From positions 2,048,805 to 2,112,804 of the forward strand of contig NZ_CP066171.1 in NCBI RefSeq assembly GCF_028867705.1: a DNA stretch of 64,000 nucleotides, read 5' to 3'. The DNA comes from Thermoleophilum album (GTDB lineage Bacteria > Actinomycetota > Thermoleophilia > Solirubrobacterales > Thermoleophilaceae). The position numbers and the translations under genes were made by a program. Each line of letters opens with the position of its first letter. The first letter of the stretch is position 1. The notes under the pieces are model-generated. The model was not told where the DNA came from, ran no database searches, and was given only the letters and a program-made list of their open reading frames with translations. Below are positions 1 through 64,000 of this stretch, piece by piece.

Positions 1-1010
1 GCGACGAACGAACGAGCGAACACGAACGCATGCACGGCGACGAGCGCACGCGCCGCGGCGGCGGCGAATCCCCGGCCGTTGCTGGTCCCGAACCGGTCTC
101 CTCGCCGGGGCGCGGCACGCCGACTCGCCCGCAACGGGCCGACAAAACGCGCTTCGTGAAAGAGCTCGAGGAGGCGCTCCTGGCCGGCGAAATCGATGTC
201 GCGGTGCACTCGGCCAAGGACGTGCCCGGCGAACTGCCCGACGGTCTCGTCCTAGCCGCTGCAGCGGGGCGCGCGAATCCAGCCGACGTGCTGGTGATGT
301 CGGCGGCAGTCGCGGCTAAGCGCTCGGCGGATGCGGCACTCAGCGCACTGCCAGCGGGCGCGCGTGTGGGCACGAGCTCGCGCCGCCGCACCGCCCAGCT
401 ACTCGCCGCCCGACCGGACATCGCGGTCGTGCCGCTGCGCGGCAACGTCGACACCCGCCTACGGCGTCTGCGCGAAAGCGAGCTCGACGCGGTCGTACTC
501 GCCGCCGCCGGCCTCGACCGCCTCGGTAGCGCGCTCGCGGAACTAGCGCCACGAGCCACGCACGACTCGCGGGAGCACCCCGTCGACCACATGCCCGCTG
601 ACACCCTCGCGATGCTGCGCCTCGATCCGCCCGCCTTCCTCCCGGCCCCCGGCCAGGGAACGCTCGTGTACGAGACGCGCCGCGACGACCATTCGACCCT
701 CGCCGTCTGCGCGGCCGCCAACGACAGCGCGAGTTGGCGCGAACTGTTGGCCGAACGGGCGCTGGTGCGTGCCCTCGAAGCCACCTGCGACACACCGCTC
801 GCCGCGCTCGCCCGCCACGAAGGAGACGAGCTCCAACTATCGGCATGGGCAGGATCGCCCGACGGGTCGACGTGGGTGCAAGACCGCGGCCGCGGCAGCC
901 GCGACCGTCCCGAGGAGCTCGGCGAGCTCGTCGCCGAGCGGATGCAAGCCGCCGGGGCGCTCGAGGTGATGGCCGGCATGCCCCCGAACGACGTGGCGCA
1001 GAGCCCTTGA
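1..1010 (+). CDS. hemC: Hydroxymethylbilane synthase (porphobilinogen deaminase), 5' end outside window
   Basis: HemC joins four porphobilinogen units into hydroxymethylbilane in the cytoplasm. The frame is open to the first base of the window, so the gene starts upstream. Seen motifs: DKTRFVKELEEAL, then VAVHSAKDVP with the catalytic Asp, GTSSRRRTAQLL, PLRGNVDTRLRRL, PAPGQGTL, and the cofactor-attachment Cys in EATCDTPLAALA. The window appears to open inside the usual TSGD motif, because base 3 onward reads Asp-Glu after a codon ending in GC. About 45 Arg/Gly/Pro-rich residues then precede DKTRFVKE, a lineage insertion that most HemC proteins lack. An ATG at 30 exists but would drop the essential N-terminal substrate-binding domain, so it is unlikely to be the start. 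A cobA-hemD fusion follows 28 bp downstream. Confidence 0.93.
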   Translation, partial: DERTSEHERMHGDERTRRGGGESPAVAGPEPVSSPGRGTPTRPQRADKTRFVKELEEALLAGEIDVAVHSAKDVPGELPDGLVLAAAAGRANPADVLVMSAAVAAKRSADAALSALPAGARVGTSSRRRTAQLLAARPDIAVVPLRGNVDTRLRRLRESELDAVVLAAAGLDRLGSALAELAPRATHDSREHPVDHMPADTLAMLRLDPPAFLPAPGQGTLVYETRRDDHSTLAVCAAANDSASWRELLAERALVRALEATCDTPLAALARHEGDELQLSAWAGSPDGSTWVQDRGRGSRDRPEELGELVAERMQAAGALEVMAGMPPNDVAQSP

Positions 1011-1038
1011 GCCGCGACAGCGACGTAGGCTGCCGAAC

Positions 1039-2559
1039 GTGACCAGCGAAGGTGCGAACGGAACGGGGGGTGTCGTCTACCTCGTCGGCTGCGGCCCGGG
1101 CGATCGTGGCCTTGTCACCGAGCGGGCCGTCGAGCTCGTCGCGAGCGCCGACGCGATCCTCTACGACCGCCTCGTGCCGCGCTCGCTGCTCGCCTTGGCT
1201 CCGCCGCAGTGCGAGCTGGTTTACGTCGGCAAGCTGCCGGGACGACCGACGCTGCCACAGGAGGAGATAAACGCCGAGCTCGTCGCGCGCGGCCGCGCCG
1301 GTCAACGGGTCGTGCGCCTGAAGGGCGGCGACCCGTTCGTGTTCGGTCGCGGCGGCGAGGAGGCCGAGGCGCTCGCCGCCGCCGGCGTCCCTTTCGAGGT
1401 CGTGCCGGGCGTCACCGCCGGCATTGCCGCGCCCGCTTACGCCGGCATCCCTGTGACGCACCGCGCCGAGGCGTCGGCCGTCGCCTTCGTCACGGCCCAC
1501 GAGGATCCCCGCAAAGGCGAGTCGGCGCTGGACTGGCGAGCGCTCGCACGCTTTCCCGGCACGCTCGTCTTCTACATGGGGGTCAGCCGCCTAGCCGCCG
1601 TGTCCGAACGTCTACGTGCGGAGGGGCGTAGCCCCGACGAGCCCTGCGCGGTGGTCGCCGACGGCACCCGCGCCACCCAGCGAACCGTGACCGGGACGCT
1701 GGCCACGATCGCCGAGCGGGTGGTGGCGGCGGGGCTGCAGCCACCGGCTGTGCTGGTCGTCGGAGCGGTGTGCGCCCTGCGCGACCGGCTAGCGTGGGCG
1801 GAGCGGCGACCGCTGCACGGCGCCGTGGTCGTGGTGACCCGCGCCCGCCCCCAACAGAGCGCGCTCGCACGGCGCCTGCGCGCGCTCGGCGCCGAGGTGG
1901 TGGAGGCGCCCGCGATCCGCATCCGCCCACTGCCGACGCCGCCCGAGCTCGCGACGATCGAGCGCTTCGGGCTCGTTTGCTTGACGAGCCCGAACGGCGC
2001 CCGCCTGCTCGTCGACGGTCTGCTCGCCCAGGGGCGCGACGCGCGTGCTCTCGCCCGCACGCAGATCGCGGCGATCGGCCCGGGCACGGCAGCGGCGCTG
2101 GCAGAGCGCGGGTTGCGCGCCGACATCGTGGCCGAGCGCTTCGTGGCCGAGGGGCTAGTCGAGGCGCTCTCGGACGTCGAGGTCGCAGACCGCGACGTTT
2201 TGATCGCCCGCGCCGCCGAGGCGCGCGACACCCTCGTCGAGGCGCTCGCCGCTCGCGGTGCGCGCGTGACCGTCGCGCCCCTCTACGAAACCGTTCACGA
2301 GCCGCTGCCCGACTACGCGCGCGACGACCTCGAGCGCGCCACCTACATCACTTTCACGGCTAGCTCGACGGTGCGCAGCTTTCTTGCCGGTGGCGGTACC
2401 GTTCCGCAGGGGGCGCGGGTGGTGTCGATCGGACCGATCACGACCGCGGCGCTGCGCGAAGCCGGTATAGCTGTCGATGTCGAGGCGTCGCGCCACGACA
2501 TCGACGGTCTTGTCGAAGCGCTCGTCGCCGACGCGCGAGCGAGGAGGGCGGTAGCGTGA
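1039..2559 (+). CDS. cobA-hemD: Uroporphyrinogen-III C-methyltransferase / uroporphyrinogen-III synthase fusion
   Basis: A 506-residue bifunctional enzyme. The N-terminal half (about 10-250) is a SUMT: VGCGPGD near residue 16, KGGDPFVFGRGGEE near 95 and VVPGVTAG near 122. It methylates uroporphyrinogen III twice with SAM to precorrin-2, the entry to sirohaem and cobalamin. The C-terminal half (about 258-500) is HemD, which cyclises hydroxymethylbilane; it shows LTSPNGARLL, the AIGPGTAAAL turn and FTASSTVRSF. The start is GTG at 1039. It follows hemC by 28 bp, and its TGA overlaps the next gene's GTG (GTGA). The fusion is known in several actinobacteria and Firmicutes. Coupling both activities suggests channelling towards precorrin-2. 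Confidence 0.95.
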   Translation: MTSEGANGTGGVVYLVGCGPGDRGLVTERAVELVASADAILYDRLVPRSLLALAPPQCELVYVGKLPGRPTLPQEEINAELVARGRAGQRVVRLKGGDPFVFGRGGEEAEALAAAGVPFEVVPGVTAGIAAPAYAGIPVTHRAEASAVAFVTAHEDPRKGESALDWRALARFPGTLVFYMGVSRLAAVSERLRAEGRSPDEPCAVVADGTRATQRTVTGTLATIAERVVAAGLQPPAVLVVGAVCALRDRLAWAERRPLHGAVVVVTRARPQQSALARRLRALGAEVVEAPAIRIRPLPTPPELATIERFGLVCLTSPNGARLLVDGLLAQGRDARALARTQIAAIGPGTAAALAERGLRADIVAERFVAEGLVEALSDVEVADRDVLIARAAEARDTLVEALAARGARVTVAPLYETVHEPLPDYARDDLERATYITFTASSTVRSFLAGGGTVPQGARVVSIGPITTAALREAGIAVDVEASRHDIDGLVEALVADARARRAVA

Positions 2560-3437
2560 CCGGCCACCAGTCGACCGCCACCGCGGATGCCCACCGCAGC
2601 GACGAGCAGCCGCCGCTCGTGACGCTGCTCACCGACTACGGACTCGGCGACGAGTTCGTCGGCGTTTTGCACGGCGTGATCGCTGGCATCTGCCCCCAGG
2701 CGCGAGTGATCGACATAACGCACGGGATCGAGCGCCACGACGTGCGCAAGGGCGCGCTCGTCCTGCGCGCCGCCTTGGCTTACTGTCCGCGCGGTGTTCA
2801 TGTCGCTGTGGTCGACCCCGGTGTCGGCACTGCTCGCCGCGGCGTCGCGGTGCGTGCCGCCGATGGCCGCATTCTCGTCGGCCCCGACAACGGGCTCTTG
2901 AGCCTGGCGCTCGAGAGCGCCGGCGGCGCCGTCGAGGCGGTCGAGATCACCCGCTCTCCGCTGCGCCTCGAGCCCGTGTCGGCCACGTTTCACGGCCGCG
3001 ACATCTTCGCTCCGGTCGCCGCTCATCTCGCAGCCGGCACGCCGTTGGCGGAGGCGGGCGAACCGTTCGACCCCGACACGCTCGTACGACTCGACCTCCC
3101 CGCACCGAAGCTGGACGGGGCGACCATCCACGCCCACGTTCTCACCTTCGACCGTTTCGGTAACGCGATCCTCTCGGCGTCGCACGAGCACGCCACCGCT
3201 GTCGGGCTGAAACTCGGCCGGCCGGTGCTCGTGCGCACGCCCCGTGGCGAGCGCGAAACGCTGTTCGTGCGCACGTTCGGCGACGTCGCCCCGGGCGAGC
3301 TGCTGCTCTACGAGGACTCTTGGCGGATGCTGGCGCTGGCTGTGAACCGCGGCGATGTGCGTAGCGTGCTCGGTATCGCGGTCGACGACAAAGTGACGAT
3401 CGCCCCGGTGCGCGAGGCGACGGGCGCGCAGCTGTGA
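2556..3437 (+). CDS. SAM hydroxide adenosyltransferase (DUF62 family)
   Basis: A 293-residue member of the DUF62 family, related to SAM-dependent fluorinase and chlorinase. The common bacterial and archaeal members hydrolyse SAM to adenosine and methionine. Seen: LLTDYGLGDEFVG near the N-terminus with the substrate-contacting Asp, VAVVDPGVGT, LVGPDNGLL, and FHGRDIFAPVAAHLA, followed by a C-terminal beta domain with DRFGNAIL. The length is typical. The GTG start overlaps the stop of cobA-hemD, so the two are co-translated. Sitting after a SAM-using methyltransferase is suggestive, but no direct pathway link is shown by the sequence. Halogenase activity is unlikely, because housekeeping genes surround it and no halometabolite genes are present. 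Confidence 0.88.
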   Translation: MTGHQSTATADAHRSDEQPPLVTLLTDYGLGDEFVGVLHGVIAGICPQARVIDITHGIERHDVRKGALVLRAALAYCPRGVHVAVVDPGVGTARRGVAVRAADGRILVGPDNGLLSLALESAGGAVEAVEITRSPLRLEPVSATFHGRDIFAPVAAHLAAGTPLAEAGEPFDPDTLVRLDLPAPKLDGATIHAHVLTFDRFGNAILSASHEHATAVGLKLGRPVLVRTPRGERETLFVRTFGDVAPGELLLYEDSWRMLALAVNRGDVRSVLGIAVDDKVTIAPVREATGAQL

Positions 3438-4258
3438 GAAGGGACACGCGCGCCAGCGAGGCCGGCGGCGGCGCGAGGCAAGCGAACGTTCGCGACGGCG
3501 AAGCACACAGCGAGCCGACGCCCTTCGGCCGTCCCCGCCTGCACTTGCGCCGCTGCGGCTCGACCAACGACGTCGCGCGCGCCCTCGCGGCGCGCGGCGC
3601 GCCCCACGGCACCGTCGTCACCGCCGACGAGCAGACAGCCGGCCGCGGCCGACAGGGCCGACGCTGGCAGGCACCGCCCAAGAGCGCCTTGCTCGCCTCC
3701 TTCGTGCTGCGCACAGCCGCCCCGCCGGCGGGTACCTTGTCGCTCGCTGTCGCGCTGGCGGTGGCCGAGACGGCAGAGCTAGCGGTTCCCGGTCTCGCTG
3801 CCCGGGTCAAGTGGCCCAACGACGTCCTTGCGGATGGACGCAAGCTCGCCGGGATCCTGATCGAAAGCCGTGCCCTCGAGGGTTGGACCGTCGTCGGGAT
3901 CGGCATCAACGTGCACACCGAGGAGCACCAGTTCCCGCCCGAGCTCGCCGCGAGGGCCACCTCGCTCGCGATCGAGGCGCGGCGCGCCGGGACGCCGTCG
4001 CCGACGATCGAAAGCGTGCTCGAGACGCTCTGCGCGGCGCTCGCGCGCTGGACGAGCGAGGACGGTCAGGCGGAAGTGGCCGCAGCGTGGCCACGGCGCG
4101 ACGCGCTGGCCGGCCGCCGCGTTAGCTGGGACGGCGGCAGCGGCACGGCGCGCGGCGTCGATCGCGAGGGCAGGCTGATCGTCGAGACCGCCCGCGGCAC
4201 GGTCGCGCTCGCGGCCGGCGAGGTCCACCTCGGCTCGGGCGCCGGGCGCGGCGACTGA
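3434..4258 (+). CDS. birA: Biotin--[acetyl-CoA-carboxylase] ligase, monofunctional
   Basis: It activates biotin as biotinyl-AMP and transfers it to the biotin carboxyl carrier protein. Motifs: CGSTNDVARAL, the adenylate-binding loop GRGRQGRRW, VKWPNDVL with the catalytic Lys, and KLAGILIESR. The 274 residues hold a roughly 30-residue charged N-terminus, the catalytic domain and a small C-terminal SH3-like domain (from about 220). The N-terminal HTH of bifunctional BirA repressors is absent, so this version should not regulate biotin genes by binding DNA. The start is GTG at 3434 and overlaps the previous stop by 4 bp. It is the last gene of the hemC operon and converges on the helicase gene. 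Confidence 0.93.
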   Translation: MRRDTRASEAGGGARQANVRDGEAHSEPTPFGRPRLHLRRCGSTNDVARALAARGAPHGTVVTADEQTAGRGRQGRRWQAPPKSALLASFVLRTAAPPAGTLSLAVALAVAETAELAVPGLAARVKWPNDVLADGRKLAGILIESRALEGWTVVGIGINVHTEEHQFPPELAARATSLAIEARRAGTPSPTIESVLETLCAALARWTSEDGQAEVAAAWPRRDALAGRRVSWDGGSGTARGVDREGRLIVETARGTVALAAGEVHLGSGAGRGD

Positions 4259-4305
4259 GCGGCGGGCGCGGAGACCGAGCAGCGGTCGCGGCGACTGAGC
4301 GGCGG
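4247..4305. repeat. Pair of 19-bp direct repeats at the birA stop
   Basis: An identical 19-base unit (CGCGGCGACTGAGCGGCGG) occurs at 4247-4265 and 4287-4305, a 40-bp period. The first copy carries the birA TGA stop. The rest of the convergent gap to the helicase stop at 4334 is GC-rich without a T-run, so it is not a classical terminator. Confidence 0.6.
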
Positions 4306-4333
4306 CCGCCGAGGCGAACAGCCAGCCGACCCG

Positions 4334-7078
4334 CTAGGCGGCGGCCGCTCCGGCCGCGGACTCGCCGCCGCCGGGGCGGGTGTCGGTCTCGCCTGCCGCC
4401 CCGCCTTCGTTGGTGCGGTCGCTCGCGTCCCCGTCGGTGTGGTCGCTCGTGCCGACCTCACCGCTTGCGTCCGCAGCGGTGTCGAGCGCGGCCGGAACCG
4501 CCCCCGGCACGACGTCCTCGGGCCGCACCGGTCCGCCACCCGCATCGCCGCCCCCGGACGCAGCGGCTTCGGCTGCGAGCGCATCCGCGGCGGCCGCTTC
4601 GGGCACTTGCTGCTCGGGAGAAAGCGGCGCGACAGCGGTGGCGTCGGTCTCGGCGCGCTTGCGCTTGCGACCCCCGCGCTTGCGTTTGCCCTTGGGGAAG
4701 TTGCGCAACAGCTCGCGCGCCACCGCCTGCGGCTTGCGCGCGAGGCGCATCCGTGCGTGGTCGAGCACCTGCTGAGCCTCGGGCGTGTGGACGGCTGCTG
4801 CCGCCAGCAGCGCCGCTTGCAGCCGCCGGTCCTGCTCGCGCGCGGCCTGCACGAGCTTGCGAGCGTTGCGGCCGTGCGCCGCTCCCGACGAGTTGACAAG
4901 CAGGCCGAGCAGGCGCTTCGCCTCGGGCCAGCGCTGCGTGGCGTAGTGCTCGTGCACCTCGCGGCTGAAGTCGGCGAGGTGCCACAGCCAGCGCGCCGCC
5001 TGTTCGCGCCGCCCGATCGGGCGATCGGCGAGGATCTGAAGCAGCGTGCGCACCCCCTCGCGGCGCTCGTCGCGCGCCCAGCTGCCGACGGTCTCGACCG
5101 CTTCGTCGAAAGCCTCGGGATCGCGTAGCGCGCCGATCTCTTGCAGCGCCTTGAGCCGCAGCTGGGTGTTGCGGTTACGGCGCAAGCAGTTCAGCAGGAA
5201 CAGCTTGCGCAGCTCGCCGCTGCGGTCGAAGTGCAACATCGCCTTGGCGCGCCGCCAGTTCGCCTGCGACACGCGCGCACCGGCGAGCATCGCCCACGCC
5301 TGCTGCTCGCCCCACGGCAGGTGTTCGACCGCGATGCGCCAGAGCTCGCGCTCGAAAACCTGCGCTCGGCGCTCGGGATCGGCGGTGACAGGCACCACCC
5401 TTTTCTCGACGCGGATGCGGCGCCCGCGCGCGCGCCGCACCGGCCCGACGACGATCGCCCCGCCGCGGTAGACGTCGCGGTCGAGCAGGCTGTGCAGCGT
5501 CACGACGGGATCGTCGTTCGGCGTCGCTGGATGGACGAAGTCGACGACGATGCCCGCCTCTTTCTGTGGGTGTTTGCGCGTCACGCGGCCGACGCGCTGC
5601 TGGTAGACGCGGCGCGACGCCGTCGGTGCGAGATGCATGCACACCGTCGCTTTCGGCGAGTTCCAGCCCTCGGCGAGCAACTGGGCGTTGACGAGCACGT
5701 CGATCTCACAGCGTTCGTAGGAGGCGAGGATGCGCGCAAGTTCGCGCTTGGGCGTCTCGCCCGACACCGCGACGGCACGCACCCCCACCGCGCGCAGCGC
5801 CTCGGCGACGTTGTGGGCGTGCTTGACACCGGCGGCGTAAATCACGCCCGGCAGCCCACGGAAGCGCGACTTGTAGAGATCGGCGATCGCAAGGTTGAAG
5901 GGCTGCTGGTCGAGGAGCGCGGCGAGCTCTTCCTGGTCGAAGTCCTGGTCGACCTCGCCGCGGCGCAGCGGCACCTTGGCGATCGAGCGCACACCGGGGC
6001 CGGGCGGGATGCGGATCGCTCGCAGCGGCGCGATCACGCCGCGGCGCGCCGCCTGCGCGAGGTCGAAGCGCGAAGTCTGTGTCGGGAAGAGATCGGTGAC
6101 GTGGCGCGCGATCAGCGCACCGGTCGCTGTCATGCCGATGAACACCGGGCCGACCCAGCGGCGGATCGCCTCGCTCGTCTTCTCGCCGAGCGCGGTATGA
6201 GCCTCGTCGCAGATCACCACCGTGTAGGCATCGGAGATGCGCCCGGCGTTGCGAACGAACCACTGGTAGGTCTCGACCGTCACCGGCCCGTCGGCGGGAG
6301 GATCGTCGTCGGGGGCTAGCCGGGGCGGCCGTATGCGATCGCCGTACCCGCGGTCGCGCAGCTCGCCGAGGAACTGATCGACGAGGTTTCGGCGGTGGGT
6401 GAGGATCAGCACTCCGCCCGTCCGCGACGCGTCGACGAAACCGAGCGCGGCGACCGTCTTGCCGGCACCGGTGGCGTGTTCGAACCAGAAGCGACGCGCC
6501 GCGCCGGGATCCTCTTCGACGTCGCGGGCGTGGAGCTCGTCGTGCTCGGTCTCGTCCCAGTCGATCGGTTCCTCGTCGCCGGCGACGAACTCCTCGTCCT
6601 CCCCGACCGCGGCGTCGGCACCGGCCGGTTCGTGCACGTCCGCGCCTTCGCTTGCACTGCCCGCTGCTGCCGCACTGGGGTCGCGCTCCGCGTTCTCGCC
6701 GGCGGCTTCGCCGTCGCGCGCGCCGCGACGGCCTTGCAGCTCGGCTGAGAGCGCGACGAGCGTCCCTGACAGAGCGTCGACCTGGTGCGCCGAGAGCACG
6801 GTGCCGTCGGCTAGGCGCGGCTCGTCGCTGCTTAGGAGTCGCTCGAGCCCAAGCAGGAGCGAGTAGTCACGCCTCCACTCGACCGACGGATATTCGCGAC
6901 CCGCTGCGATCTCGGCGAGAGCGTCTTCGAGCGCCATCCGCCGTGCGCTGCCCGGCGTCAGCGCTGCTTGCGGGTCTTCGCCGTCGAGCACGAAACGTTC
7001 GCGCGCGAACTCCTCCGCGCGCTTGAGATCGTCGGCGGAGAAAGGCAGAGTTGCGGCGAGCGTGGTCGTTTCGGCCAA
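4334..7078 (-). CDS. SF2 DEAD/DEAH-box helicase with acidic linker and basic, Ala-rich tail
   Basis: A 914-residue helicase read from a TTG start at 7078, chosen because AGAGGA lies 7 nt upstream and coding-like sequence begins there; the open frame runs further upstream but is poor in content. Order: an N-terminal alpha region with a Q-motif-like HQ at 98-99; an acidic Asp/Glu-rich linker at about 118-195; Walker A ATGAGKT at 202-208; DEAH at 291-294; TAT at 317-319; motif V around AEGWNSPKATVC; and motif VI QQRVGRVTR at 493-501. After about residue 520 there is an uncharacterised alpha-helical region, then a basic patch (KRKRGGRKRKR) and about 100 Ala/Gly/Asp-rich residues. It resembles the nuclease-free motor part of type III restriction subunits, but no methylase or nuclease gene is adjacent. 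The cellular role is unknown; nucleic-acid unwinding or translocation is inferred. Confidence 0.85.
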   Translation of the reverse strand: MAETTTLAATLPFSADDLKRAEEFARERFVLDGEDPQAALTPGSARRMALEDALAEIAAGREYPSVEWRRDYSLLLGLERLLSSDEPRLADGTVLSAHQVDALSGTLVALSAELQGRRGARDGEAAGENAERDPSAAAAGSASEGADVHEPAGADAAVGEDEEFVAGDEEPIDWDETEHDELHARDVEEDPGAARRFWFEHATGAGKTVAALGFVDASRTGGVLILTHRRNLVDQFLGELRDRGYGDRIRPPRLAPDDDPPADGPVTVETYQWFVRNAGRISDAYTVVICDEAHTALGEKTSEAIRRWVGPVFIGMTATGALIARHVTDLFPTQTSRFDLAQAARRGVIAPLRAIRIPPGPGVRSIAKVPLRRGEVDQDFDQEELAALLDQQPFNLAIADLYKSRFRGLPGVIYAAGVKHAHNVAEALRAVGVRAVAVSGETPKRELARILASYERCEIDVLVNAQLLAEGWNSPKATVCMHLAPTASRRVYQQRVGRVTRKHPQKEAGIVVDFVHPATPNDDPVVTLHSLLDRDVYRGGAIVVGPVRRARGRRIRVEKRVVPVTADPERRAQVFERELWRIAVEHLPWGEQQAWAMLAGARVSQANWRRAKAMLHFDRSGELRKLFLLNCLRRNRNTQLRLKALQEIGALRDPEAFDEAVETVGSWARDERREGVRTLLQILADRPIGRREQAARWLWHLADFSREVHEHYATQRWPEAKRLLGLLVNSSGAAHGRNARKLVQAAREQDRRLQAALLAAAAVHTPEAQQVLDHARMRLARKPQAVARELLRNFPKGKRKRGGRKRKRAETDATAVAPLSPEQQVPEAAAADALAAEAAASGGGDAGGGPVRPEDVVPGAVPAALDTAADASGEVGTSDHTDGDASDRTNEGGAAGETDTRPGGGESAAGAAAA

Positions 7079-7416
7079 GGTGGCGTCCTCTCGGAACAGG
7101 GAGCCCGCAACGCGCGCGCAAGCGTTAGCGCATGCCGGCGGGCCCGGCCCTGTCTTCGCCGCGTCCAGCGCCTGAAGCGCGGCGAGCCCGCCCGGTCCGG
7201 CGAGGACCGCAGAGGTCTCTGCAATTACAGCACACCGACGCGGACGGATCGACACCCCGTGCCCGACACATCGCCGAGCCCGGCGCGGGGTCCGTACCGG
7301 CGTCCGGCGCGAACCCCGGGCACGTGTGCGCACCGCATGCACACACCGCGCACCGCCAGGTCCGGCGCGGGCTACGTGACACAGGTTCGGTGCTGACGGT
7401 GTGCCACTCTTCGCTC
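7079..7416. other. 338-bp divergent intergenic region
   Basis: It lies between the helicase start and the TlpA-like gene start, so it should hold two divergent promoters. An AT-richer patch around 7214-7226 gives TGTAAT on the reverse strand, a fair -10 match for the helicase, but no good -35 was found. Long open frames here are GC-driven and have no recognisable protein. Confidence 0.4.
7086..7091 (-). promoter_or_regulatory. Ribosome binding site that fixes the helicase TTG start
   Basis: On the reverse strand AGAGGA stands 7 nt before the TTG at 7078. No ATG or GTG with a comparable site lies near the start of the conserved part, so this decides the start. Confidence 0.55.
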
Positions 7417-8031
7417 GTGCAGTCCCGCACAGGCGCGCGCTCTTTCTGCGTTGTATCCGCGGCGGCTCGTCAGAGGATCGTGGCGCTTGCCACGGCGGCG
7501 GCTTGCTTGGCGCTCGCGATCGGAGCGAGCGGCTGCGAACGCAGCGGCGGCGAGAGCACTGGCGGAGCGTCCGCTGTACCGCGCGTCGAACGACCCCCGG
7601 CCCGGCTCGCCGCCCTGTACCGGCGCGCGAACGCCTTGGTCGACGCCGACCGCCACACGCTCGCCGCACAGCTGCGTGCCTTGCGGGGGTACCCGGTGGT
7701 GGTCAACAAGTGGGCGTCGTGGTGCGGACCCTGCCGCTCGGAGTTTCCGCTGTTGCGGCGTGCCGCTCTGCGCTTCGGAAGACAAGTGGCGTTCCTCGGC
7801 TTGAACTCCGAGGACGCGCGTGGGCCGGCGCGCGACTTCTTGCGCAGCGAACCGGTTCCCTATCCGTCGCTGCGCGACGCCCGCGGCGAGCTCGCCGCCG
7901 ACCTGGGAGCCGACCGGATCTTCCCCGCCACCGTCTTTTTCGACCGCAGCGGCGGCCGCGCGCACGTCAAGTACGGCCCCTACCGCTCGCTCGCCGAGAT
8001 CCGCACCGACCTCGCCCGCTATGCGCGCTAG
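7417..8031 (+). CDS. TlpA/ResA-like thioredoxin lipoprotein
   Basis: A 204-residue extracytoplasmic thiol-disulfide oxidoreductase. From the GTG at 7417 the protein has a basic n-region (RQR), a hydrophobic stretch, and a lipobox-like ASGC with Cys at about 40, so it is probably a membrane-anchored lipoprotein. The thioredoxin fold follows: VVVNKWASWCGPC with the redox pair at about 103 and 106, then FPATVFFD with the cis-Pro loop. Such proteins keep apocytochrome c or other exported thiols reduced, which would suit the c-type cytochrome in this window (inference). A GTG at 7399 is an alternative start. A later GTG at 7480 would remove the basic n-region. The stop lies inside the galT start region (11-bp overlap). 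Confidence 0.85.
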   Translation: MQSRTGARSFCVVSAAARQRIVALATAAACLALAIGASGCERSGGESTGGASAVPRVERPPARLAALYRRANALVDADRHTLAAQLRALRGYPVVVNKWASWCGPCRSEFPLLRRAALRFGRQVAFLGLNSEDARGPARDFLRSEPVPYPSLRDARGELAADLGADRIFPATVFFDRSGGRAHVKYGPYRSLAEIRTDLARYAR

Positions 8032-9082
8032 CGATCGACCCGAGGTACGCGTCGATCCCTTGAGCGGGCTGCGTGTGATCGTCGCCCACGGGCGTGCGGC
8101 GCGACCCGGCGGCTGGCTCGCCGCTAGCGATCGGGCCGGGCCGGATCTCGTCGGCTCCGACCCTTTCGCCGAGGGCAACGAGTCGGCCACGCCCCCCGAA
8201 GTCGATGCGGTACGGCCCGGGGGCAGCGCCCCCGACACGCCCGGCTGGCAAGTGCGGGTGGTGCCGAACAAGTTCCCGGCTCTCGTTCCCGCCGGGGAAG
8301 GTGGACCGGCGCGACCTGTCGATGGCAGCAGCGGAACGACGCTGGAGCTCGACCCCTTCGGCGGTCGCGGCGAAGTCGAGCTGTTCGCGGCGGCACCGGC
8401 GGTCGGCGCTCACGAGGTGATCGTCAACAGTCCTCGACCCGTGACGACGTTGGCGGCGCTCGCTGTTGAGGAGCTGAGGGTCGCCGTTTCTGTGTGGCAG
8501 CGGCGGATGCGCATCAACCGGGCACGCGGTTACCCGCAGCTGATCGTCAACGAGGGTCACGCCGCCGGCGCTTCGCTGACCCACACCCACGCCCAGCTCT
8601 ACGTGCTGCCGTTCCTGCCCCAGCTGGTGGCGCGCGAGCGCGAGCGTTTCACCGCCTACTACGAGCGCACGCAAGGCCGCAACCTGCTCGCCGACCTCGT
8701 TCAAGCCGAAGTCCGCACCAGCGAACGTGTCGTTTGGGTCGACGAGCAGTGCGTCGCCTTCTGTCCCTTCGCGGCGCGGGCGGCTTTTCACGTGGTGATC
8801 GCGCCCCGGCGCCCGGCGGCGCGTTTCGAGGACGACGAGCCGCCGGCACGGGCGCTCTGGGCGACGCTCAAGAAGTTGCGCCACGCCTGCGGGGGCGATC
8901 CGCCGCTGAACCTCTTCGTGCGCACCGCGCCTGACGGCGCACAAGCTTTCTGCTGGCGTATCGAGCTGCTGCCGCGGCTCGCCCAACCGGCCGGACTCGA
9001 GCTCGGCGCCGGCGTCCACGTGTGCCCGCTCGCGCCCGAGCGCGCCGCGGCGCTGCTGCGAGCGGCCGACCCGAAGCTCTGA
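8021..9082 (+). CDS. galT: Galactose-1-phosphate uridylyltransferase-like protein
   Basis: A 353-residue protein of the GalT branch of the HIT superfamily. Seen: VRVVPNKFPAL at about 77-88, HEVIVNSP at 131-138, and NEGHAAGASLTHTHAQL, where HTHAQ (188-192) matches the H-x-H-x-Q active site that forms the uridylyl-His intermediate. Canonical enzymes have a CPFCPGNE-type zinc-binding segment; here the matching stretch near residues 45-58 reads DPFAEGNESATPP without Cys, so the structural zinc site is reduced. The ATG at 8021 overlaps the TlpA-like gene by 11 bp. The real substrate may be another sugar-1-phosphate, because no galK or galE lies nearby. Confidence 0.8.
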   Translation: MRASDRPEVRVDPLSGLRVIVAHGRAARPGGWLAASDRAGPDLVGSDPFAEGNESATPPEVDAVRPGGSAPDTPGWQVRVVPNKFPALVPAGEGGPARPVDGSSGTTLELDPFGGRGEVELFAAAPAVGAHEVIVNSPRPVTTLAALAVEELRVAVSVWQRRMRINRARGYPQLIVNEGHAAGASLTHTHAQLYVLPFLPQLVARERERFTAYYERTQGRNLLADLVQAEVRTSERVVWVDEQCVAFCPFAARAAFHVVIAPRRPAARFEDDEPPARALWATLKKLRHACGGDPPLNLFVRTAPDGAQAFCWRIELLPRLAQPAGLELGAGVHVCPLAPERAAALLRAADPKL

Positions 9083-9238
9083 GGGCACCACGCGGGGAGA
9101 CGAGGGCGGCGCCCGGGGGGCGAGCGGCGGACGGGCCGCCGCTTCGCGCCACCACCGCCGCGACAATCTCCGCCACGGCGCGGCCGACCGCAGCCCACCG
9201 CTGCCGCGCGGGCGCGTCTACCCTCCCGACTGCCACGA

Positions 9239-9311
9239 GCCCCCGTAGCTCAGTGGATAGAGCACGCGCCTCCTAAGCGCGGTGTCGCAGGTTCGATTCC
9301 TGCCGGGGGCA
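9239..9311 (+). tRNA. tRNA-Arg (anticodon CCT)
   Basis: A 73-nt cloverleaf. The acceptor stem GCCCCCG pairs with CGGGGGC, the D arm is GCTC...GAGC, and the anticodon stem CGCGC/GCGCG encloses loop CTCCTAA (anticodon CCT). The T arm is GCAGG-TTCGATT-CCTGC. The discriminator is A and CCA is not encoded. It reads the AGG codon. Confidence 0.97.
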
Positions 9312-9443
9312 TCGCAGCACGGACGCGCTAGCCCGCCTTGCGCCCGCGGAGGCTCGCGCCCGACGCGGAAAGCGCTGCTCGCGCACACTTCCGGTGCTCG
9401 CGCACACGTCTGGTGGCGCGGCTCGGTGCGTGCCGGAACTCCC

Positions 9444-10073
9444 CTACGCCCCGAAGGCGCGGGGTGCGGGCTGGTCGGGACGGTCGGGGTAGACGTCGTC
9501 GATCGTCGTCAAGGCCCTGTAGGCGCCGCTCCCCAGAGCGTCGCGAACCGCGTCGGCACCGCCGCTTAGGCGGTCGAGCACACACAGCGCACCGACGACC
9601 TCACCCCCCTCTTCGCGCACGCGCTCGATCGCTTTTACGAGCGAGCCGCCGCTCGTCACCACGTCCTCGACAATCAGGCAGCGCTGGCCGGCCACCGGTG
9701 GCCCTTCGATCCACCGTCCGAGACCGTGCCGCTTCGGCTCTTTGCGCACCAGGAACGCGCTCAGCTCGCCATCGGCGGCTAGCGCTGCGCAAGCGATCGG
9801 GTCGGCGCCGAGCGTCAACCCGCCGACAGCGCGAGCGCCGAGCGCGCGGGCGTGCTCGGCGACGAGCTCGCCCACGAGCGCGAATCCCGGCGCGCGCAAA
9901 AGCGCGCGCCGGCAGTCCACGTAGTAAGACGCGCGGGCGCCGCTCGCGAGCGTCACTTCTGCGATCACGAGCGCCTCGTCGCGCAAAAGCTGCGCGAGCT
10001 GCTCGAGGCGACGATCGCTGCGAGGCTTATCTCCGCTCAAACGAGCGCCGATAGTAGGGGATGAGGTGCGCAC
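9444..10073 (-). CDS. pyrE: Orotate phosphoribosyltransferase
   Basis: It converts orotate and PRPP to orotidine 5'-phosphate in pyrimidine synthesis. The 209 residues include SYYVDCRRALLRAPG, GGLTLGADPIA, VRKEPKRHGLG with the catalytic Lys/His loop, and the PRPP-binding motif CLIVEDVVTSGGS. The length is normal. The GTG at 10073 is taken as the start, although no clear Shine-Dalgarno precedes it; a TTG at 10040 is a plausible later start. With GTG the gene overlaps the divergent membrane-protein gene by 8 bp, which favours the later start. No other pyr gene is adjacent. Confidence 0.92.
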   Translation of the reverse strand: MRTSSPTIGARLSGDKPRSDRRLEQLAQLLRDEALVIAEVTLASGARASYYVDCRRALLRAPGFALVGELVAEHARALGARAVGGLTLGADPIACAALAADGELSAFLVRKEPKRHGLGRWIEGPPVAGQRCLIVEDVVTSGGSLVKAIERVREEGGEVVGALCVLDRLSGGADAVRDALGSGAYRALTTIDDVYPDRPDQPAPRAFGA

Positions 10074-10455
10074 GCTGGTTCGAATCGTTGCGGTAGTGGC
10101 GAGCCTGGTGATCGTCCTGAGCTTCGCGATGTTCGCTGCCGATCAGGGCGCTCGCGGCCGCGACGAGCAGCTCCAGAAACTTCAGGAGCAAATCGCGCCT
10201 CCGGCGCCCGGGGCGAACGCCGAGCGGTTGCGCGAAGCCCGTCACGGCAAGCTCCGCGAAGCCGTCGACGACGCCAACGACTTCTTGCTGAAACCGTTCG
10301 CCGGCGCCGTGACGAGCTCGAACCCGTGGGTCGCGCGTGGCGTCCCGGCTCTGCTCGGGCTGCTGGTGTGGGGCTTTTTGCTGGGGTTACTGGCGAATCT
10401 GATCCCCCAGCGTGCGCGAACCGTGCGCGACTGGCGCACCGGCCAGCCGATCTAG
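10066..10455 (+). CDS. Small two-helix membrane protein of unknown function
   Basis: A 129-residue protein with one transmembrane segment at about 7-25 and another at about 88-112, joined by a charged, possibly coiled stretch (RGRDEQLQKLQEQI and following) that would lie outside the cell. AGGGG stands 5 nt before the GTG at 10066. It ends with a short basic cytoplasmic tail. I do not recognise the family. It is divergent from pyrE and precedes the riboswitch-controlled M23 peptidase gene. Confidence 0.6.
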   Translation: MRTLVRIVAVVASLVIVLSFAMFAADQGARGRDEQLQKLQEQIAPPAPGANAERLREARHGKLREAVDDANDFLLKPFAGAVTSSNPWVARGVPALLGLLVWGFLLGLLANLIPQRARTVRDWRTGQPI

Positions 10456-10524
10456 CGCGAACCGAGTCGACGCAGGCGACGATCCCGAACAGCGGCCCAC
10501 AGTGGCCAACTGTGCCGCTTGGGC

Positions 10525-10553
10525 TTGGTATCGACGCCCGGACACGCTAACCT
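10525..10553 (+). promoter_or_regulatory. Candidate sigma-70-type promoter before the riboswitch
   Basis: TTGGTA (10525-10530) and TAACCT (10548-10553) are separated by exactly 17 bp. Transcription would begin near 10560, just upstream of the riboswitch aptamer. Confidence 0.5.
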
Positions 10554-10599
10554 GCGCGCAGCGCCCGCCCGACAGGGTCGTGGCGAAGGCAGTCGCCTT

Positions 10600-10758
10600 A
10601 CATAAGGACTTGTAGTCCCAAGGCCGAGTCCTCGCGCCGCCCGGTGCGAGGAGCGGGGGACCCAAAGACCGCCACCGGTCAAGGGGCGAATCGCCGCCCG
10701 AGCGCGGCGTAGCGCCACTTCCAGCGCGAGCCCGACAGCTAACCCCGTAGGCCGCAAC
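10600..10758 (+). ncRNA. Cyclic di-AMP riboswitch (ydaO-yuaA type)
   Basis: The leader shows the ydaO aptamer's conserved blocks in order: GCGGGGGACCCAA at about 10653-10665, AGGGGCGAATCG at about 10682-10693, and GACAGCTAACCCCGTAGGC at 10734-10752. A GC hairpin (CTCGCG...) lies between the 5' element and the first block. In actinobacteria this riboswitch class typically controls cell-wall hydrolases, which matches the M23 peptidase gene immediately downstream. The 5' boundary is approximate. Ligand binding is inferred from family knowledge. Confidence 0.88.
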
Positions 10759-10780
10759 AGGAAGGGGGCATGACCGAGAC

Positions 10781-12406
10781 ATGCACCAACAGCGTGATCT
10801 CGCATCACGGGAGTTGTGGCAACGAGAGATCGAGCGGTCGCGGCGAAGGCGCGCACTCGCGCCTGTGGCGAGAAAAGAGCTTGCGCGCAAGCGCCGCCTC
10901 TCCGCGGCGATCGTCTCGGCAGTGCTGGCGGGACACGCCGCACCCGCAGCTGCCGGGGGCCGCAGCGCCACAGGCGGCTCGGGAGAGGAACGCGGCGGAC
11001 GCCAGGTCGTCGAGCTGCGCGAGGGATCGCTCCCGCTCGCGCGCGGTTCGGTAGGCGATCTCGTCGCCGAGGTGCAGCGCAAGCTCGGCGTTGCAGCGGA
11101 CGGGATCTTCGGTCCCCAGACCGAGCGAGCCGTGCGCGCATTCCAGGCCCGGGCCGGCCTGGCGAGCGACGGGATCGTCGGGCCGCTCACCTGGTCGGCC
11201 CTTTTCGGCGCCGACACCGTCGCCTCGCTGCCGTCGGGGAGCGAGCGCGCCGGTCTGGTCGCGGTTGCGCGCACCGCGGTGCGGGTGGCACGGGCGTCGG
11301 CCGTCGCGCGCGTGGAGCGACGTTTGGAGCGCCGAGCGCGCAAGCTTGGTGTGGACCGTGGGCGCACGTCGGGCGGCGCTGCCTGGGCGCCGGCAGCGCA
11401 CAACCCGGCTGACAACACCGCGGTGCCCCCGTCGTCGCCCGCACCGGCCCCCGGTGGTGGCGTGTGCGGCACGACGACGCGCCCAGTGAGCGGGGTCGTG
11501 ACGAGCAATTTCGGCGAGCGCCGCCCCGGCCATAGGCACAGCGGTATCGACATCGCAGCGCCGACGGGCACTCCGGTACGTGCGTTCGACTGCGGCACGG
11601 TGTCGGTTGCGGGGGCCCAGAGCGGCTACGGCAACATCGTGTGCATCCGCCACAGCGGATCGTTCAGCACCTGCTACGCGCACCTCAGTCGCTTCGCCGT
11701 GCGCGCGGGTCAGCGTGTCGCGAGCGGGCAGGTGATCGGCTACGTCGGTTGCACGGGCACGTGCACCGGTCCCCATCTGCACTTCGAGACGCGCGTCGGT
11801 GGCCACCCGGTCGATCCGCGGCAGCGCCTTGTCGCAGCGGGCACCGCGCGCACACGCGCGCAAGTGGCATCGCGCAGCGCGCAAGCGGTCACGCGAACGC
11901 GCACGGCCGCGACAGAGCGAGCGCAGCGGGGAGCGATCACGGGGGCGAGCACGACCGCGCGCTGGAGCCAACCCCCGGCGACCGAGCGCGAAGCGCCGAA
12001 CGGCGGCGCGGGTGCGGCGAGCACCCAGGCCGTCGGCGGCGCTCCGGCCACCGTCGACCCGTCGGCCACGGGCAGCGGCGGCGCGAACGCGCCGACCAGC
12101 ACGTCAACAGCGAGCTCGCAAAACGCGGGTACGACTGTCCCGGCAAGCAGCGCCGCTGCGCCGCGAACCCAGGGCGCCCAACAAACGTCGCCCGCCCCGC
12201 GAGCGGCGGAACACAACGGAGCTACGAGCGTCATCCGTCCCCCTGCCGCGGCCGCCTCGCAACAGTCGGCGTCGACGAACGTTGTGGACTCGTCGGCAGC
12301 GGGGTCCGTCGACGCCGACGCCGCAGACGGCGCTAGCGGCACAGCGGGCGACGCGGGCTCGGCAGCGAGTTCTGTTAGCGGGTCCGCGGCGAGCCCGGCG
12401 AACTGA
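10781..12406 (+). CDS. Secreted M23 (LytM-type) peptidase with peptidoglycan-binding domain
   Basis: A 541-residue probable cell-wall hydrolase. A basic N-terminus and a hydrophobic stretch (about 37-55, ending AAPAAAG) form the export signal. A peptidoglycan-binding domain follows (about 85-150, with GIFGPQTERAVRAFQ and SDGIVGPLTWSALF). The M23 domain lies at about 225-350: the zinc ligands are in HSGID and GPHLHFE, preceded by TSNFGERRPG. The last 180 residues are Ala/Thr/Ser-rich and probably a wall-spanning linker. The Shine-Dalgarno AGGAAGGGGG is at 10759-10768; an ATG at 10770 is out of frame, so the ATG at 10781 is used. Expression is probably under the c-di-AMP riboswitch just upstream. 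Confidence 0.92.
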   Translation: MHQQRDLASRELWQREIERSRRRRALAPVARKELARKRRLSAAIVSAVLAGHAAPAAAGGRSATGGSGEERGGRQVVELREGSLPLARGSVGDLVAEVQRKLGVAADGIFGPQTERAVRAFQARAGLASDGIVGPLTWSALFGADTVASLPSGSERAGLVAVARTAVRVARASAVARVERRLERRARKLGVDRGRTSGGAAWAPAAHNPADNTAVPPSSPAPAPGGGVCGTTTRPVSGVVTSNFGERRPGHRHSGIDIAAPTGTPVRAFDCGTVSVAGAQSGYGNIVCIRHSGSFSTCYAHLSRFAVRAGQRVASGQVIGYVGCTGTCTGPHLHFETRVGGHPVDPRQRLVAAGTARTRAQVASRSAQAVTRTRTAATERAQRGAITGASTTARWSQPPATEREAPNGGAGAASTQAVGGAPATVDPSATGSGGANAPTSTSTASSQNAGTTVPASSAAAPRTQGAQQTSPAPRAAEHNGATSVIRPPAAAASQQSASTNVVDSSAAGSVDADAADGASGTAGDAGSAASSVSGSAASPAN

Positions 12407-12466
12407 CGAGCTTGCTGAGAGGCTTCCTCCCACGAGACAGGCAGAAGGCAAGGGGATCCGGGAACC

Positions 12467-12503
12467 GGCACGGCCCGCGCTGAGCGCGGGCCGTGCCCCT
12501 TTT
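12467..12503 (+). terminator. Rho-independent terminator after the M23 gene
   Basis: A perfect 14-bp GC stem, GGCACGGCCCGCGC paired with GCGCGGGCCGTGCC around a TGA loop, is followed by CCTTTT. It lies in the convergent gap and abuts the stop of the opposite CPBP gene. It may stop transcription from both sides, though only the forward strand has the T-run. Confidence 0.9.
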
Positions 12504-13417
12504 CAACCAGAAGGGGATCGCTGAAGCATCGGCAGAGTGCGGACGCTAGCCGCACACAGCGCCAGCATCGCTGCGCCGACAGCGAGGGTCACAGCGTCGT
12601 GCGGAGCCTGTCCCGAGAGTGCGAGCGTGTTGTTGAAGGCGTGCAGCGCGATCGGCGCGAACAGCGTGCCCGTGCGCTCGTAAAGGAGACAGAGAAGGAA
12701 CCCGAACAGCGCGAGCGGCGGAACGATCAACAGTTGGTCGGCGCTCTGGAAGTCCCAGTGCAGAAACCCGAAGACGACACCGTCGACCGCGGCCGCGAGC
12801 AAGACCGCTAGCCGGCCCCGCAGCGCGCGGTAGAAGAAACCGCGGAAAAACAGCTCTTCGGCGACCGGCGCCACAGCGACGATCAAGATCGCCGCCGCGA
12901 CGAGACCGCCGACACCATCGTCGGCGCCGAGATCGCGCGCCACGGTCTGCTCGATGTCGGGTTTGACGAGCAGCGAGTAGGCGATCACGGCGGTGTAGTA
13001 GGCGACGGCAGCCAGCGCTACCGCCGCCGCGACCCGCCCGACGGGACCACCACGAAAGCCGAAGTCGCGCGCGCGCACCGATCCCGACAGCGAGGCGAAC
13101 GCCACCGCCGAAACGGCAAAAACCACCGCCTGCACGAGCGTGGCTAAAACGCGGAAGGCAAGCGTTTCGTCGTGTCCGCTGTCGATGCCGAGGAGAGCGG
13201 CGAGCATCCCGGCGAGCGCCAGGGTCATGAAGATCGCACACACGAAGGCGGCGAACCCCTGCCACGGCCGCCATGCCGGCCCGTCTTGCGGCGCGCCGCG
13301 CACGCCAGCCGCACGGCGACCTCGCTGCGGTCGCGATCGCCACACGACGCGCGGCGCTTCGTGCGAAAGCTCTTCCCCGCCGTGCTTTGCGGAGTCTGTC
13401 GCTCGTTCCTCGTTCAC
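12503..13417 (-). CDS. CPBP-family intramembrane glutamic protease (CAAX protease/Abi)
   Basis: A 304-residue polytopic membrane protein. The three family motifs are clear: EELFFRG (EExxxR), FGFLH and HAFNN (HxxxN), all within predicted helices in the C-terminal half. The N-terminal 45 residues are charged and cytoplasmic, and about seven hydrophobic segments follow. Members cleave prenylated or other membrane substrates, or act in bacteriocin self-protection; the substrate cannot be told here. The start is GTG at 13417, with no strong ribosome binding site. It converges with the M23 gene across the terminator. Confidence 0.88.
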   Translation of the reverse strand: MNEERATDSAKHGGEELSHEAPRVVWRSRPQRGRRAAGVRGAPQDGPAWRPWQGFAAFVCAIFMTLALAGMLAALLGIDSGHDETLAFRVLATLVQAVVFAVSAVAFASLSGSVRARDFGFRGGPVGRVAAAVALAAVAYYTAVIAYSLLVKPDIEQTVARDLGADDGVGGLVAAAILIVAVAPVAEELFFRGFFYRALRGRLAVLLAAAVDGVVFGFLHWDFQSADQLLIVPPLALFGFLLCLLYERTGTLFAPIALHAFNNTLALSGQAPHDAVTLAVGAAMLALCAASVRTLPMLQRSPSG

Positions 13418-13481
13418 CTGAGCAAGAAAGCCGGTTTCGCCGCCATCGGATTGCGGCGGTCGTCGCGGCGGGCGCCGCTCG

Positions 13482-14243
13482 CTACGCAGTGGAGAGTAGG
13501 GGCACTAGCTGGTCGAGCGCCTCCACACGGTCTCTCGCCTCAGGGTGCACACCCTGGCGATCGACGAGGACGGCGCGCGCTCCGGCAAGCCGCGCGCCGA
13601 CGAGATCCGCACAGGGGTCGTCGCCGACGTGCAGCAAATCGCGAACCGCGACTCCTGCCGCCCGAGCCGCGGCTTCGAAGACCCGGCGGTCGGGCTTCGC
13701 GGCACCGAGCTCGGCGCTCGTCACCATGCCACGCAGGTAGCTGTCGATGCCGTGCTCGGCGAGGATCGCGGCGAGACCGCAATCCCAGTTGCTCGCTACC
13801 ACCACGGGCACACCGCACTGGCGGGCACGCGCGAGTAGGCGAAGCGCGTCCGGGTAGGGCGTGAAAGCGATCGCGTCGAGCAGCGCATCGAGAACAGCAG
13901 CCTCGCGCTCGGCTGCCCTCGCCTCCAGCGCGACGAGCTCGGGCAGGTGACGGTCTACGACCTGCGCGCAGCGGCGGCGCAGGTCGTCGAGGCGCGCGGG
14001 GTCCGAACCCTCGAGATGGTGGGCGCGGTAGTAGGCGATCTCAGCCGCGATGGCGCGCTCGACCGCAGCTCGGTCGAGCTCGACGCCGAAGCGCGCAGCG
14101 AGCGCCCGGCGCAGGCGTGGCGCCGGCGGCTCGAGACACAGGATCGTGCCGAGAGCGTCGAGCGAGAGCGCCCGCACAGGCCCGTCCAGGGGTGCACCGA
14201 GGTGCTCGGCCGGTCCGGGCGCTGCGCTCGCCGGAGCCGTCAT
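13482..14243 (-). CDS. HAD-superfamily hydrolase
   Basis: A 253-residue phosphatase-like protein. Motif I is SLDALGTIL, with the nucleophile Asp but no second Asp (DxDxT becomes DALGT), as in the haloacid-dehalogenase-like branch. Motif II Ser is in VVASNWD, motif III Lys in GAAKPDRRVFE, and motif IV is LHVGDDPCAD. An alpha-helical cap lies at about 35-110. The ATG at 14243 overlaps the stop of the upstream mannosyltransferase gene (ATGA), so the two are translationally coupled. A phosphomonoesterase is most likely; the substrate is unknown. Confidence 0.88.
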   Translation of the reverse strand: MTAPASAAPGPAEHLGAPLDGPVRALSLDALGTILCLEPPAPRLRRALAARFGVELDRAAVERAIAAEIAYYRAHHLEGSDPARLDDLRRRCAQVVDRHLPELVALEARAAEREAAVLDALLDAIAFTPYPDALRLLARARQCGVPVVVASNWDCGLAAILAEHGIDSYLRGMVTSAELGAAKPDRRVFEAAARAAGVAVRDLLHVGDDPCADLVGARLAGARAVLVDRQGVHPEARDRVEALDQLVPLLSTA

Positions 14244-15541
14244 CCGATCCAGTTCCAGCTCCCGTAGAGAGCGGCGAACGCGCCGAGCACGACCGCCGCC
14301 GATACCACCACGGCAGCGTCCGCACGCCGCTCGCGCGCCCAGACCGCGACCCCCCAGGCGAGCGGGAAGAGCGGCCCAAGGAAACGCGGCAGCGACATCA
14401 GCGGCTGGGGCACCGCGGGAACCGAGAGCGCGAACGCCAACACCGCGAGCGCCCACAGCCACAGCGCCACCGGAACGCGCCGCCAGGACACGGCCATCGC
14501 GCCGAGCGCCGCGAGGAGAAAGGCGAACAGCATCACATTCATCGCTGCGATTCGCAGTGGGTCGCCGGCGGCGAGACCGAAGTACACGACCTCGCGGCTT
14601 CCCGACGCCAGCTGGCGCACACCGAGCCAAGCTGCCTCGAACGCCCGCCAGACTCCGGCCAGCGGCCCGACAGTTTGGCGTGCCCAGGCGCTCTGGACGT
14701 CGACGAAGGCAAGCGCCGGTGCACCGCCCGCCGCTAGCAGCACAGCGAAAGCAGCGATCCCCGCGGGAACCAGCAGCAGCGCCAGCGCGTGCCACGTCAG
14801 TGCGCTGCCGGCGCGCCACCGCTGCCACCACACGAGCGCCAACGGCAACACGAGCAGCACGCCGACCGGTCGCGTAGCGGCGGCAAGACCGCCTGCCGCA
14901 GCGGCCAGCCACAACCGTCCCTGTAGTGCCCACGCGAGGCTTGCGGCGGCGGCCGCGAGAAACAGACTCTCGGCGTAGGGCGCCCCGAACCACAGCGATC
15001 CCGGGAAAGCGGACAGCAGCACAACGGCGAGACGGGCCGTGGCGCGATCCCGGCGCTCGCGCACGAGCCGGTACACGACACATGCTCCGACCACGAAAGC
15101 GAACAGGGCGATCGCGTACGCGGCGATCAGCCGCCCGCCGGGCCCGCCGCCGAGCACAATGCCCAGAGCGCGCACGAGGAGCGGATAGAGGGGAAAGAAC
15201 GCAGCCTTGAGGCCGGGATCGGCGCCGTACCCCTCGCCCGCGATGCGCAGGTACCACACGGCGTCCCAGCGCGCCATCGGCGCGAGCGCAAGGTCGACAC
15301 CGGACCCGAAGGGGTGGGTCAGGCGCGGGTCATCGAAGCGCAGCTCGTTCTGCCGGCCGATCGATCCGGCCGATTCGCTGCCGGCCGCAAGCAGAGCGGC
15401 GAACGCCGCGACTGCCCACACCGCGAGCCGGCTGGCGAGAGCGACGGCAACGACCCAGGCGAGCTCGCGGTCGATCGGTGGCAGCGCTCTGCGCGCCTGC
15501 GCAGGCCGGCGTCGCCCCGCCGCTCTAGCCTGCAGCGCCAT
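14240..15541 (-). CDS. PIG-V-like membrane mannosyltransferase
   Basis: A 433-residue multi-spanning (about 10-11 helices) GT-C type glycosyltransferase. Family signatures: RWDAVWYLRIA with the acidic catalytic-type residue in the first luminal loop, FFPLYPLLVR, SAFPGSLWFGAPYAESLFL, and ATRPVGVLL. Eukaryotic PIG-V adds the second mannose to the GPI anchor. Actinobacterial relatives use polyprenyl-phosphate mannose on cell-envelope glycans, which is the likely role here. The start ATG (15541-15539) overlaps the start ATG of the divergent mscS gene in the shared CATG, leaving no promoter space between them. Confidence 0.85.
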   Translation of the reverse strand: MALQARAAGRRRPAQARRALPPIDRELAWVVAVALASRLAVWAVAAFAALLAAGSESAGSIGRQNELRFDDPRLTHPFGSGVDLALAPMARWDAVWYLRIAGEGYGADPGLKAAFFPLYPLLVRALGIVLGGGPGGRLIAAYAIALFAFVVGACVVYRLVRERRDRATARLAVVLLSAFPGSLWFGAPYAESLFLAAAAASLAWALQGRLWLAAAAGGLAAATRPVGVLLVLPLALVWWQRWRAGSALTWHALALLLVPAGIAAFAVLLAAGGAPALAFVDVQSAWARQTVGPLAGVWRAFEAAWLGVRQLASGSREVVYFGLAAGDPLRIAAMNVMLFAFLLAALGAMAVSWRRVPVALWLWALAVLAFALSVPAVPQPLMSLPRFLGPLFPLAWGVAVWARERRADAAVVVSAAVVLGAFAALYGSWNWIG

Positions 15542-16328
15542 GCCCGATTTCTACACGGGAGCCTCGTTCTTGGCCGAACACCGTCGCGAGCTGACAGCGC
15601 TGGCGACGTTTCTCGGTGCGCTCTTCGTCGCCGAGTTGTTCGATCGCTCGCTCGCACGGCGCGCCCACAAGCTGCGCGAGGCGCTCGGCGCCGAGGAGCT
15701 TTCGCCGGAGACGCGTACTCGCCTGCGACTGGTGCGGCGCCTTGTGTTCGCGACGATCGTCGTCGTCGGTGCCGGTCTCGCCCTCGCCCAGTTTCCCGAC
15801 GTCCGTCGCCTCGCTACCGGTCTGCTCGCGTCCTCGGCAGTGGTCGGCATCGTCGTCGGTTTCGCCGCCCGCCAAACGCTCGCCAACGCGATCGCTGGGG
15901 TGCTGATCGCGATCACCCAGCCGGTGCGCGTAGGCGACATCGTCACCTTCGACGGCCGCCGCGGGCTCGTCGAAGACTTGGCGCTCAGCTACACGACGAT
16001 CCGCCTCGCCGACGGCGGTCGGCTGCTGATCCCCAACGAACGGCTCGTGCAGTCGACGCTCGAAAACCACACGTTGCGCGACCGCCGGCTGCTGGTCGAG
16101 GTCCCGCTGTGGGTCGACCGCTCCGTCGACCTCGAGCGCGCCGCCGCGCTGCCACGTTCGCGCGGCCTCGACGTGCGTGTCAACTGTGTGGAAAAGGAAG
16201 GCGTCGAGCTCGTCGCGTTGCTGCGCCTGCCGCCGCACGCAGACTGGGAGCAAGCACGCTCGGAACTCCTTTCGGACTGGCTGAACGCCCTCGGGCAGGC
16301 CGAAGCCAACGGTCACCGCGAAAGCTAG
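15540..16328 (+). CDS. mscS: Small-conductance mechanosensitive channel (MscS family)
   Basis: A 262-residue channel that opens on membrane tension and protects against hypo-osmotic shock. Three membrane segments are visible (about 15-30, 58-80 and 88-112). The last is the Gly/Ala-rich pore helix (VVGIVVGFAARQTLANAIAG), followed by the beta domain with PVRVGDIV and IPNERLVQS. The C-terminal vestibule is shorter than in E. coli MscS. The ATG at 15540 shares bases with the divergent start on the other strand. A PBP1A gene follows 64 bp downstream. Confidence 0.92.
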   Translation: MPDFYTGASFLAEHRRELTALATFLGALFVAELFDRSLARRAHKLREALGAEELSPETRTRLRLVRRLVFATIVVVGAGLALAQFPDVRRLATGLLASSAVVGIVVGFAARQTLANAIAGVLIAITQPVRVGDIVTFDGRRGLVEDLALSYTTIRLADGGRLLIPNERLVQSTLENHTLRDRRLLVEVPLWVDRSVDLERAAALPRSRGLDVRVNCVEKEGVELVALLRLPPHADWEQARSELLSDWLNALGQAEANGHRES

Positions 16329-16392
16329 AGCGCGGATATCCTCGACCCAGGCCGGCTGCCGCACCGCACCGGCCGCGTCCCGAGCGGCCGCG

Positions 16393-18564
16393 ATGACCTA
16401 CCGACGCAGACAGAGGCGACGCCGCCGTTCCCGGCGGGGCTTGTTGGCAGCGGTCGCGCTGTTGGCCGTGGTAGTGACCGCTTCGGTCGTCGCGGTCGTC
16501 GGCTACGTGCTCGCGATCGCCGCTACCGCCCCCGGCATCGACGAGCTGAAACCGCTCGACAAGGGGCGCACGTCGGTCGTGTACGCCGCCGACGGTTCGC
16601 GGCTCGGCTTCGTGCAGTCCGATGTGATCCGCACACCTATCCCCTGGAGCCAGATGCCAGCGCACCTGCGCAACGCAACGGTGGCGATCGAGGACAGCCG
16701 CTTCTGGCGCCACCACGGTGTCGACTACACGGCGATCATCCGCGCCGGCATCCGCAACCTCCAGTCGGGCAAGACGGTGCAGGGCGGCTCGACGATCACC
16801 CAGCAGCTCGTTCGCGCCCTCTACATCAAGGATCCGCAGCGCAACTTCGCACGCAAGATCCGGGAGGCGAAGCTGGCGTCGGAGCTAGAGAAGCGTCGTT
16901 CGAAGCGCTGGATTCTGCAGACGTATCTCAACACCGTCCCCTACGGCACCGTGCAAGGACGCACGGCGCTAGGCGTCGAAGCAGCTGCCGAAACGTTCTT
17001 TGACAAACACGCGCGCGATCTCACCCTGACCGAGGCCGCGCTGCTCGCCGGACTGCCGCAAGCACCCTCTTACTACAACCCGTTCCGCAACCCGCGTGCG
17101 GCGCTCGAGCGGCGCAACGAGGTGCTCGAGCGGATGGCGGACCTCGGCTACATAACCCGCTTCGAGGCGGCACAAGCGAAGGCGGCACCGCTCGGCTTGC
17201 GGCGCGGCACGAGCTACACCGTGCGTCGCGAGCCCTACTTTTTCGACTACGTACAAGAGCGCCTGATCGAGCGCTACGGCATCAACGTTTTCCGCCGCGG
17301 CGGTTTGCGCGTCTACACGACGATCGATCCGGCGCTCCAGGAAGCAGCCAGGCGCGCCATCCAAGGGCAGCTCGGTCTGCCCGGCGATCCTGCCGCTGCG
17401 GTGGTTTCGATCGATCCTGCGACCGGCTACATCAAAGCGATGGCGGCGAGCTCCAACTACCGGGACACGACCTTCAACCTCGCCGCTCAGGGGCGGCGCC
17501 AACCCGGATCGGCGTTCAAAACGTTCGTGCTGGCGGCGGCGGTGGAGCGGGGGATCGACCCCGATCGGACGGTCTACGTCTCGAAACCGCTCGCGCTCAC
17601 GGTGCCCGGCTACGGCCCCTGGCAAGTCAAGACCTACGACAACACGTACGGCGGGGCGATGACGCTGACGCGCGCGACGCTGCGCTCCGACAACACTGTC
17701 TACGCCCAGCTGATCCTCGACCTCGGGCCTCGCGCCGTCTGCGAGGAGGCGCGCAAGCTTGGTATCACGACCAAGCTCGACTGCTACCCCGCCGAGGGAC
17801 TTGGCGGGTTGCGCATCGGCGTCTCGCCGCTCGAGATGGCCAACGCCTATGCGACGCTGGCCTCGGGCGGGATCCGCAACAGGCCGGAAGCGATCCTCAA
17901 GGTGGTGTTCCCGAACGGCAAGGTCGACGAGCTCGGCAAGCCCGAGCGCAAGCGCGTGATGGACGCCGGCGCGGCCTATGTCGTGACACGGATCTTGCGC
18001 CAGAACGTCCTGTCCGGCACCGGCACGCGCGCGAACATCGGCTGTCCGGCGGCCGGCAAGACCGGCACCACCGACAACTACAACGACGCCTGGTTCGTCG
18101 GCTACACACCGAAACTGGCTACCGCGGTTTGGGTCGGCTACCCGAACGCTCAGATCGCGATGCGCAGCGTGCACGGCATCACGGTCGCCGGCGGCACGTT
18201 CCCGGCGGCGATCTGGCGCGACTACATGCAGGTGGCACGTCGTGGCGACTGCTCCGACTTCCCAGTACCGCCGACGTTGCCGCGGCTCTCGCCCTTCATG
18301 AGCAGTCGAGCTGTCACCGGCACGTCCGACTCCTACCGCTACTACGGCAACCCGCAGGCCGGGACCGGGACCACCACGCAGGGTGGCGCCGGGAGCTACG
18401 ACCCGCGCTTCTACGAGAGCCCGCCGCAGGGTGCGCCGCGCACCGAATCGCCGCCCGCCGACTACCCGCGCGTCGGCGAGCCACCGACGAGTTCGCCACC
18501 CGGCGCCCAGGGACCGAGCGGCGGCAGCGCGGGGGGCGGGGGCGCCCCCGCCGGCGGGCGTTGA
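16393..18564 (+). CDS. Class A penicillin-binding protein (glycosyltransferase/transpeptidase)
   Basis: A 723-residue bifunctional peptidoglycan synthase. An Arg-rich cytoplasmic tail (1-18) and one membrane helix (about 19-42) come first. The GT51 domain contains [12 protein letters not shown] with the catalytic Glu, and [15 protein letters not shown]. The transpeptidase domain has SAFKTF (SxxK), SDN (SxN) and KTGTTDN (KTG). The last 90 residues are a Gly/Pro/Ser tail, common in actinobacterial PBP1-type proteins. The ATG at 16393 is unambiguous. The stop is 4 bp before the thiL start, so the two genes form an operon. Polymerisation and crosslinking occur outside the membrane. Confidence 0.96.
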
Positions 18565-18568
18565 CCCC

Positions 18569-19513
18569 GTGCGCGAACTAGCCGCGATCGGACGCTTCGC
18601 GCGCCGCGCCACCCGCCCGACAGCGCGGATCGAGCGCGGGATCGGCGACGACGCCGCGGTCTTGCGCGCCGACGGGCTGTGCGCGATCTCGACCGACACC
18701 GTCGTCGACGGCGTGCACTTCACGACGCACGGCTACACGCCCTCCGAGATCGGCCACAAAGCGCTCGCGACGGCTATCTCGGACCTCGCCGCGATGGGCG
18801 CCCAGCCGGGCGAAGTGCTGCTCTCTATCGGCCTTCCCGCAAACGCCAGCGAAGAGTTCGTCGACGGTTTGGCGGACGGGTTCGTGGGCTTCGCCGACGA
18901 GGTCGGCGTCGCACTCGTAGGCGGCGACGTGGTGGCCGCACCGGTGCTGTTTCTCGCTGTCACGGTGGTCGGCTGGGCAGCGACCGGCGAGAGGCTCGTC
19001 GGCCGCGACGGCGCGGCGCCGGGTGAGCTGGTAGGCGTGACGGGCACGCTCGGCGCGGCCGCCGCCGCTCTCCTCGCCCGCGACCAAGTGGACGAGGCGC
19101 TGCGCGAGCGGCTCGTACGCCCGCGGCCGCGACTCGCCGAGGGCCGCGCCCTCGCCCAGCTCGGCGTCACCGCAATGATCGACGTAAGCGACGGCATCGC
19201 CAGCGACGCCCGCCACGTCGCCGCAGCGAGCGGCGTAGCGCTGCACGTGCGACTCGACCGGCTGCCGATCGCCCCCGGCGTCGAGGATGTGGCGGCCGCG
19301 CTCGGACGCGATCCGGGCGAACTAGCCGCGACCGGCGGCGAGGATTACGAGCTCCTTTTCACGGCGCGCCCGTCGCTGCGCACCGCGGTCGAGAACACGC
19401 TGGCCGAGCTCGGGTGTCCCGTGACTTGGATCGGTAGTGTCGAGCCCGGCAGCGGTGTCGCGTTCAGCGACCAGCACGGCGAGCGGCGGGACCTGCGCGG
19501 TTTCGAGCACTGA
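18569..19513 (+). CDS. thiL: Thiamine-monophosphate kinase
   Basis: It phosphorylates thiamine monophosphate to the diphosphate cofactor. The 314 residues carry the family set: [54 protein letters not shown] and [11 protein letters not shown], which bind Mg-ATP and substrate. The GTG start at 18569 is 4 bp after the PBP stop. The length is typical (about 320). No thiamine riboswitch is near, consistent with its place as a downstream operon gene. Confidence 0.95.
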
Positions 19514-19545
19514 CCAGCCCCCGGGTGCCTAGCTCCCCGCAGCGC

Positions 19546-21249
19546 TCACCGCAGCGCACGGCCGGGATGCGCTCGCGCCTCCGCGCGCGCCGCTTCCGCG
19601 CGCTCAGCGTTGGCGCGCAGATGCTGGACGAGCGCGATGCCGGCCGCCACAAAGAGCGCCGACATCGCTACGACCACCTCGTCGGCGGCACCCTGGGCCA
19701 CCGCGATCAGCGCGTGCCATGCCCCTTCGACGGGGCTCGTGCCTGTGCGCAACAGCAGATGGACGCAGACGGCAGCGGGCAGCGCGAGCCCAACAGCGAG
19801 CGTGCCGGCACCGCGGCCACCGCCGGTAGCCGGCACAAGGAGCGCCCTCAGCCCCCAGACGTGGAGCGCCGGCAGCCATACGACGAGGGCGTAGGGATTG
19901 GAGAGCCACAGCACCGCGCCCGCGACCGCGAGCACGATCGCGATTCCCGCACCGGCGGCGGGACTGCGGGCGGCGCGACCGAGAGCTCGAACCGCGAACC
20001 AACAACCCAGCGCCAGCACCGCGATCGCCGCCAGCAACGCCACGCGTCCGCCGTTCGGCCCAACGGCGAACGGATCGCTCACCCCGAGACCGGACGGGCC
20101 GAACCAGCCCGCCATCCCGGCGACACGCAAACTGCCCACGAGCACTAAAAGCGGCAAGGCGAAGCTCGTCACGAGCGCGACACCGACACGTAGCCGCTGT
20201 CCCTGGCGGCGCGCACGGGCCGCAGCGTCGGCGGTCGCGAAGGCGACGGGCAAGAGCAGCGCCGCGGCGCACAGCGACACGACCCACCCGGGCAGAACGA
20301 GTCCGAGCACCGTGACGTAACGACCCGGGGCGGCCGCCAACCGACCACCCTGGTCGAGAGCGCTGAGCGTCCGCAGCGCCGTGCGCGTGAGGATCCCGAC
20401 GCTGTCGGGATCGATCCGCTCGAGCCGGCTGTCGGCAGGCGCGAGCTCCCCGGAGCCGGATATGCGCACGGCGTCGATACCCGCTTCAAGAAGTGGTGAC
20501 TGCAAGCCGACGCCGATCGGGAAGGCGAGACGCGCCACCTGCCCGGCGAAGCTCGACGCTGCCGCCGGCTCGGCGGTCTCCTCGCGCAGCGAGGCGCGTG
20601 CCGTGCGCTCGGTCTGGGCGCTCGTGCGACGATCGCCCCCCGACCAGACGACAACCGGTGCCCCGCCTCGGGCCCGTGACGCGACGTCGCTCAACACCAC
20701 GGCCGCAACGATCTGGCGGCCGGTGTCACGCAGGCGATCCACAGCCCGCTCAACAGCCTCGGGATGGGCCCGACCATCGACCGAGGCGAGCACGATGCTG
20801 CGCTTGGTCGGCCGGCCCGCCAACACCTGGGCGATCGCCAGCAGCGCGGCGGTATCGGCAGCGGTGGCGCGGTCGCGCTCTCGCCAGGCGTCGCGCGGGA
20901 CCACCAGCATCAGCGCGGTGTCGGAGCGACCCGGTCGCGTCGCGACGACGTTAGTGAGCTGGCGGTCACCGCTCTCGAAGCGGTCGTGATCGACCGTGAA
21001 GCCGAGCGCGGCGAGCCGCCCGCCGACGAGGTCGGCGAGCGCGCGATCGCCAGGCGCTCCGGCGCGCCGGTCGGGGTAGGTGCGGGCGATGCGCTCGCCC
21101 TCCTGCGCGATCAACCTGCCGTCGAGCAGCACGTCGGCGGCAAGCCCCTGGGGGAGCGCCGGCGGGCGGCGTTCGAGCGAGAACATCGCCACGATCGCGG
21201 CGAGCAGCGCAGGCAGGAGCGCAGCCCGGTACAGCCGTGGCTCGAGCAC
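19546..21249 (-). CDS. M28-peptidase-like membrane protein lacking the metal ligands
   Basis: A 567-residue protein. An N-terminal signal anchor (about 10-27) is followed by an extracytoplasmic domain (about 40-310) with the fold signature of M28 aminopeptidases: LTNVVATRPG, then a LMLVVPRD strand, a TAADTAALLAIAQVLAG helix, and TKRSIVLASVDG. The His-x-Asp of the first ligand motif reads PRD, the GADDN motif reads TAADT, and the Glu-Glu pair is missing, so zinc peptidase activity is unlikely. Seven or eight transmembrane helices follow (about 320-545). A non-enzymatic scaffold or sensor role is an inference. It is divergent from the response regulator gene with only 26 bp between the starts. 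Confidence 0.65.
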   Translation of the reverse strand: MLEPRLYRAALLPALLAAIVAMFSLERRPPALPQGLAADVLLDGRLIAQEGERIARTYPDRRAGAPGDRALADLVGGRLAALGFTVDHDRFESGDRQLTNVVATRPGRSDTALMLVVPRDAWRERDRATAADTAALLAIAQVLAGRPTKRSIVLASVDGRAHPEAVERAVDRLRDTGRQIVAAVVLSDVASRARGGAPVVVWSGGDRRTSAQTERTARASLREETAEPAAASSFAGQVARLAFPIGVGLQSPLLEAGIDAVRISGSGELAPADSRLERIDPDSVGILTRTALRTLSALDQGGRLAAAPGRYVTVLGLVLPGWVVSLCAAALLLPVAFATADAAARARRQGQRLRVGVALVTSFALPLLVLVGSLRVAGMAGWFGPSGLGVSDPFAVGPNGGRVALLAAIAVLALGCWFAVRALGRAARSPAAGAGIAIVLAVAGAVLWLSNPYALVVWLPALHVWGLRALLVPATGGGRGAGTLAVGLALPAAVCVHLLLRTGTSPVEGAWHALIAVAQGAADEVVVAMSALFVAAGIALVQHLRANAERAEAARAEARAHPGRALR

Positions 21250-21275
21250 TTCCCGGCAACCTACAATGAACCGCG

Positions 21276-21995
21276 GTGGGCAGCGCGACGGCCCGGATCC
21301 TTGTCGTCGACGACGAGCGCCCGCTCCAGGAGCTGCTGGCTTTCCCGCTGCGCCGCGACGGATACGAGGTCGTTTCGGCGTACGACGGCTACCAAGCGCT
21401 CGCGCGCCTGAACAGCGAACGTTTCGACCTGGTCGTGCTCGACCTAATGCTGCCGGGCATCGACGGCCTCGAACTCTGTCGGCTGATCCGCTCGACGAGC
21501 GACGTGCCGATCGTGATGCTCACCGCGCGCGGCGACGAGCGCGATAAGGTCGCGGGTCTCGAGCTCGGCGCCGACGACTACATCACGAAGCCGTTCTCGT
21601 TGCGCGAGTTCCGCAGCCGCGTGCGCGCCGTGCTGCGGCGAACGAAGCGTGCCGCCACGAGCGACGAGCGGGAGGCGCGAGGGGTGATCGAGCGCGGGCC
21701 GCTGCGGATCGACCTCGATCGCCGCACGGCGACGGTGCGCGGGCGCCCGGTGCGACTCACCTATGTCGAGTTCGAACTCTTGACCGCGCTCGCCCGCCGA
21801 CCCGGCGTCGCGCAGGGACGGCCGCAACTTTTGGCGAGCGTGTTCGGCAGCTCGGCGTACCGCGATCCGCGCACGATCGACGTGCACATTCGTCATCTGC
21901 GCGAAAAGATCGAGGACGATCCCTCGCGGCCGCGGTTGATCGAGACGGTGCGGCGTGTCGGCTACCGCTTCGCGCCGCTCGACCGGGAGCGCTAG
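21276..21995 (+). CDS. OmpR-family response regulator
   Basis: A 239-residue two-component regulator. The receiver domain (about 6-118) has the acidic pair in VVDDE, the phosphorylation Asp in VVLDLMLPG (about 56), Thr in MLTARG and Lys in ITKPFS. A winged-helix domain (about 140-235) follows, with LTYVEFELL and IDVHIRHLREKIEDDP...VRRVGYRF. It resembles PhoB/MtrA-type regulators; the exact orthologue cannot be assigned. The GTG at 21276 is the only sensible start. The kinase gene begins 2 bp after its stop. Confidence 0.93.
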   Translation: MGSATARILVVDDERPLQELLAFPLRRDGYEVVSAYDGYQALARLNSERFDLVVLDLMLPGIDGLELCRLIRSTSDVPIVMLTARGDERDKVAGLELGADDYITKPFSLREFRSRVRAVLRRTKRAATSDEREARGVIERGPLRIDLDRRTATVRGRPVRLTYVEFELLTALARRPGVAQGRPQLLASVFGSSAYRDPRTIDVHIRHLREKIEDDPSRPRLIETVRRVGYRFAPLDRER

Positions 21996-21997
21996 CG

Positions 21998-23485
21998 GTG
22001 CTGCCGCCGCCGAGCGAACCGCGAGCGGCCGGCGCGTCGCTGCGTGCACGTGTGGCCTTACTGATGCTCTCGGTTTGCGTGATCGCTTTCGGGATCGCGT
22101 ATCTCGGTGTCGCCTCGCAGCTCGTGTCGGCCCTGGAGCGGCAGCGACTCGACGAACTCAAGCGCTCGCTCGCGCGCAGCGTGCCGCGTTTGGCCGACAC
22201 CTTCGCCGGCCGGGCATCCCCCGCATCCGCCTCCCGTCTCCGCGAGCTGGCGGAGGCGCTCGAAGTTCGTGCCTATGCCTTCCGCGTCCGCGCCACCGGC
22301 GGTGGCGATGTCCACCTCGCTCCACTCGCCGGCGGGGAGCCTTGGCCTGCAGTTCGCAAGACCGCGCGCAGCGCCGCTGCCGGCGGCAGCGTGGCGCGCG
22401 TCTCGGGTCGCGGTCGCGCGCGTACCGCCGTCGTCGCCCGCCCTCTGCCAGCACGCGGTCGCGACAAGGTCGTTGTCGTTTTCGCGCGTTCCCTCGGTGA
22501 CGTCCAGCGCACGGCCAAGCTCTTGCGTGAACGGGGCGCGATCGCACTGCTGCTCGCGTTGGCGTTCGTGCTGGTCGGCGCCATAGCGGTATCGCAGGCG
22601 GTTATCGGTCGTGTGAGAGCGGTGGAACGCGCCGCTCGTGCGATCGCCCGCGGCCAGCATCCCGGCCCGGTGCCGGTCGAGCGCGACGACGAGCTCGGCG
22701 CGCTGGCGCGCGCTTTCAACGAGATGCAGGAGCGCCTCACCCAGGCCGAGCGTGCGCGCCGCGACTTCATCGTCACCGCTTCCCACGAGTTGCGCACGCC
22801 TCTGTCTTCCCTCGGCGGGTTCGTGGAGCTGTTGCGCGACGAGGAGCTCGACACCGCCACGCGACGCCGCTTCCTCGCCACGATGGCCGACCAGGTCGAG
22901 CGCTTGCAGCGGCTCGCGGTGGACCTCCTCGATCTCTCGCGGATCGACTCCGGCGATCTCGAGCTGGCGCCAGAGAGCAGCGACCTCAGCGAGCTGGTGA
23001 CGTCGGTCGCGCGCGAGTTCGAAGCGGTGGCTAGCGAACGCGGTCACCGCCTCGAACTACGTGTAAACCCTTCCGTGCAAGCGTTCTGCGATCCCGATCG
23101 CGCCGCCCAGATCGTGCGTGTTCTGATCGACAACGCACTGCGCCACACCCCGAAGGGCACGCGCGTGCGTGTCTCCTGCGGGCGGCGACGCAGCGACGGG
23201 CGCCCGTACGTGCGGGTGATCGACAACGGTCCCGGCATTCCCGAAGAGCTGCGCGCCCGCATCTTCGAACCGTTCGTGCGCGGCAACGAGAGCCCGGGCG
23301 CCGGGCTCGGACTGGCGATCGCGCGCCAACTCGCCGAACGTATGGGCGGGAGCCTGTCGGTGCGCAGTTCGGGAGGCGAGACGTGTCTCGAGCTGACACT
23401 CCCGGCCGACCGTGCCCCACGGTCGAGCGCCGACACCGACGAGCCCTCGCTAACAGCGTCGCCGCAGCGGCCGATGGGTACCTAA
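21998..23485 (+). CDS. Sensor histidine kinase partner of the upstream regulator
   Basis: A 495-residue HAMP-containing kinase. Membrane helix 1 is at about 15-40, an extracytoplasmic sensor of about 140 residues follows, and helix 2 is at about 183-207. The HAMP linker follows (ERAARAIARGQ...DELGALARAFNEM). HisKA has ASHELRTPLSSL with the phospho-accepting His. The ATPase domain has DNALRHTPKG (N box), DNGPGIP (G1) and GAGLGLAIARQL (G2). The GTG start is 2 bp after the regulator stop. The sensor region is Ala/Arg-rich with no recognisable ligand domain. Confidence 0.94.
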   Translation: MLPPPSEPRAAGASLRARVALLMLSVCVIAFGIAYLGVASQLVSALERQRLDELKRSLARSVPRLADTFAGRASPASASRLRELAEALEVRAYAFRVRATGGGDVHLAPLAGGEPWPAVRKTARSAAAGGSVARVSGRGRARTAVVARPLPARGRDKVVVVFARSLGDVQRTAKLLRERGAIALLLALAFVLVGAIAVSQAVIGRVRAVERAARAIARGQHPGPVPVERDDELGALARAFNEMQERLTQAERARRDFIVTASHELRTPLSSLGGFVELLRDEELDTATRRRFLATMADQVERLQRLAVDLLDLSRIDSGDLELAPESSDLSELVTSVAREFEAVASERGHRLELRVNPSVQAFCDPDRAAQIVRVLIDNALRHTPKGTRVRVSCGRRRSDGRPYVRVIDNGPGIPEELRARIFEPFVRGNESPGAGLGLAIARQLAERMGGSLSVRSSGGETCLELTLPADRAPRSSADTDEPSLTASPQRPMGT

Positions 23486-23492
23486 GTAGGGG

Positions 23493-23921
23493 GTGGCCGA
23501 GGTGCCCAGCACACAAGCGACGCGGTCGCCGCAGCGAGAACGGCGGGTCGTCCTGACGATCCCAGCACGCTCCGACTACCTTGTGCTAACCCGCCTGGCG
23601 TTGGCGGCTATCTGCCGGGCGGCCGAATTCGAACTCGCCGACGTCGCCGACCTCAAGCTGGCCGTGACGGAAGCGGCCGAGGCGTTCATGGACGAGGCAC
23701 CAGCGGCACAGCGCCCACCCGCCGCCGCGACGCGCACGCTGGCGATCGACTTCCGTCTCGACCGGGATGCGCTGCACATCGAGCTGAGCTGTCCCGGTGG
23801 CACCGGCGGCCGCGGCCTGCCCGAGCTTGCGCGGGCAATCATCACTGCGACGGTCGACGAGTTCGACGCCGGCGACGACCGCTTAACCCTGGTCAAGCGC
23901 TTGCCCTCCGCGCGCGTCTGA
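23493..23921 (+). CDS. RsbW/SpoIIAB-like GHKL ATPase, probably degenerate
   Basis: A 142-residue protein resembling serine-kinase anti-sigma factors: YLVLTRLALAAICRAAEF, then ADLKLAVTEAAEAF, the helix that normally carries the N-box, and a closing strand DRLTLVKRL. In active family members the box reads about LAVTEACSNAV, with an Asn for Mg-ATP; here the Asn is absent (TEAAEAF). The GxG glycine motifs are also not evident (CPGGTGGRGL only). It may bind a sigma factor or STAS partner without kinase activity (inference). It lies 7 bp after the kinase gene, so it is probably co-transcribed with it. Confidence 0.65.
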   Translation: MAEVPSTQATRSPQRERRVVLTIPARSDYLVLTRLALAAICRAAEFELADVADLKLAVTEAAEAFMDEAPAAQRPPAAATRTLAIDFRLDRDALHIELSCPGGTGGRGLPELARAIITATVDEFDAGDDRLTLVKRLPSARV

Positions 23922-24043
23922 AGACAAAAACGACACCGATCGCGCCGCCCGGTATCGGTGCGGTACGACCTACTAGCGCCGCGGCGACTACGCTTGCGCG
24001 TCTTCCCCTGAACAGGGCTGTCGATCCACCGAAAACCCGGGCA

Positions 24044-25282
24044 ATGCTGCAACACGTCGTCGTCGGACACAAGAGCCTCAGCGACTACACGCACATCGTC
24101 GGCCGCCAGCTGGTCGACGAGATCCGCTCGCTCGCTGACGGTCTCGAAGGGCAGCGGGTGCTGCACCTCTCGGCGACCGCTTTCGGAGGCGGTGTCGCCG
24201 AGATCCTGTACGCGCTCGTGCCCTTGATGAACGACGTCGGTCTGCACTGCGAATGGCACGTGATGCTGGGGCGCGAGGAGTTCTTCAACGTCACCAAGCG
24301 ACTGCACAACGCTCTCCAGGGCGACCCCGACGCTCCGACGAGCGACGAGTGGGACATATACCGCCGCTACAACCAGTTGAACGCCGACGAGCTGGCTGGC
24401 GACTGGGACATCGTCATCGTCCACGACCCGCAACCGGCGGGGGTTCGCAACTTCGTGCCCGACAAGGCGCGCCGCTGGATTTGGCAGTGTCACATCGATC
24501 TTTCGGAACCGAACGCTGCCGCCCTGGCGCCGCTGCTTCCGCTCGTCGCCGACTACGACGCGGCGGTGTTCCACATCGACCGCTACGTGCCCGAGGAGCT
24601 GCGGTCGCGTCCCGAGCGACCTGTTTACGTCTCGCCGCCGGCGATCGACCCGCTGTCGCCAAAGAACATGCGTCTCTCGCCCGAGGACGCCGCGTTCGTG
24701 TGCGAGCAGTTCGGTATCGATGTCGATCGACCGCTGATGTGCCAAGTGTCGCGGTTCGACCCTTGGAAGGACCCGATCGGCGTGATCGACGCCTACCGAC
24801 AGGTGCGGACCGAGATCCCCGACGTGCAGCTGGCGTTGGTCGGGTCGATGGCCACCGACGATCCCGAAGGCTGGGAGTTCTACAACCGCACGGTCGCCTA
24901 CGCTGGCGACGATCCCGATATTCACATCCTCAACAACCTCAACAACGTCGGCGCGATCGAGGTCAACGCGTTCCAGTCGCAAGCCGACGTGCTGATCCAG
25001 AAGTCGACGCGCGAGGGGTTCGGGCTGACGGTATCGGAGGGGCTGTGGAAGGCCCGTCCGATGGTTGCCGGCAATGTCGGTGGCATTCCGTTGCAGGTCA
25101 TCGACGGCCGCACCGGCTTTCTCGTCAACTCGCCCGAGGAGTGCGCCGAGCGCTGTTTGCGCATCCTCCGCGATCCCGCGCTTGGTCGCCGGTTGGGACT
25201 CGCGGGCAAGGAGCACGTGCGCGCGAACTTCCTGATGCCGCGCGTCCTGCGCGACTGGTTGCGTATCTTCAAGCAGGCGTGA
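24044..25282 (+). CDS. treT: Trehalose glycosyltransferring synthase (TreT-type GT4)
   Basis: A 412-residue GT-B glycosyltransferase that in characterised thermophile homologues reversibly makes trehalose from NDP-glucose and glucose. The N-terminal domain has LSATAFGGGVAEILYALVPLM and a DWDIVIVHDPQPAG strand. The C-terminal domain has VSRFDPWKDPIGVIDAYR and the retaining-GT E-x7-E in TREGFGLTVSEGLWK. IDLSEPN and HIDRYVPEEL are typical of TreT. The length matches. Its TGA overlaps the GTG of the downstream GT20 gene. The 122-bp upstream gap holds a 7-bp stem (23934-23960) without a T-run. Confidence 0.86.
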   Translation: MLQHVVVGHKSLSDYTHIVGRQLVDEIRSLADGLEGQRVLHLSATAFGGGVAEILYALVPLMNDVGLHCEWHVMLGREEFFNVTKRLHNALQGDPDAPTSDEWDIYRRYNQLNADELAGDWDIVIVHDPQPAGVRNFVPDKARRWIWQCHIDLSEPNAAALAPLLPLVADYDAAVFHIDRYVPEELRSRPERPVYVSPPAIDPLSPKNMRLSPEDAAFVCEQFGIDVDRPLMCQVSRFDPWKDPIGVIDAYRQVRTEIPDVQLALVGSMATDDPEGWEFYNRTVAYAGDDPDIHILNNLNNVGAIEVNAFQSQADVLIQKSTREGFGLTVSEGLWKARPMVAGNVGGIPLQVIDGRTGFLVNSPEECAERCLRILRDPALGRRLGLAGKEHVRANFLMPRVLRDWLRIFKQA

Positions 25283-26769
25283 GCGACCGCACACCGCTGA
25301 TCCTCGTCTCGAACCGTGGACCTTGCACGTTCGAGCGAGACGCTGACGGCACGCTGCGGCCGCGCCGTGGCGGCGGCGGTCTTGTCACCGCGCTGACGGG
25401 GCTCGTCCACCACCGTGACGCGCTCTGGATCGCGTCGGCGATGACCGAGGCCGACGCCGAGGTCGCCGAGCGTCATGGCGGGCGCTCCTTCTCGGTCGAG
25501 CTCGACGGCGAGACCTACCGCATCCGTCTCGTCGTTTCGGATCCCGACGCCTACGACCGCTTCTACAACGTCATCGCCAACCCGCTTCTCTGGTTCATCC
25601 AGCACTACCTCTGGGACCTGTCGAACGCCCCCGAGATCCGCCGTGCCGAGGTCGAGGCGTACGAGCACGGCTACCGGGTCGTCAACGAGGACTTAGCCAA
25701 CGCCGTTCTCGAGGAGGCGGAGAGCCTCGGCGAGGCGGTGGTGATGCTGCACGACTACCACCTCTACGTCGCCCCGCGCCTGATCCGCAACCAGCGACCC
25801 GACCTCTTTCTCCACCACTTCATTCACATCCCGTGGACGCAGCCCGACGCCTGGCGGGTGTTGCCGGCCGACATCCGCGAGGACATCTACGAGGGGGTGC
25901 TCGCCAACGACATCGTCGCCTTCCACACCCGTGCCTACCGCCGCAACTTCCTGCTCTGTTGTCATGAACTGTTCGGTCTCGATGTCGACATGGAGGCGGG
26001 AGTGGTGCGGGCACCGGACGGGCGCGAGGTGTGGGTGCGCGCCTACCCGCTTCCTATCTCGGCGAAGACGTTCCAGCGCACAGCGCAACGACCGGCGGTT
26101 CACGAGTACGAGCGCGAGATCCTGCGCCGGCGCCGCGAACACCTGATCCTGCGTGTCGATCGCGCCGACCTCTCGAAGAACATCCTGCGCGGCTTCACCG
26201 CCTTCGACCTGTTCCTCGAACAGCACCCCGAGTTCCGGGAACAGGTGACGTTCATCGCCCACCTGATCCCCTCGCGGCAGGACGTTCCCGAGTACCGCGA
26301 GTACCTCGAACGGATCGAGGCGCTCGTGGCGGTGGTCAACCACCGCCACGGCACGACCGACTGGATGCCGATCGAGCTGCGCCTGCGCGAGAACCTGGAA
26401 GAGGCGATCGCCGCGTATAAGCACTACGACCTGTTGATCGTCAACGCGATCTGGGACGGCATGAACCTGATCGCGAAGGAGGGTCCGCTGGTCAACGAGC
26501 GGCACGGAGTGTCGCTGTTGTCCGAGAACACCGGGGCCCATGAGGAGCTGGCGGAGTTCGCGCTGTCGGTCAACCCGTTCGACGTCCAGGAGCAGGCGGA
26601 CGCGATCTACCGGGCGCTGACGATGTCCGCCGAGGAGCGCTCGTGGCGCGCCGAAGGGCTCAAGCGGATCATCTCGGCACGCGATCCCGGCGACTGGGTC
26701 GACGACCAGCTCGCCGACATCGAGGCGAAACGCAGCGGACGCGCGCCCTCGGCGACCTCGGCCCGCTGA
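25279..26769 (+). CDS. otsA: Trehalose-6-phosphate synthase family glycosyltransferase (GT20)
   Basis: A 496-residue GT20 enzyme that would join UDP- or GDP-glucose to glucose-6-phosphate. Seen: LVSNRGPCTFERD, RRGGGGLVTAL with the donor glycine loop, LWFIQHYLWDL, VMLHDYHLYVAP, FIHIPWTQPDAWRVLP, the RADLSKNILRG acceptor-loop region with Arg and Lys, and SENTGAHEELAEFALSVNPFD with the terminal Glu. The GTG at 25279 overlaps treT (GTGA). The C-terminal phosphatase domain of fused TPS/TPP proteins is absent and no otsB follows. Glucosylglycerol-phosphate synthase is an alternative within GT20. Confidence 0.86.
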   Translation: MSDRTPLILVSNRGPCTFERDADGTLRPRRGGGGLVTALTGLVHHRDALWIASAMTEADAEVAERHGGRSFSVELDGETYRIRLVVSDPDAYDRFYNVIANPLLWFIQHYLWDLSNAPEIRRAEVEAYEHGYRVVNEDLANAVLEEAESLGEAVVMLHDYHLYVAPRLIRNQRPDLFLHHFIHIPWTQPDAWRVLPADIREDIYEGVLANDIVAFHTRAYRRNFLLCCHELFGLDVDMEAGVVRAPDGREVWVRAYPLPISAKTFQRTAQRPAVHEYEREILRRRREHLILRVDRADLSKNILRGFTAFDLFLEQHPEFREQVTFIAHLIPSRQDVPEYREYLERIEALVAVVNHRHGTTDWMPIELRLRENLEEAIAAYKHYDLLIVNAIWDGMNLIAKEGPLVNERHGVSLLSENTGAHEELAEFALSVNPFDVQEQADAIYRALTMSAEERSWRAEGLKRIISARDPGDWVDDQLADIEAKRSGRAPSATSAR

Positions 26770-27676
26770 GTGGCCGACCCGACCCGGCGCGGCGCCCGCT
26801 CTAGCGCACCGGTCGCGTTTCGAGGTCGCTTTTTGGCATGTCGGACCTGTTCCTGTGGCGCTTCGCTCGCGTGCACACGCCGCTCGTGACGCGCACCCTC
26901 AACTCGACACGCGTACACGTCGCTCGGTAGGCGCGCACGACACTCAGCGCGCCGATTCGATCCCGAACTCGGCCTGAACGGCGGCGCGCGGATCGGTGGG
27001 CGCGGCCGTGGCAGCGCCGCGGCGCCGGTCTGTCGTGCTCGGCCTGCGCGCCGGCGATCGCCCTAGTTCGAGACCAACGCCTGCGCGCAGCGGCGGGCGG
27101 GGCCCACGAGCGTTATGGAGGCAGCGGTAGGTAGCGCGGCGCTCGTTCTCCCCGAATCCCGGGCCGGCTTGCGGCCGGGGCGCCCGACGCGACGGCACCT
27201 GCTGCCCACGCTGCGAGCGCGCCTGGCGCGAGCGATCGCCGGCGCGAGCGATCGCCTGGCGGCCGTGGGAGCGCTGCCGCTCGTCTCCCGCCCCCGCCGC
27301 GGCCTCCGTGCGCGGTGCACGGCTCGCGTGCTGCGCGCTGGCGACGCCCGCCGCAGTCGCCGCTTCCCGCTGCTTGCGTCCACAGCCCACCGGGCTTAGG
27401 CCCGCGAGCGCCCACGCAAGCAGGGCGAACCCGCACAGAGCACAGCCGAGGCGGGCGACGTTGTTCCAGCGCACCCTGCGTTTCGCACGCGTTCGCACGC
27501 ACACATAAGGAGTCGCGCGCGCGTTCCATGCCCCATGAGCTGCGGGACGCTAGGGCGGGGACCTATTGCCTGTGGCAGCGACACGTGCGCAGGGAGTGGC
27601 AGGCGTGAGCCGCAGGGTCGTTCGCGGGGCGCGGCGTCCGTTGTCGCGATTCCCCTGCTAAGGTGCGGGCGCGCCG
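26770..27676. other. 907-bp interval without a well-supported gene
   Basis: This is the largest gap in the window. It must contain the promoter for the rpsF operon near its right end. The only candidate gene is a reverse-strand frame (26944-27504, listed separately). The rest is GC-rich with no recognised RNA, repeat or protein. Confidence 0.5.
26944..27504 (-). CDS. Possible small secreted/lipoprotein-like protein, unsupported by homology
   Basis: A 186-residue open frame with a plausible signal: basic RTRAKRRVRW, a hydrophobic stretch from about 17 to 36, then SPVGCGRKQ, whose Cys could be lipidated. The rest is Arg/Ala/Gly-rich low complexity and gives no family. It ends DPRAAVQAEFGIESAR. 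High G+C produces many false frames of this size. I list it because it has an export-like start in an otherwise empty 907-bp gap. Confidence 0.3.
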   Translation of the reverse strand: MCVRTRAKRRVRWNNVARLGCALCGFALLAWALAGLSPVGCGRKQREAATAAGVASAQHASRAPRTEAAAGAGDERQRSHGRQAIARAGDRSRQARSQRGQQVPSRRAPRPQAGPGFGENERRATYRCLHNARGPRPPLRAGVGLELGRSPARRPSTTDRRRGAATAAPTDPRAAVQAEFGIESAR

Positions 27677-28054
27677 ATGGCCAACGAGTACGAACTTTTG
27701 CTGCTGATCGACGTCGAGCTTGACGAGGACGATCGTTACGCGATCGTAGATCGCGTGCGCTCGCTCGTCGAGGCTCACGGCGAGGTCACCGGCGAGCACG
27801 ACTGGGGTGTGCGCAAGCTCGCCTACGAGATTCGCCACCGTCCCCAGGCCCACTACTACCTCTTGCAGTTCGACGCCGACGCCGCAGTGGTTCGCGCACT
27901 GCCGCGCGAGCTTCGGATAATCGAGGGTCTACTCCGCCACCGGCTCGTGAAGCTCGGCAAGCTGCCGCACGAGGCGCCGACACCCGATCGGGGCGAGGAC
28001 ACACGCGACGAGCAGCGCCGGAGCGGTCGGCGCGCCGGCGCACGTTCCAGCTGA
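27677..28054 (+). CDS. rpsF: 30S ribosomal protein S6
   Basis: A 125-residue S6 that binds 16S rRNA with S18 in the central platform. The N-terminus YELLLLIDVELDEDDR and the strand-helix pattern with DWGVRKLAYEIRHRPQAHYYLLQFD are diagnostic. The C-terminal 20 residues are a charged tail. The ATG start is clear. It opens the conserved rpsF-ssb-rpsR-rplI cluster, but an unusual 311-bp spacer separates it from ssb. Confidence 0.97.
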   Translation: MANEYELLLLIDVELDEDDRYAIVDRVRSLVEAHGEVTGEHDWGVRKLAYEIRHRPQAHYYLLQFDADAAVVRALPRELRIIEGLLRHRLVKLGKLPHEAPTPDRGEDTRDEQRRSGRRAGARSS

Positions 28055-28365
28055 CGGACCGATCCCCGCCGATCGGTGTCGAACGTTGCGAGGAGTGTGG
28101 ACTTCGACCGCTGAGGGGTGAAATCCCCGGGCTCGAGCGCTTAGCAAGGTGGCGCTGCGTTGTCGCGGTAGCGGCACCGGCGGCGTCAAAGATGGCACCA
28201 CTCGGCTCGAGAGCCGCCGGCGACAGCCACGGAAATGGCGCAGAATGCGGTATTAGTCCGCGTCTTCCTTCTGGTGGCAGCCGTCGGCACGGTTAACCTC
28301 GGGGGGCGGCGTCGAACATTCAGTTTCCCGAACGCGCAAGTCCGCAGCCAGGAGGCATCGCAGCG
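28055..28365. other. 311-bp spacer between rpsF and ssb, with hairpin-forming sequence
   Basis: The other junctions of this operon are 6-53 bp. Here 311 bp contain a GGGG/CCCC hairpin (28115-28128) and a perfect 8-bp inverted repeat, CCGGCGGC at 28177-28184 with GCCGCCGG at 28213-28220. No coding frame is convincing. A separate ssb promoter or a structured leader RNA is possible. AGGAGG near 28350 is the ssb ribosome binding site. Confidence 0.45.
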
Positions 28366-28821
28366 ATGGCAGCCACCAACATCAACCGGGTCGTTATCAC
28401 CGGCAATCTCACCCGCGACCCCGAACTTCGCTCCACACCCAACGGCACTTCGGTCTGCAAGCTAAGGATCGCTTGCAACACGCGCCGCCGCGATCCCGGC
28501 ACGGGTAATTGGGTCGACAAGCCGAACTACTTTGACGTCACGGTGTGGGGCGCACAAGGCGAGAACTGCGCCCAGTACCTGCAAAAGGGACGGGCGGTGG
28601 CAATCGACGGGCGCCTCGAGTGGCGAGAGTGGGTCGACCAGAACGGCAACAAGCGCCAGGCAATCGATATCATCGCTGACTCGGTTCAGTTCCTGGGCTC
28701 GCGCGACGGCGCCGACAGCGTCTCGCGCTTCGAGCCGCAGGACGGCATTCCCGCTGACACGTCCGATTTCGAGGACGCGCCGGTCGGGGTGGGCAACGCC
28801 ACCGACGACATCCCCTTCTGA
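28366..28821 (+). CDS. ssb: Single-stranded DNA-binding protein
   Basis: A 151-residue SSB. The OB fold (about 1-112) has NRVVITGNLTRDPELR, NYFDVTVWGAQGENCAQYL and GRAVAIDGRLEWREW. A flexible acidic linker ends in DDIPF, the tip that binds replication and repair partners. The Shine-Dalgarno AGGAGG precedes the ATG. It sits in the classical S6-SSB-S18 order. Confidence 0.97.
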   Translation: MAATNINRVVITGNLTRDPELRSTPNGTSVCKLRIACNTRRRDPGTGNWVDKPNYFDVTVWGAQGENCAQYLQKGRAVAIDGRLEWREWVDQNGNKRQAIDIIADSVQFLGSRDGADSVSRFEPQDGIPADTSDFEDAPVGVGNATDDIPF

Positions 28822-28874
28822 GCACCTGACAACCCTTCAGACAGCGAGTTCCGAACGCAACCTGACCAGCCAGC

Positions 28875-29141
28875 GTGGCCAAGAAGCAAAGACAGAAGCG
28901 TCGCCGTGACAAGCGCAGCGGTGCCGGTCCTACCAAGCGCAAGCCGTGCCCGTTCTGCCGCGACAAGATCGACACGGTCGACTACCGCGATGCCGAGGGT
29001 TTGCGTCGCTTTCTGAGCGACAAAGGGAAGATCCGCTCGTCGCGAGTCACCGGCTGCTGCCGCCGCCACCAGTCGCAGTTGGCGCGTGCGATCAAGCGAG
29101 CGCGCGAACTCGCGCTGCTGCCGTACGTGATCGAGAAGTAG
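28875..29141 (+). CDS. rpsR: 30S ribosomal protein S18, zinc-binding form
   Basis: An 88-residue S18 with a basic N-terminus, CPFCRDK at about 25-31 and TGCCRRHQSQLARAIKRAR near 59. The four cysteines mark the C+ (zinc-binding) paralogue type. The start is GTG at 28875. It binds the 30S platform next to S6, whose gene opens the operon. Some actinobacteria carry a second, cysteine-free copy elsewhere; this cannot be seen here. Confidence 0.97.
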   Translation: MAKKQRQKRRRDKRSGAGPTKRKPCPFCRDKIDTVDYRDAEGLRRFLSDKGKIRSSRVTGCCRRHQSQLARAIKRARELALLPYVIEK

Positions 29142-29147
29142 TAGCCG

Positions 29148-29600
29148 ATGGCCAAGGCGATCCTCACCCAGGACGTCGAAGGTCTCGGAGGCCGTGGCGA
29201 GGTCGTCGACGTCGCGCCCGGCTACTTGCGTAACTACCTCGTGCCGCGGCGGCTTGCTCAGGTGGCAACCCCAGCGCTGATCGCCGAAGCTGAGCGACGT
29301 CGGGAAGCAGCGGAGCGCGCACGGCGCGAGGCGCAGCAGCGCGCCGAGGAAACGGCGGCGCTGTTGCGTCGCACCGTGCTCACGATCCCTCACGCCGCTG
29401 GCGACGACGGGCGTCTGTTCGGCTCGGTCACGGCGAAGGAGATCGTCGACGCCATCCGCGAGGCGCGCGGCGTGAAGATCGACCGGCGCAAGGTTCGTCT
29501 CGAGGAGCCGATCCGCACGACCGGGACGCACATGGTCACGGTCGAGGTCGCCGAGGGCGTCACGGCCCAGGTCAAGACGATCGTCACCCCCGAAAGCTAG
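29148..29600 (+). CDS. rplI: 50S ribosomal protein L9
   Basis: A 150-residue L9. The N-terminal domain carries GLGGRGEVVDVAPGYLRNYLVPR, which binds 23S rRNA. A long alpha-helical connector follows (Glu/Ala/Arg-rich, about 42-75), then the C-terminal domain with GRLFGSVTAKEIVDAI and GTHMVTVEV. It follows rpsR by 6 bp and precedes dnaB by 13 bp. Confidence 0.97.
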   Translation: MAKAILTQDVEGLGGRGEVVDVAPGYLRNYLVPRRLAQVATPALIAEAERRREAAERARREAQQRAEETAALLRRTVLTIPHAAGDDGRLFGSVTAKEIVDAIREARGVKIDRRKVRLEEPIRTTGTHMVTVEVAEGVTAQVKTIVTPES

Positions 29601-29613
29601 ATCGCCCCAAGCG

Positions 29614-31002
29614 ATGGGCGCCACCGGCGCTAGCCCCGAGCCGACGAGCGTAGCGCCGCCCCACAACGTCGAGGCCGAGGCGTCGCTGCTGGGGACGATT
29701 CTCCTCAGCGATCAAGCCCTCGACGCGGTGCTGCTCGATGTCGGGCTTCGTGCCGACGACTTCTACCGCCCCCGCCACCAGCTCATCTTCCGGGCCATGA
29801 TCCGCCTCAAGGAGCGGGCGGAGCCCGAGGCCGTCAACACGGTCACAGTCTGCGACGACCTGCGCCGCAATGGGGAGCTCGAGCGCGCCGGCGGCGAGGA
29901 GTACGTGCAGTCGCTACCCACCGTAGTGCCGTCACTGGGTGCCTTCCTCGACTACGCGCGCATCGTCAAGGAGCACGCCCAGTTGCGTCGCCTGCTCGAT
30001 GCCGCGCAAGAGATCGAGCGGCGCGTGCTCGCCGAGCCGGGCGACCCGCGGGAACTGATCGCTTGGGCAGAGAACGCCCTGTTCCGCATCGGGCACGACG
30101 AGGGCCGCGGCGAGATGCGCTCGCTCGAGGACGTCCTCCACGAGGAGGTCGACAAGCTCGAGGAGCTCTCGCGCAAGGGGCTCCACCTCACCGGCGTCCC
30201 GTCGGGGTTCTCGGATATCGACGACCTCACCGGCGGTTTCCAGCCCGGCAACCTGATCGTTCTCGCCGCGCGGCCGTCGATGGGCAAGTCAGCTCTTGCT
30301 ACCAACATCGCTGAGAACGCCGCCGTCGACGCTGGCGTGCCGGTGGCGTTGTTCTCGCTCGAGATGTCCGAGACCGAGCTCGCCCACCGCTTCATCGCGT
30401 CGCGCGCGCGCTTGTCGAGCGACGAGCTGCGTAAAGGACGGGTGAAGAGCGACCGCTGGCCGAAGGTGTTGCGCGCGGTCGAGCAGCTCGCGCGCGCTCC
30501 GCTGTTCATCGACGACTCGAGCGACATAAGCGTGCTCGAGATCCGCGCCAAAGCACGTCGTCTCAAGGCTCGCCACGGACTCGGCCTGGTGATCGTCGAC
30601 TACCTGCAGCTCGTTCGACCCGACACCACCGCCGACAGCCGCGTCGAACAGGTCGGACGCATAAGCCGCGGGTTGAAGATCCTCGCGCGCGAGCTGGAGG
30701 TGCCGGTGATCGCCGTCTCGCAGCTGTCACGCGCGGTGGAGTCGCGCAACCCGCCGATCCCGATGCTGTCGGATCTGCGCGAGTCGGGACAGGTCGAGCA
30801 GGACGCCGACCTCGTGATGTTCATCTACCGCGACGAGTACTACAACGCCGAATCCGAGCGTCCCGGCGAGGCCGACGTGATCATCGCCAAGCACCGCAAC
30901 GGCCCGATCGGCGAGGTCACGCTCACGTTCCTCCCGAAGTACCCGCGCTTCGCGAACCTCTATCGGGAGCCGGCCTCGAGCCCAGTCGAGGTGGAGGTCT
31001 GA
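29614..31002 (+). CDS. dnaB: Replicative DNA helicase DnaB
   Basis: A 462-residue hexameric helicase. The N-terminal domain (about 15-120) has PPHNVEAEASLLGTIL. The linker is followed by the RecA-like domain: GVPSGFSDIDDLTGGFQ, Walker A ARPSMGKSALA, the Glu after ALFSLEMSETEL, Walker B LVIVDYLQLV, and sensor region AVSQLSRAVESR with DLRESGQVEQDADLVMF. There is no intein. It lies in the ribosomal-protein operon just upstream of a DnaC/DnaI-like loader gene. Confidence 0.97.
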   Translation: MGATGASPEPTSVAPPHNVEAEASLLGTILLSDQALDAVLLDVGLRADDFYRPRHQLIFRAMIRLKERAEPEAVNTVTVCDDLRRNGELERAGGEEYVQSLPTVVPSLGAFLDYARIVKEHAQLRRLLDAAQEIERRVLAEPGDPRELIAWAENALFRIGHDEGRGEMRSLEDVLHEEVDKLEELSRKGLHLTGVPSGFSDIDDLTGGFQPGNLIVLAARPSMGKSALATNIAENAAVDAGVPVALFSLEMSETELAHRFIASRARLSSDELRKGRVKSDRWPKVLRAVEQLARAPLFIDDSSDISVLEIRAKARRLKARHGLGLVIVDYLQLVRPDTTADSRVEQVGRISRGLKILARELEVPVIAVSQLSRAVESRNPPIPMLSDLRESGQVEQDADLVMFIYRDEYYNAESERPGEADVIIAKHRNGPIGEVTLTFLPKYPRFANLYREPASSPVEVEV

Positions 31003-31084
31003 TGCGAATCCACCCGAAGCGGCCGACGCTGCAGGCCGCCACGACTCCCGATCGTCGACCGATCAGAGCGCTGCAGGCGATGGA

Positions 31085-31993
31085 ATGCCGATGACCGTCG
31101 ACTGGTTTCGACAGCCGCGCACACGGGACAACGAGCCGGAACGCTGTCCGTTCGGGCGCTGCGACGGCAGCGGCTGGATCCTCGCCGACGACAGCCACGA
31201 CGCGCGCCCCTGCGCGTGCCGTGAGCGGCTGATCGCGCGCAGCGCCGCGCGCGCGCTCGGAACGACCGTTCCGCGCCGCTTTCGCGGGCTCGATTTCCAT
31301 CGCCGCCCGATCGCCGATCTCGACCCGACGATCGTCGAGTACGTACGCGAATACTGCGAGCGGATCGACGAAAACCTCGACGAGGGTCGCGGACTTTGGT
31401 TCCACGGCGACGTCGGCACCGGCAAGACGTCGCTGGCGATGCTTGTCGCGATGAAAGCCGAGCGCGCCGGTCGTTCGGTGGCGGTCTACTCCGTGCCCCA
31501 ACTTTTGGCGCGGATCCGCCAGACGTTCGACGGCGCAGGCACAACGTACCTCGAGCTCTTCCGGCGTCTCTGCGAGGTCGATCTCTTGGTGCTCGACGAT
31601 CTCGGCGCCGAGCGGCAAACCGAGTGGGTGCTGGAACAGCTCTACTCGCTCGTCAACGAACGTTGGCAGAACCGGCGGGCGATCGTGGTCACAACCAATC
31701 AGCCCGACAGGCCGCCCGACGGCCCGCTCGAAGACCTACGCGCAGCGGTCGCGGCGGTGCGCGAAAACGCGCGCGACGCGCTGGCCGGCGACGCTCTGCT
31801 GGAGGCGGCCGAGCGGCTCGAGCGGATATGCGAGCGCCTCGAGGCGCTCGACCTCGCCGACGACATGCTCACACGCTTGCGCGCACAGGTGGGCAGGCGC
31901 ACGGTCTCGCGCCTGGTCGAGATCTGCGGCGACCCCTTGCCGATGCAGGGACCGGATATGCGCATCCGCCTCCTCGCCCGCGCTGACTCCTGA
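31085..31993 (+). CDS. DnaC/DnaI-like helicase-loader ATPase
   Basis: A 302-residue AAA+ protein of the DnaC/DnaI/IstB group. A Cys cluster near the N-terminus (ERCPFGRCDGSG and PCACRER) looks like the zinc module of DnaI-type loaders. The ATPase core has Walker A GDVGTGKTSLA, Walker B LLVLDDLGAER, and sensor 1 IVVTTNQP. A helical C-terminus follows. Its place next to dnaB supports helicase loading over the IstB transposition role, and no transposase is nearby. The ATG at 31085 is taken; a second in-frame ATG is at 31091. A loader of this type is uncommon in actinobacteria, which mostly use DciA. Confidence 0.8.
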   Translation: MPMTVDWFRQPRTRDNEPERCPFGRCDGSGWILADDSHDARPCACRERLIARSAARALGTTVPRRFRGLDFHRRPIADLDPTIVEYVREYCERIDENLDEGRGLWFHGDVGTGKTSLAMLVAMKAERAGRSVAVYSVPQLLARIRQTFDGAGTTYLELFRRLCEVDLLVLDDLGAERQTEWVLEQLYSLVNERWQNRRAIVVTTNQPDRPPDGPLEDLRAAVAAVRENARDALAGDALLEAAERLERICERLEALDLADDMLTRLRAQVGRRTVSRLVEICGDPLPMQGPDMRIRLLARADS

Positions 31994-33334
<1,341 letters not shown>

Positions 33335-34045
33335 TCACCGCGCGCGAACGCGGGCGGGAGCGCCGACGACCAGCTCGCCGGGCGGAACATCGCGGGTCAC
33401 CACGGCTCCGGCGGCCACGAACGCGTCCTCGCCCACTGTCACGCCTGGTAGCAAGACTGCGCCCGCTCCGATGCGCGCGCCGCGGCGAACGAGCGGACCG
33501 CGTAACGGCTCGCCTGGCGGGCGGCGCCCGGCAGTGCGGTCGTTCGTGAACGTCACCCCGGGACCGATGAAAACGTCGTCCTCGATGACTGCGGTCGCAG
33601 CGAGGTAGCAGTTGCTCTGCACGCGCACGCGTGCTCCGATGACGACGTCGCAGTCGACTGCGCTGCCCCGGCCCACAACTGTTCCGTCGCCGATCCGTGC
33701 GCGCTCGCGGACGTGCGCCTGGTCGCCGATTACACAGCCGGCGCCGATCGTCGCGCTCTGCACCACTACGGCGCCGGCGCCCACCACTGTGCCTGCGCCC
33801 ACGCGGGTGCGGCTAGGAACCTCGCCGCGGTTCCGTGACCGCTGCCCGAGGGCGACCGGTTTGCCGATCGTCGCGCCGTCTTGGACGACGACACGATCGC
33901 CGAGTTCGACACCAGCGTGAACGACCGCGAACGGCCCGATCTCGCAACTCGCACCGAGGCGGGCACGGGGGTCGACGAACCGCGGCGGCTCGGCCGGGTC
34001 ACCGCCCGCGCCGACTCGGTCTGCGAACGGCTCGGGAGGGCTCAT
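33335..34045 (-). CDS. Left-handed beta-helix (hexapeptide) acyltransferase, WbpD/WlbB-like
   Basis: A 236-residue protein formed mostly by hexapeptide repeats of the LbH fold ([LIV]-G-x4), e.g. [19 protein letters not shown] and [13 protein letters not shown]. It has a characteristic loop [16 protein letters not shown] (N-x-R) and ends in [11 protein letters not shown]. The loop and length match enzymes that acetylate the 3-amino group of UDP-2-acetamido-3-amino sugars. Its ATG overlaps the stop of the Gfo/Idh gene (ATGA), making it the last gene of the nucleotide-sugar operon. Confidence 0.82.
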
Positions 34046-35112
34046 CCTTGGACGTCGAACGTCGGCCGCGCCTCGGCAAGCGGCAACCCGCCCGCAGCCG
34101 CTGCGTTAGCGCGAGAGTCGAGCGAACGCTGCAGCGCCTCGAGCACGCGTACGACGCGCAGACCGGAGTGCTCATCGGAGCGCGGACGCCTACCTGTGGC
34201 GATGCACTCGACGAAATGGCGGCACTCGATTCGTAGCGGTTCCTCGTTCGATACGCGCGGACTCCAGATGTCGCCGCTGCGAGCGATGTACTCGCCGTAG
34301 CTTTCGAACTCTTGGTCGAAACCTTTGTCGTAAACGGTGACCTTGCGCTCCAGCTCCATGTCGTCGAACGTGGCCATGCGCTGGGCACCGACGACCGTCA
34401 ATCGCCTTTGCTTGTGGGGATCGAGCCAGGAAAGATGCAGGTGCGCCGCTACGCCCGACGGGAAGCGCAGGTAACAGAACACGACGTCTTCGATTTCGTC
34501 GCGGACGAAGCTCTCGCCGACCGCGTAGCACTCGCAGGGCTCCTCGCCGACGATCGCTAGCGCCACCGACACGTCGTGCGGACCGAGCGACCAGAGCACG
34601 TTTTCGTCGGAGCGCAGTTTCCCGAGGTTGGTGCGCTGGCTGTAGAGGTAGCGAAGTGCCCCCAGTTGCCCCTCGCGCACGAGTTCCGCAAGCTTGATGA
34701 CACCCGGGTGGTACTCGAGCAGATGGCCGACCATCACGATGCGCTTCGCCGCCGCCGCCGCCGCGACCACCTGCTCGCAGGAAGCAAGATCGTGAGCGAG
34801 CGGTTTTTCAACGAAACAGTGTTTGCCGGCAGCCAGAGCGCGCAGCGCGAGCGGGGCGTGTGTCGGCACCGGCGTGGCGATGGCGATGGCGTCGAGGGAG
34901 TCGTCGGCCAGCAGTTCCTCGATGCCGGTGGTGGCGCGCGCGCTCGGAAAGTGGCGGTGCCAGCGCTCGAGTCGACTCGCGTCGGCGTCGCACAGCCAAC
35001 GCAGCACGCACCCGGGAAGCGCGGCGAAGTTGCGCGCAAGACCGGGCCCCCAGTGACCGAGCCCGACAACGCCGACCGCGACCGGGCGCTCTGTCGTGTG
35101 GGTCGCCGTCAC
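34042..35112 (-). CDS. Gfo/Idh/MocA-family oxidoreductase, WbpB-like
   Basis: A 356-residue NAD(P)-dependent oxidoreductase. The Rossmann fold has [16 protein letters not shown], then the family motif EKPLAHDL with Lys, and [10 protein letters not shown]. The C-terminal domain binds the sugar ([13 protein letters not shown] with His). The pattern matches enzymes that oxidise C3 of UDP-GlcNAcA. It overlaps the 6-dehydrogenase gene upstream and the hexapeptide acyltransferase gene downstream by 4 bp each, so all act in one pathway (inference from operon). Confidence 0.84.
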
Positions 35113-36356
35113 AGGCGAACGAGGTTGGCGGCTTTCACGCCGCGGGTGACGCCACGGAAGTCGACGACGAGCGGCGCCTCGCGTAGAACGCGCTCGACAT
35201 CGAGCCCGGGGTGGGCCGTCACGATCGCGGCTGCATCGATGCCTGCGAGACCCTGCTCGAGCGGTTGCGACCAGAGTTCGAACTCGGGGAGCTCAGGCAC
35301 CAAGTCGTCGTGATAGGCGAGCTCGGCCCCGCGATCGCGCAGGATGCGCATGATTTTGAGCGCCGGCGACTCGCGCAGATCCCCCACACCAGCCTTGTAC
35401 GACACGCCGATGATCAGGATCCGCGATCCGCGGATCGGTTTGCCGTGATCGTTGAGCGCTCGCGCGATTCGCTCGACGCAGAAGTAGGGCATGCGCTGGT
35501 TGACCTCTCCCGCCAGCTCGACAAACTCGGTCTGGAGGTCGAACTCGCGCGCACGCCAGGCGAGATAGAAGGGGTCGACCGGCAAGCAGTGCCCGCCCAT
35601 ACCCGGTCCCGGTTCGAAACGCATGAAGCCGTAAGGCTTCGTGCTGGCTGCGTCGACCACCTCCCAAATGTCGATCCCCATGCGGTCGCAGAGGATCGCT
35701 AGCTCGTTGACGAGGGCGATGTTGACGGAGCGGAAGATGTTCTCGAGCAGCTTCGTCAGCTCCGCTACTTCGAGGCTCGAGACCGGAACCACCCGCTCGC
35801 AGAAGGTGCTGTAAAAGGCAACGGCGCGGTCGCGACAAGCCTCGGTCAGACCACCGACGACCTTGGGCGTGTTGCGGATCGTGTAGTCGGAGCGACCCGG
35901 GTCGACACGCTCGGGCGAGTACGCCACCGAGACGTCGCTGCCGCAAGCGAGCCCCGACTCTTCGAGCAGCGGCACCAACCATTCGCGGGTCGTGCCGGGA
36001 TAGGTGGTGGACTCCAGAACAACAAGCTGACCCTGGCGGAGCACTCCCGCCAGTGAGCGTGCAGCAGCAGTGAGGTGGCCAAGGTCCGGCTCGCGGTTGC
36101 GCGTAAGCGGCGTGGGTACGGCGATCGCGACGGTGTCGCACCCAGCCAACGCGTCGTAGCGCGTGGTGACGCGCAACCGGTCGCGGCAGGCGTGCAGGCG
36201 CTCGCTCGGCACGTCGACGACGTGGCTCTCGCCGCGGGCGAGACGCTCGACCACACGTTGGTCGATGTCGACACCGACGACGTCGTGCCCTGCCTCGGCC
36301 ACCGCGACAGCCAGCGGCAAACCGACGTAGCCGAGTCCGACGATGCCGACGCTCAT
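35109..36356 (-). CDS. UDP-N-acetylhexosamine 6-dehydrogenase (WecC/WbpA family)
   Basis: A 415-residue dehydrogenase that oxidises C6 of a UDP-HexNAc to the uronic acid with two NAD. The N-terminus is GIVGLGYVGLPLAVAVAEAG. The middle has EVAELTKLLENIFRSVNIALVNELA, and the catalytic Cys lies in GMGGHCLPVDPFYL. The C-terminal domain has SRILIIGVSYKAGVGDLRESPALKI. The ATG at 36356 overlaps the stop of the epimerase gene (ATGA). Whether the substrate is UDP-ManNAc or UDP-GlcNAc cannot be settled; the partner epimerase fits ManNAc, the downstream WbpB/WbpD-like pair fits GlcNAc. Confidence 0.9.
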   Translation of the reverse strand: MSVGIVGLGYVGLPLAVAVAEAGHDVVGVDIDQRVVERLARGESHVVDVPSERLHACRDRLRVTTRYDALAGCDTVAIAVPTPLTRNREPDLGHLTAAARSLAGVLRQGQLVVLESTTYPGTTREWLVPLLEESGLACGSDVSVAYSPERVDPGRSDYTIRNTPKVVGGLTEACRDRAVAFYSTFCERVVPVSSLEVAELTKLLENIFRSVNIALVNELAILCDRMGIDIWEVVDAASTKPYGFMRFEPGPGMGGHCLPVDPFYLAWRAREFDLQTEFVELAGEVNQRMPYFCVERIARALNDHGKPIRGSRILIIGVSYKAGVGDLRESPALKIMRILRDRGAELAYHDDLVPELPEFELWSQPLEQGLAGIDAAAIVTAHPGLDVERVLREAPLVVDFRGVTRGVKAANLVRL

Positions 36357-37450
36357 TGGGCGCCAGTGTAAGTGCAGACAACCTGGCATACGCGCTCGCC
36401 GGCACGTCCGCCGCCGAACAGCTCCGGTCGGTGGGGGGGCGGCGTCCGGGCAAGGGCGGCGAGAGCGCGATCGCGGTCGAGGTCGACAAGCACGTTCCAA
36501 CCGCTCTCCACGGTCTCGACCCACTCGGTGCGGTCGCGCAGCGTGATGCACGGTGTCGCGAGGAGGTACGCCTCCTTCTGCACGCCACCGGAGTCGGTCA
36601 CAACGGCACAGGCGTTCCGTAACAAACGCACGAAGTCAAGGTAACCGAGCGGCTTTTCGATGCGAACGTGCGGCGCTCGTTCGAGACGCTCGAAAAGGTC
36701 GCTCGCGAGGAGTCGCTGGCGGGTACGCGGGTGTAGCGGCAGCAGCGTGGTCAGGGGCAGTGCCTCGATCAGCTCGACGAGGCGCAGTAGGCGTTGGTGG
36801 TCGTCAACGTTGCCGGCCCGGTGTGCGGTAACGAGGAGGTATCCACCCGGCTCGAGCTGGCGCTCCTCCAGCGCTCGCGAACGGCGCTCCGCGACCTCGG
36901 CGCCGGCGAGAAGCACATCGGCCATCACGTCGCCCACGAGGTGGACGCCATGCTCGATGCCCTCGCGAGCCAAGTTCGCTACGGCGGTCTCGGTGGGGCA
37001 AAGCAGCAGGTCGCTCACGTGGTCGGTAAGAACACGGTTGGTCTCTTCGGGCATCGTGCGGTCGAAGGAGCGCATTCCCGCCTCGACGTGGGCAGTAGGC
37101 ACCCCCGCCGCACGTGCCGCTAGCGCCCCCGCGAGGGTGGTGTTCGTGTCGCCGTAGACGAGCACGAGCGCCGGGCGGCGCTCGCGCAGCAGCGCCTCGA
37201 GCGGCGGCAACATCCGTGCGAGCTGCTCGAGGTTGCTGCCACCGCCAGCTTTGAGGCGCAGATCGGGTGTCGGCAGGTCGAGCTCCTCGAAGAAAACGTC
37301 CGACAGCTCGCGGTCGTAGTGCTGGCCGGTGTGCACGAGAAACTCGTCGAGGTGCTCGCGCAGCCGGCGCGACACGGCGGCTGCTTTCACGAACTGGGGC
37401 CGGTTGCCGACGATCGTGACAACCAGCGGCCGCCGCGTAGCGCTGCTCAC
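36353..37450 (-). CDS. UDP-N-acetylglucosamine 2-epimerase (WecB/WbpI family)
   Basis: A 365-residue non-hydrolysing epimerase of the GT-B fold. Seen: TIVGNRPQFVKAAAV, LVHTGQHYDRELSDVFF with Asp, VYGDTNTTLAGALAA, THVEAGMRSFDRTMPEE, LVTAHRAGNVDD, and CAVVTDSGGVQKEAYLL. The GTG at 37450 overlaps the class IV PLP gene's stop (GTGA). It could be WecB acting on UDP-GlcNAc, or WbpI acting on the 2,3-diacetamido uronate made by the neighbouring genes. Confidence 0.9.
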   Translation of the reverse strand: MSSATRRPLVVTIVGNRPQFVKAAAVSRRLREHLDEFLVHTGQHYDRELSDVFFEELDLPTPDLRLKAGGGSNLEQLARMLPPLEALLRERRPALVLVYGDTNTTLAGALAARAAGVPTAHVEAGMRSFDRTMPEETNRVLTDHVSDLLLCPTETAVANLAREGIEHGVHLVGDVMADVLLAGAEVAERRSRALEERQLEPGGYLLVTAHRAGNVDDHQRLLRLVELIEALPLTTLLPLHPRTRQRLLASDLFERLERAPHVRIEKPLGYLDFVRLLRNACAVVTDSGGVQKEAYLLATPCITLRDRTEWVETVESGWNVLVDLDRDRALAALARTPPPHRPELFGGGRAGERVCQVVCTYTGAQ

Positions 37451-38262
37451 GCCGCGAGCTCGCTCGCGATCCGCTTGGACAACAGCTCCGCTGCGCGCCG
37501 CGTGAGCTCGCCGGGCGCTGGGAAGACGGTGTCCTCGATCGCCGAAACGGCCTGGACTTCGCGCGTGGTCGAGGCGAGGAATGCTTCCCGCCCGCTCGCT
37601 AGCTCGTCGCGCGTGATTGGTCGCTCGACCACGTCGAGGAGAGCGAGCAGACGATCGCGCGTTATCGACGCGAGGATGTGCTCGTCGAGTGGCGGGGTGC
37701 ACAGGCGCCCGTCACTATCGACCCAGAAGAAGGAGGCCGTGGGCGCCTCGAGCACGCGTCCGTGGGGCGTCACCAAGAGCGCCTCGTCGAAGCCGCGCTC
37801 GCGCGCCAGGCGCCCGGCGAGCATGTTCGCCGCGTACGACAGCGACTTGACGCCGTCGAGGATCCGCGGCGGCGCGTACGTGACGAGCGCCAGACGGACG
37901 GCTGCCGGGCGCGGCTCGATCGGTTCGGTCAAGAGAAGCTCGTGGCCACCTCGGGTGATCACGATCCGCAGCGCCCCGTCGAACCCGCCAGCGTCGCGTT
38001 GCTCAAGCAGGGCGTCGATGCGCGCGGTGATGCGATCGCGGTCGAAGGCGGAGGCGAGGCGGAGGTTCTCCAGCGAGCGGCGGAGGCGATCGAGGTGGTC
38101 GCCGAGCGCGAAGGGACGACCGCGATACACGCGCACGACCTCGAAGGCTCCGTCGCCGCGCAAAAGACCGTCGTCGGTCGCCGGCACGGTCGCATCGGCC
38201 GCCGGGACGATGCGCCCATCGACGCTGGCGAGCTCGCCTGTCCAGTCGACTCCCTGCGACAC
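37447..38262 (-). CDS. Class IV PLP-dependent enzyme (aminodeoxychorismate lyase / branched-chain aminotransferase family)
   Basis: A 271-residue class IV enzyme. Seen: DDGLLRGDGAFEVVRVYRG, HLDRLRRSLENLRL, the PLP lysine in GVKSLSYAANMLA, DEALLVTPHGRVLEAP with Glu, and ITRDRLLALL. The usual Asn after the Glu is replaced (PTASFFW). The GTG at 38262 is chosen because longer frames run into tRNA-Lys. Length and family best fit 4-amino-4-deoxychorismate lyase (PabC). It heads the nucleotide-sugar operon by a 4-bp overlap, so amine transfer to a sugar is a weak alternative. Confidence 0.82.
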   Translation of the reverse strand: MSQGVDWTGELASVDGRIVPAADATVPATDDGLLRGDGAFEVVRVYRGRPFALGDHLDRLRRSLENLRLASAFDRDRITARIDALLEQRDAGGFDGALRIVITRGGHELLLTEPIEPRPAAVRLALVTYAPPRILDGVKSLSYAANMLAGRLARERGFDEALLVTPHGRVLEAPTASFFWVDSDGRLCTPPLDEHILASITRDRLLALLDVVERPITRDELASGREAFLASTTREVQAVSAIEDTVFPAPGELTRRAAELLSKRIASELAA

Positions 38263-38283
38263 AGCGGGCAACCTAGCGTGAAA

Positions 38284-38356
38284 TGGGCCGTGCAGGACTC
38301 GAACCTGCAACCTTGGGATTAAGAGTCCCCTGCTCTACCAATTGAGCTAACGGCCC
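38284..38356 (-). tRNA. tRNA-Lys (anticodon CTT)
   Basis: On the reverse strand the acceptor stem GGGCCGT pairs with GCGGCCC-type 3' strand (ACGGCCC), with discriminator A. The D arm is GCTC...GAGC, the anticodon loop CTCTTAA gives CTT, and the T arm is GCAGG-TTCGAGT-CCTGC. It is 73 nt without encoded CCA. Confidence 0.97.
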
Positions 38357-38391
38357 GCGCGCGATTCTAGACGCGCGGCAGCTTAGCCCGC

Positions 38392-38763
38392 CTACGAGGC
38401 TGTCTCGGCGACCGCCGCGAGCGCCTCGGCACGCGTCCGGTAGATCGGGAAGACGCGATCGAGACCGGTGATCTCGAAGATCTTGAGGATGTTGGCGTCG
38501 CTGCAGACAAGCGCCAGTGCGCCGCCCAGCGGTCGCAAGCGCTTGACGCCTCCGACGAGCACACCCAGCGTCGTCGAGTCGATGAACGTGGTTCGAGACA
38601 GGTCGACGACCAGCCGCCGCTTGCCCTGGTCGATGAGCGCGACGAGACGGTCCTTGAACTCTGGGGCCGTGTAGAGATCGACCTCCCCCGCCAGCTCGAT
38701 CACGTGCGTGACATCGTCGATCTCGTGATCGGCTATCTCGAAGTTGACGCTAGCACCCTCCAT
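38392..38763 (-). CDS. STAS-domain anti-sigma factor antagonist
   Basis: A 123-residue SpoIIAA/RsbV-like protein. Seen: HVIELAGEVDLYTAPEFKDRL, then the phospho-Ser segment LSRTTFIDSTTLGVLVGG, and a C-terminal helix. In the partner-switch model an RsbW-type kinase phosphorylates the Ser, and the unphosphorylated form releases the sigma factor. GGGAGGTGGC just before the ATG at 38763 is a strong ribosome binding site. The RsbW-like protein at 23.5 kb lacks key kinase residues, so the true partner is probably elsewhere. Confidence 0.93.
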   Translation of the reverse strand: MEGASVNFEIADHEIDDVTHVIELAGEVDLYTAPEFKDRLVALIDQGKRRLVVDLSRTTFIDSTTLGVLVGGVKRLRPLGGALALVCSDANILKIFEITGLDRVFPIYRTRAEALAAVAETAS

Positions 38764-38789
38764 GCCACCTCCCTTTCGCTGTTGCAACA

Positions 38790-39434
38790 CTACTGCGAGC
38801 GTCGCAACTGGCGAAAAGCGCGCAGGTTTTGGCGCACCTGCTCGCGCTCGGCGCCCTTGGCACGGGCGAGCGCTTGGCGTGACGCAAGCTCGAACGTGCG
38901 GTCGTCGCGTGCGAGGGCTGCGTAGTAGGCAACACGCACGTAATCGGCAGCAGCGCCCCGCGCTTCCGCCAACAGCAGCGCAGCTTGCTTGGCTTCGGCC
39001 GGGCGGTTCAAGCCCGTGGGGTCGAAGATCTGCGTCGCGAAGTTCGCGAGCGCGGGATCTACGCGACCACGTTCCGCACGCAGGTAGCGGCGCCAGTAGC
39101 CGGCAGCCTTTCTGAGATCGTCGCGCGCCTCGGCAGTGAAGCCGCCGGCCGCGTTCGACGGGGTCTTTTCGGACGCGAGCTGGAAGTAGTCGCGCACCAG
39201 CTGCCCGAGAACGACAGGATTGCGCGGGTCACGCTGCAGACGCTCTTCGTTGCGCTCGATCCGCTGCTCGGCAGGGTTGCCGCTACTCGCGCCGCCGCGG
39301 AACGCGTCGAACAGGCCGCCGCTCAGATCGCTGCCGACCCCGAAAAGAACGAGGCCCCCGCCCATCAAGAGCGCGAGCGAGAGGTAGATCGCCTGGATCA
39401 GCCGGCGGCGCTTGCCGCGCAGGTCGAACAGCAT
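38790..39434 (-). CDS. Membrane-anchored helical-repeat protein of unknown function
   Basis: A 214-residue protein. The basic DLRGKRRRLIQ is followed by one membrane helix (about 13-35) and an outward or periplasm-side helical domain. That domain resembles tetratricopeptide repeats (NPVVLGQLVRDYFQLA, AAGYWRRYLRA, EAKQAALLLAEARG, YYAALARDDRTFELASRQAL). No enzyme motif is visible. The ATG at 39434 is 10 bp after the dcd stop, and a STAS gene follows 26 bp later. It is probably a scaffold for protein interactions. Confidence 0.7.
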   Translation of the reverse strand: MLFDLRGKRRRLIQAIYLSLALLMGGGLVLFGVGSDLSGGLFDAFRGGASSGNPAEQRIERNEERLQRDPRNPVVLGQLVRDYFQLASEKTPSNAAGGFTAEARDDLRKAAGYWRRYLRAERGRVDPALANFATQIFDPTGLNRPAEAKQAALLLAEARGAAADYVRVAYYAALARDDRTFELASRQALARAKGAEREQVRQNLRAFRQLRRSQ

Positions 39435-39444
39435 CTGTCGAAGG

Positions 39445-40029
39445 CTAGCCGGCCTCTGCGCGGCCGCGATCGAAGTTCAGGTAGTAGCGGCTCGGCGTGG
39501 GCTCGGCCTGGCCCTGGTATTTGGAGCCAACCTCGGCGGAACCGTAAGGCCGCTCGACAGGGCGATCCATACGCATGAACGAGAGCTGGCCGATCGGCAT
39601 TCCCTGGTAGATGGTGATCGGGAGATTCGCGACGTTCGAGAGTTCGAGCGTCAGGTGGCCCGAGAAACCGCAGTCGACGAAGCCCGCTGTCGAGTGGATG
39701 AGCAAACCGAGGCGTCCGAGCGAACTCTTACCTTCCAGGCGGGCGACGAGGTCGTTGGGGAGCGTCACCCGCTCGAGCGTTTGAGCGAGGACGAATTCAC
39801 CGGGGTGGAGGATGAACGGCTCGTCACCGTCCACCTCGACCAGTTCGGTCAGGTCGTCCATCGGCGAGCGCACGTCGATGTAGGGGTAGCGGGCATTGTG
39901 GAAGACGCGGAAGCGACGATCGACGCGAACGTCGACGCTCGACGGTTGGATCATCGACTCGTCGAACGGTTCGATCACTATCCGTCCCGCCGCGATCTCG
40001 GCGCGAATCGTGCCGTCGCTGAGGACCAT
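39445..40029 (-). CDS. dcd: dCTP deaminase (possibly bifunctional dCTP deaminase/dUTPase)
   Basis: A 194-residue trimeric enzyme that deaminates dCTP to dUTP. Seen: [55 protein letters not shown] with the conserved Ser/Arg and HSTAG, and [15 protein letters not shown] with the catalytic Glu. The KYQGQ near the C-terminus contacts triphosphate. Actinobacterial and archaeal homologues can also cleave dUTP to dUMP. The ATG at 40029 is clear. It is divergent from the zinc-ribbon gene across 136 bp. Confidence 0.95.
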
Positions 40030-40165
40030 CGGCGCGAGTGTACGGGAGCGACGCGAGCGAGGTGAAGTTCGCCCGGCCGAGTGTGCGGGGGGCCGGGTGG
40101 ACGGGCGGTCAGCTCTTCGCTGCTGCGCTCAAGGCGCGTCCGGCAGCGCCGATAGCTGAGGTGAG

Positions 40166-40576
40166 ATGGCTCGCGGCAGGGAAAAGCGGGACGAGCGGCA
40201 CGAGATCAAGCACGTGATCCTGCCGAGCGGCAAAGCGGTCGAGGTCGTTTACTTCCGCAGCAAGGGCGGCAACGGCGCGGAAGACCGAGCGCTCCATATC
40301 TGCATCGGTTGCGGCAGCCACCTCGTCCAGCCGATCGAGTGGGAGGAGAGCGGACCCGAGCACTGGCGTGTGCTGCTGTGGTGCCCGAATTGCCATCTGC
40401 ACCGCGAGGGAGTTTTCAGCCAAGCAGCGGTCGAGGAGCTCGACTCCGAGCTTGAGGCGGGCGCGGAGCAGATCTACCGCGACTACCGTCGGATGGTGCG
40501 CGCGAACATGGCCGAGGAAGCGGACCGTTTCGCCGAGGCGCTAGCGCGCGATCTGATTCTGCCCGAGGACTTCTAA
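40166..40576 (+). CDS. Zinc-ribbon protein of unknown function
   Basis: A 136-residue cytoplasmic protein. A charged N-terminus (RGREKRDERHEIKH) precedes CIGCGSH (about 47-53) and CPNCHLH (about 74-80), two Cys pairs about 25 residues apart that should bind one zinc. A mostly helical acidic C-terminus follows. The ATG at 40166 has a GAGGTGAG-type site just before it. I do not recognise the family. Zinc ribbons of this size often act in nucleic-acid or protein binding. Confidence 0.72.
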   Translation: MARGREKRDERHEIKHVILPSGKAVEVVYFRSKGGNGAEDRALHICIGCGSHLVQPIEWEESGPEHWRVLLWCPNCHLHREGVFSQAAVEELDSELEAGAEQIYRDYRRMVRANMAEEADRFAEALARDLILPEDF

Positions 40577-40633
40577 GCCACGACCGTTCCCACGGCGTGC
40601 GCGGTGGCGCGCTCGTTACGGGCCAGGATCGGG

Positions 40634-41752
40634 CTATCCGGAGCGCTCGACCACGCCGCGGGCGATGAGGTGCAAAAGCTCGCGCGCGTGTGACGAGAGG
40701 GAAAGCTCGTCGAGAGCCGCGAAGGCGTCGGCCAGTTGCTTCTCGGCCTCGGCGCGCGTTTCCTCGACGGCGCCGGTAGCGACCACCGCCGCGCACACCT
40801 CCGCCACCAGCTCCTGCACGGCCTCGTCGCGGCCATCGTCACGGGCGCGATCCGGGTGTCGAGCAGGAGCGAGGGCGCGCACCGTACGGGCGAGTGCGGC
40901 GTCGCGGTCGAGCGCGATGATCAGCGGGAGGGTCACGACGCCCTCGAGCAAGTCGCCCGCGCGGCGCTTGCCGGTAACTGCGGACTCGCCCACGAAATCG
41001 AGCAGGTCGTCAAGCAGCTGGAACGCCACCCCGAGACCGCGGCCGAAGCGGCCGAGGGGTTCCGCCCACCCGGGAGCGCCGGCGAGAGTGGCGCCGATCG
41101 CGCAGGCCGCCTCGAAGAGGCTCGCGGTCTTCAGCCGGCAACGCTCGAGATAGCGCTCGCGCCCGACGCGCAGGTTGCCGAGGTCGGCGCGTTGCAGGAG
41201 CTCTCCAGTGACAAGATCGCTGGCAGCACGACTCAGATAGCGGACGGATTGCGCGTTGCCTGTCGAAACGAGCTCGCGAAAAGCGCGTGCGAAGATCAGG
41301 TCGCCGAGGAGTACCGCGAATTCGCGTCCATAGGCAGCGAACACGCTCTCTCGCCCTCGCCTGAGGGGCGCGCGGTCGAGGACGTCGTCATGGACGAGCG
41401 TCGCGGTGTGAAGAAGCTCGACCGCGACCCCTGCTGCAACGAGCGGATCGAGTCGGCCGGCCTGTGCCGAGCCGTGTCGCGTGGCCGGAAGAACCGCAGG
41501 ACGAGTGGACGGAGCGCCGGCCCCAGGGTCAGTTTGGCGAGGTGCCGAGCGGGCCACGTCGGCGGCGACAAGCAGCAAGAGCGGGCGCAAGCGTTTGCCG
41601 CCCGCGGCAACGGTCAAGCGGAAGGCCGGCCCGAGGGGCGGCTGCTCCGCGGTCGCCAGGTCGGCGAGCCGCTGCTCGACAGAGGCGAGCAGTTCGCGCA
41701 CCTGTGGGCCAGCCTGGTCGAGAACGGCACCGACGGTCGCCTGGGAGGTCAA
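40634..41752 (-). CDS. Polyprenyl diphosphate synthase, long-chain type
   Basis: A 372-residue trans-isoprenyl diphosphate synthase, probably for the menaquinone side chain. Seen: GGKRLRPLLLL, the first Asp-rich motif LVHDDVLDRAPLRRG, LLGDLIFARAF, the DLVTGELLQ segment, and the second Asp-rich motif FQLLDDLLDF. A short Pro/Thr-rich insertion (about 72-98) is unusual. The TTG start at 41752 overlaps the menG stop (TTGA), which ties it to menaquinone synthesis. Chain length cannot be read safely from the residues before the first Asp motif. Confidence 0.9.
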   Translation of the reverse strand: MTSQATVGAVLDQAGPQVRELLASVEQRLADLATAEQPPLGPAFRLTVAAGGKRLRPLLLLVAADVARSAPRQTDPGAGAPSTRPAVLPATRHGSAQAGRLDPLVAAGVAVELLHTATLVHDDVLDRAPLRRGRESVFAAYGREFAVLLGDLIFARAFRELVSTGNAQSVRYLSRAASDLVTGELLQRADLGNLRVGRERYLERCRLKTASLFEAACAIGATLAGAPGWAEPLGRFGRGLGVAFQLLDDLLDFVGESAVTGKRRAGDLLEGVVTLPLIIALDRDAALARTVRALAPARHPDRARDDGRDEAVQELVAEVCAAVVATGAVEETRAEAEKQLADAFAALDELSLSSHARELLHLIARGVVERSG

Positions 41753-42456
41753 GGACGCACTCCGTAGTGGATCGCGATCATGCCCCGCGCGGTCTCGATC
41801 CAGCGCACCTGCGCGAGTCCAGTCGCGGCAAGACGTGCGGCCAGTTCGGGCGGTGGCGGAAAGCGTCGGACCGAGGAAGGAAGGTAGGAGTAAGCGTCGC
41901 GATCGCCCGCTACACGACCGAGAAGCGGCACGAGACGTTCGAACCAGAGGCTGTGCACCACGTGGCCGAGCCCCTTGCGCGGCCGCGAGATCTCGAGGAT
42001 CACGACGCGTCCGCCGGGGCGCACTACCCGTACGAGCTCGGCGAGGCCCCGGTCGAGGTCGGCGAAGTTGCGAACGCCGAAAGCGACGGTGACCGCGTCG
42101 AACTCGCTATCCGGGAACGGCAGGTCGAGCGCATTTCCTTCGCGCCAGTCGATCGCGTCGCTTTTACCGCGCGCGACCGCGAGCATCTCCGGCGAGAAGT
42201 CAAGACCGACGACCCGTCCGGTCGGCCCGACACGCCGCGCCAGCGCCAGCGCGAGATCGCCGGTTCCCGTGGCCACGTCCAAGACAGCCGATCCTGGCCG
42301 GACCGCGGCGAGATCGGCGGCCCGCTCGCGCCAACGGGCGTCCAAGCCAGCGGTCATCACACGATTCATGAGGTCGTAGACGCGCGCGATGCGGTCGAAC
42401 ATCGACCGCACCTCGCCCTCGGGAAGACGGCCGGCGCCGGAGCGCGGGCTTGCCAA
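41749..42456 (-). CDS. menG: Demethylmenaquinone methyltransferase
   Basis: A 235-residue MenG/UbiE enzyme that does the last menaquinone step, SAM-dependent C-methylation. Seen: MFDRIARVYDLMNRVMTAGLD, the SAM loop VLDVATGTGDLALALARR, FPDSEFDAVTVAFGVRNFAD, and RVVRPGGRVVILEISRP. The start is TTG at 42456, 5 bp upstream of the qcrC stop. As a menaquinone user lacks a Q8 pathway nearby, MenG is preferred over UbiE. Its last base pairs overlap the polyprenyl synthase start. Confidence 0.95.
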   Translation of the reverse strand: MASPRSGAGRLPEGEVRSMFDRIARVYDLMNRVMTAGLDARWRERAADLAAVRPGSAVLDVATGTGDLALALARRVGPTGRVVGLDFSPEMLAVARGKSDAIDWREGNALDLPFPDSEFDAVTVAFGVRNFADLDRGLAELVRVVRPGGRVVILEISRPRKGLGHVVHSLWFERLVPLLGRVAGDRDAYSYLPSSVRRFPPPPELAARLAATGLAQVRWIETARGMIAIHYGVRP

Positions 42457-42461
42457 GCCGC

Positions 42462-43181
42462 CTACTCCTTCTTCGACTTGAGCGAGGCTACGAACTTGAC
42501 GAGCTCGTTGAACTCTTCCGGCTTGCGATCGCGCAGGCTCTTGAACGATGGCATCGGTGCCGTCGGGTTGACGAGCGTGCGGGCGATCGCGTTGGGACCG
42601 AGACGGTCGCCGATGTGGGTCAGGTCCGGACCGAGGGTGTTGCCGTTCTCGCCCACCTTGTGACAGCCGAGGCAGCCCGACGCAGCCATCACCTCGGCGC
42701 CGCGCTTGTACTGGGGCGCCACCTTCATGTCGATCTCGGTCGGCGAGCCGGCGAGCGCACCGAGCACCGTGAGGTACGCCATCGCCGCGATCGTCACGAC
42801 CCCCGCCGTGGTGGCGATCGGGCGGCGGAGCGGGTGGCGCTCGGGGTTGCGGTCGATGAACGGAAGCAAAAACAGCAGGATCATGCAGATCGTCGGGATG
42901 CCCACGGTCGCGACGAAAACGAGCTCCGGGGGCTTAACGATCCGAAGAAGCTCGAACAGGAAGAAGAAGTACCACTCGGGTCGCGGCACGTAGGTGGTGG
43001 TAGTGGCGTCGGCCTTGGGCCCGAGCTCGGCGCCGAGCATCAGCGACATGAAGATGATCACGGCGAGCACGATGCACGCCATGACTCCGTCCTTCGCCAC
43101 CGCATAGGGGAAGAACGGTTTGCCCTGCTCCTTGAGGAGGGCGTATTCCTTGAGGTACTGCTCGCGCTCGCGCCGGTTCAC
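42462..43181 (-). CDS. qcrC: Menaquinol:cytochrome c reductase cytochrome b/c subunit
   Basis: A 239-residue fusion of the C-terminal cytochrome b part (subunit-IV-like) and cytochrome c. The first part has four hydrophobic segments and YVPRPEWYFFFLFELLRIVK with the PEWYF motif of the quinol-oxidation site. The second part carries a single haem-c site CLGCH, with Met ligand in APMPSF. The GTG at 43181 is used. The layout matches Bacillus QcrC, not the di-haem QcrC of mycobacteria and streptomycetes. It acts in the membrane with haem c on the outer side. Confidence 0.93.
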   Translation of the reverse strand: MNRREREQYLKEYALLKEQGKPFFPYAVAKDGVMACIVLAVIIFMSLMLGAELGPKADATTTTYVPRPEWYFFFLFELLRIVKPPELVFVATVGIPTICMILLFLLPFIDRNPERHPLRRPIATTAGVVTIAAMAYLTVLGALAGSPTEIDMKVAPQYKRGAEVMAASGCLGCHKVGENGNTLGPDLTHIGDRLGPNAIARTLVNPTAPMPSFKSLRDRKPEEFNELVKFVASLKSKKE

Positions 43182-43200
43182 TTCCGTCGAACTCCGGTGT

Positions 43201-44013
43201 TCACAGCTCGCGCTTGGCGAGTTCCTTCTTTTTCGCCTTGACCCAGGGCGGAGCCGTCGTGCCGAGCTTCGCGACAAGGTACAGATGGACACCGATCAGC
43301 GCGGCGATAAGGCCCGGGATCAGCATCATGTGGATCGCGTAGAAGCGGCTGAGCGTGCTCGCGTTGAACTCCGCACCGGCACGCAGGAAGTCTGCAAGGT
43401 AGGGCCCGAGGATCGGCCCGGAAGCGTTGATGTTGACGCCGACGACAGTGGCCCAGTAAGAGCGCTGGTCGAAGGGCAGAAGGTATCCGGTGAAGCCCAT
43501 CGCCATGGTCAAGATCAAGAGCACGACGCCCACGATCCAGTTCAGCTCGCGCGGGTACTTGTAGGCACCGAAGAAGAAGGTGCGGCCCATGTGCAGGAAG
43601 ATCAGCACGATCATCACCGTCGCACCCCAGCGGTGCATGCCGCGCACGAACTCGCCGAGGAAAACCTCGTTGGTGATGCGCGACGCCGACTCGTACGCCC
43701 GCGAGGGATCGGGCTCGTAGTACATCGCAAGGAAGACGCCCGTCACGGCCTGCGACAGGAAGGCGAACATCGTCGCGGAGCCGAGCGTGTAGAACCAGTT
43801 GGTGCCCTTCGGGACCTTGCGGAAGAGGAACCCTCGCAGGAAGGGGCTAAGACCTACGCGCTCCTCCACCCAAGAGGTGACGCCCACGCCTGCCTTGCGC
43901 GCCTGGTCGGGGATGGTCGGGCGCGCCGGGCGACCCTGATCGTCGACCAGCTCGTCGGGGCGCGGCGGCGCCGGCCGGGCGAACTTGGGCAGTGGCGGTG
44001 TCGGAGCTTTCAT
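43201..44013 (-). CDS. qcrB: Cytochrome b6-like subunit of the bc complex
   Basis: A 270-residue cytochrome b N-terminal half with four membrane helices. The haem-b ligands lie in helix B (GMHRWGATVMIVLIFLHMGR) and helix D (FYAIHMMLIPGLIAALIGVH). GYLLPFDQRSYWATVVG matches the Qo-site loop. The ATG at 44013 overlaps the Rieske gene stop (ATGA). A 45-residue Pro-rich N-terminal extension precedes the first helix. The split into short b6 plus b/c fusion is the Bacillus/cyanobacterial arrangement. Confidence 0.94.
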   Translation of the reverse strand: MKAPTPPLPKFARPAPPRPDELVDDQGRPARPTIPDQARKAGVGVTSWVEERVGLSPFLRGFLFRKVPKGTNWFYTLGSATMFAFLSQAVTGVFLAMYYEPDPSRAYESASRITNEVFLGEFVRGMHRWGATVMIVLIFLHMGRTFFFGAYKYPRELNWIVGVVLLILTMAMGFTGYLLPFDQRSYWATVVGVNINASGPILGPYLADFLRAGAEFNASTLSRFYAIHMMLIPGLIAALIGVHLYLVAKLGTTAPPWVKAKKKELAKREL

Positions 44014-44675
44014 ATCGTGGGTCTCGACGGGTAGAGGTACTGCCAGAGCCCGTCCAGGTGGTTGGACGGGTCGCGCGGCGAGAAACGCTCGAGCTTCGAG
44101 TTCAGCGAGAAGCGGTCGCCGACCTCGACGCGTCCGTTGCGCACGCGCGTGTAGAAGCGGTCGAGCGGTCGCACCGGCGGCCCACCGAACACTTTGCCCT
44201 GGAAGTCGTAGACGCCGCCGTGGCAGGGGCAGATGAAGCGCTGCGACGCCGAGACGTAACGGACGGGGCAACCGAGGTGCATGCAGCGGTTAGAGATCGC
44301 GACATAGGGCTGGTCGGAGTTCGCCTCGCCGTCGATGCGCGGGTTGTAGCGGCGAACGTAGATCGTGGTGCGGCCAGCCTCGCCGATCTCCGGAACGATG
44401 TTGATGACGCGCGGGACGTAGTCGCTGTCGTTGAAATCTTCCTCGGGACCGATGTCCTGCCAGCGACTCGGCTCGGTGCGCTCGAAGATCGGCCCCAGAG
44501 CGAACCCGAGCGTGGGCAGAGCGAAGGCAGCGGTCGCGATACCACCGGCGGCGACAGCGGTACCCGTCATGAAAGCGCGCCGGGTGACCGTCTCGCCTTC
44601 GAAAGCCCCGGGGATCCCGCGGTCCTTGGTGTAGCGGGACTTGCGCTGGGAAGTCTTGCTGGTGCGGTCGGACAC
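44010..44675 (-). CDS. qcrA: Rieske iron-sulfur subunit of the bc complex
   Basis: A 221-residue Rieske protein. A twin-arginine-type motif TRRAFM (about 31-36) precedes one membrane helix (about 38-62). The 2Fe-2S domain has CMHLGC and CPCHGGVYDFQG with two Cys and two His ligands. A loop of about 55 residues lies between the anchor and the cluster. The start is GTG at 44675. It is the first gene of the reverse-strand qcrA-qcrB-qcrC operon. The single transmembrane helix contrasts with the three of mycobacterial QcrA. Confidence 0.95.
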   Translation of the reverse strand: MSDRTSKTSQRKSRYTKDRGIPGAFEGETVTRRAFMTGTAVAAGGIATAAFALPTLGFALGPIFERTEPSRWQDIGPEEDFNDSDYVPRVINIVPEIGEAGRTTIYVRRYNPRIDGEANSDQPYVAISNRCMHLGCPVRYVSASQRFICPCHGGVYDFQGKVFGGPPVRPLDRFYTRVRNGRVEVGDRFSLNSKLERFSPRDPSNHLDGLWQYLYPSRPTI

Positions 44676-44812
44676 GCTCGCGGAGGTTTGTAACGCTGGT
44701 CGCGATCGACTCTCAACTTTGTACCGGCCGCTACTTGACGCCGGGATCTGGCGACGCCGAGCTGCGACTGGCGCCCGCGCAGCCTACCTGAAGCGCAGCC
44801 GATCGCGCTCTG

Positions 44813-45331
44813 TCAGCGTGGTCCGCCGCGGGCCGACAGTAGCTGCGTAGCGGTAGCAGCGAAGAGAGCGTGCAGGTCGCACTCGCCACGACCAACGGCT
44901 CGACCGTGTGCCGCTTCAGCGATGCACGCCGCGAGCCTGTCGATCGCCTCAAGGTCGCGATTTTCCGCCAGCTCGCTCAAGGCCTGCGCGTACAGCGCAT
45001 CGCCAGCAAGCAACGCGAGGTCCGCGTTGAGCGAGCGAGCGAAAACGCGCGAAATCCCCGCGTGTACGCGATGCCCTTCGTACACCGCCTCGACAGCGCG
45101 CGGACGCAGCGGAACAGGTCGGTCGTCGCTGGCACCCGCGCGCTGTGCCGCCCCACAGATGCAGTCGCCACCGCCAGCGACCATGCTGCGTTCCTTGTCG
45201 CCACCTTCGCCCGAAACGGACGGGCGGGTGGACTGTTCCTGGTGCTCGGGCTCGAGCGGCCGCGCACCGAGATCCACCAGCTCGCGCGGCAGGCTCTGTA
45301 CCACTTCCGCTAGAGCACCACAGAGCGTCAC
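44813..45331 (-). CDS. Unknown protein with a polyprenyl-synthase-like helix motif
   Basis: A 172-residue protein. The first 75 residues are unstructured-looking with a CICG pair (57 and 60). The rest is helical, with VFARSLNADLALLAGDALYAQALSEL and LEAIDRLAACIAEAAHG. The LLAGDALYA stretch recalls the helix after the first Asp motif of isoprenyl diphosphate synthases, but no DDxxD motif is present, so catalysis is unlikely. The GTG start at 45331 overlaps the hemL stop (GTGA), so it is co-translated with hemL. The function is not known. Confidence 0.6.
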   Translation of the reverse strand: MTLCGALAEVVQSLPRELVDLGARPLEPEHQEQSTRPSVSGEGGDKERSMVAGGGDCICGAAQRAGASDDRPVPLRPRAVEAVYEGHRVHAGISRVFARSLNADLALLAGDALYAQALSELAENRDLEAIDRLAACIAEAAHGRAVGRGECDLHALFAATATQLLSARGGPR

Positions 45332-46641
45332 CGACTAGCCCCCGAGTAGACGTTATCGTGCACCGCTTGGAGCGCCGTGCGCGCCGCAGCGAGCGTGCGC
45401 TCGACGTGTGACTGCTCGTGGGCGAGCGAGGGAAACCACGCCTCGAACCGCGACGGTGGCACGAAGATTCCTTGGTCGAGCAGCGAGCGAGCGAAGACGG
45501 CGTACGCCTCGGCGCTGGTGGCGCTGACGTCGGCAAAGTCGTGCACCGGACCGGCGGTGAAGAAGGGACAGACGAGACCCGGCGCCGCGGTCACCGTCAA
45601 AGGCACACCCACCTCTTCGCCGAGTGCGCGCAGACCGTCGGCGAGCGACGACGAGATGCGCTCGAGGTGTGCGCGTGCGGCGCTGTCGCGCGCCAACTCG
45701 ACAGCTATCCGCCCGGCGGCGGTGGCCAGCGGATTGCCCGACAGCGTGCCCGCTTGGTAGACGTCGCCGCTCGGAGCGAGCGCTTCCATCGCTCGCCGCG
45801 GCCCGCCGAACGCGGCCAACGGCAGGCCGCCCCCGATCACCTTCCCGAGCACGGTGAGATCGGGCGTCACCCCCTCGCGCTCCTGTGCCCCTCCCGGGGC
45901 GACGCGGAAGCCGGTTATCACCTCGTCGAAGACGAGCAGCGCCCCCACCTCGTCGGCGCGCTCGCGCAGATAAGCGAGGAAGCCCTCGCTCGGGGGCACG
46001 AAACCCATGTTGGCCGGATACGGCTCGCAGAAAATCGCCGCGAAATCGCCGCTTGCGAGCGCTTCGTCGACCGCGGTGCGATCGTTCCAGGCGACCACCA
46101 CCGTGTCGGCAACGGCGCCCTCGGGCACGCCCGGGCTTGCCGGAATGCCGTGTGTCGCAAGGCCCGACCCGGCTGCAACCAGGAAGGGGTCGGCGTGGCC
46201 ATGGTAGGCGCCGGCGAACTTGAGCACCCGCGTCTTGCCGGTCACAGCGCGCGCCAAGCGCAGCGCGCTCATCGCCGCCTCGGTGCCCGAGGAGACGAAG
46301 CGCACCATCTCGACCGACGGTACGGAGTCGACGACAAGCCGGGCGAGCTCGAGCTCTCCCCGGGTAGGCGCGCCGTAGCTGGTGCCGCTTGCCGCCCGCG
46401 CCGTCACGGCCGCGACGATGTCGGGGTGGGCGTGACCGGCCAGCAGCGCACCCCACGACATCACCCAGTCGACGTAACGGTTGCCGTCGACGTCGACGAG
46501 CTCGGCACCCTCGCCGCGCGCGACGACGAACGGCTCGCGACCGATCTGCCCCATCGCCCGTACCGGGGAACTCACGCCTCCCGGCATGTACTGGCGGGAC
46601 TCGGCGAACAGTTCGTGCGAGCGTCGGGCGCGGCGACTCAT
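45328..46641 (-). CDS. hemL: Glutamate-1-semialdehyde 2,1-aminomutase
   Basis: A 437-residue PLP enzyme that makes 5-aminolevulinate from glutamate-1-semialdehyde (C5 pathway). Seen: RQYMPGGVSSPVRAM, VDVDGNRYVDWVMSWG, VSSGTEAAMSALRLARA, KFAGAYHGHADPFL, LLVFDEVITGFRVA, and the PLP lysine in LTVLGKVIGGGLP, then AGTLSGNPLA. The ATG at 46641 overlaps the stop of the siroheme-decarboxylase-like gene (ATGA). This shows the organism uses the plant-type C5 route to tetrapyrroles. Confidence 0.96.
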   Translation of the reverse strand: MSRRARRSHELFAESRQYMPGGVSSPVRAMGQIGREPFVVARGEGAELVDVDGNRYVDWVMSWGALLAGHAHPDIVAAVTARAASGTSYGAPTRGELELARLVVDSVPSVEMVRFVSSGTEAAMSALRLARAVTGKTRVLKFAGAYHGHADPFLVAAGSGLATHGIPASPGVPEGAVADTVVVAWNDRTAVDEALASGDFAAIFCEPYPANMGFVPPSEGFLAYLRERADEVGALLVFDEVITGFRVAPGGAQEREGVTPDLTVLGKVIGGGLPLAAFGGPRRAMEALAPSGDVYQAGTLSGNPLATAAGRIAVELARDSAARAHLERISSSLADGLRALGEEVGVPLTVTAAPGLVCPFFTAGPVHDFADVSATSAEAYAVFARSLLDQGIFVPPSRFEAWFPSLAHEQSHVERTLAAARTALQAVHDNVYSGASR

Positions 46642-47717
46642 CCGCCGTAGCGCTCCTCCCAACGGCGATAGTCGTCGACGAAGTAGAGAAGGCGGACCTT
46701 CTTGAACTCGGTCGACGAGTAGAGGGTCGCCCGCTCTTCGATCCCCGTTTCGCGAGCGACAGCCGCAAGGATCGCGTCGCACTCCTCCTTCGAGCGCCCG
46801 TGCGCCATCGTGAAGAGCGAGTAGGGCCAGTCCGGATAGGTAGGCCGCTGGTAGCAGTGCGATATGCCACGGAAGGCGGCCATCTTCGGGCCGACCTCAA
46901 GCACCCGCTCCTCGGGAACCTTCCAGACACCCATCCCGTTCGCCGAAAACCCCGCGCGGCGGTGGTAGAGAATCGCCGCTACTCGGCGCAGCGCGCCGCG
47001 CTCGCGCAGCGAGGCGAGCGACGCGAGCACCTCGTCGGTGCCGACACCGAGCCGGGCGGCGGCGCGGTCGAAGGGGCGCGGGCAAGCTTCCATCGGACCC
47101 TGTGTCGCGCGGATCACCGCGATGTCCCAGTCGCTGAGCGGCACTGGCTCGGGATCGCGTGGCTCGACGGCCTCGACCGGGGCGGCCAGACCGTCGGTGG
47201 TCGCCTCCATCTCGAGGTCCATCCGGATTTTGAAGAGGCGCAGCGTCGGCAGCATCCGCATCGAGCGGGCACCGCTGAGGCGCGCGAGCACGTCGAGCGT
47301 CCCCTCCAGACCGAGCGCAGAGTCGGGCTCGACGGCGATCGTGAACCAGAGGTTGAACTCGTGGTCGCGGAGATAGTTGTGCGAGACCCCGGGATGCTCG
47401 TTGATCACCCGTGCGGCTCGGTGCGGATGCTCGGGATCCACCTTGGCGGCGACGAGCATCGAGCGGTACCCGAGCGCTCGCGTGTCGAAGATCGGCGTGA
47501 TCTCGCGGATGATGCGCTTGCGCAAAAGCCAGGCCGTGCGGTCGATGACATCCTCCTCGCTACGCCCGAGCGCGGCCGCGAGCGGCGCGAACGGTCGCTC
47601 CTCAAGGGGGAAACTGCCCTGCAGCAGGTTGAGCAGCCGCCGGTCTTCGGCACTGAGCGGGACTGCCGCGCCGTATTTGCGCGAGCGCACCTTCGGTCTA
47701 GCTCTCAGCCGAGCCAC
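46638..47717 (-). CDS. ahbAB: Fused siroheme decarboxylase-like protein (AhbA-AhbB)
   Basis: A 359-residue tandem of two Lrp/AsnC-fold units. Unit 1 (about 20-170) has ERPFAPLAAALG, REITPIFDTRALGYRSMLVA and HNYLRDHEFNLWFTIA. Unit 2 (about 190-350) has RRVAAILYHRRAGFSANGMGVW and ISHCYQRPTYPDWPYSLFTM. Both match AhbA and AhbB, which decarboxylate sirohaem to didecarboxysirohaem in siroheme-dependent haem synthesis; NirDL in haem d1 synthesis is the alternative. A transcription-factor role is less likely because both ligand-domain motifs are enzyme-type. The GTG at 47717 overlaps hemB by 13 bp; a GTG at 47690 would not. Co-linear with hemB and hemL. Confidence 0.85.
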   Translation of the reverse strand: MARLRARPKVRSRKYGAAVPLSAEDRRLLNLLQGSFPLEERPFAPLAAALGRSEEDVIDRTAWLLRKRIIREITPIFDTRALGYRSMLVAAKVDPEHPHRAARVINEHPGVSHNYLRDHEFNLWFTIAVEPDSALGLEGTLDVLARLSGARSMRMLPTLRLFKIRMDLEMEATTDGLAAPVEAVEPRDPEPVPLSDWDIAVIRATQGPMEACPRPFDRAAARLGVGTDEVLASLASLRERGALRRVAAILYHRRAGFSANGMGVWKVPEERVLEVGPKMAAFRGISHCYQRPTYPDWPYSLFTMAHGRSKEECDAILAAVARETGIEERATLYSSTEFKKVRLLYFVDDYRRWEERYGG

Positions 47718-48676
47718 TCGGCGACCTCCTGGGCGAAGTAGGTGACGACGATGTCGGCGCCGGCACGCCTGATTGCAAGCAACGCCTCGAGCACCGCCGC
47801 ACGCTCGTCGAGGGCGCCCGCCTGTGCCGCGTATTTCAGCATCGCGTACTCGCCGCTGACGTTGTAGGCGGCGACGGGAACCTCGACGCTCGCGCGTACG
47901 CGCGCGATTACGTCAAGGTAAGGGAGGGCCGGTTTCACCATCACGACGTCGGCCCCCTCCTCGATATCCAAAGCCACTTCTCGCAGCGCTTCGCGCGCGT
48001 TCGCGGGATCGAGCTGGTAGCCGCGACGATCGCCGAACGCCGGTGCCGAGTCGGCAGCAGCGCGGAAGGGTCCGTAGAAGGCGGACGCGAACTTGGCGGC
48101 GTAAGAGACGATCGCGCGCTCGGCGAACCCTTCCTCGTCGAGCACGCCGCGTATCGCAGCGACGCGACCGTCCATCATGTCGCTCGGGGCTACGGCGTCC
48201 GCACCGGCGCGGGCGTGCGACACCGCGGTGCGCGCCAAAAGTTCGAGCGTCGCATCGTTGTCGACGCTGCCGTCAGCGCGGAGCACTCCGCAGTGGCCGT
48301 GCGTGGTGTACTGACAGAGGCAAACGTCGGTGACGACGACGAGCTCGGGTAGCTCGCTTTTCAAAGCGCGCACCGCGAGCTGAACGACTCCCTCGTCGTC
48401 CCACGCCGCTGAACCCTGGTCGTCTTTCCAAGGGGGAATACCGAAGAGAAGCACGGCGCGCACGCCGAGCTCGTGCGCGCGCCGCGCCGCTGCCACAGCT
48501 TCACCGATCGGCAAGCGTTCGACCCCTGGCATGCCGTCCACGCTTTCGCGCGCGCTGCCGGTGTGAACGAACAACGGCAGCACGAGGTGGCCAGGTGCGA
48601 GATCCGTCTCGCGGACCAGGTCTCGTAGCCCCGCGCTCCGACGAAGCCGGCGCAGGCGCGTCGCCGGAAAGCCCAT
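47705..48676 (-). CDS. hemB: Delta-aminolevulinic acid dehydratase (porphobilinogen synthase)
   Basis: A 323-residue enzyme that condenses two 5-aminolevulinate to porphobilinogen. Seen: LVLPLFVHTG, VLLFGIPPWKDDQGSAAWD, the metal-site segment DVCLCQYTTHGHCG with three Cys (zinc type), the Schiff-base lysine in SYAAKFASAFYGPFR, and MVKPALPYLDVIARVR with the second Lys. The ATG at 48676 is used. It overlaps or abuts the siroheme-decarboxylase-like gene downstream, forming hemB-ahbAB-hemL-(unknown). Confidence 0.96.
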   Translation of the reverse strand: MGFPATRLRRLRRSAGLRDLVRETDLAPGHLVLPLFVHTGSARESVDGMPGVERLPIGEAVAAARRAHELGVRAVLLFGIPPWKDDQGSAAWDDEGVVQLAVRALKSELPELVVVTDVCLCQYTTHGHCGVLRADGSVDNDATLELLARTAVSHARAGADAVAPSDMMDGRVAAIRGVLDEEGFAERAIVSYAAKFASAFYGPFRAAADSAPAFGDRRGYQLDPANAREALREVALDIEEGADVVMVKPALPYLDVIARVRASVEVPVAAYNVSGEYAMLKYAAQAGALDERAAVLEALLAIRRAGADIVVTYFAQEVAEWLG

Positions 48677-48689
48677 CGCGAGAAGCAGT

Positions 48690-50027
48690 TTACGGACCGG
48701 CGGCGCCCGGCTGTGCCAGGGCGAAGCGCGCGAGCGCTCCATAGGCGAGGGCGAGCGCGGCAAGATGAAGCAGCGCGCCCTCCGCCAGCGCCCCGCGCAG
48801 GCCTTGCTCGAGCGCATCGAGCGCGGGTGCGAAGGGGAAGAGCGCAGCGAGAACGCGCGTCAGCTCCCACAGGGCACGATCGACTGCGCCGGACGGGACA
48901 AGCGCGAGCAGCGCGAGCGGGAGGCCAGCTAGTACGGCCAGAAGCGACGAGGCGCGAACGTCGCGGGCGACCGCCCCGATCACGAGCCCCACGGCACCGA
49001 ACGCCGCCGCGGCGACAACCAGCCCAAGCCCCCACCAGGGAACCCCGGCGGGCACACCCGGCACGAAAAGCGCGACGATCAAGACCAACAGCGTCCCGCC
49101 CACAAGTCCGGCGAGCGCCGAGAGGAGCGCTTTGGCCGCGAGTATCCGTTCGATCGCGAGGTGCCGGCGCAAGCGCAGCAGCACGCCCTCCTCGCGCTCG
49201 AGCGCTAGGCCACCAGCCGCGAGCAGCATCGCCACGAACATCACGGCTATCGCCACCGCTACGGCGACGGCGAACTCGTCGAGGGAGCGCTGTCTACCCG
49301 CGACCACCCGTTCGCGCAGGGCGATCGGCTCGCTGAGAGCGCGCAAAAGACCGCCCGACGCCCCGAGGTTGCGACGGGCGAGCTCGGCAAAACCGGCGAC
49401 ACGCTCGATACGGGCGCGCGTCTCGCCGCTCGCATTGCGGGCAGCTAGGCGCAGTTCGCGCTCCGAACCGCGCAAGCCAAGGATCTCGATCGTTCGTCCG
49501 AAGATCGTCACTTTGCCGCCGTCGAGCACCAGGCCGAGATCGCGGATCGCGGCGTCGACGAGCGCCCGACCGATCGCCGCGTTGGCATCGCGCAGGCGCG
49601 CCTTGATCGTGTCGCGCACGAACCGTGCCTTGACGGGATCGTCGGCGTTGTAGAACACGGTTACGGAAACCGGTTGGAGACGCGATTGCAAGCGGTCGAC
49701 GACGTCAGGCGGTACGACGATCGCGGCGAGAACCTCGCCCTCGCGCACAAGGCGTGCAGCGTCCTGCTCGTCCTGCGCCGGCACGACGTCGATCGACTGG
49801 CGCAGGGCGCGCGTCGCGGTGGGAATATCGAGCTCGCGGCTGCCGATCGCGATCTTCTGCTGCTCGGGCGGCAGCGGATCGACGATCGCGATCCGCGGTT
49901 TGTCCGGGCCCCGCGAGAGCGCGAAGCCGATCAAGAGCGCGAGCAGCACCGGGTAGAAGACGAGCAGCGCGACAAGAAGCTTCGAGCGCCCCAGAATCAG
50001 CACGTCCTTGCGCACCAGCGCCCGCAT
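48690..50027 (-). CDS. ABC-2 type transporter permease
   Basis: A 445-residue ABC-2 permease. Helix 1 (about 15-36, LLVALLVFYPVLLALLIGFAL) is followed by a large extracytoplasmic domain (about 37-255, with VVPAQDEQDAARLVREGEVLAAIVVP). Five hydrophobic helices follow (about 260-440, starting VAVAVAIAVMFVAMLLAA). The topology matches YhgE/DrrB-like exporters with a solute-sized ectodomain. The ATPase gene precedes it by 14 bp. The exported substrate cannot be read from the sequence. The ATG at 50027 is the first good start after the ATPase stop. Confidence 0.85.
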   Translation of the reverse strand: MRALVRKDVLILGRSKLLVALLVFYPVLLALLIGFALSRGPDKPRIAIVDPLPPEQQKIAIGSRELDIPTATRALRQSIDVVPAQDEQDAARLVREGEVLAAIVVPPDVVDRLQSRLQPVSVTVFYNADDPVKARFVRDTIKARLRDANAAIGRALVDAAIRDLGLVLDGGKVTIFGRTIEILGLRGSERELRLAARNASGETRARIERVAGFAELARRNLGASGGLLRALSEPIALRERVVAGRQRSLDEFAVAVAVAIAVMFVAMLLAAGGLALEREEGVLLRLRRHLAIERILAAKALLSALAGLVGGTLLVLIVALFVPGVPAGVPWWGLGLVVAAAAFGAVGLVIGAVARDVRASSLLAVLAGLPLALLALVPSGAVDRALWELTRVLAALFPFAPALDALEQGLRGALAEGALLHLAALALAYGALARFALAQPGAAGP

Positions 50028-50041
50028 CGTGGCCGGCAGTG

Positions 50042-50785
50042 TCAGTGTCCTTTCGTGCGCAAGAAGCGCACGAACGCCTCTTCGAAGTCGAGCCCTTGCG
50101 CTCCCACAGCCGCTGCTAGCGCGTCCGGCGAACCGGCGAAGACGAGCTCGCCGTCGGCGAGGACCAGCACCCGATCGGCGTAGCGCTCCGCTTCCTGCAC
50201 GAGATGGGTGGTGTAGAGGATCGCCGTTCCGGCTGCCGCCAAGCGGGTGAGGATCGACCAGAAGTTCTCGCGTTGGCGCGGGTCGAGCGCCGTCGTCGGC
50301 TCGTCGAGCAAGAGCAGCTCGGGATCGCCAAGCAACCCGACCGCCAGGTTGGTGCGCTGGCGCAAGCCGCCGGAAAGCTCCTCGACGCGGTCGTGCGCGC
50401 GCTCGACGAGGTCGCAAGCCGACAGCGCCGCGTCGACCCGTCGCGCGACGTCGTCGAGGCGCTCGAGCCGCGCGAACGTCTCGAGGTTCTCGCGCACCGT
50501 CAGACGCGCGTACAGGCCGGGTCGCTGCGGCACCCAACCGATCCGCTCGACATGCCGCTCGACAATGCCGCCGTCAGCGTCGACGATCCCCGCAAGGATC
50601 GACAGCAATGTCGTCTTGCCGGCACCGTTAGGTCCGATGACAGCGACCAGTTCGCCCCGCCCGATCGTCAGCCCGACATCGGCAAGCGCCCGGCGAGTAC
50701 CGAAGCGCTTCTCGAGGGCGCGAGCCTCGAGGACGGTCACCGCCGGCGACGAGACGGTGGGGGGCGAGGCGGCGGGTTGCTGCAT
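50042..50785 (-). CDS. ABC transporter ATP-binding protein
   Basis: A 247-residue ATPase. Walker A is GPNGAGKTTLL, the Q loop WVPQRPGLY, signature LSGGLRQRTNLA, Walker B LLLLDEPTTALD, and H-loop TTHLVQEAE. The sequence is of the drug/polysaccharide-exporter ABC-2 class (CcmA-like). The ATG at 50785 follows a short gap to ymdB on the other strand. It pairs with the permease gene downstream to form a complete exporter. Confidence 0.94.
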   Translation of the reverse strand: MQQPAASPPTVSSPAVTVLEARALEKRFGTRRALADVGLTIGRGELVAVIGPNGAGKTTLLSILAGIVDADGGIVERHVERIGWVPQRPGLYARLTVRENLETFARLERLDDVARRVDAALSACDLVERAHDRVEELSGGLRQRTNLAVGLLGDPELLLLDEPTTALDPRQRENFWSILTRLAAAGTAILYTTHLVQEAERYADRVLVLADGELVFAGSPDALAAAVGAQGLDFEEAFVRFLRTKGH

Positions 50786-50844
50786 TCCCCGACATACTGA
50801 CGAAGCGGCCTCACCGTCGCAATCGCTGTCGGTGGTAGCGATCG

Positions 50845-51627
50845 ATGCGGATCCTGTTCATCGGTGACATCGTCGGAAGTTGCGGTCGTCGCTGCGTGCG
50901 CGAGCTGGTACCAGCACTGCGCAGCGAGTTTGCTGTCGACGTGGTCGTGGCGAACGCTGAGAACGCTGCTGCGGGCCTTGGCATCACCGAGCGCACGGCG
51001 CGCGAACTGTTCGAGGCCGGTTGCGACGCCTTGACACTCGGCAATCACGCCTTCCGACGCGCGGAGAGCTACCCCTATTTGGATCGCGAGGAACGGATAG
51101 CGCGACCGGCCAACTTCCCTCTCTCGAGCCCGGGGCGTGGCTATTCGCTCGTCGAGGCCGCGGGTCGCCGGCTTGCGGTTGTCAATCTCTGTGGAACCGT
51201 CTTCCTCGAGTGCACGAACTCGCCGTTCGTCACGGTAGACCAGCTGCTCGCTTCCCTCGAGCGCCAGCGTGTCGACCACGTGCTCGTCGACTTCCACGCC
51301 GAAGCCACGAGCGAGAAGATCGCCTTCGGCTGGTACGTCGACGGACGGGTAACAGCGTGCGTCGGCACCCACACGCACGTCCAGACCGCCGACGAACGCG
51401 TACTGCCCGGTGGTACGGCCTACATCACCGACGTCGGGATGACCGGCGGCCACGGCGGTGTGATCGGCGTGCGTCGCGACGCAGCGCTGGAGCGCTTCCT
51501 ACGAATGACCTACGCACGCTTCGAACCCACCGATGAGGATCCGCGCCTTCACGGTGTTCTGATCGACGCCGACGGCGATGGTCGCGCACGGGCGATCGAA
51601 CGGGTGTCGCGAGCGCTGAGCGCCTGA
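50845..51627 (+). CDS. ymdB: YmdB-family metallophosphoesterase
   Basis: A 260-residue calcineurin-like protein of the YmdB family, which in Bacillus has 2',3'-cyclic-nucleotide phosphodiesterase activity and affects biofilm and motility. Metal-ligand motifs: FIGDIVGSCG (Asp), VVANAENAAAGLG (Glu/Asn), TLGNHAF (Asn/His), VDFHAEATSEK (His) and VGTHTHVQTADERVLP (His/His). The usual GNHTWD is GNHAFRR here, but all ligands are kept. The ATG at 50845 is clear. Its last 79 bp lie antisense to the end of the GT87-like gene. Confidence 0.9.
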   Translation: MRILFIGDIVGSCGRRCVRELVPALRSEFAVDVVVANAENAAAGLGITERTARELFEAGCDALTLGNHAFRRAESYPYLDREERIARPANFPLSSPGRGYSLVEAAGRRLAVVNLCGTVFLECTNSPFVTVDQLLASLERQRVDHVLVDFHAEATSEKIAFGWYVDGRVTACVGTHTHVQTADERVLPGGTAYITDVGMTGGHGGVIGVRRDAALERFLRMTYARFEPTDEDPRLHGVLIDADGDGRARAIERVSRALSA

Positions 51628-53309
51628 CGCTCGTCGCCAGCGACGATCGCTGCGTCGTCCGGCTGCCGCTGCACTCGGAGGAACACGGCCACAAGCCAAA
51701 CCGGCAAGAACCACACGACGTACAGGTAGAACCAGTAACCACCGGCCATCTGCGCTGCCACGATCGCGAGCGTCACAGCGGCCGCTGCTTGCCCCGCGTC
51801 GCGCCGGCGCGGCCGGAAAGCGAAGGCGAGTGCGACCGCGACGGCGACCGCTGCGACCACCCAGCGCACGGGCTCGAGGCGCGACTCTTGCCCGTAGATG
51901 CTGAACGGCGTCATGCGACCGCTCTGGTAACCCAACGTGCGCTGCCAGAACTCGGCGAGCCCGCCGTCGGGGAGCAGGACGGCAAGCGGTAGTGCGAAAG
52001 CGCCGAGCGCCACAGCGGTTGCGACCGGCAATGCGAGGGCGCGGCGCCGGCCGTCGCCGGCGGCGAGGATCGGCAATGCGATCGCGGGCACGAACTTCGC
52101 GGCGGCCGCGAGACCCACGAACCAGCCGCGCCAGGCCGCTGCGGCGAGCGGTCGCCGTCCGGTAAATCCGAGCAGGGCCAACGCCAACAGCGCTGCGACG
52201 AGCCCATCGTTGCTGTTCGACTGAACGACGAAGGCGGCGTACGGGCAGGCAGCCCACGCCCACGCGAGGGCGGCGGCACGCTCGCGCCCGAGCCGGCCCG
52301 GAGCGCTGCGCAAGCCGACAAACAAGAGGGCGAGCATCGCAATCAGGTCGAAGGTCAGCGCCGCCGCATGTGCGGCAGGCAACTCGTCCCACTGCCCGCT
52401 CCAGGGCAGAAGCTGCTCGAACGGCACGTAGGCGACGTAGGTGAAGGGACCGTAGGTGTCGCCATGGTCGACGTTGGGCGCGAGGTCGCTGCCGTACACC
52501 TCGCTTCCGTCGACAAGACGGTCCGCGCCCACCACGCTCGCGTACCCGACGTCGATGACGTTGGAGTCGACGACGTTGAGGGCTACGCGGAAGGCCACGA
52601 GAGCAAGGGCTCCGAGAGCGACGGCGCCAAGCGGCAGGTGCGGCACGAGCGGGCCCCTCGGCGACCCGCGGCCAACAGCTAGCCACAGGGCGCGCGCCGC
52701 TATCCACGCCAGTGGGATGTATGCGAGCGGAACCGACAAGCCGATCTCGCCACGGTTGAAGAAGAAGTGCGAAACCCCGAACGCGAGCACCGCTAACAGG
52801 TCGAAATGCAGCGCTCGGAAGGGCCGCCGCAGGTCGAAGAACGGGAGCAGGAAGAGCACGCACAGCGGCAGCCACACGTACGGTGCGTTCACGACACGCC
52901 CGAACGCACCCGGATAGCCGCGCGCCATCGACCACGCCACCTGGTAGCCCGTCCACTGTTCGAGCACCCGCCCACTGCGGTCATCGATGTGGACCTGGGC
53001 GACCTCGCGCCCGGAGTCGAAGAACCCGACCTGCCAGCGCCGGTCGCCCGACATGTAGGCGGCACCCGCGAGCTGACGGTGGCGCCCGGCGCTCTGCTTG
53101 CGCACAGCGTCGCTACGGCGTGCGATCGTGATCGCGCGCTCGGCCGACAGGCGCCAACCTGGCGGTGGGCGGTCGAAACTACTTGGCGCGGTGAGCGCTG
53201 CTCCCGCCGATGCCGGAGCCACGCAAGCCAGAGCGGCCACCCAAAACAGGCCGGCAAGCAAGGCCCAGGCGACGTAGCGGCTGACTAGCGACGCGCCGCG
53301 AAGCTCCAC
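51549..53309 (-). CDS. GT87-like multi-spanning glycosyltransferase with an N-terminal PepSY-like domain
   Basis: A 586-residue membrane protein. From the GTG at 53309 it has a signal-like helix (about 10-30). An extracytoplasmic domain with WQVGFFDSGREVAQVHIDDR and a Tyr-rich tail (about 80-140) resembles PepSY domains. About nine or ten helices follow, with NSNDGLVAALLALALLG and FVPAIALPILA, like DUF2029/GT87 mannosyltransferases that use polyprenyl-phosphate sugars. GGGGA 7 nt upstream supports the GTG. It overlaps the GtrA gene by 25 bp. The final 40 residues are basic and overlap ymdB. Confidence 0.72.
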   Translation of the reverse strand: MELRGASLVSRYVAWALLAGLFWVAALACVAPASAGAALTAPSSFDRPPPGWRLSAERAITIARRSDAVRKQSAGRHRQLAGAAYMSGDRRWQVGFFDSGREVAQVHIDDRSGRVLEQWTGYQVAWSMARGYPGAFGRVVNAPYVWLPLCVLFLLPFFDLRRPFRALHFDLLAVLAFGVSHFFFNRGEIGLSVPLAYIPLAWIAARALWLAVGRGSPRGPLVPHLPLGAVALGALALVAFRVALNVVDSNVIDVGYASVVGADRLVDGSEVYGSDLAPNVDHGDTYGPFTYVAYVPFEQLLPWSGQWDELPAAHAAALTFDLIAMLALLFVGLRSAPGRLGRERAAALAWAWAACPYAAFVVQSNSNDGLVAALLALALLGFTGRRPLAAAAWRGWFVGLAAAAKFVPAIALPILAAGDGRRRALALPVATAVALGAFALPLAVLLPDGGLAEFWQRTLGYQSGRMTPFSIYGQESRLEPVRWVVAAVAVAVALAFAFRPRRRDAGQAAAAVTLAIVAAQMAGGYWFYLYVVWFLPVWLVAVFLRVQRQPDDAAIVAGDERQALSARDTRSIARARPSPSASIRTP

Positions 53310-53842
53310 ATCTTGTTCCCCACGAAATTGAGGGGGGTGGCGGTGACGATCGCGAGCGCCTGCGCCGGTAGCTCGGCTAAGCCCACCCCTGCCACGAGGA
53401 GCTCGAGGACCGCCGCGGCGAACAGGAAGGCGACGACACTGACGAGCAAAAAGCGTGGCGCCTGAAAAGCGGGCCGCCCGTCGCGGGCACGAAAGGTCCA
53501 GTGGCGGTTCCAGAAAAAGTTGTTCGTCAACGCGCAGACGAAGGCGACGGTGGCGGCGGCAAGGTAGTGCAGCCCGAGAGCGTGTATGGCGAGCGCGAAG
53601 ACGGTCAGGTTGACGGCGTATCCCGAGGCGCCGACGACACAAAACTTGACTAGCTGCACCCAGTTGTGCGGCCTGCGCACACCCGCTCGAACGCGACCGG
53701 CGTAGGTGCCGATGCGCACCGCGCTAGCCCTCAAACGAGCCGTCGCGGCGCCTCCGTAAAGCGGACGACTCTCGCCCCCGGCGCGCTCGCCCGTCGGCGC
53801 CAGATCGCCGAGGCCGCCGTCGCCTGCGCGCTGAAGCTGCAT
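53285..53842 (-). CDS. GtrA-like flippase-type membrane protein
   Basis: A 185-residue GtrA family protein. Four helices occupy about 55-180, with VQLVKFCVVGASGYAVNLTVF, AFVCALTNNFFWNRHWTFR (the NxxWTF motif) and NFVGNKMWSF at the end. GtrA proteins move polyprenyl-phosphate-linked sugars across the membrane, feeding GT-C enzymes such as the one encoded next. The ATG at 53842 gives a 50-residue Gly/Arg-rich N-terminus; a GTG at 53719 is equally plausible. It follows the phosphodiesterase gene by 10 bp. Confidence 0.85.
   Translation of the reverse strand: MQLQRAGDGGLGDLAPTGERAGGESRPLYGGAATARLRASAVRIGTYAGRVRAGVRRPHNWVQLVKFCVVGASGYAVNLTVFALAIHALGLHYLAAATVAFVCALTNNFFWNRHWTFRARDGRPAFQAPRFLLVSVVAFLFAAAVLELLVAGVGLAELPAQALAIVTATPLNFVGNKMWSFAARR
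53317..53321 (-). promoter_or_regulatory. Ribosome binding site deciding the GT87-like start
   Basis: GGGGA on the reverse strand lies 7 nt before the GTG at 53309. It is inside the GtrA coding sequence, so translation of the two is coupled. Confidence 0.45.
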
Positions 53843-53852
53843 CGCGTCGAAT

Positions 53853-55361
53853 CTATCGGGCGCCGTCAGCGATCTCGAAGTGACGAGCGACGAGCGCGGC
53901 CACGTCGCAGAGGCGACAGGCATCGCGTAGCGGGTGGTTATCTCGTCCCCCGCCCGGGGGACGTGGAGGGTCGCGATCGAGACCGACAGCGACCAACACC
54001 CCCAGCGAGTCCTCGCGATCGAGCCCACCATGGCTTCCGCCGCCGACATGACTGGCACCGCCCCAGTCCACGAACTCGTAGCCCGGCTCGGCGCACACGA
54101 CGACATCCCCAGATGTAGGCGCGGCGAGAGCCGACCACAGACGAGCGAGTGCGTCGGGGTTTCGCGCTGAGCGTACGGCGTCACCGCGCAGTTCGAGGCT
54201 GAGCGCAGCGCCATCGCCTTCCAGTGCCCAAGACGCTCCGAACTCGTCGCGGAACTCGCTGCCTGGCGCGAAGCGCAGCTCGGCAGTCGCGCTAGCGACG
54301 ACCACCTCGTCGCGTTCTTTGTACGCGACAAAGCGCACGCCTGTGAGAGCGCACAGGCGTCGTCGGAGCTCGCGCTGAAGCCGGTTCCGACGGCGTCCGT
54401 CGCTTTCGAGGATGTACACCATTGCCGCCCGACCGCCCGGCGACACAGCCACCTCGGCGAGATCGGGATCCGGATCGTTCGGTCGCAGCACCCGCAGGCC
54501 GTCGAGCGCCGAAACCAGGTCGATCGTCGCGTGCACAGCGCTCTGGCCGTGGTCGGAACAGACGACGATGCCGTAACGCTCGAGAAGCGACGTGAGCCCT
54601 CCCGCCGCGGCGACGACACGAGCCAGGGCGCGATCAGCCGAAGCGAGTGCGGCGATCTGCCCGCCTGGCCCCAGGCGGTGCGAGCGCGTGTCCGTATCGG
54701 GAAGGGACAAAAGCAGAAAGTCGAAAGCGTCGGCGCGCACGAGGTGCTCGGCGACACACGCCGAGTGTGGATCGCGCCACCCGGGCAGACCGAGCAGCGA
54801 CGTGCAGGGAAGCGGCCGGCTCGCGAAAAGGTCGGCGTAAAAGAGCTCAGCCGGGCCCCACACGGCGTGGCGGAAGTGAGTGGTCGTGGCGATCCGCGCA
54901 AGGCCGGGTCCGACCACGGGCTCGTGGCGGTTACGGCCACGAAAAACGAGGTAGGTCGAACATGCGGTGCGGATTCCGTGGTCTTCGAGCTTTTCGAAGA
55001 CCGTCGTGACCCGGCGCGAGAGGTGAGCGAGGTTGAGCTCGTAGACGGTGTCGGTGAGAACACGCAGCACACCGAACACGCGCGCCGCAGCGAGCGACGT
55101 GCCGTACTCGACGTACCTTCCCTCGTCGCGCGCGTACCAGTTGATCGACGGGATGGCGTGATCGGCAACGGGAGCTCCAGTGGCGATCGTCGCCGCGGCG
55201 GCCGGTGTGACGGATGGGAACACCGAAACGAGCGGGTGGATCCCGTCCGACTCGCGGACTAGCGCCGCGAGCGTCGGGGCGGCACCGCTCGCTACCGCGC
55301 GCGCGAGGGCGTCGGGGCGCAGTGAATCGATGACGCACAGGATCAGTCCGCGGGAGGCCAA
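53853..55361 (-). CDS. Type I phosphodiesterase / nucleotide pyrophosphatase (alkaline phosphatase superfamily)
   Basis: A 502-residue alkaline-phosphatase-fold hydrolase. The N-terminal strand ILCVIDSLRPDAL carries the first metal Asp. The nucleophile region is FPSVTPAAAATIATG with Thr. FLLLSLPDTDTRSHRLG and VVVCSDHGQSA give the DxH and DH metal ligands, and GGSHGGLDREDSLGVL the last His. The start is TTG at 55361, 4 bp after the upstream stop, because conserved sequence begins there. No secretion signal is evident, so it may be cytoplasmic. The substrate (nucleotide, phospholipid or sugar phosphate) is unknown. Confidence 0.85.
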   Translation of the reverse strand: MASRGLILCVIDSLRPDALARAVASGAAPTLAALVRESDGIHPLVSVFPSVTPAAAATIATGAPVADHAIPSINWYARDEGRYVEYGTSLAAARVFGVLRVLTDTVYELNLAHLSRRVTTVFEKLEDHGIRTACSTYLVFRGRNRHEPVVGPGLARIATTTHFRHAVWGPAELFYADLFASRPLPCTSLLGLPGWRDPHSACVAEHLVRADAFDFLLLSLPDTDTRSHRLGPGGQIAALASADRALARVVAAAGGLTSLLERYGIVVCSDHGQSAVHATIDLVSALDGLRVLRPNDPDPDLAEVAVSPGGRAAMVYILESDGRRRNRLQRELRRRLCALTGVRFVAYKERDEVVVASATAELRFAPGSEFRDEFGASWALEGDGAALSLELRGDAVRSARNPDALARLWSALAAPTSGDVVVCAEPGYEFVDWGGASHVGGGSHGGLDREDSLGVLVAVGLDRDPPRPPGGGRDNHPLRDACRLCDVAALVARHFEIADGAR

Positions 55362-55365
55362 CGAC

Positions 55366-55980
55366 TCAGCGGAGGATGCGCAGCCCGCCAGGCCGAACCA
55401 CGTCCGTGGACCGAGCTCGCCACCAGAGCCACGCCGCGGCGAGGGCCGCGACCGCCCCGAGCGCGTGTACGAGCGCCACGAGCACCACGGTCGTGAGCGC
55501 GACGAGATCGCCGACAAGGACGACGAGCGCCGCCGCGACACCGCTGGCCCGACGCTGCGCGCGCGTGAAGAAGCCACCTGGGCCGAGAACGCCCAGCACG
55601 CTGCCCGCGACCGCCGCGATACCGCCGAGGAGCGAGTTCGCGATCGCCGAGCCGAAGAGCACGCTGGCGACGACTGCGAGCGCGGTTCCGACGATCAGCG
55701 TTCGGTCGTGCGCGAACACCGAAACCTCTCCACCGCTCGGTGAGGAGTGCGCCGCCGCGGAAGCAGGCCGGCTGCGGCCGATGGTGTAGAGGAGGATCGC
55801 AGCGAGAAAGAGTGCGACGGCCACCCAGGGGCTCTCGAGCCACGCCCAATCGGTGGCGTCGAAGTCCACACCAGTGTCGGTGCGCGCCAGAACAACTATG
55901 GCAAGCCCAGCGATTGGCGCGCGCAAGCCGACAGCCGCACCGATACCGAGCGCTGCGAGGATGTCGGTGAGCGAGGTCAA
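55366..55980 (-). CDS. DUF4126-like membrane protein
   Basis: A 204-residue protein with about five helices. LTDILAALGIGAAVGLRAPIAGLAIVV at the start matches DUF4126 family proteins, as do a Gly-rich loop and SGVAAALVVLVGDLVAL near the C-terminus. The TTG at 55980 is the first start at the conserved part; the frame remains open upstream but reads as non-coding. The function of the family is unknown. The stop is 4 bp before the phosphodiesterase start. It is divergent from the aminotransferase gene across 154 bp. Confidence 0.7.
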   Translation of the reverse strand: MTSLTDILAALGIGAAVGLRAPIAGLAIVVLARTDTGVDFDATDWAWLESPWVAVALFLAAILLYTIGRSRPASAAAHSSPSGGEVSVFAHDRTLIVGTALAVVASVLFGSAIANSLLGGIAAVAGSVLGVLGPGGFFTRAQRRASGVAAALVVLVGDLVALTTVVLVALVHALGAVAALAAAWLWWRARSTDVVRPGGLRILR

Positions 55981-56134
55981 GGGCAGAAACGTACTCGGCG
56001 GCGCTACCCTGCGACCGCATGACTGTAGAGGAGCGCGGTGCTGTGGCGAACACGCCGCGTCGCTCGCAACTCGACAGCCGCGCTGCGGCTGCTCGAACCG
56101 CAGGATCGCGAGCAGTTTGCGCGAAGTCCCGGGC

Positions 56135-57529
56135 ATGAGCGGCGCCGGAAACCCTTCGCTGCCGCCGGACCTCGAGCGCTACACGCGCTTGCTCGCCGAG
56201 CGCACGAAGGTGATGCGCTCGACAGCGATGCGCGATCTGATGTCGATCACCGAGCGGCCCGAGGTGATCTCGCTCGCCGGCGGACTTCCGGACACGGGTA
56301 GTTTCCCGGCACCTTTGTTCGGCCGGATCTTCGAGCGCATCGTGCGCGAGGCGGTCGCGCGCGCGCTCCAGTACGGACCCACCGAGGGACTGGCAGAGAC
56401 CAAGCGCTGCGTGGCCACGGTGATGGCGGCCGAGGGGATGGAGGTCGATCCCGACGACGTGCTCATTACCACCGGCGGCCAGCAGGTGCTCGACCTGGTG
56501 GCAAGGACGCTGATCGACCCCGGCGACGTGATATTGGCGGAGGGTCCCACCTACCCAGGCGCGATACCGGCTTTTTGCTCCTACCAGGCAGAAATCGTGC
56601 AGGTGGGCATCGACGGGGGTGGTTTGCGGATTGGCGAGCTGGCGAGGGTTCTTGAGCGCCTTGCCAGCGAGGGTCGCCGCGTGAAGTTCCTCTACACGAT
56701 CCCGAACTTCCAGAACCCGGCCGGCGTGACGCTAGCTGCCGACCGGCGACGCGAACTGCTCGATCTCGTTCGCCGCTACGACCTCCTGGTGCTGGAGGAC
56801 AACCCCTACGGCTTGCTGCGCTACGAGGGAGAGCCGCAACCCACGCTCTTCGCGCTCGACGGTGGCGAGCGCGTGATGTACCTCGGGACCTTCTCGAAGA
56901 TCTTCTCGCCAGGAATACGGGTGGGCTGGGTCGTCGCGCCGCGGCCGCTGCGCGAGAAGATGAACATCGGCAAGCAGGCAGCCGATCTCTGCACAGCGAC
57001 GCTCTCGCAGCTCATCGTCCACGCGCTGTTCGAGCGCGACGAGTGGCGTTCCTACCTGGAGCTCGTCAAGGAGATCTACCGGCGTCGCCGCAACGTACTG
57101 CTTGATGCGCTTGTCGAGTACCTGCCGGCGGAGGCGGAGTGGGTGCAGCCGGAGGGCGGCCTTTTCGTATGGGTCACGTTGCCCGAATACATCAACACCA
57201 CCGACCTCCTCGCCCGGGCGTTGCGCGAGAACGTCGCCTTCGTTCCTGGTGAGCAGGCGTTCGTCGACGGACGTGGCAAGAGCTCTCTGCGCCTCAACTT
57301 CTCTGGCTCCGACGAAGAGCGCCTCCGCGAGGGGGTGCGTCGCATCGGCGAGGTGATCGAGGAGCAGATCGCGCTGTACGGCACCCTCACCGGTCGGGAC
57401 CGTGCTAGCAAGCGGGGAGCCGATGCCAGCAACGCAGCCGACGTCAAACGCCACTCGCAGCGGCAGAACAACGCGGCAAGTAGCGGCAGGGTGGTGCCGA
57501 TGCGCCGGCGGGCACCGCGTCCACGGTGA
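56135..57529 (+). CDS. PLP-dependent aminotransferase, LysN/2-aminoadipate type (fold type I)
   Basis: A 464-residue aminotransferase. Seen: EVISLAGGLPDTGSFP, ALQYGPTEGLAETK, TTGGQQVLDLVARTLID, PNFQNPAGVTL, VLEDNPYGLLRYEG, and the PLP lysine in LGTFSKIFSPGIRVGW, then LRLNFSGSDEERL with the carboxylate-binding Arg. The MocR-type HTH is absent, so it is an enzyme and not a regulator. The last 55 residues are a basic low-complexity tail. The substrate may be an aromatic, branched or 2-aminoadipate amino acid. Its TGA overlaps the ddl GTG. Confidence 0.9.
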   Translation: MSGAGNPSLPPDLERYTRLLAERTKVMRSTAMRDLMSITERPEVISLAGGLPDTGSFPAPLFGRIFERIVREAVARALQYGPTEGLAETKRCVATVMAAEGMEVDPDDVLITTGGQQVLDLVARTLIDPGDVILAEGPTYPGAIPAFCSYQAEIVQVGIDGGGLRIGELARVLERLASEGRRVKFLYTIPNFQNPAGVTLAADRRRELLDLVRRYDLLVLEDNPYGLLRYEGEPQPTLFALDGGERVMYLGTFSKIFSPGIRVGWVVAPRPLREKMNIGKQAADLCTATLSQLIVHALFERDEWRSYLELVKEIYRRRRNVLLDALVEYLPAEAEWVQPEGGLFVWVTLPEYINTTDLLARALRENVAFVPGEQAFVDGRGKSSLRLNFSGSDEERLREGVRRIGEVIEEQIALYGTLTGRDRASKRGADASNAADVKRHSQRQNNAASSGRVVPMRRRAPRPR

Positions 57530-58485
57530 GCCGGGTCGCCGTTCTCAAGGGCGGGCGTTCGCTCGAACGGCAGGTGTCCCTGCGATCCGGCGAACGGGTC
57601 GAAGAGGCGCTGCGGCGGCTCGGCCACGAGGTCGTTGGTATCGACGTCGGCCGTGACCTGGTGCGCCAGCTGCGCGCTCTGCAACCGGAGATCGCGTTCG
57701 TGGCCTTGCACGGACCCGGCGGCGAGGACGGCACCGCGCAAGAGCTGCTCGAGATCCTCGGCATCCCCTACACCGGTTCGGGGGTGCTGGCGTGCCAACG
57801 CTGCATGGACAAAGTGCTCGCGAAACACCTCTTCGTCGAAGCGGGCATCCCCACCCCAGAGTTCTTCGCGTTCAGCCAACTCGCGTTTCGCGAGCTAGGA
57901 GCAGCCGACGCGCTCGGCGAGATCGAGGAGCGGCTCGGTTTTCCGATCGTGATCAAGCCTTCGAGCCAGGGCTCTGCGCTCGGTATCAAATTCGCCGGTT
58001 CACCCGAGGACGTGCCGGGAGCGCTCGTGTCGGCATTCGCCTACGACACCAAGGTGCTGATTGAGCGTCATGTTGCGGGCCGCGATCTTGCTGTCGGGAT
58101 CATCGAACGCGACGGCGAGCCCCACGTGCTGCCGATCGTCGAGGCGATCCCGCTGGACGAGCCGTTCTTCGACTTCGAAGCCCGCTACGAGATCGGGCGC
58201 ACGCGCTTCGTTTGCCCTGCAGATCTCGGGAATGAAGTCGCGGAGCGCTGCGCGCAGGTGGCTCTAGCCGCCTACCGCCTGCTCGGTTGCCGCGACTTCG
58301 CTCGCGTCGACCTTCTGCTCGCTCCGGAAGGCGAGCCGACGGTGCTCGAGATCAACGCGATTCCGGGACTCACCGACACGAGCTTGCTGCCCCAGGCCGC
58401 CGTAGCAGCTGGAATTGGGTTCGACGAGCTGGTGGCGACGATCCTCGACAACGCGCACCAGCGGCAAGACAGCGCACGCCGCTGA
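57526..58485 (+). CDS. ddl: D-alanine--D-alanine ligase
   Basis: A 319-residue ATP-grasp enzyme that makes D-Ala-D-Ala for peptidoglycan. Seen: VLKGGRSLERQVSLRSGERV with the N-terminal Glu, FVALHGPGGEDGTAQELLE, PYTGSGVLACQRCMDK, FPIVIKPSSQGSALG, and LEINAIPGLTDTSLLPQAA with Glu and Asn metal ligands. The start GTG overlaps the aminotransferase stop. The family's HGxxGEDG segment reads HGPGGEDG, which is normal. It lies 41 bp from the stop of a convergent gene. Confidence 0.95.
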   Translation: MSRVAVLKGGRSLERQVSLRSGERVEEALRRLGHEVVGIDVGRDLVRQLRALQPEIAFVALHGPGGEDGTAQELLEILGIPYTGSGVLACQRCMDKVLAKHLFVEAGIPTPEFFAFSQLAFRELGAADALGEIEERLGFPIVIKPSSQGSALGIKFAGSPEDVPGALVSAFAYDTKVLIERHVAGRDLAVGIIERDGEPHVLPIVEAIPLDEPFFDFEARYEIGRTRFVCPADLGNEVAERCAQVALAAYRLLGCRDFARVDLLLAPEGEPTVLEINAIPGLTDTSLLPQAAVAAGIGFDELVATILDNAHQRQDSARR

Positions 58486-58526
58486 ACAATCAGCGCAGCG
58501 GTCGCAGCGTCGGGGGACTCGCGGGA

Positions 58527-59018
58527 CTACTGGCCCCCGGTGGCAAAGTCTTCTGGCGTGACGTTGTCGAGGAACTCGCGGAAACGCTCGACAACCTGCT
58601 CGGTGTCCTCGACTTCGTGCTCGAACTCGATACCCGATTCGGCGAGCACCTCGTCGGCTACGAAGATCGGCGCGCCGGTGCGCACAGCGAGCGCCAGCGC
58701 GTCGGACGGGCGCGAGTCGATCAGGTACTCGCGGCCGTTCATCCGTAGCGCGACCTCGGCGTAGAAGGTGTTTTCGCGGAGCTCCGTGACGGTCACGCGC
58801 GCGCAGGTCACATCGAGCTCAGCGAGGATGTCGCTCATCAAGTCGTGCGTCATCGGCCGGGGCGTGCTCGCACCCTGGAGTTTCATCAGGATCGCCGCGG
58901 CCTCGGGGTGTCCAATCCAGATCGGCAGGAACTTGTTGCCGGCGCGAGTCTTGAGCAGCACGATCGGCTGCTTGCCGACCATGTCGAAGCTCACACCGTA
59001 GATGACCATTTCCTGCAT
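58527..59018 (-). CDS. Bifunctional-nuclease (BFN/DUF151) domain protein
   Basis: A 163-residue protein of the BFN family. Seen: VSFDMVGKQPIVLLKTRAG, LPIWIGHPEAAAILMKLQG, RPMTHDLMSDIL, VTELRENTFYAEVAL, and IDSRPSDALALAVRTGAPIFV. Plant homologues were reported to cut DNA and RNA; bacterial members are common in actinobacteria and their role is unclear. The acidic C-terminus after about 130 is a tail. The ATG at 59018 is clear. It converges with ddl. Confidence 0.92.
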   Translation of the reverse strand: MQEMVIYGVSFDMVGKQPIVLLKTRAGNKFLPIWIGHPEAAAILMKLQGASTPRPMTHDLMSDILAELDVTCARVTVTELRENTFYAEVALRMNGREYLIDSRPSDALALAVRTGAPIFVADEVLAESGIEFEHEVEDTEQVVERFREFLDNVTPEDFATGGQ

Positions 59019-59117
59019 GGCGTGGTGGCTCCCTCGCTGGCTCGGCTGCTCGCTCGGCTGTTGCCAAGTCTAGTGGTGCCCGCACGCCTACAGCACACGG
59101 ATAGGGCACACAACCAG

Positions 59118-59191
59118 TGGGCGCTCCAGGACTCGAACCTGGGACCTCCGCCTTATCAGAGCGGCGCTCTAACCAGCTGAGCTAAGCGCCC
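59118..59191 (-). tRNA. tRNA-Ile (anticodon GAT)
   Basis: On the reverse strand the acceptor stem GGGCGCT pairs with AGCGCCC and the discriminator is A. The anticodon stem is CCGCT/GGCGG (with a T-G pair), loop CTGATAA gives GAT. The T arm is CCAGG-TTCGAGT-CCTGG. It is 74 nt and CCA is not encoded. Confidence 0.97.
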
Positions 59192-59259
59192 CTGCAGCGG
59201 GCAATCCTAGCGTCCGTGCCGTAGGGATAGTCGCTGAGCGCGCGAGCGCGCGTGCGACC

Positions 59260-60186
59260 TCAAGCGGCGCGCAGCGCACCTTGGTGCGCAAGCCCGCTCG
59301 TGCCAGCGAGAGCCTCGAGGCGCTCGCAGAGAAGCACAGCTGCTTCCGGACTTGGTAGCTCGAGCGTCAGGCGACCGCGCGCACTGACACGGACGCGTAC
59401 CGGCAGACCGATACTCCGAGCGAGAGCACCCTCTACCCGGTCGGCGAGATCCGCCGCCTCGGCGCTGTTGGTTCGTCGTGTACGCACAAGGGCGCCATTC
59501 GTTTGGGCCGCTCCGTTGCCTTCGTCGCTGGCCAACGCGGAGCGGACGGCCTCCTCCGTGCGCCTGACGGACCACCCCTCGTCACGAGCACGCCGCGCGA
59601 GCAGAATTCGAAGATCTTCGTCCTTGCACATCAAGAGCGCGCGCCCGTGGCCTTCGCTCAGGTCGCCACGATCGATCATCGCCAGCACCTCGTCCGGCAG
59701 TTCCAAGAGGCGGATGAGGTTGGCGACACTGGAACGACTACGCCCCACTCGCCGAGCCACCTCGGCTTTAGGGCAACCGAGATCCTCGACCAAAAGAGCT
59801 AGGGCTCGTGCGCTCTCGACCGGGCTGAGGTCGGCGCGAGCCAAGTTCTCGGTGAGCGCCACCTCGAGTCGCTCGCTGCCCTCGAAATCGCGCACAAGCG
59901 CCGGGACGGTTGCCAGTCCCGCCAGCTTCGCTGCGCGCAAACGGCGCTCACCGGCGACGAGCTCGTAGCCGTTCTCGACAGTGCGTACGACGAGCGGCTG
60001 AAGAACGCCGTGGGTACGGATCGATTCGGCCAGTTCGGCGAGCGCGTCCGGGTCGAAGTGCCGGCGCGGCTGGAGTGGATTCGGTCGGATCGCGTCGACC
60101 GGGACCTGCCGGAGCGACCCCCCCGCTCGTGCGTCGCGGTCGAGTATCGCTGCCAAACCTCGACCCATTCCCCGCACTTCAGGCAC
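59260..60186 (-). CDS. parB: Chromosome-partitioning protein ParB
   Basis: A 308-residue ParB. The N-terminus MPEVRGMGRGLAAILD binds ParA. PNPLQPRRHFDPDALAELAESI, GVLQPLVVRTVENGYELVAGERRLRAA (the CTP-binding region) and ALTENLARADLSPVESARAL follow. The HTH (KAEVARRVGRSRSSVANLIRL) reads parS. The C-terminal dimerisation region is LTLELPSPEAAVLL. Its ATG overlaps the parA stop by 8 bp. parA and parB are the last genes in the origin-proximal run. Confidence 0.96.
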   Translation of the reverse strand: MPEVRGMGRGLAAILDRDARAGGSLRQVPVDAIRPNPLQPRRHFDPDALAELAESIRTHGVLQPLVVRTVENGYELVAGERRLRAAKLAGLATVPALVRDFEGSERLEVALTENLARADLSPVESARALALLVEDLGCPKAEVARRVGRSRSSVANLIRLLELPDEVLAMIDRGDLSEGHGRALLMCKDEDLRILLARRARDEGWSVRRTEEAVRSALASDEGNGAAQTNGALVRTRRTNSAEAADLADRVEGALARSIGLPVRVRVSARGRLTLELPSPEAAVLLCERLEALAGTSGLAHQGALRAA

Positions 60187-61033
60187 GTGCTGCCACCTCC
60201 CTCGCGAGTTTCAGGTAAGCCGCCGATCCCGCACTCGCGGGAGCGTGGGCGATCACAGGTCGACCGAAGCTCGGTGCCTCGCTGATGCGGATGCTCCGCG
60301 GCACGACCGTGTCGAAGACGAGATCGGGAAAGTGCGAGCGCAGTTCTTTCTCTACGTCGCGTGCGAGTCGAGTCCTTCCGTCGTGCATCGTGATCACCAT
60401 GCCCGCGATCTCGAGCCGTGGGTTGAGCTCCCGGCGGATCAACTCGAGAGTCTCCAAGAGTCCCGCCAGGCCCTCGAGCGCGAAGTACTCGGCCTGGACT
60501 GGAACGAGGACGCGGTCAGCAGCGACCAAAGCGCTGACCGTCAGTGGACCGAGCGACGGGGGACAGTCAAGCAGTGTGAAGAGAAACCGCTCGCGGGTGT
60601 CGCCCAGGGCCGTCTCGAGGCGGTGCTCGAATCCAGCGATCCGCGCCAATTCGACCGACGCCCCAGCAAGATCGGGACTGGCCGGTGCCAGCCACAGGCG
60701 GCTCTCAGCGGTCGGACGGGCGATAGCGGCGAGGTCGATGCCGCCGACCAGGCAGTCGTAGGTGCTGGGCGACTCGGCGCGCGAAAAGCCGAGGGCGACG
60801 GTGGCGTTGCACTGTGCATCGAGGTCCGCGACAAGCACTTCGTGTCCCGCTGCGGCGATGCTCGCTCCGAGGTTGACGGCAGTGGTGGTCTTGCCGACAC
60901 CGCCCTTCTGGTTGGCGATTGCGTAGACGTAACCCACAGCGCCGCGAACGGTAGACGTGCGACCGGACTGAATCGGATCGTCGAGGCTGGAGATGCACAC
61001 CTGCGAGCCCAGCAGCGCACGGGCCGGCGTCAT
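60179..61033 (-). CDS. parA: Chromosome-partitioning ATPase ParA
   Basis: A deviant-Walker ATPase that moves ParB-parS complexes. Seen: IANQKGGVGKTTTAVNLG, DLDAQCNATVALG, TLLDCPPSLGPLTVSAL, VPVQAEYFALEGLAGL, and the DNA-binding end SEAPSFGRPVIAHAP. The ATG at 61033 gives 284 residues with an unmatched 32-residue start; it lies 1 bp after the rsmG stop. A GTG at 60937 gives the usual start MGYVYAIANQ (252 residues) and is equally likely. The order rsmG-parA-parB is conserved near bacterial origins. Confidence 0.94.
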   Translation of the reverse strand: MTPARALLGSQVCISSLDDPIQSGRTSTVRGAVGYVYAIANQKGGVGKTTTAVNLGASIAAAGHEVLVADLDAQCNATVALGFSRAESPSTYDCLVGGIDLAAIARPTAESRLWLAPASPDLAGASVELARIAGFEHRLETALGDTRERFLFTLLDCPPSLGPLTVSALVAADRVLVPVQAEYFALEGLAGLLETLELIRRELNPRLEIAGMVITMHDGRTRLARDVEKELRSHFPDLVFDTVVPRSIRISEAPSFGRPVIAHAPASAGSAAYLKLAREVAARA

Positions 61034-61034
61034 C

Positions 61035-61742
61035 TCAAAGGGGACAGCGGCGGATCCGTGCCGGGTTGCGTGGGTAGCGGGGCGGTGTTGGCTGACGTTT
61101 GTGGAAGAGGTGGAGGTGAAGCGACCGAGCGCCAGGGAAAGGGTCCGTAGCGATCACCTCCCCGCACTCCAAGCCGAGAAGCTCAGCAGCGCGAGCCGCC
61201 GACCGTTCTTCGGCGTCGTTGCGGCGACCGCGCCAAACAATGACAAGACCGGACACGCTGACGAGCGGGGCGGTCAACTCAATAGTGATCGGTAGTGGGG
61301 CCATGGCGCGGGCCAGCGCGGCGTCGAAGCGCTCGCGCAAGGGGCCTCTTCCGGCGTGCTCGAGACGCTCGTGGACGAAATCGACGTTTGCGAGATTGGC
61401 TCGCAGCGCAAGGTTGCGCGCCGTGTGCAGTTTGCGCTGCGAGGCATCAATCAGCGTGAATCGGACCGTCGGCAGTGCGACGGCAAGGGGTAGCGCGGGA
61501 AAGCCGATTCCGCTACCAGCGTCGGCGACGCGAGCCGGCCCGGTGTTTTGCAGCGCGGGCAACGCACTGAGCGAGTCAACGATGTCGCGCCACCAGATTT
61601 GCTCGAACGTGTCGTGAGCTGTGCCGGGGTCGGGTTCCTCGAGCAGAGCAGCAACGAGCGAGCGCAAACGCGGGTCGCTCGTATGGCGCGAGAGCCAATC
61701 GTCGGGGGAATTCCCCGAGCGATCCACTGGCGAGCGTTTCAC
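61035..61742 (-). CDS. rsmG: 16S rRNA (guanine527-N7)-methyltransferase RsmG
   Basis: A 235-residue SAM-dependent methyltransferase. Seen: WWRDIVDSLSALP, VADAGSGIGFPALPLAVALP (the SAM loop), FTLIDASQRKLHTARNLAL, DFVHERLEHA, and FDAALARAMAPLPITIEL. The GTG at 61742 is chosen; a GTG at 61727 is also plausible. The start codon lies inside a parS-like palindrome. The last base pairs are 1 bp from the longer parA start. It modifies the decoding region of 16S rRNA. Confidence 0.93.
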   Translation of the reverse strand: MKRSPVDRSGNSPDDWLSRHTSDPRLRSLVAALLEEPDPGTAHDTFEQIWWRDIVDSLSALPALQNTGPARVADAGSGIGFPALPLAVALPTVRFTLIDASQRKLHTARNLALRANLANVDFVHERLEHAGRGPLRERFDAALARAMAPLPITIELTAPLVSVSGLVIVWRGRRNDAEERSAARAAELLGLECGEVIATDPFPGARSLHLHLFHKRQPTPPRYPRNPARIRRCPL

Positions 61743-61750
61743 GCGAAACG
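61735..61750. promoter_or_regulatory. parS-like ParB-binding site
   Basis: CGTTTCACGCGAAACG matches the bacterial parS consensus TGTTTCACGTGAAACA at 13 of 16 bases. The flanking arms extend to AGCGTTTC (61733-61740) and GAAACGCT (61745-61752). It covers the rsmG GTG at 61742 and lies about 0.8-1.5 kb from parA/parB. It would load ParB for segregation of the origin region. Confidence 0.7.
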
Positions 61751-61770
61751 CTGCCCCACAGTACCCGTGC

Positions 61771-62265
61771 TCAACGTCTCGAGCGGCGTCTTTTTCCCGA
61801 AACCTTGCGCCGCGCGCCAGTTGGCTCAACGACGACACGGCGATCGGGCTCCTGTCCTTCGCTGCGTGTCTCCACACCACCCACACCGCGAAGGTGCTCG
61901 TGAACGACCTTGCGTTCCGCGGCGCGCATCGGCTCGAGCTCCACTGCGCGCCCGAACCGAACCGCTTCTCTCGCAGCCCGGTCGGCCATCCGCCGCAACG
62001 TCTCTTCGCGCCGTTCGCGGTAGCCGCTGGCATCAACGATCACCCGTCGCTCTTCACCTGCAATTCGTGCCGCCCGGAACGCCAAGTGCTGGATAGCGTC
62101 GATCGTCGTCCCACGCCGGCCGATGAGAAGTCCAGCCTCCGTGGTGTCGATACCGATCCGGATCTCTTCGGGCGAAACGTTGACGCTCAACGTGGCACCT
62201 TCGGCGAGTTCTTCAACGATTCGCTCCACCACACTGCGCGCCCGCTCCAAACCGTTCCCCCTCAT
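61771..62265 (-). CDS. jag: Jag/KhpB-like RNA-binding protein (KH and R3H domains)
   Basis: A 164-residue protein. The KH domain is at about 25-85, with TEAGLLIGRRGTTIDAIQHLA (GxxG). An R3H domain follows (about 95-150), with MRAAERKVVHEHLRG. A basic tail (RRKVSGKRRRSRR) ends the protein. The N-terminal Jag_N domain of Firmicutes is absent, as in many actinobacteria. It binds RNA and is encoded between yidC and rsmG as in most origin clusters. Confidence 0.93.
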   Translation of the reverse strand: MRGNGLERARSVVERIVEELAEGATLSVNVSPEEIRIGIDTTEAGLLIGRRGTTIDAIQHLAFRAARIAGEERRVIVDASGYRERREETLRRMADRAAREAVRFGRAVELEPMRAAERKVVHEHLRGVGGVETRSEGQEPDRRVVVEPTGARRKVSGKRRRSRR

Positions 62266-62326
62266 CGCACGCTGCCTCTCTATCTACTTACATTCCCTGC
62301 TCGCTTCGCGCTCGCACACGCGCTTC

Positions 62327-63103
62327 CTATCTCTGGCGCCGTCGCTTGCGCCTCGCCCGCGGCGGCGGTGGTGGTGCCGACGCACCACTACCAGCAGCCG
62401 CACCCGCCTCCACACCTGTCGCCGCGGGAACAGGTGGTGGGAAGAGCTTTCTCACAAGCAGCTGTTGTCCCACGGTCCATACGTTCGTCGTGACCCAGTA
62501 CAGGATCAGACCAGCCTCGAAGTTCACGATGAACACAGCGAAAACGAGTGGCAGGGCGTACATGATCCGCTTCTGGGCAGGATCTGCACTGACAGCCGTG
62601 ACAGCGCTCGCGCCGAGCTGCGTGCCGATGTATAGCGCGATCATCAGCGCCAACACCCACGGGTGGTCGGTCAGCTTGTCGGACAGATCGGGGATGAACA
62701 GAAAGCTCTCGTTGCCACGAATTTCTGCGCGGAACTCGTCTGACCGAAGGAGGTAGAAAAGTGCGATGAAAAACGGGATCTGCAGCAGTAGCGGCAGGCA
62801 CGAGCCCAACGGGTTAACACGTTGCTCGCGATAAAAGCGGAGCATCTCTTCCTGCATCCGCTGCCGATCGTCCTTGTAGCGCTCCTGAATACGCTTTATC
62901 TCGGGCTGTAGGCGCTGGAGACGCTGCATCGCGAGGATCCCCTTGAAAGTGAGGGGCAGAATCGCCAGCCTCACGGTGAACGTCATCAGGATGATCGCTA
63001 CTCCCCACGAGCCCGGGAAGTCACCGAGAACCCCGTGCCAAAACTTGAGAATCGCGCCGCACGCGTCTATCAGCGGCTGGAGTATGTTGGCAGCCGGCAC
63101 CAC
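62327..63103 (-). CDS. yidC: Membrane protein insertase YidC
   Basis: A 258-residue YidC of the short Gram-positive type. Helix 1 (about 33-55, IILMTFTVRLAILPL with the conserved Arg) is followed by a coiled amphipathic hairpin (LQRLQPEIKRIQERYKDDRQRMQEE). Four more helices carry PLGSCLPLLLQIPFFIALFYLL and LPLVFAVFIVNFEAGLILYW. No periplasmic P1 domain is present. The C-terminus is Pro/Ala-rich, ending in a basic tail. The GTG at 63103 is used, with a GTG at 63100 as an alternative. Confidence 0.95.
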   Translation of the reverse strand: MVPAANILQPLIDACGAILKFWHGVLGDFPGSWGVAIILMTFTVRLAILPLTFKGILAMQRLQRLQPEIKRIQERYKDDRQRMQEEMLRFYREQRVNPLGSCLPLLLQIPFFIALFYLLRSDEFRAEIRGNESFLFIPDLSDKLTDHPWVLALMIALYIGTQLGASAVTAVSADPAQKRIMYALPLVFAVFIVNFEAGLILYWVTTNVWTVGQQLLVRKLFPPPVPAATGVEAGAAAGSGASAPPPPPRARRKRRRQR

Positions 63104-63113
63104 TACAGACGTC

Positions 63114-63407
63114 TCACCTCATCCGCGTGGTGGCTGCTCGAGGGGGTGGGACGTGGTCGACACCACCCAGGCTGAAAGGGTTGCAGCGCAGTAGCCTCCA
63201 CAACGCGAGCGCGAATCCGCGAATCGCGCCGTGAGTGCGTAGTGCCTGCACTGCGTACTCGGAGCAAGAGGGGTAGTACCGGCAGCGAGGACCTGTCATT
63301 GGTGAGACGAAACGCTGGTAGGCGCGGATCACTGCGACAAGGGCACGTACTGCTAGGTGCTTTCCCTGCGCTTGCCGTTCGCTGATTACCGTCGAGGGGG
63401 AGGTCAC
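63114..63407 (-). CDS. yidD: Membrane protein insertion efficiency factor YidD
   Basis: A 97-residue YidD. The core is [30 protein letters not shown], with the conserved Cys pair, and [17 protein letters not shown]. It helps YidC insert proteins. Its first bases overlap the end of rnpA (4 bp). The order rnpA-yidD-yidC is conserved. Confidence 0.96.
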
Positions 63408-63784
63408 TGTGCCGAGGCGGGTTTGGTATGCGTCGACAGCTTCTCGGTTAGTGCGCGAATCTCTTGCTCGATGTGGTGTGTCTTCAGCTCGTCGATCCCT
63501 TCGCCCAGCTCTGGTCGAGCGACTAGAACAAAATCGACGCCAGTCGGAGCTTCGTCACCAAGCGCGCGAAAAGCCTCTCGGAGCAGCCGCTTGGCCCGGT
63601 TTCGGGTGACTGCTGAGCCTACACGTTTCCCAGCTACCACACCGAGCCGCGGAGGGGCGTCGCGGGGCTCGCGAGTGAAGGCGTACAACACGACATAGCG
63701 ACCGGAGAGCCGGCGCCCACGCCTGTACACCCGCTCGAACTCGGCGCTACGCGTCAGTCGCCCTGAGCGGCCTTTTCTGCGCAC
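63404..63784 (-). CDS. rnpA: Ribonuclease P protein component
   Basis: A 126-residue RNase P subunit that binds RNase P RNA and pre-tRNA leaders. Seen: [53 protein letters not shown], the RNA-binding RNR motif, and [10 protein letters not shown]. The GTG at 63784 is the start, 7 bp after the rpmH stop. The normal length is about 120. Confidence 0.96.
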
Positions 63785-63791
63785 TAAGCCG

Positions 63792-63926
63792 CTAACCAGC
63801 GAGCCTGTGTCGGCCCTTCCTGCGCCTGCGCTTGAGAACCTGCCGCCCCTGGCGGGTTCTCATGCGCTTTCGAAAGCCGTGCGTGCGTGCTCGACGACGT
63901 TTTTTTGGTTGATAGGTGCGTTTCAT
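63792..63926 (-). CDS. rpmH: 50S ribosomal protein L34
   Basis: A 44-residue L34, too short for the usual length cut-off. The reading is [18 protein letters not shown], then [13 protein letters not shown] and a basic end. These match the L34 signature (KRTxQP...HGFRxRM). The ATG at 63926 and TAG at 63794-63792 are unambiguous. It opens the rpmH-rnpA-yidD-yidC operon and normally neighbours dnaA. Confidence 0.97.
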
Positions 63927-63981
63927 CGCTGTCCCGTTCCCGACTGGGTGACCACTGAGGCGACCTCGCGCGGGCGCGCGA

Positions 63982-63987
63982 AGTATA
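63982..63987 (-). promoter_or_regulatory. Candidate -10 box for the rpmH operon
   Basis: TATACT on the reverse strand matches TATAAT at five of six bases and lies about 55 bp upstream of the rpmH ATG. The -35 box, if present, would fall just past the window edge. Confidence 0.45.
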
Positions 63988-64000
63988 GGGCGTCGAACGC

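What the first reader, a model, noticed from the sequence alone, without database searches (positions are those of the whole stretch)
46638..48676. Fused siroheme-decarboxylase-like gene inside a hemB-hemL operon, with a cobA-hemD fusion in the same window
The 359-residue tandem carries the motif sets of both AhbA and AhbB. It overlaps hemB (13 bp) and hemL (4 bp), so it is tied to tetrapyrrole synthesis. hemC and a cobA-hemD fusion are also present, giving precorrin-2. Known: AhbA/B act in the siroheme-dependent haem route of archaea and sulfate reducers, and NirDL-type relatives act in haem d1 synthesis. Inference: this actinobacterium-like organism may make haem, or a haem-like cofactor, from sirohaem, or use the fused protein for a new step. 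Actinobacteria are normally assigned to the coproporphyrin route, so the coexistence deserves a check.
Basis: partly seen in the sequence, partly recalled or inferred. Interest (0 to 1): 0.75.

Follow-up and report, generated by a model that had tools for sequence, protein, structure and literature searches.

The report
Heme from siroheme, one enzyme missing
This actinobacterium carries a fused gene predicted to start making heme from siroheme and a relative of the enzyme that likely finishes it, but no recognisable gene for the step between and neither of two key genes of the usual route, so it and much of its order likely use an enzyme not yet known.

Summary
Confirmed: window 46638-47717(-) is one 359-aa AhbA+AhbB fusion (siroheme decarboxylase), overlapping hemB by 13 bp and hemL by 4 bp; both NCBIfam equivalog cut-offs are passed. 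The fusion itself and the CobA-HemD fusion are ordinary. The surprise is the rest of the genome (one 2.11-Mb contig, genus Thermoleophilum by inference): no match for HemE or HemH, no AhbC/AhbD/NirJ-type radical-SAM protein, but one divergent chlorite-dismutase/ChdC-family protein. Among 61 genomes of the order, 47 have AhbB and ChdC family without AhbC, and none has a convincing HemE. Among 246 genomes of the phylum, AhbB and ferrochelatase nearly exclude each other; 38 of 56 AhbB genomes lack AhbC, 36 of those 38 have ChdC, none has HemH. Best reading: a hybrid, likely aerobic route, siroheme > (AhbAB) didecarboxysiroheme > (unidentified, likely non-radical-SAM enzyme) coproheme > (ChdC) heme b. 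A 2010 survey reported the same gap in three archaea (PMC3004389). I did not find the missing enzyme; gene neighbourhoods, the radical-SAM set and the ChdC tree gave no candidate. A published E. coli assay and SAM-methyl labelling would test it.

The parts
46638..47717 (-). ahbAB: fused siroheme decarboxylase, AhbA half (residues 24-169) + AhbB half (200-344), 359 aa, GTG start
47705..48676 (-). hemB, porphobilinogen synthase, overlaps ahbAB by 13 bp
   Evidence: ALAD E 4.8e-143; PRK09283 485.8 bits over cut-off
45328..46641 (-). hemL, glutamate-1-semialdehyde aminomutase, overlaps ahbAB by 4 bp
   Evidence: NF000818 554 bits over cut-off
44813..45331 (-). 172-aa ORF overlapping hemL by 4 bp; isoprenyl-diphosphate-synthase-like predicted fold, likely a menaquinone side-chain synthase subunit; considered and rejected as the missing enzyme
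30..1010 (+). hemC (the true start lies upstream of the window)
   Evidence: Pfam PF01379 E 5.8e-52; L205 ORF 18670-19815
1039..2559 (+). cobA-hemD fusion (uroporphyrinogen III methyltransferase / synthase), predicted to give precorrin-2
42462..44675 (-). Rieske protein, b6-type cytochrome b and cytochrome b/c subunit (CxxCH at residue 207 of the ORF 42462-43292): the cytochrome subunits would need heme

Best explanation
The fused gene is predicted to encode a siroheme decarboxylase that would start a hybrid, likely aerobic heme route: siroheme to 12,18-didecarboxysiroheme by AhbAB, then to coproheme by an unidentified enzyme that is likely not a radical-SAM protein, then likely to heme b by a ChdC-family protein. 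Shown here: the AhbAB fusion and its operon; CobA-HemD and a CysG-N-type precorrin-2 dehydrogenase/chelatase gene; one ChdC-family gene; no match for HemE or HemH and no AhbC/AhbD/NirJ-type protein in a one-contig genome; the same gene set through much of the order and in other families of the phylum. Inferred: every catalytic step, that iron is inserted at sirohydrochlorin, and that the middle step (loss of the two acetate groups at C2 and C7, done by the radical-SAM enzyme AhbC elsewhere) is carried out by a separate oxygen- or peroxide-linked enzyme. The link to oxygen rests on the co-occurrence of ChdC with the absence of AhbC and on chemistry, not on an assay.
For: AhbA and AhbB cut-offs passed. 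Own genome: ChdC family E 6.9e-57; 8 Radical_SAM matches in 7 proteins, named MiaB, MoaA, BioB, LipA, RlmN, CofGH and Rv2578c-like; URO-D none; ferrochelatase none; best AhbC-model match 49.5 bits, which is the MoaA gene. Siroheme supply: CobA-HemD and CysG_N TIGR01470 176.7 bits with NAD_binding_7, Sirohm_synth_M and CysG_dimeriser. Order: AhbB over cut-off in 55 of 61, ChdC family in 54 of 61, near-full-length AhbC-type match (449-473 bits) in 4 of 61, URO-D at E<=0.001 in 3 of 61, all partial; 47 of 61 have AhbB and ChdC without AhbC (my count from those rows). Phylum sample of 246: AhbB in 56, HemH in 129, both in 3 (Fisher p 3e-17; genomes are related, so p is only indicative); AhbB without AhbC 38, of which ChdC 36 and HemH 0; AhbB with AhbC 18, of which ChdC 6 and HemH 3. 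Single-contig genomes show it too: G000, G033, G071, G076, G101, G137 have AhbB and ChdC, no AhbC and no HemH. Heme is needed: b- and c-type cytochrome genes lie close to the operon. Same gap elsewhere: Sulfolobus acidocaldarius, Haloquadratum walsbyi and Nitrosopumilus maritimus are listed with ahb-nir genes but without nirJ1 and nirJ2 (PMC3004389, passages), which a later paper equates with AhbD and AhbC (PMC3942049, passages).
Against: The enzyme for the middle step was not found. ChdC here is divergent: 121 bits against a cut-off of 235 for NF042928 HemQ_actino, so its activity on coproheme is inferred. AhbC presence is my own threshold: the curated cut-off of 650 bits is reached by 0 of 61 order genomes and 9 of 246 phylum genomes, and generic radical-SAM matches occur in nearly all (52 of 61, 242 of 246); I counted 336 bits or more as AhbC. 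Four of the 61 order genomes (G034, G039, G040, G044) have AhbC beside ChdC, and a few AhbB genomes lack ChdC (4 of 55 in the order; 2 of the 38 without AhbC in the phylum sample, G228 and G271), some perhaps from incomplete bins. The own genome is rated 95.66% complete. G033 has a partial URO-D match over the Pfam cut-off (26.3 bits, positions 117-214 of 346). AhbD was judged only through the Radical_SAM family, not with its own model. CgoX and HemF were not searched, HemH was searched in 7 of the 61 order genomes only, and HemE was not searched in the phylum sample. I found no experiment on any of these actinobacterial proteins.
Confidence: 0.7

Rival explanations
1. The ChdC-family protein does both jobs: with peroxide it removes the two acetates of didecarboxysiroheme and then decarboxylates coproheme, so no further enzyme is missing.
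For: ChdC is the only late heme enzyme family that I found besides AhbAB in these genomes; the substrate carries iron and could itself form the ferryl species (chemical reasoning); own ChdC is far below the HemQ_actino cut-off.
Against: In a tree of 71 ChdC-family proteins those from AhbAB genomes do not form one group (14 changes of label needed) and lie in several places among those of ferrochelatase genomes; G051 and G059 of the same order carry the type of the ferrochelatase genomes. A special second activity would have to be common to the whole family.
Confidence: 0.12
2. A radical-SAM enzyme that is not of the AhbC family, such as the Rv2578c-like protein, does the AhbC step.
For: Of the seven radical-SAM proteins, the Rv2578c-like one alone has no assigned role in its family name, and it misses its own cut-off (379 of 430 bits).
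Against: From recall, Rv2578c-type proteins are widespread in actinobacteria that use the coproporphyrin route; its second-best model is the PA0069 family, not AhbC.
Confidence: 0.07
3. The organism uses the coproporphyrin route with unrecognisable HemE and HemH, and AhbAB makes another cofactor or acts as a heme-sensing regulator.
For: ChdC is the last enzyme of that route; many AhbAB relatives are named Lrp regulators by their source.
Against: Needs two unknown enzymes instead of one; AhbAB sits inside hemB-hemL; AhbB and ferrochelatase nearly exclude each other in 246 genomes; no NirJ-type protein, needed for heme d1.
Confidence: 0.06
4. These bacteria do not finish heme but take it up.
For: The late pathway is incomplete by gene content.
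Against: ChdC is kept in 54 of 61 order genomes; Thermoleophilum album is described as obligate for n-alkane substrates (PMC6741124, passages and a cited title), which would supply no heme.
Confidence: 0.05

Closest known systems
Siroheme-dependent (Ahb) heme pathway of Methanosarcina barkeri and Desulfovibrio (AhbAB, AhbC, AhbD; PMC3942049, passages)
   Same: CobA, CysG-N-type enzyme and AhbAB present; siroheme to didecarboxysiroheme is the predicted first step
   Different: no AhbC or AhbD found here; a ChdC-family protein instead of AhbD; the AhbC step has no known enzyme
Haloferax volcanii heme synthesis (AhbAB, AhbC, AhbD plus PitA/ChdC; PMC5746218, passages)
   Same: AhbAB combined with a ChdC-family protein, which in Haloferax matters for aerobic growth
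   Different: Haloferax keeps AhbC and AhbD; here neither was found; PitA carries an extra ABM-like domain
Sulfolobus acidocaldarius, Haloquadratum walsbyi, Nitrosopumilus maritimus (PMC3004389, passages)
   Same: listed with AhbA/B-type genes but without the genes for AhbC and AhbD
   Different: archaea; that paper found it questionable whether they make heme, and the words chlorite dismutase do not occur in it
Coproporphyrin-dependent route of Gram-positive bacteria (HemE, CgoX, CpfC/HemH, ChdC)
   Same: ends with a ChdC-family protein
   Different: no HemE or HemH match here
NirDL siroheme decarboxylase of heme d1 synthesis (PDB 4ch7/4czc)
   Same: fused two-domain protein, aligned over residues 25-353
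   Different: sits in a hemB-hemL operon; no NirJ-type protein in the genome, so heme d1 is unlikely

Membership tests
AhbAB siroheme decarboxylase | AhbA and AhbB profile scores above the curated cut-offs | tested here: met
   239.5 bits (140) and 235.5 bits (125)
AhbAB siroheme decarboxylase | Two essential histidines (title of Haufschildt 2014, seen in a reference list) | tested here: inconclusive
   5 of 6 histidines of 4ch7 in the aligned stretch are kept (by eye); I did not see which two are essential
AhbAB siroheme decarboxylase | Converts siroheme to 12,18-didecarboxysiroheme | not testable with these tools
   needs an assay
Lrp/AsnC regulator | Best match to Lrp-type profiles | tested here: not met
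   LrpA 28.2 bits, cut-off 250
Complete Ahb heme pathway | AhbC (TIGR04546-type) present | tested here: not met
   own best 49.5 bits, the MoaA gene
Complete Ahb heme pathway | AhbD or other SPASM radical-SAM heme synthase present | tested here: not met
   through the Radical_SAM family only: 7 proteins, none named AhbD
Coproporphyrin-dependent pathway | HemE | tested here: not met
   3 weak partial matches in 61 order genomes
Coproporphyrin-dependent pathway | Ferrochelatase CpfC/HemH | tested here: not met
Coproporphyrin-dependent pathway | CgoX (HemY) | not tested
   no search left
ChdC (coproheme decarboxylase) | Chlorite-dismutase family domain | tested here: met
   PF06778 192.3 bits; nearest PDB 9mhq coproheme decarboxylase E 5.7e-27
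ChdC (coproheme decarboxylase) | NCBIfam HemQ equivalog cut-off | tested here: not met
   121.3 bits, cut-off 235; so 'ChdC family', activity inferred

The most novel reading that the evidence does not exclude
Aerobic actinobacteria of several families (here Solirubrobacterales, with a Rubrobacter-like and other families), and perhaps aerobic archaea, run a fourth heme route in which an undiscovered, oxygen-linked, non-radical-SAM enzyme removes the two acetate arms of didecarboxysiroheme, so that AhbAB feeds ChdC.
Probability: 0.6. Interest if true: 0.85.

Novelty: new variant of a known kind. Interest (0 to 1): 0.7.

Why it matters
Passages read here assign the siroheme route to archaea and some sulfate reducers and describe the coproporphyrin route as used almost exclusively by Gram-positive bacteria (PMC10991733). 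If the reading holds, many deep-branching actinobacteria make heme from siroheme with one enzyme still unknown. That would give O2-dependent and O2-independent partners for each late step (ChdC/AhbD, unknown/AhbC), and could also explain archaea in which heme synthesis was called questionable in 2010.

Tried and rejected

Missing enzyme beside ChdC: 26 then 46 neighbourhoods gave no common unknown gene. FprA-like reductase, IscA/HesB, glutaredoxin and BolA-like genes recur in the order (the ChdC anchor was not recognised in 6 of 26 and 8 of 46 loci; I placed 7 of those 8 by coordinates, while L289 gave no gene calls). Missing enzyme beside AhbAB elsewhere: in at least 9 of 35 phylum loci AhbC or AhbD lies nearby, all nine in genomes without a ChdC match; the others show no shared candidate (no AhbAB anchor in 5 of 35). 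Gene calls in these scripts come from a simple codon-composition rule and miss genes.

ChdC specialised for the extra step: not supported by the tree. It holds 71 rows; 184 genomes had a ChdC-family match (54 in the order, 137 in the phylum sample, 7 in both). One row, L064/G055, was dropped because its frame was unclear; G031 was labelled AhbAB although its AhbB match is only a contig-edge fragment. My first ChdC alignment took wrong frames for five comparison loci and was replaced.

Literature: no paper on this gap in actinobacteria was found in the held library (searches). Most subscription papers and bioRxiv are not held. All papers cited were seen as passages or listings, none whole.
Full report
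What is there. The window holds an overlapping set of genes on the minus strand: hemB (47705-48676), a 359-aa fused ahbA-ahbB (46638-47717), hemL (45328-46641) and a 172-aa ORF (44813-45331), with overlaps of 13, 4 and 4 bp. The fused protein passes the curated cut-offs of both siroheme decarboxylase subunits and is far from Lrp regulators. It aligns over nearly its whole length with the NirD-like protein 4ch7. hemC and a cobA-hemD fusion lie at the other end of the window. Upstream of the window in the genome are a CysG-N-type siroheme synthase gene, ccmA/B/C-like genes and hemA.

Where it is. The window is the last 64 kb of a single contig of 2,112,804 bases, rated 95.66% complete. The collection scan gave 80 loci, mostly labelled Solirubrobacterales, Thermoleophilaceae, Solirubrobacteraceae or just actinobacteria, with a few odd labels such as Bifidobacterium or Chlamydiae that look like misnamed bins. 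The nearest ChdC relative is named Thermoleophilum album, and its longest contig (1,261,070) has the length of the contig of G001, the genome marked 'same genus'. So the organism is very likely a Thermoleophilum relative (inference).

The gap. In this genome URO-D (HemE) and ferrochelatase (HemH) have no match. The 8 Radical_SAM matches belong to seven proteins named MiaB, MoaA, BioB, LipA, RlmN, CofGH and an Rv2578c-like protein, so I take AhbC, AhbD, NirJ and HemN as absent. One chlorite-dismutase-family gene is present. Its nearest solved relative is a coproheme decarboxylase, but it is well under the curated HemQ cut-off. The window also codes for cytochromes that would need heme.

The order. 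In the same set of 61 genomes (own plus 60 relatives), AhbB is over its cut-off in 55, ChdC family in 54, an AhbC-type match of 449-473 bits in 4 (the curated cut-off of 650 is reached by none; 52 have some radical-SAM match to the model), and URO-D in 3 as short or weak matches, one of them over the Pfam cut-off. From those rows I count 47 of 61 with AhbB and ChdC and without AhbC. In three of the four AhbC genomes (G034, G039, G044) a second radical-SAM match lies within 0.2 kb, in G040 about 11 kb away; it may be AhbD.

The phylum. In a sample of 246 genomes, AhbB (56 genomes) and ferrochelatase (129) overlap in only 3, all of which also have AhbC. I took AhbC as present at 336 bits or more, where a gap in scores lies (next 242 bits); the curated cut-off is reached in 9 of 246. 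Of 56 AhbB genomes, 18 have AhbC and 38 do not. ChdC is in 6 of the 18 and in 36 of the 38; HemH is in 3 of the 18 and 0 of the 38. One of the families concerned (f20) contains a genome of 3,225,748 bases, a size I recall for Rubrobacter xylanophilus DSM 9941 (recall, not a call). In nine loci of genomes without ChdC, ahbC or ahbD lies beside the early hem genes and ahbAB.

How it likely works. CobA-HemD and the CysG-N-type enzyme would give siroheme; AhbAB would remove the two acetate carboxyls on rings C and D. In known pathways AhbC then removes the acetate arms at C2 and C7 to give Fe-coproporphyrin III (PMC3942049, passages). Here that enzyme is missing, and ChdC would take over from coproheme. 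The simplest account needs one unknown enzyme; the coproporphyrin alternative needs two. Because ChdC is a peroxide-dependent family (model name 'hydrogen peroxide-dependent heme synthase') and co-occurs with the absence of AhbC, I infer that the unknown step is also oxygen-linked. Haloferax deletion results fit a split of this kind: loss of PitA/ChdC hurts aerobic but not anaerobic growth (PMC5746218, passages).

Known or new. Fused AhbAB is the usual form in many archaea, and CobA-HemD fusions are common in Actinobacteria (PMC11237513, passages). AhbA/B-type genes without those for AhbC/AhbD were noted in three archaea in 2010, with the comment that heme synthesis there is questionable (PMC3004389, passages). 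I found no paper that describes the actinobacterial case; the ten searches are listed under Tried and rejected.

Limits. Many genomes are metagenome bins, so single absences mean little; the argument rests on the pattern and on single-contig genomes. CgoX and HemF were not searched, AhbD was not searched with its own model, and HemH was searched in 7 of the 61 order genomes only (own plus six in the phylum sample; no match in any). No enzyme activity is shown. The missing enzyme is not identified.

Side lead. Nine genomes of the phylum sample have ChdC but neither HemH nor AhbB over cut-off. Five of them (G145, G176, G197, G218, G238) carry another tandem AsnC-type protein (ORFs of 378-446 aa). 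Three proteins of this kind (G145, G176 and G186) were scanned: AhbA 39-55 bits, AhbB 63-74 bits, below both cut-offs. Relatives are named 'Lrp/AsnC' or hypothetical in Egibacter, Euzebya and some Planctomycetota. It may be a second, divergent siroheme-decarboxylase-like family. The AhbB search of the 61 order genomes shows no such double weak match in its rows, so it is not the general missing enzyme.

Noticed in passing
window 44813-45331 (-): 172-aa ORF between hemL and the Rieske gene, found by profile in 93 of the 136 sequences searched, including 7 loci of another Thermoleophilia family (f5); isoprenyl-synthase-like predicted fold, likely a non-catalytic prenyl synthase subunit.
   Followed up: yes
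window 48690-50785 (-): ABC permease and ATPase just upstream of hemB; the permease cluster is in 57 and the ATPase cluster in 35 of 100 order loci, and similar genes precede hemB in f5 loci; a tetrapyrrole or heme exporter is possible.
   Followed up: partly
window 2556-3437 (+): SAM hydroxide adenosyltransferase gene overlapping cobA-hemD by 4 bp; a SAM-consuming enzyme tied to a SAM-using tetrapyrrole enzyme.
   Followed up: no
L331-L336 (genomes G218, G176, G197, G238, G145, G186): A widespread tandem AsnC_trans_reg2 protein family (about 378 aa) with weak AhbA and AhbB similarity, in five of nine genomes with ChdC but neither ferrochelatase nor AhbB over cut-off (and in G186, which has AhbAB and AhbC); a possible second siroheme-decarboxylase-like family of unknown role.
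   Followed up: partly
G002, G003, G017, G057: A second, weak chlorite-dismutase-family match of about 190 aa besides ChdC (E 1e-10 to 7e-9).
   Followed up: no
L025 and ChdC loci of the order: An FprA-like NADPH-ferredoxin reductase (19 of 26 loci), IscA/HesB (14), monothiol glutaredoxin (13) and BolA-like (7) genes recur near ChdC (names by eye), linking Fe-S and heme genes.
   Followed up: no
control genome Deinobacterium chartae: Rings for AhbB (whether over the cut-off is not shown) and ChdC family but not for HemE or HemH, so it may share the same gap; only yes/no is given for controls.
   Followed up: no
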